Below, in pieces: positions 1-27,500 of a stretch of DNA of 27,500 bases. Each line of letters opens with the position of its first letter. Within the stretch, counting starts at the first letter, position 1. The position numbers and the translations under genes are program-made. Location of the stretch: assembly GCA_943704525.1 (NCBI GenBank), contig CALSCQ010002564.1, forward strand, positions 1 to 27,500, read 5' to 3'. Source of the stretch: Pigoraptor vietnamica. Taxonomy: Eukaryota; Opisthokonta; Filasterea. Below the pieces are notes generated by a model. The model was not told the origin of the DNA. It worked only from the letters and a program-made list of their open reading frames with translations, and made no database searches.

Positions 1-854
1 GGGGGGGGGCCGGGGGGGAGAGGGAAGAAGGTCGAGAGAACGGAGAAACAGCTGTTCGTGAAACCAGGAGGGTGTAGAGAGGGGAGGCCGAACGTTGGTA
101 GGGAAGAACGGCAAGAGAACGGGGTTACCGCTGTTTGTGAGAGTACTGTGTTGTGTGTACGAGTCTTGTCAACTATGGCACACAAGATCGGAGACATGTG
201 CAATTCTTTTTTTTGCGTGTTCGTGTGTGCGTGCGTGCGTGTCCTCACTCGGGTTTTTCGCTTTTTTCGTCCGCAGAGATCATCGGTGCGATTGCGTCTG
301 TGCTTCTCATCTGGGCACTCACGGGCGTGCTCATCTACGAGGCCGTTCTGCGCGTCCTCGACAAGCCGGACGTCGACGGAAAGATTATGTGCATCACAGC
401 CGCGTGCGGTGTCGCCGTCAACATCCTGTGAGTGCGTGCGTGCGTGCGTGCATACAGCGGTTGTGCTGTGCGTGTCTGTGGCATTATTACACGCTAACGC
501 ACTTCTGTCCGGGTTGTCCGTTACGCAGAATGGGCCTCACGCTCCACCAGTCGCACGGCCACAGCCACGGCGGCGGTGGTGACGCCGAGGCAGGCGCCGC
601 GAACGGGAACGGCGCAGGCGCGCACGGCCACTCGCACCACGAGAACATCAACGTGAAGGCTGCGTTCGTGCACGTGCTGGGCGACCTCGTGCAGAGCATC
701 GGCGTGTTGATTGCGGCGATCATCATTTGGGTCAGGCCAGAGTGGAAGATCGCCGACCCCATATGCACGTTCGTGTTCTCTGTGCTCGTCCTCTTCACGA
801 CCATCGGCATCCTGCGCGAGTCGATACACGTGCTCATGGAAGGTGGGGCGCTGG

Positions 855-895
<41 letters not shown>

Positions 896-954
896 TGTGT
901 GTGTGTGTGCGTGTGTGTGTGTGTGAGAGAGAGAGAGGGGGGGGGAGTGTGTGT

Positions 955-1007
<53 letters not shown>

Positions 1008-1495
1008 CGTGCGTGTGTGTTGGGGAGCGTGTGCTGTATTTGTGTGTGCGCGTCGTGCATGACTGCTTTCCAGTAACAGAAAGTGCCATTTTTTCGTCTG
1101 TTTGTGTGAGGCATGCGTACCTCTATTCGTGTGCATGCGCATGTGTGCCAGCTTGCGTGCATCTGACCGCCTGCAAAACCCCTCCCTCAGGTGTGCCAAA
1201 GGGAATCGACTACCCGCGCGTCAAGACGTCCCTCGAGAGCATTCCGGGCGTTCGCCGAGTGCACGACATGCACATTTGGTCCCTCACAATGGGCAAGCCC
1301 GCCATCGCCGTTCACATCGAGACACACCCGGCGGTCGACGGGCACGCCGTCCTCGTCGCCGCGCAGGACCTGCTGTGCAACACGTTCTACATCCACCACA
1401 CGACCATTCAGATCGAGACGGAGGGCGAGGGCGACTTTGCGCACTGCATTGGCGGCGCGAGCTGCAACAACATTTGCTCGGACGTCGTGTACTGA
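1..1495 (+). CDS. Zinc transporter of the cation diffusion facilitator family (ZnT/SLC30, ZnT2/3/8-like), 5'-truncated by the window edge
   Basis: Exons at 277-427, 529-842 and 1191-1495 join in phase (acceptors GCAG, GCAG, TCAG; donors GTGAGT, GTGGGG) and give about 256 C-terminal residues ending in TGA. The first exon holds TM3 ([20 protein letters not shown]) and TM4. The second starts [16 protein letters not shown], carries the His/Gly-rich cytosolic loop typical of ZnTs, then TM5 with the HxxxD zinc-site motif (HVLGD, near 670-685) and TM6. The junction [11 protein letters not shown] restores a classic CDF sequence. The last exon is the cytosolic C-terminal domain ([20 protein letters not shown]). 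Family members export cytosolic Zn2+ into vesicles or out of the cell in exchange for protons. TM1-TM2 and the start codon lie upstream of the window. Bases 1-276 read as intron, so the span includes it. Confidence 0.9.
19..140 (+). repeat. Imperfect direct duplication in the upstream intron
   Basis: Two copies of a purine-rich segment of about 43 bases lie at roughly 19-61 and 99-140. Both run from a GGGAAGAA core through GAGAACGG to GCTGTTYGTGA. The period is about 80 bases. They sit in the partial intron before the first visible zinc-transporter exon. Confidence 0.6.
843..1190 (+). repeat. Intron of the zinc transporter gene filled by a compound (GA)n/(GT)n microsatellite
   Basis: This 348-nt intron starts GTGGGG and ends CCTCAG. 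Bases 859-892 are pure GA repeats. They run into GT repeats, a second GA block (925-937), a run of G, and a long GT tract with TGCG interruptions to about 1020. The microsatellite starts only 16 nt after the splice donor. The rest (1021-1190) is T/G-rich with no exon that fits the reading frame. Confidence 0.9.
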
Positions 1496-1874
1496 ACGGG
1501 AGCGCCTTTCCAAGCGTGTGCGATCGGCAGTGTGCGGGAGCGTCTTCCAAGCGTGTGCGATCGCCAGTGTGGCCGTACTGCTGTGTGAACGTTCTCTTCA
1601 TTATCGCGTCGCTTTGTCGTCCATTTCCGCAACTGCGGAAAACGGCGTTTGGACACTTCCGTCGTTTTGTGGCGGGCTGGGCTCTTTTTTTTTTTTTTTT
1701 AACTTCGGCGCGTCCTGCCCCCGTGCTAAATGCAATTGCCAAACAATTCGAAATTGTCCTGAGTTACATTTTTACGTCGTCAGTATTTTAGTGTGAGCCT
1801 CTGAGGAACCCTTCCCGCGCTCGGCCAACCGTGCGGCACTCTCCGTCGTTGCGTCGACTCTTCGCTGCAACTCC
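1496..1874. other. Intergenic spacer between zinc transporter and gene 2, with a 38-nt tandem repeat and a T16 tract
   Basis: Directly after the zinc-transporter stop, 1498-1535 and 1536-1572 are two near-identical copies of a 37-38-nt unit starting GGGAGCG and ending GCAGTGTG or CCAGTGTG. A T16 run lies at 1685-1700. No AATAAA-type signal or TATA box was recognised. The region should hold the 3' UTR of the upstream gene and the promoter of the next one. Confidence 0.7.
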
Positions 1875-4692
1875 ATGGGCACGCCGTCCGTCGTGTGGCT
1901 GCATGACCGCGCCATCGACCGCTCCTTCCTCCCCACCGTGCACACGTACTATGTGGGAGAGAAGCCATCGCCCGAAGTTCTAGCGACGGCCGCCGCTGTC
2001 ATTGAGCTGTCGCCGGTGGACGGACGCCCCCTCACGGCGCTGCCGGGACGAAGAGACGTGCGCATCGACGGGTACCGTGTTGTGCAGGACCCTTCGTCGC
2101 ACGATGCCAACGGCTACCGATTCCCCGTTGGCGGAGGCGGTGTGGACGGGGGTCCGCCGCAAGGGCCCACTGTGCGCGCGGGGACGTACGCGCTGCACAT
2201 CGACGGGTGCTTTGCGACGGCTGTGCGCGGGTGAGTGGATGATGCGGTGTTGGTGTGTGTGTTCGTATGAGACGCCAACTGCGCGAAGGCACTAACCGTA
2301 TTTTTCTTTTTTTTTTTTTTGGTAAATCCCTGGTGTGATTGACACTGTCGCTCATCGTGCTCAGTGCGGACGGAGAGCGGCTTCGGAGTGAGGCCTTGGA
2401 GACGCACCGCAAAGTGCCGGAGCTGCTGGAGGATATGGCGGGGCGGTGGGTGCGCGCAGTGTGTGCGTGTGCGTGTGCGTGGTTGCGTCTTGTCGTGCGC
2501 CTTTGTTGTGTGACTGCGCGTGGGGCTTTTGCGTCTTGTCCCTGTCACTGAGTGTCGGGCGTCCGTGCGTGTGCGTTGCGTCATCCGTGTGTGTGAGTTG
2601 TGCAACTGCGTGGTTGGGCTGTTGCGTGCGTGCGTCACGTCTTGCGACAGTGGCATTGCGTGTGTGTGTGTGTACTGACAGCCGCTCTCTTGCGCAGGAG
2701 CGAGCGCATTCGCTCTCTCTTGTACTCGGAGGAATCTGACGTCATCTTCAGTCCCTTTGTGAGCTGTGAGTGCGCCTCTCCACTGTTACCCTCACGTGAA
2801 TGGCATTTCCCCACTCTTTCTGACCGGCCTTGCGCCTTCCATCGCGCGGTGCAGCTGTGCAGTCCGTGCCTCCACCTTCCTCTGTGCTCGCTACCCCTTC
2901 GTCTGCGTCCGTGTCGCACACAGCGGCGTCGTCAACACCCGCGGCATCCACACGGACCACGGCCGTTGCCGAAACCCAGAGCTCGCACTCGACAGGGGGA
3001 TCGGCGGTGCGGGACCCACGCGCGGTGGCTGCTGCCGCTTCGGCCGCGCGCCGCCTTTCGTTCGGTGATGCGCCTTCTGCGGAGCAACAACAGCAACAAC
3101 AGCAACAGCAGCAGCAGCAACAGCAGCAACAACGCGATAACGCCGCACCGCGCACACCAGCGAGCGCATCTGTCACGGCGACTCCCGCGACGCCCAACAC
3201 CACGTCGCAGTCGCTGCCACAGCAGGGCGTGTCGGCGTCAACCGGCGGTGGGGCTGCAGCTTCGCAAACGGCTTCCACGACGAGAACGCCACTGGAACGG
3301 AGTGCTGCGCCGGTGCAGGCGAATCCCGCGCCGTCGCAACCGCAAGACCCATACACTCACTTCCACCATCCCCACCAAGCCACCGCCCCTTCGACGCCCC
3401 GCGACTACCCGCACGACGGCACCTTGCCGCGCTCGCAGCAGGCGTTTGCGGCGCCCACTGCTGTGAGCGTGCGACGCCTCGATGCAGTCCTCGGAAGTGG
3501 CGGCGGGGACTCGCGCACTTCGCCGGCGTCCTCGATTCACCACGTGTCGGACCTCTCCGCAGCGCACCCAATGGCCTATCGCGAGGGCTATGGGGGCGTG
3601 CGTCCGCTCGATGTCGCGCCGCCCGCTTTCTACCGCGACCCCGTCATTGCTGTTGATCCTACGGCCCCGCAGCCGCTGCCAGACGCGGGGCGCGCGAGAC
3701 CGTTCCTTACCATTCGACCCACGCGGATGTCGCAGGCGTCGGTGTCTCCGCAGCCGCAGTACACGCAAGCGCCGCCGCCGTGGGGAGAGCCGTTGAGCCC
3801 GGCCATGGACCCGCCCATATCGCCGTTCCGGTGTGTACAGCCATAATGTCGTGCACTGCGCTCTTTGTGCGTGTGGACCTCCTCGGCGATTGCTGGGGTC
3901 GATCTTGAGTTCGACGTATGACGTCTGACGTTCCGTTGCATTTTCTCTAGGCGCAACATCGGCAGTCTCCCCAATGCGGCGCCACAGCCGACTCGCAAGC
4001 AGTCTGAGGGCCCCTTCTTCTCGTTCGATCGCACAATGTCGCCGCCTATTGCGCCCTTCCACGCGCCGCCGCTGTCGCACGCTGCGCAACACGTGGCGCA
4101 CGCGGGGCACGGTGTGCCCGCGCGCAACTCGCTGCAGCCGTCGCAGCTGGCAGGACCTTTTGGAGGGTTTCGATCGCCGTCACCGGGCGCGCCAACGTAC
4201 GATCCGAGGGTGGGTACATGTGCGATGCTGTGCAGTGTGTGTCTCACTCTTGCGTCTTTCTTTGCGTGCGTGTGTGCGTACTTCTAAGTTATTGCGATAA
4301 GCAGGCCCCGGCGTACGTGCATCGTGTGCCGATTGACACGAGGCAGCGATCTCCACAGGTGAGTCTAGACACTGTCACTGTTGTCACGCGCTCTGCTACT
4401 TGCAACTCATCGTAACCAAGGCGCAATGCACGCCACTCGCCCATATCGCACGCCATCTTGCGTCATCCAATGCCCCCGACCCCTCAACCAACCAACCGAC
4501 CCTCCACTCTGTGCCCCCGCAGGATTACCCCGCGGGCGCACCCCCTGGGCAGCCGCGAGGGCCTACTTTCCCCTTCGGTCCGGTGAGTACGAATCGCGAT
4601 TGCATGCGAGTGCAATATCGGCCATTGAAAAAGTGTGCCGCTGTGCATAGCCCCACTCACGGGCGCCGACTTTCATCCAGCCTGCGTTCTGA
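1875..4692 (+). CDS. Uncharacterised, largely disordered Pro/Ser/Ala/Gln-rich protein (8 exons, about 631 aa)
   Basis: Eight exons fit in phase: 1875-2230, 2365-2445, 2698-2765, 2855-3830, 3951-4209, 4305-4358, 4523-4582 and 4651-4692 (TGA). The total is 1896 nt. The first about 165 residues look folded: starts MGTPSVVWLHDRAIDRSF, followed by a Gly-rich loop and a charged helix (ERLRSEALETHRKVPELLED). Nearly everything after residue 170 is low complexity: Ser/Thr/Ala/Pro-rich, 16 consecutive Gln near residues 245-260, then many Pro-rich stretches (for example SPRPx- and PPxF-like motifs). I do not recognise the family; no catalytic motif or membrane segment is visible. The small 54- and 60-nt exons are phase 0 at both ends and could be skipped without a frameshift. 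The start is the first ATG of the open frame, in the context CTCCATGG. The last short exon is the least certain. Confidence 0.7.
3085..3132 (+). repeat. CAA/CAG triplet tract encoding 16 glutamines
   Basis: Sixteen in-frame glutamine codons, a mixture of CAA and CAG rather than pure CAG, lie in exon 4 of the disordered protein. The interruption pattern would slow slippage compared with a pure CAG tract. Confidence 0.95.
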
Positions 4693-4905
4693 GTGAACTA
4701 CGTTGCGGAGAGACCTATCTCTCTCTCTCGTACACGCATCGAATCGAACGTCGACATAATTGGAACAGACGCAGTGCACTCCTTTCGTCGACCGACGCTT
4801 TGGGTGTCCACTATAATCATAATGCCGAACCCACGAGGAAAAGTTTTATCGGAGCGTGTGCTCGCCGCGGACGGATTCATCTCCCAGTCCGGACAGCGTC
4901 CGCTC
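4693..4905. other. Short convergent intergenic region
   Basis: These 213 bases separate the stop of the plus-strand disordered protein from the stop of the minus-strand SAM/SH3 gene, so both 3' ends must lie here. No hairpin-plus-T terminator or AATAAA was found. I see no gene. Confidence 0.6.
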
Positions 4906-7900
4906 TCACTTGCGCTTGGGCCTGCTGAGGCTCGCGAGAATGGCGCCGCGGTGGCCGGCGTCCGCGACACCAATGAGCTGGAGGTCGCCGTCGGTGATGT
5001 CCGCCATGAATTCCATGTCGTCGAACCCGGAGTCCACGAACGTCCGCGCGTACTGCTTGAGGCCGAGGCTCTGCAGCCACACCTCGACGGCCGCAGCGGG
5101 CGTCTCCCCGACCGAAGCGCGACGGCGCGCAGCGGCTTGCGCGGCCGCGGCGGCCATCCCTGCGGCACCGGGCGCAGCGTACACGCCGTGCGCGGGTTTG
5201 GGAGGAGGCGCCTTTTTGTCGGGCAGCGGCGCGGGCTTGGCGGGCTTTGCGTAAATGGGCGGCTCTTGCGAGGGCTGCGGCGCCTGTTCGGGCTCTGCTG
5301 GCGCCTGCGGCATTTGAATGGAGAATACAATTCAGGAGATATGCGCGGATTTCGTTTTGGGTGTCGATCGCTGACGCAAAAGTGTATCTGACCGTGCAAT
5401 GCAAAAAAAAAAGAGCATCATGGCCCTTCATCGCCTCCTTCGTGGCATTAATGCGACACATCGGGCGTGAAGTGTCCGTACCTTTGCATTGTCGTCCAAG
5501 ATTTCGACAAAGACGACCTTGAACGTCCCGACGCGGTTGTCGAGCACGCCGGTCCACACGCCGCTGACGTCCTTGTTCGTCACCTCGATAATGTCGCCGA
5601 CCTGCGTGGGGTACACAAGCGCCACCGCCGCGCATTTTAGCATAACAGTTTGTGCGTCAATACGCCCCCCGCCTTCTCCAACCGTCACAACCGCCATCCC
5701 AACCCGAAGTCTCAGCGAACGCCCACGTACCTTGAGAGTGAGAGAGCCTGCATCGTACGCTGTGGGCGTGAACGGACGCTTGACGCGCACGCGGCAGAGA
5801 ATCTCGTGCTTCTGCGGGAGAGCGGGCGCGGCGGCACCCCCAAGTCCCGACGTGCTGCTCTGTCGTACAAAACCGGGCGACGCGAGCGGATTCGAGCTCT
5901 CCTCCACCTGCGCGACGACAGAATAGAATGTCCATTGAGAGCCACATCGACCTCATTGCGCTGCGTCAATACGAATGCACTCAACTCACAACTGAAATGG
6001 CCACACGCCAAGTGAACCAATCGTGTGATCAACAGCCGCAATGCATAGAGTGCACAGCCCACCGTCTCGGAGTCGCGGCGGACGGCCATGCTCTGCCGCT
6101 TCGTCTCCGGCGACGCCATCGAAGCAGCCTTCGACACCACCTTGTCCACGCCACTCTTAATCGCGCCAAACACCGACGTCCGCCGCGACTTCTTGTCGTC
6201 GTCGTCGCTCAGCTCCCCGCGACTGCCCAGCCGCATGATCCCCGCAATCTTGTTCGTGATGCTGAACTTGCGCCCTCCCTCGTCGTCAGAGTGTTCGTCC
6301 TTCGACCTCGCACTGCGCGGCGAGGCGGGCGGCGACATCTGCCCCGTCGGCGCGGCATTCGACGCCGACAGCGTGAGAGGCGAGGGCTTCTCCACAGAAC
6401 GGGGCGGCTCTGCCGGCGCTTCGTCCTTCTTGGCAGGCGTGGGTGTCGGCGCGGGTGCGGGTGTGGGCGTGGGTGCGGGTGTGGGGGCCGGCGCGGACGC
6501 GGGCGACTCGACCGACATCTGTTTCCGCTCAGGCTCTGGCTCCGGCACTGGCTCTGCGACCGCAGGCGCGGGCTCGCTCGGGGCTTCCGCGGGGATGTCC
6601 GCGGGTGCCGCAGCCGCCGCCGCTTCTTCCGCCAGTGGCGCAGGCGCCTCCTTCTTCTTGGGGACGCTCACAAGGGCTTCCAGCTCGGCCCACTCGTCCG
6701 GATTGTACATCGACATGCGCGACTTGCGCATCTCCTCACGTGAAGGCGGTCGGCGGGTGCCGGACTTTGGTCGCCCGTGCGTCGCAGACTTGAGCGTCCG
6801 CACCGTCGCACCTGCAACACAAGGAAGGGGGGGGGGGGGGGGGGGGGGGGGGAGAGGTTTAGTAACTTACGGAGTGATAAGAGAGGCGCATAGCCAGCCA
6901 AAAAGACCCTCACCATCCGCGGGCTGCTGCGCGGACGTGTCGTCACTGCCCTCGAGCGGCGCGCCCTGCGCAAGCGCGCCTCCAATGGCCGCCTGCAACG
7001 TCCGGACATCCTCCGACGCCGGGTTGCCGTCCGCGGACTGCCGCCGCTTCGCGCCCAACGGCGGTGGCCCTCCGCCAATCACAGAGCCCAGCGACGCCAC
7101 CGCAGCCGCCACCTGTCGCGACGCCTGCACAGATTTGAGCGCAGTCTCGCGCGCGCTCAGGGCATCGCTGGCGGAGGATCGGCGTCGCGGCATGTTGTCG
7201 TCCTCCTCGCCACCACCGGAACCGGCACGCGGCGCGCTGAGGTTCGCCTTCATCTGCGCAACCACGTCGCCAGGAAGGGCAGCACGCGCACCGGCAGGCG
7301 CCGCTACAGGGGGCTTCCCACCCACGGGCGGCTTCGACGCAACCGCCGGAGTGGGCTTGGGCGCGGCTGCGGGTGCGGCGTCCCCGGACCCCTTTGGTAG
7401 CACCGGCGGCTTACCAGCAACGGCCGGTGCAGGCTTCGCAGCCACGGCCGGTGTCGGCGCCGCAGCAGCGGGTGAGGATGACACCTCGGGTTCTTCCTTC
7501 GGAGACGCGGCCGCTTTCGGCGCAACGGCCGGCTTCGCAGATATGGCGGGTGCCGGCTTGGGTGCGGCGGCGGGTGCGTCGGCCTTCGCTGCGACGGGCG
7601 GTTTCTCTGAAGCGGGGGGCTTGGGCGCGTCCGCCGGCGACGCTTTCGCGGCGACAGGGGGTTTGGCCGCGGCCGGCGGTTTTTCCGATGCAGCGGGCGG
7701 CTTTTCCGACACGGAGGGCTTTGGCGCTTCGACGGCCGTCTTGGCAGCGACCGGTGGCTTGTCCGCAGCGGGCGGCTTTTCCGATGCGCCGGACTTCTCG
7801 GCGACGGGTGGTTTTTCCGACGGCGCGGGCTTTCCGGCGACGGCAGGTTTGTCCCCCGCGAGTGCCGGCTTCGATCCCACCGCCGGTTTCTCCGTCCCCT

Positions 7901-8588
7901 TGTCGGCAACGGGGGGTTTCCCGCCAACAGGCGGCTTGCTCGCGACCACCGCGGGTGTCTCTGGTTTGGCGGCGGCGGCGGCGGCGGCGTTCAACGCGGC
8001 GACCGTCTCGTCCACCCCGCGCGCCTTCAGACGACCAATCGCAGCCATGAGCGACGCGCGCACAGCGTCATCGTCAATGCCAATGTCGCTGAGATCCGAA
8101 TCGCCAATCTCGGCGACAATGGAGAGGTCATCGTAACCGTTTTCGCAAAGCGTCTCCACGTGGGCGCCCAGCGACTCGGAATGCAGCCAGCGCCCAACAT
8201 CGCCAAACTTAGCATCTGGTGCCGCCGCCGCCGAGGCTGAAGCAGCAGGGGCCGCAGAAGGCGCGGGCGCGGGCGCGGGCTTCAGTTGCGCGGCGGGGAC
8301 GGGCGCTGCCGCAGGCGCTGGCGCGGGTGCTGGGGCTGGCTTCGGCTGAGCGGCTTTCTGAGCCGCCGCAGCCTTGGCGAGAAAGCCATCGAGCCCAAGC
8401 GACTTGAGATCGGCGGCGGCGGCGACAATCTTTGCGCGTACGGATGCGTCGTCGATGCCAATGTCCTCGAGATCCCCTTCGGTGAGCTCGGCGCAGACTG
8501 TAATGTCGTCGTAACCATTGTCGCAGAGGGACGCCGCGTGTGCCCCGAGACCAGCCGCGCTCAGCCACTGCTCGACCGAGTCGGCCAT
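4906..8588 (-). CDS. SAM-SAM-SH3-SAM scaffold protein (SASH/SLY-type SH3), 5 exons, 1039 aa
   Basis: Exons 8588-6914, 6811-6063, 5907-5731, 5601-5482 and 5304-4906 join in phase and total 3120 nt. SAM1 is residues about 3-66 (VEQWLSAAGLGAH, NGYDDITV), SAM2 about 127-192 (GRWLHSESLGAH, NGYDDLSI) and SAM3 about 980-1035 at the C-terminus (VEVWLQSLGLKQYARTF). SAM1 and SAM2 look like a recent internal duplication. Between SAM2 and about residue 480 is a long linker of KPPVA/EKPPAA-like units, then Ser/acidic segments with RRxS-type sites. The SH3 domain (about 845-900, split by an intron) has FTPTAYDAGSLTLK, VGDIIEVTNK, GVWTGVLDNRVGTFK, which is the pattern of SASH1/SASH3 SH3 domains. SAM domains commonly polymerise and SH3 binds Pro-rich peptides, so a cytosolic adaptor is inferred. 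The ATG at 8588 opens directly into SAM1. Confidence 0.9.
6827..6852. repeat. G26 homopolymer in intron 1 of the SAM/SH3 gene
   Basis: Twenty-six consecutive G on the plus strand are C26 in the transcript. The tract ends 14 nt before the TTGCAG acceptor of intron 1 (6913-6812), where a polypyrimidine tract is expected. Homopolymers of this length are also prone to sequencing error; the exact length should be read with caution. Confidence 0.85.
7300..7930 (-). repeat. Degenerate KPP-containing coding repeat in the SAM/SH3 linker
   Basis: Within exon 1 the protein repeats short units such as SEKPPVA, AAKPPVA, GKPPVA and EKPPAA more than twenty times, with Lys-Pro-Pro spaced about every 7-12 residues. 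At DNA level the units are similar but diverged. This makes an extended, positively charged, Pro-rich linker between SAM2 and the rest of the scaffold. Confidence 0.85.
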
Positions 8589-9089
8589 CCCCGCGGCACA
8601 CCGCTAGGGCGTAAGCACTCTCAAATGGAGCGGAAAGGAGAAAGCGAACCCGCAAGAAAGTTTGGGATGCAAATTTCAGAAGTCAAGTGAAAATAGCACG
8701 GTGTCTGCTGCTCTAAGGACGCGAGTGTGTCTCACGCAGCTTGCATCGCGCATACCCCGCCCATCTCCCGTGTCGTAGCAAAATAGAGGCAGTTCGACGT
8801 GTGTGCGGGCACAGCGACAGCGTGTGGCACATAAACTGAGCAAAAAAAGCCTCCTAACCAACCTCTTCAGTGTGTTGGCAGTTGTCACCAAAACAAACCA
8901 TTGGCCGAGATCTCGCAAGAAAATTCTGTTAGTTCGGATGTAACATGCATCAATGTCAGGTTGGGCTTATGCACGAGTGCTGGGTGAGGGTTAGGCGCGA
9001 ATGCCGAAACGGGAAGTCCAGTTCCACAGTGAAAAGACGCCGTTTTGCGCTTAGTGTGTGCGTACACTTGAGCAACAGCATACTGTGCC
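8589..9089. promoter_or_regulatory. Divergent intergenic region shared by the SAM/SH3 gene (-) and the consortin-like gene (+)
   Basis: The two start codons face away from each other across 501 bases, so both promoters must lie here, possibly as one bidirectional promoter. GC content is visibly lower than in the flanking exons. No clear TATA box and no other ORF with coding character was seen. The assignment rests on gene orientation only. Confidence 0.5.
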
Positions 9090-10030
9090 ATGGAGAGTGC
9101 TGAAGTAAGCGCACGCGACTTAGTGGCGGACGAGGACGCCGTGACGTCGGAATCGCACGTAACACTGGCAAATGGGACGCTTCACGAGGCCGCACAAGAC
9201 TCATCGCCGCCCGATCCGAACGGCGCGCAGCAACACCCGCCCGCATTAGAGCTTGGCGAGTGGGATGCGTCCGCAGACGACCTCCTCACTTCCGGTGACC
9301 CGAGTGCGGGGGTGGGGGAGGATGAAGAGGGTGTAGTTGAAGGGCTAGATGCCGTTGATGTGTCTGAGGCTGACGTATCGCACGACGTCACTGCGGACGG
9401 GCGATTGAAGTTGGCCGAGGGTCCTTTCACGCCACAGCAGCGCAATAGGCTCGTTAGGATGGCGGATGCGTGAGTATTGGCGCGCGTGTCAGTCGCGTGC
9501 TGGAGAGAATCAACTTAGCTCGTGTCAGTCGCGTGCTGGAGAGAGTCAAGCAATAGTACTGTTAATGACACTTCTCCCTTGAAACCCACGTCGCATGCCA
9601 ACCTCCCCTGCCGTCCGTGCAGCTATCAAGTGAGTGCGGTGTCCTTCGTTGGCGCCCTTCGTTTGTGCATTGCACGGTGCTCTGTCTGTCTCGCACGACT
9701 TTGGCTGAATTTGCTTGCGTCCTATTTGAAACGATCGCTATCCTAGTGGGCCATTGGATCTCTCCTGGACCGATTGGAACTCCCATTAACCTTCTTCGCT
9801 GCGTCTGCCTTCTTGTGCCTCTAGTCTGAATGTTTCTCGCTCGCGACTGCAGGTCAGTGGAAATACGCCGTACGCCCTCCAGTGTTACGTGGCGGCGCTG
9901 AAGGACCTCCGTTCGAGCGAGGGCTTTGTCCTCCTGCCGAAATGTCTCGGCGCCATCGCGCAGCTTTATTACGACGCGGGCGATTGTGGGTGTGACCACA
10001 CTACTTCCGTTACTCACGCGTACGCACACA

Positions 10031-10063
<33 letters not shown>

Positions 10064-11366
10064 ACCAACTCACACGCACGCACGCACAGGATTAGGTGTG
10101 CACAACTGCAATGCTCACGCGCACACACACACAAGAAGCAGCTGTTCAATTGCTTTTTATGATCCATACCGCCCAGTAGCGAACACGTTGTCTCCTGGTA
10201 CACTTTGCTTGAAGCTAACCTGCGTGCTGTTACACTCTCCCGACAGTCGAGCGGGCGGTGCACTTTCGTCACGCGGAGAAGGTGTATTACGAGAAGGCAC
10301 TCATCGATGCCGTGGGTGCTTCGGCACACGCACCACTCGCCGCTTCCCCCGTTGCGCTCGGCGATTCCGTGGAATCCGCGCCGTCGGAACTTGAAGCAGG
10401 GCCCGTCAACAAACACAGCGCCAAGGACGAAGGAGAGAAACGCGGAAAAGCGCACGCGGACGGTGTGCAAGAAAGCAGCGATGGGGTCGACGACGCCCCT
10501 GTTGGTCACGAGGCGCAGTCCCCTGCGGGTGCGGGTGCGGGCGCGGGTGCGGGAGAGTCCCTCTCGTCCGACTTGGACCAATATGCGCACGATGAGGCCC
10601 TTGCGCCGTTTGTGCGGCGGGCACGTGACCTCGACCGCCTTGCCGAGCTCTGTCTCTCCGAAGGTCGGCCCGAATTGGCGCTGGAGTACGTTGCGCAGGT
10701 ACGTGCATGTGTGTGTGTCTGTGTGTGTGTGTGTGTGCGTGTGCGTGTGTGTGTTGATGTAACTGTGCTTTGAGGAGGTTATTCTGTGGGGTTTTGTGCT
10801 TACACTGGAAGCGTCATTGTGGCACCGCAGTCGATTACTATTCGCCAAAAGTACTTGGGCGATGTGGGCGCAAGCGTTGAGGCGCGTGTGGGCCTGTTGG
10901 GCGTGGCGTACGCCGAGTCGGGTCGAAAACAGTACACCGGTGAGATACGCATGTCTGTCTGTGTCTGTGTGAGCGTGTCTGTGTGTGTTTCGTTCATCTG
11001 GCTTGGTTTATATGTCATGTATGAGCTCACACGCTCCCTCATCTCGCCTGCTTGCACACAGACGCTCTGCGTGCCTACATTGCCTCTCGTGAGGCCGAGG
11101 GCTCGGAGGCACCACACGGCGCTAATTCCCCTTCTGCAACCGCTCCGAGTGACCCTCATGGGGCTCAAGACGAGCCTCCACCCATCGGCGCACTGACGGA
11201 AGAGGACCGGCGCGCGCGCTTTTTCGTGTTTTTCTTTGCTTTTACTGTCATCGTGGCCGTCGGTTCCGCCGTTTTTCTACTGAGTCCCGTCTATCGGAGT
11301 GTTGTGCTGTCGCTCAAGTTTCGCGTGTACTACTGGACGCAGGTGTTTCAGCGCCTGTTCGGGTGA
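9090..11366 (+). CDS. Consortin-like TPR protein with C-terminal membrane anchor (6 exons, 461 aa)
   Basis: Exons 9090-9469, 9623-9629 (7 nt), 9853-9985, 10247-10698, 10831-10939 and 11062-11366 sum to 1386 nt and agree in phase at every junction. Residues 1-120 are acidic and disordered. Residues about 125-200 form TPR-like helices: RMADAAYQVSGNTPYALQCY, LLPKCLGAIAQLYYDAGD, FERAVHFRHAEKVYYEKAL. The last two closely resemble the consortin (CNST) segment I recall as LLPQSLHQIAEAYFQEEDYE and following. A second helical repeat follows (LAELCLSEGRPELALEYVAQ) after an acidic linker. Residues about 413-435 are one strongly hydrophobic segment (FFVFFFAFTVIVAVGSAVFL) close to the C-terminus, as in consortin, a trans-Golgi cargo adaptor that binds connexins. 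The family call is good but not certain; other TPR proteins with a tail anchor remain possible. The start codon has a GCCATGG context. Confidence 0.8.
9485..9549 (+). repeat. 36-nt-period tandem duplication in intron 1 of the consortin-like gene
   Basis: A 29-nt unit starting CGTGTCAGTCGCGTGCTGGA occurs at 9485-9513 and again at 9521-9549 with one mismatch. The copies lie between the donor at 9470 and the 7-nt micro-exon. Confidence 0.85.
9623..9629 (+). other. Predicted 7-nt micro-exon (residues Ala-Tyr-Gln)
   Basis: Bases CTATCAA are flanked by CCGTGCAG on the left and GTGAGTGCGG on the right, both strong splice sites. The preceding exon ends in phase 2 and the following one starts in phase 0, so they cannot be joined directly. 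Adding 7 nt restores the frame and supplies Ala-Tyr-Gln, where TPR helices usually have A-x-Y. This is a prediction from phase logic. Confidence 0.7.
10024..10064 (+). repeat. (CA)n(CG)n microsatellite in an intron
   Basis: About eleven CA units run into about eight CG units in intron 3 (9986-10246) of the consortin-like gene. Alternating purine-pyrimidine CA/CG tracts are a classic Z-DNA-prone sequence. Confidence 0.9.
10706..10755 (+). repeat. GT-rich microsatellite just after a splice donor
   Basis: An interrupted GT tract starts 7 nt after the donor GTACGT at 10699 in intron 4 of the consortin-like gene. Confidence 0.85.
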
Positions 11367-11680
11367 CGGCCGTTGAGCGCTGAGTGTGTGTGTGTGTGTG
11401 TAGTGGTTGTCCTCGTGGGCACTATGACGCAGCCAAGGGGTCCTTCTGATCTGTTAAATGGCATACACACTCTGGACCATACAAACGCGACACGTTAAAC
11501 AGGGGCGCACCAGTTTGGAGTGGACGCACGCACCGAAGTCCCTAAGTCCCCGCTCGACAACGAAGGCGACTGTTTCTGCTTGGGTCTCTTCGCTCGACGC
11601 CTGGTCGACACTAGAGGAGTGTTACTCGCAGAGTCGGCGTTTTGAGTGTGTGTGCTTGTGTTTGTGTGTGTCAGCCAGCA

Positions 11681-12245
11681 TCGTAAGACAAGTTTTTCGT
11701 CTTCTAAGACCTGAAACTCCGACGCCTTCCGCCTCTTCAAACGGCCGTTGAACCTCGTCAAGAATGCCCGCGTCGCACCAGGCGAGCGCGACGCAAGTGC
11801 CAGGCACCCTGTCGCCGTCAACGCTTTTGCGGCCATACCCAAACCCGCAGACGTGAGGGATGCGCCTGAGTTCGCCACGGTTCACTTTGCCACAACCTCG
11901 CCGGCCCACAGCCAATTTCTGCATGCGGCACCTTCGTCTCCTCAGATCCCTTCGCCCCCGTCGTAGACAAGTTTTTCCTCTTCCCTTCCCTGACTTGAAA
12001 CTCGACGCCTTCGGCCTCTTCGAACGGCCGCACGGCCGCGGTCACCTCGTCCACAAAGCAGAAAATGATCGCGACGCACGTGCCAGGCACACTGAGGCCG
12101 TTGTCAGTTTTGCGGCCGCACCCGAAATCGCAGACGTGAGGGATGCGCATGAACTCGGCGCCGTACTTATCCGCAACCTCGTCCACAGCCAATCTCTGCG
12201 ACCGCAGCTCGGGCTCTGCGTGCTGCGCGCCGTGACGTATGATGC
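11681..12245 (-). repeat. Diverged 280-bp tandem duplication
   Basis: Copy A (11681-11960) and copy B (11961-about 12245) align along their length. Both begin TCGTAGACAAGTTTTT-like, then share GACGCCTTCSGCCTCTTC, GTGCCAGGCAC, TTTTGCGGCC and GCAGACGTGAGGGATGCGC. Identity looks like roughly 70-75 percent by eye. Read on the minus strand, both encode RIPHVCxFGxGRK, VPGTCVA and RPFEEAEGV, so the conserved parts follow protein sequence and point to a coding origin. Confidence 0.8.
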
Positions 12246-12600
12246 CGACGAGCTCGTCCACCCTTTCCATGCGCGCTAATCACGTAGTCGTCATTGTTCA
12301 AAGCTGCCATCTTAGCGCGAACATATTTCGAGTGGTGGGTCATTCTGTCGTCCGTAAGTCCGCCCCAAGAACACTCCAACAGTGCCCCATGTCGCTTGTC
12401 GATCAGGGGGACTTCAGTTCGCGTCTAGACGAATCGTCCAAACGGGGCCCACTGCCTGACTTGGTTGGTTAGCAACGACGCGAAACGCGACGCGAAGTGT
12501 AACGTGACAAAGCCGTCTGTGCCTTTCGTGATCTCGACACCGAATCGCGCTTCGCACACGGTGTGCTCAGCCGTGTAAAACGGTTTCGTCCGCTCTTAGA
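11681..12600 (-). pseudogene. Decayed minus-strand coding region of unknown family
   Basis: In one minus-strand frame, 12600-12290 reads as plausible protein (VCEARFGVEITKGTDGFVTL, then after an in-frame TAG near 12425, LIDKRHGALLECSWGGLTDD and HSKYVRAKMAALNNDDYV). Near 12270 the protein-like signal moves to another frame (LAVDEVADKYGAEFMRIPHV) and continues into the 280-bp duplication, whose second copy is more degraded. One stop, one frameshift and an internal duplication without clean splice sites suggest a pseudogene. A multi-exon gene with unusual introns is the alternative. I do not recognise the family. Confidence 0.45.
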
Positions 12601-12819
12601 GCCCCTTGGTTTCGTCGGACCGTGAAAAGAGGGGGTGCACACAAAATGCCTACTACATCCGGGGTGCAAAAGACTATTTGTTGTGCGCAGACCAACAGCG
12701 GCTATTTTCCATAACACCGGGCATGAAACTACATCGTTTCGCTGCTAAGACACTTTTTAACGCGCATGCAACTCAAAGTGAAGAGAGACACAACTGCGAG
12801 CCGCAACACTGACGAGGGA

Positions 12820-13173
12820 ATGTCACCGCGGGGACTGGCTCTGATCGCTCTCTTGGTCGCGTCCGTCGTGCTGTGCGCATGCATCACCCAGTGTGAAGCG
12901 CGTAGCAGGGGAAGCCGTTCACCACAACACGACCGCAACCCAAGCGCACGTGACGCGCATTACCGCGCCGAGATTGACCGCACGTACCAGGAGATTGGGA
13001 GGCGCGAACGGGAACTGCGTGAAGACAGACACAATCTGCGTGAGACGCGGCCGACGGGCAAGTTTTCATACGAGGGCCACGTGCAGGCGCGCGATGACAC
13101 AAAGCGGCACCTCGAGAAAGTGCAGCAGGAGCACGCGGAGTGCCGAAAGAGTGGACAGTGCCGCGGTCCGTGA
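12820..13173 (+). CDS. Small putative secreted protein with charged helical region (117 aa)
   Basis: The ATG at 12820 gives a good signal peptide: MSPRG, a hydrophobic core LALIALLVASVVLCACI, and a plausible cleavage after CEA near residue 28. The mature part, about 90 residues, is highly charged and probably helical (RTYQEIGRRERELREDR, HLEKVQQEHAECRKSGQC), with two cysteines near the C-terminus. An in-frame upstream ATG at 12766 would add 18 residues and turn the signal peptide into an internal membrane anchor; I prefer 12820. There are no introns in this reading. No family is recognised and no paralogue is visible here. The ORF is short, so it could also be chance, but a start followed immediately by a classic signal sequence argues for a gene. 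Confidence 0.55.
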   Translation: MSPRGLALIALLVASVVLCACITQCEARSRGSRSPQHDRNPSARDAHYRAEIDRTYQEIGRRERELREDRHNLRETRPTGKFSYEGHVQARDDTKRHLEKVQQEHAECRKSGQCRGP

Positions 13174-13802
13174 CAGATGTGCAGCGACTCGACTTTTTCT
13201 GCGTTCTCGCGACACCCACACCCACACACACACACGATACTCTGGCAATCGCTTTTTGGCACACCGTAAAACACGCCACAGTGGGACTATCTGCAAACGA
13301 AGAAGCGCGCACTTCGTTGTCCGTGCGCCGCCCGTTGTCGTCCAATGTTTTGTCCTTCTAATGAAGTGGGGTAACAGTTGAGCCGAACGAACTGAACGGC
13401 TTCCAGCATTTATCGGTTGTTTGTGCGCCCCGGCGATCCAGTCGCTCGAGGGAAAAAAAAACACAACAAGAAATGCAACCTATGCGGAAGAGACGCGTGA
13501 CGAAGTGCCATGTGTAAAGCATCGACGTAGAGCACCCAAGCGTAAAGGAACAGCGCGGTCGCAGGCGCGTGCAAGGCTGCGACGTAGGGGCGGCCCGACA
13601 CAACGCGCGGCTCCTTTTCACTCTTGGATGGGCTCTGTGGCGCTCGCGCCGTTCGCAGCTCGCTTTCCCTGCCGCTTTATCACGGCTTCGGTGCTTTCGA
13701 GGACGCCTGCAACAGAAATTGAACAGAGAAAAAAGTGTGTGTGAGAGTGCAATTCGATTCACCGGAGCTCAGGAACAAGCCAGGCAAACAAATGCCTTGC
13801 TG
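13174..13802. other. Convergent intergenic region
   Basis: This lies between the small secreted protein (+) and the PDXDC1 homologue (-), so it contains both 3' ends. It has a short CA-rich run at 13213-13237 and an A9 run near 13453. ORFs here have no protein-like composition. I see nothing else. Confidence 0.6.
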
Positions 13803-16800
13803 CTATGAGACAGGCAGGGTGTGCAGAAACCCACCCGACGTGAGGGAGAAGCTCCTCCCACTGAGCTCGGTCGTTTTCGGCGGCGGCGACCACCAGCTCA
13901 GCACAGACCCAACGACAGGAAGCTGGCGAATAAAGCCCTGGGGGTGCGTGCATGAGTGTTCAGTTACACAGAACGTGAGCGATGGGAGCGGCAGGGGGGG
14001 GGGAGGGGGAGGGGGCATGAATTTGAACAGTAAACGGCTCAATCAAACGCACTGTGAGGGCAATAGACGCAAGTATAAGCACGCACGCACGCACGCACAC
14101 ACACAACAACAACACACAAAACCCACCTCCTCCTGCAGCTTGTGCTCCGTCTCGCGCCGAATGTCGTCCTCCGCCTTCTGTATCACTTGCTGTATGATCA
14201 CAGACACATCGTCAATAAAGTGCGTCGACCGCTCCAGCGCCGTCGCCGTCTCCGCCACCAGCGCCACAAGCTCCCCCGCGTGCTCTTCACGCAGCGACGA
14301 GTCCACAACGCCCACCACGACGCACACGTGACCGTCGGCGTCCTTCCCTCTCGAATAAACAGGCGAGAGCTCGGCAAGGCGGTCCGCAAGCGCCGCATTC
14401 ATCTGTTCGAGACTCACGAGCACGTCCCCCGTCATCATGGCCTCCGAGAGAAACGGAGGGACGTAACGCACGGCCCCAAGCCCGACGCGCGCAGCAAGAG
14501 ACGACGGGCTCGCGGACGTGCACACCGTGTGCGCCAACCACGACGGTCGGGTCACAGACTGCGCCGCCACCAGGGCGGCCGCGGACATGGACGGGGAAGA
14601 CAGCGTCGAGGCGGGGTGCATGAGCGCGGGCGCAATGGTGGGACCATCGCTGTCAAATGGAAACGGGCGCACGTGCTCGTCCTCGCCGACAGAGCTCGCG
14701 CGCTCCCGCCCTGCGAGGCCGTGGAGCGGGTTGATTGCCGCCAGGTGGAGGGAGTCGGACGCGACGACAGCATCGGCGAAAGAGGGGCGGCACCGAATGG
14801 CGGCCGCAATGGCACCGGCGCGCTCGTCCGCTGCGTCTAGACACTTCTCGAGGTTCAGCCACGCCTCCGGCGACGTTCCGAGAGCGCTGCCGCGGACAAA
14901 TGGATCGAATTTCAGGCAGGGCTTCCCGTCCGCCCCAAAGGGTTCGATTCCCACGACGTGCGATGCGCCGGACAGCGCCGCGACGACGCTCGCGTTGGCC
15001 GACGCTGCAAAGACTTCGCCGGGCGAGGGACCGTCGGTCGACAGCGAGACGCCCTCGTCCTGCCCCAGCCCGTCGGGTCCGCTGTAACCAAACAGCACCA
15101 TGTGCGGCGCATTCGGCGCGTCTATCCGCCGCAGCGACGACATGGTCGACAGCCTGTCTGCAAACTTTCGAGAGAGGGAGAGCGACGATCGCACGCGGTC
15201 GCACACGCCGTCACGCCCGAGTCTTCGAAGGCACTCGGCAAGTGCCACCACAGCGCCAAAGTGGCCCGCAGGGTCCACGCGCGCAGACAGTCGTAGCAAC
15301 CTTCGCACAGATGGTGGCGCCGGCTCGCGCAGGAGCGTCACATACGGCGTGCCCGGAAGGCTGACCCAAGCCGCGGGGTCAAGCGCGATTGCATCCGCCG
15401 AAGCCGCCACTGCCTCGAGCACGGGCGTCGTCTGCCCCACCGCAAACGCGGCGAGGGCATTGCCAAGAGCATGAAGCCACATTCCGTGCCTGTCGCACAG
15501 CGTCTTGAGCCGCGTCGCAGTCGCAACATCGGCGGGCGCGCAGTGGTCGAGCGAGAGGGCGACGAAAAGGGGCGTGCAGCCGTTTGCACCGTCTTCAAGA
15601 ACCGTCGCCTCCAGGCCGGCGAGATCGAGCGACTGGTTTCGACGCGGTGGCACTGCGGAATAAAGGGGTTGACGCGCACATGAGACACGATTGAAACACT
15701 TGCTCAGAGAGACAATATCTCCACAGCACGGCACAATAAAGGCGACAATAGATGCGAAAAGCGGGCACAATGGAAAGTAAAAATACGGCCGCCGAGCACA
15801 ACGAAGACTCGGGCGAAGCACTGAAGAGGCCCTAAGCAGACAATTGGCGCACGTACCGAATCGCAGCGATCCCGCGGGAAGTGCAAGGGCAAGCCTCACG
15901 TCCTCCCATCGCTCCACTTCGCGCTTCGTTGGCTCCGAACTGCGATCGCAGGACGATAAGAGAGGGTCGGCATAGCCAACACAATAGAATCGTGCACATT
16001 CATCTTCAGCACACGCACACGCGGCAAAGGGCCCGCACATTCATGGGCCATGCAATTATGACGCACTCACCACACATAGATGACCGGCGGCCGCGTGTAC
16101 AGCGCCCTGCACCCGTCAGACTCAAATCCGTGATACTTGCGCTGCATCGCCAGCTGCGCGCACGCCTCGATCCCTCGCAACCAATCCGTGTGAAACTGGT
16201 GCGTGTGCGGCGCCGAACCCGACGAGTCCGGCGTCTGCGAGCGACGCGTTGCCTCAACTGGCGCTTGCGGCTGTGCACTCGCACCCTTCGAAGAGTGACC
16301 GCCCGCGCCAAAGTGAAACGCACGACGGAGCGCAGTCGCCGCAGAGTACTCGGCAACACTACAAACGGCATTGCGAATGCCCTCGGGAAGCACGTGCGAA
16401 ACGGCAAGCATTGTCGACGCCACGGTTATGGATAGCACGTCGGCGTCCGCTGGGGGAATGTCGGGGCTGCGACACGCACGCATGTCGAGTCACACACAGC
16501 TTACGCATGTAGCTTCGGTGAAAGCGCAGAACACACGCGCAAACGCGCTCAGTGTAACGTCAAACTTATGTTGCGCCGGGTGGGATAAGCACTGCAAACA
16601 CACCTGCCCCTCCGATTGCGCTCCATGTCGACGAGCACTGCGTCCACAATGGCCCATGCTTCCGCGTCCGAGAGGGACAGGTGGTGCGGCATCGTCGGGA
16701 GGCGAGTGAGTAGAACAGCGGCGGCCTCGTCCTGGCGCACAAAAAAAGGTTCAAACCGATGCACAATCGAGAGCAAGGGATGCACAGCGATAAGCGCAAC

Positions 16801-16878
16801 AACGCGACTTACCCTGGATTGACGGAGGTGGCCCACAGCTTGCACGATGCCCGGCCGAAAGGGGCGCGCGTCGCCCAT
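13803..16878 (-). CDS. PDXDC1: PDXDC1 homologue: PLP-dependent decarboxylase-like protein, probably catalytically dead (6 exons, 777 aa)
   Basis: Exons 16878-16813, 16731-16604, 16466-16071, 15939-15857, 15652-14127 and 13937-13803 join in phase. The result, 777 aa, is close to human PDXDC1 (788 as I recall). Matches to human run along the length: RALYTRPPVIYV, CDRHGMWLHALG, LSARVDPAGHFGAVVALAE, ELVALVAETATALERSTHFI, then in the last exon FIRQLPVVGSVLSWWSP and SFSLTSGGFL. The fold is that of group II decarboxylases, which bind PLP through a lysine in NPHK. Here the site reads LDPAAW near residue 319, with Ala for Lys (human has Pro), and the pyridine-binding Asp of HVDA is replaced in HALG near 285-288. 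So it is probably a pseudoenzyme. Residues about 370-550 have less similarity. Human PDXDC1 has been linked to lipid traits; its function is unsettled. Confidence 0.92.
14079..14120. repeat. CA-rich microsatellite in the last intron of the PDXDC1 homologue
   Basis: CGCA, CA and CAA units on the plus strand lie directly downstream (in transcript sense) of the donor GTGGGT at 14126. In the transcript this is a GT-rich tract immediately after the donor. The same intron has a G/C run near 13996-14016. Confidence 0.8.
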
Positions 16879-17972
16879 TTTTTTCAAGCGAGTCCGACCT
16901 TAGATTAGGATGTGATTGGTCGCATGTGTGTGGGACGGCTTGAGCCCAACAAAAAAAAAAAAAAAAAAATTCACACGTCAGCAACTCAAACACTGGCGAC
17001 GATGCAGAGGACAGCAGCCTGGCGAGTGCTTTCGTGCACACGCAATGTGCTGTGCCAATACATCGTGTGGGCGACGTGGCACTCCCTTCTCATTGCGCGA
17101 GTGGAACACATCACGTGACAAAACGCACGTGACCGCCCCAGATCAAGGGGTACCTTTACCCCGGATGGGAAGTAACCTGTGTGTTTCTTTCTCCCTTCCT
17201 GTCGGCATGCACCGAGCGCAACATGGGCACTCAAGGCCTCACTCTGAGTACGCAAGCCACTTTGGAGGACGGTTTCTTGCAATGCGACATGTTACGTGCG
17301 TGTATTGCAACTTCTACGAGTACGGTGCGGGATTTCAAAGTGTATGTCCCCTTTCGATGCCCAACTATGGGGTCCGTTATTCAACAAGGACTGTGTGCGT
17401 CGGAGTTGTGCCAACGTTGTGCGCGAATGGGCCGCCGTCCGTCGGCCGTTGGTATATTTCATCGTCTGCTGCTGTGGCCGGAATAAGTGGGTGTTCATTC
17501 ATTCATCAAACTGCTTTCCTCGTGTGTCACATCGGAGGACGGGACATATGTGGGGTAAACGCATCATCAGTGTTATGCGTTGACATGTCCAAGCATGCGT
17601 GGACTCGAGTCACTGATGCGTGCCCAGGGGTCATGTGTCTTTTTATGTGTGCTAGTCTTTCTACCTCATGTAAGGCCGTATTGCGTATGCGAACTTACTC
17701 CTTCGAGCGCAATTTAAGTGTGCTGATTCGTCTTTATCACCATAATGTTTTCAACGCCATCGAGTCAGATCGTAACTGACACCGCAGCGCTTTCGATTCT
17801 GAGTTCAAGTACTGAGAGTTGCATGTTGCGGTTCAGCAGGGAGTACCGAGTTGCCTATTGTTACACACGCACGGTAGGTCTAATGTCGCAAGGTGACTGT
17901 GTTCGTCACGGGCTGCATGAAAGTGCGGTTTATGGTGGCCATTTCTTTTAGTTGCCTCTACAACGTCAGTAG
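16879..17972. other. Lower-GC intergenic region with an A19 tract and a long unexplained open frame
   Basis: These 1.1 kb separate the PDXDC1 start from the stop of the zinc-finger gene, both on the minus strand. An A19 run lies at 16951-16969. One plus-strand frame is open from 16916 to 17779 (287 codons), which is long for a region without strong GC bias. Its codons lack the G/C third-position preference of the other genes, it is very rich in Cys, and no domain is recognisable. I do not call it a gene. Promoter elements for the PDXDC1 homologue should lie near 16880-17100. Confidence 0.55.
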
Positions 17973-18794
17973 TTATGCCGTGACCGCGGACTCCTTGACC
18001 TCACTCTGCCGCTCCATCTCCGCGAACTCCTCCAAAACCTCATCGACCGAGTATATGTTGATTCTCTCGGAGGGATTCGCGTCGTCGAGGACCCGCGCGT
18101 GCGTCTCGAGCGTCTTGGAGGGGTATGCATTCATGGTGTCGAGGACGCCCTGCGCGAAGCCGTCGCTGATGTCCGTCTCGGAGGGAGTCGCATTCATGGC
18201 GTCGAGGACCTGCGCGTGAGTCTCGAGCGTCTCGGAGGGGTACGCATTCATGGTGACGCCCTGCGCGAAGCCGTCGCTGATGTCCGTTTCGGAGGGAGTC
18301 GCATTCATGGCGTCGAGGACTTCCTGCGCGAAGCCGTCGCTGATGTCCTCCTCTGCTACGGTCGCGGTCGGCTGAAGTTCGGCAAGGGCCGTCGGGCGGT
18401 AGGTGATCGTGTACGTCTGTCCAGGGCACGTCTGCTGGTGCCGGTTGCGTCCCGACTGTTGCACAATCTCCTGGTGGCACTCGTCGCACTTGGTGATGTA
18501 CGGCGTGTGGCTGGTCCTGAAGGGGTGGAACGTTCTCGCCGCATCGAATGACTCGCACTGGACTCCGCATTCCACGCAGACGTACGTGGACCCAGGGACG
18601 CCGCGTAGAGCCTCGCCGGTTGTCGCGTCGATGATCTTGGCGCCACTGAAGGCGAAGGCCTTGAGGCTGATGTAGAAGATGATTCTGAAGAAAACGACGG
18701 GGCCCGTGGTGTGCTGCCCTGTGCTCGGCCGGCTTGGCTGCCGACGGACGTGGGACGACCTGGGCCTTGATTGCTGAGCTTGAGCGCGAGTCAT
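17973..18794 (-). CDS. Two-zinc-finger protein with internal peptide repeats, intronless (273 aa)
   Basis: A basic N-terminus (1-31) is followed by a hydrophobic stretch (VVFFRIIFYISLKAFAF, 33-49) and two adjacent zinc-finger-like motifs: Cys73-x2-Cys76-x13-His90-x5-His96, and Cys103-x2-Cys106-x12-His119-x3-Cys123 (C2HC with classical C2H2 spacing). Residues 150-245 are tandem modules made from DISDGFAQxVLDAMNATPSET and LETHAxVLD, repeated about four times. The tail is acidic and helical (VDEVLEEFAEMERQSEV). No introns are needed, unlike most neighbours. The ATG at 18794 is chosen because a TATA box lies 70-78 nt upstream; a longer open frame would start at a non-ATG codon. No family is recognised. 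Nucleic-acid or protein binding through the fingers is likely but inferred. TAA stop. Confidence 0.7.
   Translation of the reverse strand: MTRAQAQQSRPRSSHVRRQPSRPSTGQHTTGPVVFFRIIFYISLKAFAFSGAKIIDATTGEALRGVPGSTYVCVECGVQCESFDAARTFHPFRTSHTPYITKCDECHQEIVQQSGRNRHQQTCPGQTYTITYRPTALAELQPTATVAEEDISDGFAQEVLDAMNATPSETDISDGFAQGVTMNAYPSETLETHAQVLDAMNATPSETDISDGFAQGVLDTMNAYPSKTLETHARVLDDANPSERINIYSVDEVLEEFAEMERQSEVKESAVTA
18084..18345 (-). repeat. Tandem coding repeats in the zinc-finger protein
   Basis: Blocks such as GAGGGAGTCGCATTCATGGC and CTGCGCGAAGCCGTCGCTGA recur three or four times with few mismatches, in alternating order. The DNA copies are more alike than needed to keep the protein, which suggests recent expansion or ongoing slippage or gene conversion. 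Confidence 0.85.
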
Positions 18795-18863
18795 TTTGCT
18801 GGGAGGCGGCTTTTTTGCTTGAGGAAGAGAGAGCGGTGATGCTGATGCTGATTTGAGCAAGGG

Positions 18864-18872
18864 CTTTTTATA
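18864..18872 (-). promoter_or_regulatory. TATA box of the zinc-finger gene
   Basis: The minus strand reads TATAAAAAG at 18872-18864, 70-78 nt upstream of the ATG at 18794. A start site 25-30 nt downstream would leave a 5' UTR of about 45 nt. It is the only convincing TATA box found upstream of a gene in the window. Confidence 0.65.
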
Positions 18873-19259
18873 CTGTACGGTTGAGACGAGTGTCGTCTGT
18901 CAAGTTTCTCGCTAGTCCCGTTAACAGGTGTCTTGCAGCCAATCCCGTGCGCTCTTTCCGTTACAATGTTTCGTTTTCCATATAAAACCTTTCATGCTCT
19001 CTCTTAACCTCAAAAGAAAACGAAGGCACATTGCGAGTTCTGGAAAGTCAAGAACTATGATGACGTCACCGAGCCACCTCGCACAGTTTTTAGCGACTGC
19101 CGCACACGTGCTTGCTTTCACAGTAATTTAGCAGCCCTCGTAACAGCCGAGGGACGTAGGTGGCGCAGACCGGCACATTGCCCTTTCATTGCGCCACGAG
19201 TCGCTCGACACGACAATAATAACGCGAGCCAGAGTGAAATTCTCGACAATCACAACACG
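18873..19259. other. Intergenic region between the ankyrin/RING gene and the zinc-finger gene
   Basis: The upstream gene's 3' UTR and the distal promoter of the zinc-finger gene share these 387 bases. On the plus strand there are a CCAAT at about 18939 and TATAAAAC at 18981-18988, but no coding ORF follows at a sensible distance. No other gene is seen. Confidence 0.5.
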
Positions 19260-22200
19260 TCAGTCGTCCAAAGTAATGCCGTGGGCCTGAAGGCTCGGCG
19301 CCACGCGGCGTGTCACATCGTCCCTCACTTGTGCGTTGACAATACCGCGGAGATACCGCGCGATCTCCCCCCGACGTCTGGTCAGGTGCGCCTCCCGAAA
19401 GTGCTGCCTCACCGGCACGCCGGCTCGTTCGAGAATGTCCCTCACGAGACAGTCCCGGTAATGCGCGTGGGTGTTGTTGTTTGCCCTGTTCTCCGCCGTC
19501 GGATCGTCCCCGAATGTCTGGAGGCAAAGCGCGCAGAACTTGGCCTTGCAATCACTGCGGATGCGCGCAACTCCGGTCAGGAGCGAAGGTAACTGACAAT
19601 GGCCCACAACAGCTTTCGAAATGTTGCGAGTGTGTGAGTGTCTTTGTGTGTGTAAGTGTGTGTGCGTGTGTGGGTGTGTGTGCGTGCGTGCGTGTGCGTG
19701 CGCGTGTGTACGGCCGTGACGCACAATGAGAGCAGACGGTCAAACCACGCACCCGCACTCAAGGGCATCGCACCCATCATACTCTGCAAAGACAGCGTAG
19801 CACGAGGGGCAATGGAGGTTCAGAATGTCCTCGACAATGTGCTCCACGTGGATGCGGACAACAGCCTCCATCGGTCGCTCCACGAATGCCGCCCTCTCGC
19901 GCAGCAAGCGATCGCGATGTACCAACTCGCACCCGCGTCGCGTGAGGCGCCGCGTGGTTTCGCGCATTTTCTCGAGCAGCGTCTCGACGACTGCCTTTGG
20001 TAGGCGCCTGAGGAGCGTGTCCATTGGTAAGAACCTCCCACAGCTGCTTCGGTTAGGGCACGGGACGGCGGTGAGTTCGCATGCAACGGCGCCCTTCGAG
20101 CCAGCGCCGAGCGAGTTGATGTGCATCGCAATGCACGCCCAGCAAAACGTGTGGCCTTCCCCAGGACCGCACGAAACAACCTCGCGCTTGTTCTCCTCAA
20201 AAAAGTCCTTGCATCCGCCGCACTGAACGCGCGCCCCTTCTCCGCCGCCGTTGTCGCTGAAGCACGCATGCGCGAGGGCTGCCGCGGCCGTCGGGCGAGC
20301 ATTGCGGCCCACTTCGAGCACCGACCGAAGAAGATCCGCCACGGATGTGTTCGCGTGCGATGGCAGCACGAGACTGCGCGAGACGCGAACGCTGTCGATC
20401 TCTGCGGGCCGGGAGGCACCCAGATCGGTGGCAAACAAGACGTCGACGAACAGGAGCGCGAAAGAGTACATGTCGCTGGCCTGGGATGCCGGCGCACCGC
20501 CCTGCACTTCGGGGGCTTCGTACAGCGCACACGTGCCGGTGGGAGGAACGGACTCGCGGCACCCGTAGGGGCCTTCTCCCTTGTCCGCGCTCGATTCAAA
20601 GTCGCAGAGCAGGGCGCGGCCGTTGTCGTTCACGAGAACGCACGCCGGATTGATGCGTCGGTGGACAATGTCGCGGGCGTGCACGTGGGCGAGACCCGCA
20701 AGCACATCGCGCATCAAACGCACTCGCTCCGTCCGAGTAGCCTTCCGCCCTTTCAACCACCCCGCGATGTTTGGGAGAGCCGCGCTCAGCACAAGCACGG
20801 CGGCCGGATCGCCATCGGCAGTGCTGCTGAGAAAGGCGCCGTCGTGCGCTGCGATGTTAGGGTGGGTCTGAAGCCTTGCGAGCGCTCGCACTTCGCGGAG
20901 GAATGCGCGCGCTGCTTGCGAACTGCCCAGCCGGAACGCCTTGATAATCTTGGGCGACCCGCCGCACTCAGCCCGCGCCCACGTGATCGGGGCAACGCAT
21001 GTGCCGAACACGTCAGGCTCAACGCGCTCGAACGAGGGGACCGCCGCATACGTCGCAAACGTGCTCCGCGACAGGCCGAGGCGCCGGTCGATATCGGCAC
21101 CAAACTCGCACACAAACTCCGGAAAATACGCCGCCTTCGCGAGGAAGGCCACCGCCGCGTTGTCGCATTGCGCCGCGACCTCCCGCCACCGCGCGAGCGC
21201 ATCGTCCACCCTCTGCGACGCCTCCCGCAACGCCTGGTGATCCGCGCCATCGTCGATTGCGTCGTTATGCACCGTGCGCGCGTCTCTGTACCCCCGCTGC
21301 CCACGTACGAATGCGAGGATCAGTCCGTCGATCGCCGCAAGGTCCGGGCGACCGTCCACATTGGCGCCGTATTCCACGAGCGACTGGATCGCGCGCCCGA
21401 GCGCAGCCAGCTTCTCGATGGCCATGTCGGTCTGGTGCGCCGCCCGCATGCAGTGGCGGTGCAGACTTTGCGCCCAACTGCGCAGCTCCGTCTCGTGGGG
21501 AACAAATGTGCGCGCCTGCTGCCACACTTCCGCCCGTGCCGCGTTGATCGAAGACAGGGGCCCTTCGACGTTCTCGGACGGTTCGGTTCGCCGACGCTTG
21601 AAGGGGCGGCCGTTCTCGGAGTCGACGTCGTCAGGGGACGCACCGGCGCCGTCGGACACAGGTACCGGCTGTTGCACTCTAGCGTGGTCGTCGAGAGTGG
21701 AAGCAGCCACCGTGTCCGTCCTTGGTCCATTCTCCATCCACTGCGCGTGTCGCGCCAGGCACTCTCGCAGCGCGCTCGCGCAGAACGGCGGCGAAGGGCG
21801 CTCGCAGGTAATGTCGATTGTCCACGCAAGGAACGCGCTCGCACGCCGCTGCCACTCGAAGGCCCGCGAGTCGAGGCTTCCCTCCGCGCCGTCCGCCTCG
21901 TGCGCGCGCAGCACAGCCCTGACGAAATCCTCGCGTGCCACGTCCCGCATTTGAATCACATCCGCCGTGGACGACGCGCCCTTCTTCGCAACCATCTGCT
22001 GCGCCACGTTGTACCAGGTTCGCGCGGCCTCTGCGGCATCGACCGCCCCCGTCACCGCGGAGAGCGACTCGTATGCGTCGCAGAACTCCTGCAAGAGGGC
22101 AACGAGGCCGCCGAGGTCCGCACTTCCGTCCTGTGCCAATAGCACGGGCGGACACTGGCCAAGACGACGGGCGACGTCGACCGCCATCACCTCCACATTC

Positions 22201-25200
22201 GCTCCTGGCGTCTGCGCGAGGGCTTCGGCGAGATCTCGCTCGAACTGCGCCATCCTCTGCAGGGACGCCTTGGTCGCGAGGGTGGCGCACACTTCGTCCG
22301 GGGTGCGACCACGCGCGTTGGCGGCCAAGACCGACGCACCGTACTGCAGGAGGGCGAGACAGACGCCCTCGTGTCCGGTCTCGGCGGCATCGTGAAGCGG
22401 AGTGTTGTTCGCGACGTCCACGGCGTGCACGTTTCCCCCGTGGCGCAAGAGCAGCTTGGCCACGGATGGGTGCCTATTTCGCGCGGCGCAGTGCACTGGG
22501 GTCAACCGGTCTGCGCCGCTCACGGCGTTAACGTCGGCGCCTCGTTCCAGCATGAGCGCGACGAGGTCCAACTGCCCCGTCGCACACGCAAAGTGGAGGG
22601 GCGAGCACGCGCCGGCGATCTCTTGTGTCGGGCGGGCACCCGCGGCAATGAGCGCCCCCGCCACATTGAACTTGTGCTTCCGAAGCGACCCCGCGATCGG
22701 CGTTTCGCCGCTGTTGTTCGCAACGTCTACGTACGCGCCTGCTTCGAGCAGCGCTCCGACCGTGTCGTCGTCCCCGTTCTCGGCGGCCAGGTGAAGCGGC
22801 GTGCTTCCGTCCGCCGCGCGCGCGTTGACGTCTGCTCGGGCCCCCAATAGTGACGCACACGCACGAGCACACCCGTTTCTCGCGGCAGAATGCAGGGCCG
22901 TGTACCCCCGCACGCACACGGTCGCCACATCCGCTCCTCGCGCCAGGAGTGCCTCAATGCCCTCCACGCAGTTGCGCATGGCGGCGTAGTGCAACGCCGT
23001 GCCCTTGGGCGACGCGGCGCGCACGTCCGCCCCGCGGTCCAGGAGTAACGCCAGCGACGAAAGCGCCTTGTTGTCGGCCGCGACGAGGAGCGGCGTTCTT
23101 CCATCCGCGTCACGTGCCTCGATGTCCGCGCCGGCGCGCAACAGTGCGTCGACGGCGTCCATGTTGTTGGCTGCCACCGCAATTGGAACGGCGCTTCCCT
23201 CGCGAGCGCCAGAGCCCCTCTCGCGCGATCGCGCCGCCGCAAGAAACGCAATGATGTCTCCCCGCCCCTGCAGACGCACCGCCTTGTTCAGTGCCGCGTT
23301 CGTGACGCTCGCATTGGCAGCGAGCAGCGTCGCCACGACCTGCGCGTGGCCAGCGCCGCACGCAATTTCCAGCGGCGTTTCTCCGCCCGCGCCGGGTGAG
23401 TTGACGTCCGCCCTCTCGCTGATGAGGATACTGACGGTCATCCAGTGCCCTCCGCGCGCGGCGACGTGGATGGGTGCATCGCGTCGATTGTCCAGCGCCC
23501 CGACCCGTGCGCCTGCAGCCACAAGGGGGTGGATGACTGCGTCGCGCCCTGCGCCCGCGGCGACGTGAAGCGGCGTCTGCAGGTGGACATCGGGAATGTC
23601 CGGTGACACGCCGATTCTCAGCAAATCGAAAATCATTTGCGGGGAGCCCGCTCCCGCCGCCGCGTGCATCGCACTCCGCCCTTGCTTGTCGACCCCTTGG
23701 ACGTCCACGCGGTAATCGCGCAAAAGCCGAACAATGTCACCGAGCCCGCGCTCTGCGGCAATGTGCATCGCGGTCGACCCTCCGTCGCACACGCAGTCCC
23801 AGCGAGCGCCCTCCTCCATAAGCAGCTGCACGCACCCGTGCCTGTTCTCAGCAATCGCCACCGCCAGTGGCGTGAACCCCCTCGCCCGCTGGCACGGGTC
23901 AAGGCGTGCGCCGTGCTTCCGTAGTATGCGCACGACTTCGGTGTGCCCATTCGCCGCCGCCACGTGGAGAGGCGTGCGCAACTCCGTCTGCTCCTGTACG
24001 TCCGGGTCGGCGCCATATTCCAAGAGCACTCCGGCTGCGGCGTCGCTTCCCACGCCGGCAGCGACGTGAAGGGGCGTGCGACCGTCCATGTCGGTATCGT
24101 TTGCGTTCGCTTGCGACGCGAGACATCTGCGAAGGAACTCGGCGTCCCCGCGTGTCGCACCGTAGTGCAGCACACCCACCCCCTGTGCGCCCCGAAATTG
24201 ACGCACGCCGCCAACTCCCGCTATGAGGACACCCAGGGCATCCCAGTGGCCCTTACGCGCAGAAATGTCCGCGGGAAGCTCGCCGCGGTGATTCCTTGCG
24301 CTGGCGTCGGCGCCGGCTGCCAACAGCAAGCGCACGCAAGCGGCGTTGCCTATCGCTGCGGCAAGGTGAAGAGGGGCAACGTCATCGGCGCCGGTCTTGT
24401 TGACGGGCGCCCCGTGCGAGACAAGAAACTGCGCAAGCGCAAGAAGGCTCGCGGCGTCCTGCTGCCGGTCCCGCGCGCCGTTGTCGTCTTGTGGCGAGTG
24501 TGCTTCAAAGAGGGCGTAAAGTGGCGTTGCGCCACGTGAATCGACGGCGGCGACGCACGCGGGCCACGCATCCGCAAGCAGAACGCCAATGTCGAGCCTA
24601 CCAGCGGCGCACGCAGCGTGCATGGCAGTCCGCCCGTCCACGAGGGTTGCGCGCACATCCGCATTGCGACTGAGAAGAGTACGAACCGTGTCCGAGTGCG
24701 CGTCGTGCAGCAGGGCGACAATAAGGGCGTTGGCGCCGGTTGCGTCGCGTGCCTCAATGTCCGCCCCCGCGGCGAGGAGGGCGTCCAAAACAGCCGCGTC
24801 GTCGATGCCGCGACGCAGCCATATGTGCAACGGGGTGTCGCCGTTGACGGCTTCGACGACGGTGGCAGGGGCGCGCTGAGCCAACACGCGCACAGTCTCC
24901 GAGGAGCCCGTGTGCGCGGCAAGGTGAATCGGCAAGAACCCCTTGTGTGTGCGTGCGTGGGTGTCCGCATGCGCGAAGCTGAGAAGGGCCTCGATGATGT
25001 CGGGGTCGATGTTCTCAGTTTTGGCTGCGACGTGGAGGGGCGTCTGGCCGTTTGCGTCGGCGCACCGCGCGACAGAGGGGTCCCTGCGCAACAGAAACCT
25101 TACAAAGTCGCAATTGTTCATCCTGACGGCGGCGCAGATTAAAGGAACGGGCCGACCCTGCGGGGACCATGCCGTTAACGCGGCTCACGACATTCAAGCG

Positions 25201-25491
25201 AGGGGTCTCCGTGTTGTGCGAAGAAGCGTGAGTGTGCGTGTGTGTACTTGTGCGCACGCGTGTGGTGTGCACACGTTAACGTTTGTAAAACAAGGTCCTC
25301 ACCCCACTATGGACCACAGCATCGGGAGGGACTAGATTCCTGCTGACCAGGCTGATCGCACCGTCTGCATCGTGACTGTTAACGCAGTCTTGTAGCTGGG
25401 CCAGGGCGTGCTCGCGGTCCGTCGCTGCTGCTCTCAGCGGGGGTGCGTCGTCGTCGTCGAGCCCGCTTTCCATATCGACATCCTCCGCCAT
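19260..25491 (-). CDS. Giant ankyrin-repeat protein with pseudokinase and RING/Rcat-like zinc modules (3 exons, 1962 aa)
   Basis: Exons 25491-25303, 25157-19753 and 19554-19260 join in phase (5889 nt). Residues 1-60 are acidic. About 28 ankyrin repeats fill residues 64-1010 (NGQTPLHVAA, DGRTPLHVAA, DGSTPLHLAA). A helical region follows with a basic cluster (RPFKRRRTEP). Residues about 1437-1697 look like a protein kinase: the ATP lysine is present (SPKIIKAF) and APE is kept (YEAPE), but the Gly loop is absent, HRD is HRR (IVHRRINPACVLVN) and DFG is DFE, so it is probably a pseudokinase. A RING-like finger starts near 1708 (CGGCKDFFEE, CGPGEGHTFCWAC). Residues about 1844-1915 hold an Rcat-like module (CPSCYAVFAEYDGCDALEC, joined across the last intron to GDCKAKFCALCLQTF), with a Cys in DGC where RBR ligases keep their catalytic cysteine. 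A ubiquitin ligase role is inferred, with ankyrins selecting targets. Confidence 0.9.
19625..19710. repeat. GT-rich microsatellite in the last intron of the ankyrin/RING gene
   Basis: Interrupted GT/TGCG units on the plus strand fill the middle of intron 2 (19752-19555). In the transcript this is a CA-rich tract, the opposite orientation to most other introns here. Confidence 0.85.
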
Positions 25492-26335
<844 letters not shown>

Positions 26336-27496
26336 TCAGTCCACGGGCACGAACGTGAACTGGCAGTTGCTCGGCACCGGCGCCCACGCGTGCTCGGGCA
26401 TCTCCCGCAGGGGCCGTGTTCCGTCTCCCCTCACAAAGTCGAATGCGCACAAATACCCTCCGCCAAAAGTGCGCAGGCCAAACGACCCCGGGTTGCCTTC
26501 CACGGGCACCAGCTCGAACTGCTCATAGCGCAACTGCTTCCAGTCGAGCTCGTGGCTAGCAATCCAGCGCTGGTAAAGCAGTGCGGCGTTGATGTTCGTC
26601 GCCCGAAGGTACATGTTGTGCGCCGAGAGGAGGGCGATGCGGTTGGTGCTGTCGACACGCGTCACCGTCCACTTCTCCCACGCGGCCGCAAACGTTTGCA
26701 AGTCGACGTGCGCGCCAATGTAGCCGGGATTCGCACGCATGTAGAGCTCCTCGCCTGACAGCTTGATGTTGTAGTTGCCGGGTGCGATGGGCGGCAAGCG
26801 GGGGTCCGGCGCGCTCTGCACGCGCGCGAGTTGTGAGTTGCGAAATAAAATGGAAAAGGAAAAACAAGGCATCGGCATGCTGAGCTGTGGACGTACCGGA
26901 CACACGCCCACGTTTTGCAGAGGTCTGAGCGCGACGGCGATATGATAGGACGCGGCGATAGCAAGGACGGCGACACTCAGCGACGTGGCGAAGGAGACGG
27001 CGACTGGCTGTCGAGGCAAAGGGGCTACGTCAGTCAGAAGTACAGACCCAAGGGTGAAACGCCACATAATGAAAGACAGTCCATACACACACACATCGAT
27101 CAGACAAGCGTAGAACCCCATCACAACACACAGCACATTCGTGCCACGCCGCGTCTTTCGCTCTCGACTGAACGTTGCAATCGGTGACAGATTCAAACCC
27201 CAGTCGCAACGCACCATCAGCAGCGAGGGCTTGCACTGGTGCTTGTACTGGCGCTTGCACTGCGTCGCTGCGTCGTTGCGGGGCGGACAAGTCGGCAGCG
27301 GCACGGGGGTTGACGTGGCCTGTGGCAATGGCGGCGGGGGGACATCTTGCTCATTCGAGGACTTTGAACTCGGCGGATCGCTGGGCGAAGGCGCTTCAGC
27401 CGCCGTTGCGTGAAGCAGTTGCTCTGTTGAGTCGGGAGTTGCCTGTTCGTCCTCAACAGCTTCAGTTGCATCGACCGTGGCGGTTGAATCGACCAT
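26336..27496 (-). CDS. Membrane protein with C-terminal fascin-like beta-trefoil domain
   Basis: The open frame from ATG 27496 to TGA 26336 is 386 codons, but two candidate introns are in phase and free of stops: 26896-26816 (donor GTACGT, acceptor GTGCAG) and 27214-27008 (donor GTGCGT, acceptor CGACAG). Removing the first is well supported, because it joins an open segment directly to the domain; the second is less sure. The product is 290, 359 or 386 residues. Residues 1-90 are Pro/Ser/Thr-rich and acidic. A hydrophobic segment follows (VSFATSLSVAVLAIAASYHI), with a second one (CVVMGFYACLIDVCVYGLSF) if intron 27214-27008 is retained. The C-terminal about 155 residues carry repeats like GNYNIKLSGEELYMRA, WEKWTVTRVDS, LLSAHNMYLRATN and FGLRTFGGGYLCAFD, the pattern of fascin/actin-crosslinking beta-trefoils. 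Actin or ligand binding is inferred. An upstream exon beyond the window is possible. Confidence 0.75.
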   Translation of the reverse strand: MVDSTATVDATEAVEDEQATPDSTEQLLHATAAEAPSPSDPPSSKSSNEQDVPPPPLPQATSTPVPLPTCPPRNDAATQCKRQYKHQCKPSLLMVRCDWGLNLSPIATFSRERKTRRGTNVLCVVMGFYACLIDVCVYGLSFIMWRFTLGSVLLTDVAPLPRQPVAVSFATSLSVAVLAIAASYHIAVALRPLQNVGVCPVRPQLSMPMPCFSFSILFRNSQLARVQSAPDPRLPPIAPGNYNIKLSGEELYMRANPGYIGAHVDLQTFAAAWEKWTVTRVDSTNRIALLSAHNMYLRATNINAALLYQRWIASHELDWKQLRYEQFELVPVEGNPGSFGLRTFGGGYLCAFDFVRGDGTRPLREMPEHAWAPVPSNCQFTFVPVD

Positions 27497-27500
27497 GCGC

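Follow-up and report, generated by a model that had tools for sequence, protein, structure and literature searches.

RBR ubiquitin ligases (parkin, HHARI/ARIH1, ARIH2, CUL9, HOIP, HOIL-1 and RNF216) carry a RING1-type domain upstream of an Rcat domain that holds a cysteine at the catalytic position. RCR ligases such as MYCBP2 pair a RING with a cysteine relay and are not known to have an IBR between the two, and the tandem-cysteine domain of MYCBP2 is not regarded as an Rcat. The RCR ligases are treated as a separate ligase class, and MYCBP2 is labelled RBR-like, in the relevant excerpt of one paper (PMC13008643). According to an excerpt of a 2014 review of RBR ligases, RING1, BRcat and Rcat are invariably found as a set and in that order, which the review reads as meaning that all three are required; no clear case of a BRcat or an Rcat on its own had been identified (PMC3940038). 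Departures from the common pattern have been described: in an excerpt on HOIL-1, the residue two positions after the catalytic cysteine (+2) is Trp, a C-terminal histidine (H510) is used instead, and the enzyme functions without a +2 His (PMC9853177), and a viral protein has been proposed, in the text excerpted, as an atypical RBR (PMC6901176). Ligases that join other domains in one chain include Arabidopsis KEG (Keep on Going), which by its excerpted description combines RING, kinase, ankyrin and HERC2-like repeats (PMC4022593), and ANKIB1, for which the review excerpt lists two ankyrin repeats, an RBR and an Ariadne domain and mentions no kinase (PMC3940038).

Results

A three-exon gene encodes ankyrin repeats, a kinase fold and two zinc domains in one chain

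The window, i.e., the whole 27,500-nucleotide stretch of DNA analysed here, is one complete contig (C1065) in a draft genome of 32.5 Mb and 1395 contigs, which we regard as eukaryotic on account of its introns and gene content. Neither a 19-base rRNA pattern nor a light-harvesting family was matched. The minus strand of the window holds, from 25491 to 19260, a gene of three exons and two GT-AG introns whose spliced product is 1962 residues long, reproducing the length given in a preliminary description of the locus. Frame 1 of the plus strand over 19260-25491 is interrupted by stops. A minus-strand stop-to-stop frame of 1814 amino acids (25184-19740) runs uninterrupted from the ankyrins to the middle of the Rcat-like domain, as expected from that description, which had placed the ankyrins, kinase and zinc modules in a single chain. 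The ankyrin-kinase-RING-Rcat feature is thus confirmed, as a predicted protein, to be real and a single chain. Its parts are as follows.

25303..25491, minus strand: exon 1, residues 1-63, start ATG at 25491
25158..25302, minus strand: intron 1, GT-AG, holding an in-frame stop
19753..25157, minus strand: exon 2, open, encoding the ankyrins, kinase, RING and half of the Rcat-like domain
22287..25157, minus strand: ankyrin array, residues 64 to ~1020 (Pfam Ank_2, 4.4e-121; profile from the protein's own repeats)
21039..22286, minus strand: middle region, residues 1021-1436, no Pfam family matched
20256..21038, minus strand: pseudokinase, residues 1437-1697 (Pkinase, 1.5e-20 for the isolated domain; alignment)
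20040..20222, minus strand: RING1-type zinc domain, C1709-C1769 (eight invariant ligands; matches of paralogue C491)
19812..20039, minus strand: linker, residues 1770-1845, at the usual place of BRcat/IBR, with one Cys that is not conserved
19753..19811, minus strand: Rcat-like domain, first part, with C1846, C1849, catalytic-position C1859 and C1864 (Pfam; alignment)
19555..19752, minus strand: intron 2, GT-AG, splitting the G1865 codon within the Rcat-like domain
19260..19554, minus strand: exon 3 (spliced translation)
19449..19554, minus strand: Rcat-like domain, second part, with C1867, C1872, C1875, H1894, H1896 and C1900 (alignment)
19260..19448, minus strand: C-terminal tail, residues 1901-1962 and stop codon, aligning with paralogues and with the outside relative L031

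The donor of intron 2 was chosen by homology. Ten GT donors were tried against one acceptor, and four of the ten read on into exon 3; the donor at 19752 was taken because it is the only one of the ten under which no cysteine found in the intronless paralogues is lost. Coding bias was dropped as evidence for the gene model: all six coding segments have a low second-position G+C (0.43-0.54), but the introns are short and the values of one of them (0.51/0.52/0.67) resemble a coding pattern. Both introns (19555-19752 and 25158-25302) contain CA-rich stretches, and a long CA/GT microsatellite lies upstream of the gene (window 25676-25780). Elsewhere in the window we noted a CDF-family cation transporter (62-1495, plus strand), a protein with two SAM-domain stretches (6867-8603, minus strand) and a PDXDC1-like protein (14043-16040, minus strand; PF22937 over its cut-off, decarboxylase model below it).

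A Pfam scan of exon 2 returned Ank_2 at 4.4e-121 with 21 Ank stretches, and 22 units exceeded 20 bits with a profile built from the repeats of this protein itself. With three weak in-register matches and three uncovered gaps the count rises to ~28, so the earlier figure of "about 28" repeats holds as 22 clear units with room for about six weak ones; a 1.4-bit match of the same profile at residue 1318, outside the array, was discarded. The middle region showed no detectable relationship to the pre-kinase regions of the paralogues described below, and with a profile of three paralogues it scored no better than shuffles, which leaves a shared pre-kinase domain unsupported for the window protein. 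By eye, an FPE...D...LGL motif adjoins the kinase, and a basic patch, RPFKRRR (residues 1247-1253; window 21588-21608, minus strand), is a possible nuclear localisation signal.

The kinase-RING-linker-Rcat arrangement recurs in the same genome

At least three further genes of this genome (C910, C201 and C491) encode a kinase, RING, linker and Rcat with the same features; the searches scored the best candidates, and more family members are possible. The post-ankyrin region of the window protein aligns with C201 (E 4e-36), C910 (1e-31) and C491 (3e-23) over 461-496 columns, which indicates that the kinase-RING-Rcat combination is more than chance. Across all four proteins the RING ligands, the Rcat ligands and the catalytic-position Cys are invariant. 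The ankyrin part of the window protein had no blastp match in the paralogue frames, and Pfam scans confined to the frames of C910, C201, C682 and C491b found no ankyrin family.

The kinase fold is a pseudokinase within a small kinase group

The kinase fold is matched by Pfam Pkinase (6.9e-19 on exon 2; 1.5e-20 for the isolated domain). It retains K1469, E1485 and D1582, the ATP-site Lys and the DFG Asp among them. HRD has become HRR (R1564), DFG has become DFE, the catalytic-loop Lys is replaced by N1566 and the Asn by C1569, and the domain therefore lacks the HRD Asp, the catalytic-loop Asn and the intact DFG of an active kinase, bearing out its designation as a pseudokinase. The glycine loop is not recognisable, since the Pfam kinase matches begin at profile positions 32-36. 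Searched against the PDB, the domain placed CTR1 and RIPK3, which we take to be TKL kinases, at the top of 822 matched sequences.

Within the genome, a search with the window kinase gave by far its strongest matches to C201, C910 and C682 (E 1e-25 to 1e-20), whereas C491 was barely ahead of the remaining kinases (1.5e-7 vs 2.1e-7). In a tree of 12 kinases (the window kinase, C201, C910, C682 and C491 with seven of the 13 other matches), these five were separated from the rest by a branch with support 86/92, found in 89% of 200 bootstrap trees, a branch that the tool did not star, from a bootstrap that had not settled and an alignment in which several rows are long or partial. C910 reads HRDVKPQN, C201 HCDVKPQN and C682 HRDIKPEN, each with DFD for DFG, while C491 reads HGALTPQC and GDMH and scores just 19.8 bits with Pkinase, below the cut-off. 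The HRD-type Asp and catalytic Asn are thus present in C910 and C201 and absent from the window gene and C491. In C682 (L045:50-3604, minus strand) a PARP catalytic domain (PF00644, 1.3e-22) replaces the ligase, and a coiled-coil-like stretch lies between it and the kinase. Frames near the C491 and C682 kinase genes (L017 and L045) contain 'DVS.L...VHTL.L' repeats that look leucine-rich-repeat-like by eye.

A RING1-type domain precedes an Rcat-like domain with an invariant cysteine

The RING expected from the preliminary description is present, its eight ligands (C1709, C1712, C1726, H1732, C1735, C1738, C1763 and C1769) being invariant in all four family members, the window gene included. Against Pfam the window RING stayed below the cut-offs (best zf-RING_UBOX, 0.014), and the C910 and C201 zinc domains reached none either. 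The C491 RING matches RNF216 (7e-5) and is the genome's single match to PF17978 (30 bits, cut-off 26.6), a score that straddles the cut-off in two other scans (27.0 and 25.9 bits). These invariant ligands and the C491 matches, with the window RING by itself under the Pfam cut-offs, identify a RING1 of RBR type.

The Rcat-like domain scored 28.9 bits with IBR_1 when scanned alone and 26.8 bits in a longer piece (cut-off 27). Its pattern, C-x2-C...GC...C...C-x4-C-x2-C...H-x-H-x3-C, is invariant in all five sequences, including the Cys at the catalytic place. The DGC cysteine that had been singled out, Cys1859, therefore occupies the catalytic position. The residue at +2 is Ala in 5/5, in place of the His usual there and carried by most RBR members. 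Of the two histidines in H-x-H-x3-C, one presumably binds zinc, which may leave the other available to act. When a profile combining the C-termini of the window protein, C910, C201 and C491 was searched against the PDB, it matched, with E up to 0.01, eight distinct sequences, all eight of them RBR ligases (among them CUL9 at 2.6e-5, ARIH2 at 1e-4, parkin at 0.0043 and HHARI at 0.0079). The matches fall on the Rcat, and that to ARIH2 spans RING1 to Rcat. When the C491 Rcat region was searched alone, the PHD finger of PHF2 (0.0025) came ahead of any Rcat (ARIH2, 0.18). Together, the IBR_1 score, the PDB matches and the Cys kept in 5/5 point to an Rcat with a cysteine at its catalytic position. 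Single-sequence AlphaFold2 gave no usable fold for the window kinase-RING-linker piece (mean pLDDT 35.6) or for the RING-IBR-Rcat piece of L031 (34.0).

The family lacks the BRcat that a relative carries

Between the final Cys of the RING and the first Cys of the Rcat-like domain lie 76 residues in the window protein, 78 in C910, 76 in C201 and 62 in C491, with 1, 0, 0 and 1 Cys, respectively. The same interval spans 181 residues with 7 Cys in L020, a same-genome RBR with three IBR stretches, which served as the comparison (two other RBR-like loci, L019 and L021, were left out), and 101 residues with 9 Cys in L031. IBR-model matches in the window protein sit on the Rcat-like domain and not on the linker, and the weak IBR match of C491 starts about a dozen residues before its Rcat-like domain. 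As judged from these linkers and from the positions of the IBR-model matches in the predicted proteins, BRcat is absent from the whole family (4/4) and not just from the window gene. An HH comparison with L020 aligned RING1 alone, at a probability of 6.9%.

We scanned viral contigs with C-terminal and Rcat-only alignments and confirmed no relative there, and a scan of prokaryote genomes gave 177 pattern matches and one confirmed relative, L031, the single outside relative of the Rcat and tail found in these two sets. L031 (contig JAIYDP010000293.1; L031:1384-6372) is a 1662-aa open frame in which a RING-like domain is followed by a clear IBR (5.6e-11) and then by the same type of Rcat and tail. 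Its Rcat aligns at 37% identity (E 3e-15; HH probability 99), and the protein matches ARIH1 at 9.4e-10; its RING and Rcat individually are below the Pfam cut-offs, and the Pfam scan found no kinase or ankyrin family in it. The N-terminal half of L031 looks helicase-like by eye, with just AAA matches below the cut-off in Pfam. The contig was binned to a Verrucomicrobiaceae MAG and is probably mis-binned eukaryotic DNA. Since L031 carries the same Rcat behind a RING1 and an IBR, this one relative suggests that the family Rcat came from a complete RBR that has since lost its BRcat.

Discussion

This protein is assembled from ordinary parts, but its ligase core is out of the ordinary. It resembles RBR ligases in having a RING1-type domain followed downstream by an Rcat that bears a catalytic-position Cys, and unlike them it has no BRcat/IBR, no +2 His and a kinase fold in the same chain. 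Its Rcat had been likened to that of RBR ligases, and the likeness holds for the RING1 and the Rcat-like domain but does not extend to a standard RBR, given the missing BRcat/IBR and the Ala at +2. By the definition in the review, the protein would be an RBR-derived variant, not a strict RBR, that may work in the same way. HOIL-1 shares with it, by alignment, DGCD at the catalytic site and the want of a +2 His, and differs in its IBR and in the binuclear zinc cluster at its C-terminus, the end of which provides H510. In L031 the same Rcat and tail are found together with an IBR, which the window protein lacks. As RCR ligases are described, the protein would resemble them in pairing a RING with a cysteine relay without an intervening IBR, and would differ in that their tandem-cysteine domain is not regarded as an Rcat.

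The preliminary description knew of no ligase with this domain order, and we found no match for the architecture in the open-licence literature; its part list is less unusual. KEG has RING, kinase and ankyrins in one chain in a different order, and its excerpted description includes HERC2-like repeats and mentions no Rcat (PMC4022593); our Pfam scan of the protein listed no HERC2-like family; ANKIB1 likewise joins ankyrins and RBR-type parts. In the open-licence literature we found neither a RING1-Rcat without BRcat nor its fusion to a kinase described. The suggestion of a kinase-scaffolded ubiquitin ligase fits the one chain, the pseudokinase, the RING and the DGC cysteine, but the protein does not stand alone, as three genes of the same genome share its kinase-RING-linker-Rcat part. 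No result touched on the effector biology that the description had raised.

We hypothesize, with a confidence just above even, that the protein is an RBR-derived ubiquitin ligase without BRcat that loads ubiquitin on Cys1859 for targets bound by the ankyrins. RING1 would bind a ubiquitin-charged E2, and the linker, perhaps as one long helix replacing the usual helix-BRcat-helix, would let the Rcat reach it. Ubiquitin would then pass to Cys1859 as a thioester and on to a target held on the ankyrin array. Because the +2 residue is Ala in 5/5, a general base would have to come from elsewhere, as in HOIL-1, with H1894 or H1896, both invariant, as the candidate. The pseudokinase would be a nucleotide- or partner-sensing scaffold between the recognition arm and the ligase.

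That the predicted protein is a cysteine-dependent E3 we put at about one half, and the serious rivals are a ligase that works through its RING only and a dead scaffold. In the former, ubiquitin would go from E2 to substrate directly and the Rcat-like domain, a zinc module with a structural role or one in binding ubiquitin, would carry out no thioester chemistry. Without its BRcat the protein could have lost transthiolation, because the review excerpt deems all three domains needed in RBRs (PMC3940038), and BRcat is missing in 4/4. The +2 His is absent in 5/5 and the C491 Rcat region matches a PHD finger, yet the catalytic-position Cys is invariant in 5/5 and the other zinc ligands are all in place, and lack of the +2 His does not by itself make a dead enzyme, because HOIL-1, with Trp at that position, relies on H510 at its C-terminus. 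The RING1 domains of RBR ligases, moreover, operate with Cys transfer, and we regard a RING-only ligase as unlikely, though it carries appreciable weight. A scaffold in which kinase and ligase parts are both dead, leaving an ankyrin adaptor, would suit the lost kinase residues, the unusual Rcat and the low Pfam scores; it would be harder to square with eight RING ligands and the Rcat Cys kept despite 27-31% identity to the paralogues, and we think it decidedly improbable.

Two further explanations concern the gene model. A missed exon or sequence divergence could conceal an IBR, as the gene has introns, but the linker lies inside one exon here and inside single open frames in the three paralogues and holds 0-1 Cys, so that a canonical RBR is very hard to credit here. 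It is equally hard to see the ankyrin, kinase and ligase parts as separate transcripts joined by an artefact, given that the uninterrupted 1814-codon frame covers the ankyrins to mid-Rcat and that kinase-RING-Rcat recurs in three paralogues.

If the cysteine-dependent reading is extended to the family, we can tentatively propose, at somewhat less than even confidence, a BRcat-less cysteine-relay class of RING1-linker-Rcat ligases under kinase or pseudokinase control, with an alternative base and possibly non-lysine acceptors, in which one kinase group is wired to ubiquitin in four genes and to ADP-ribose in one. Since the HRD-type Asp and Asn are kept in two paralogues (C910 and C201, both with DFD for DFG) and lost in the window gene and C491, kinase- and pseudokinase-controlled ligases could be compared within one family. 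What BRcat contributes becomes directly testable in a natural family that joins RING1 to a cysteine-bearing Rcat through a linker, and, if its members are active, an RBR-type enzyme can work without its middle domain.
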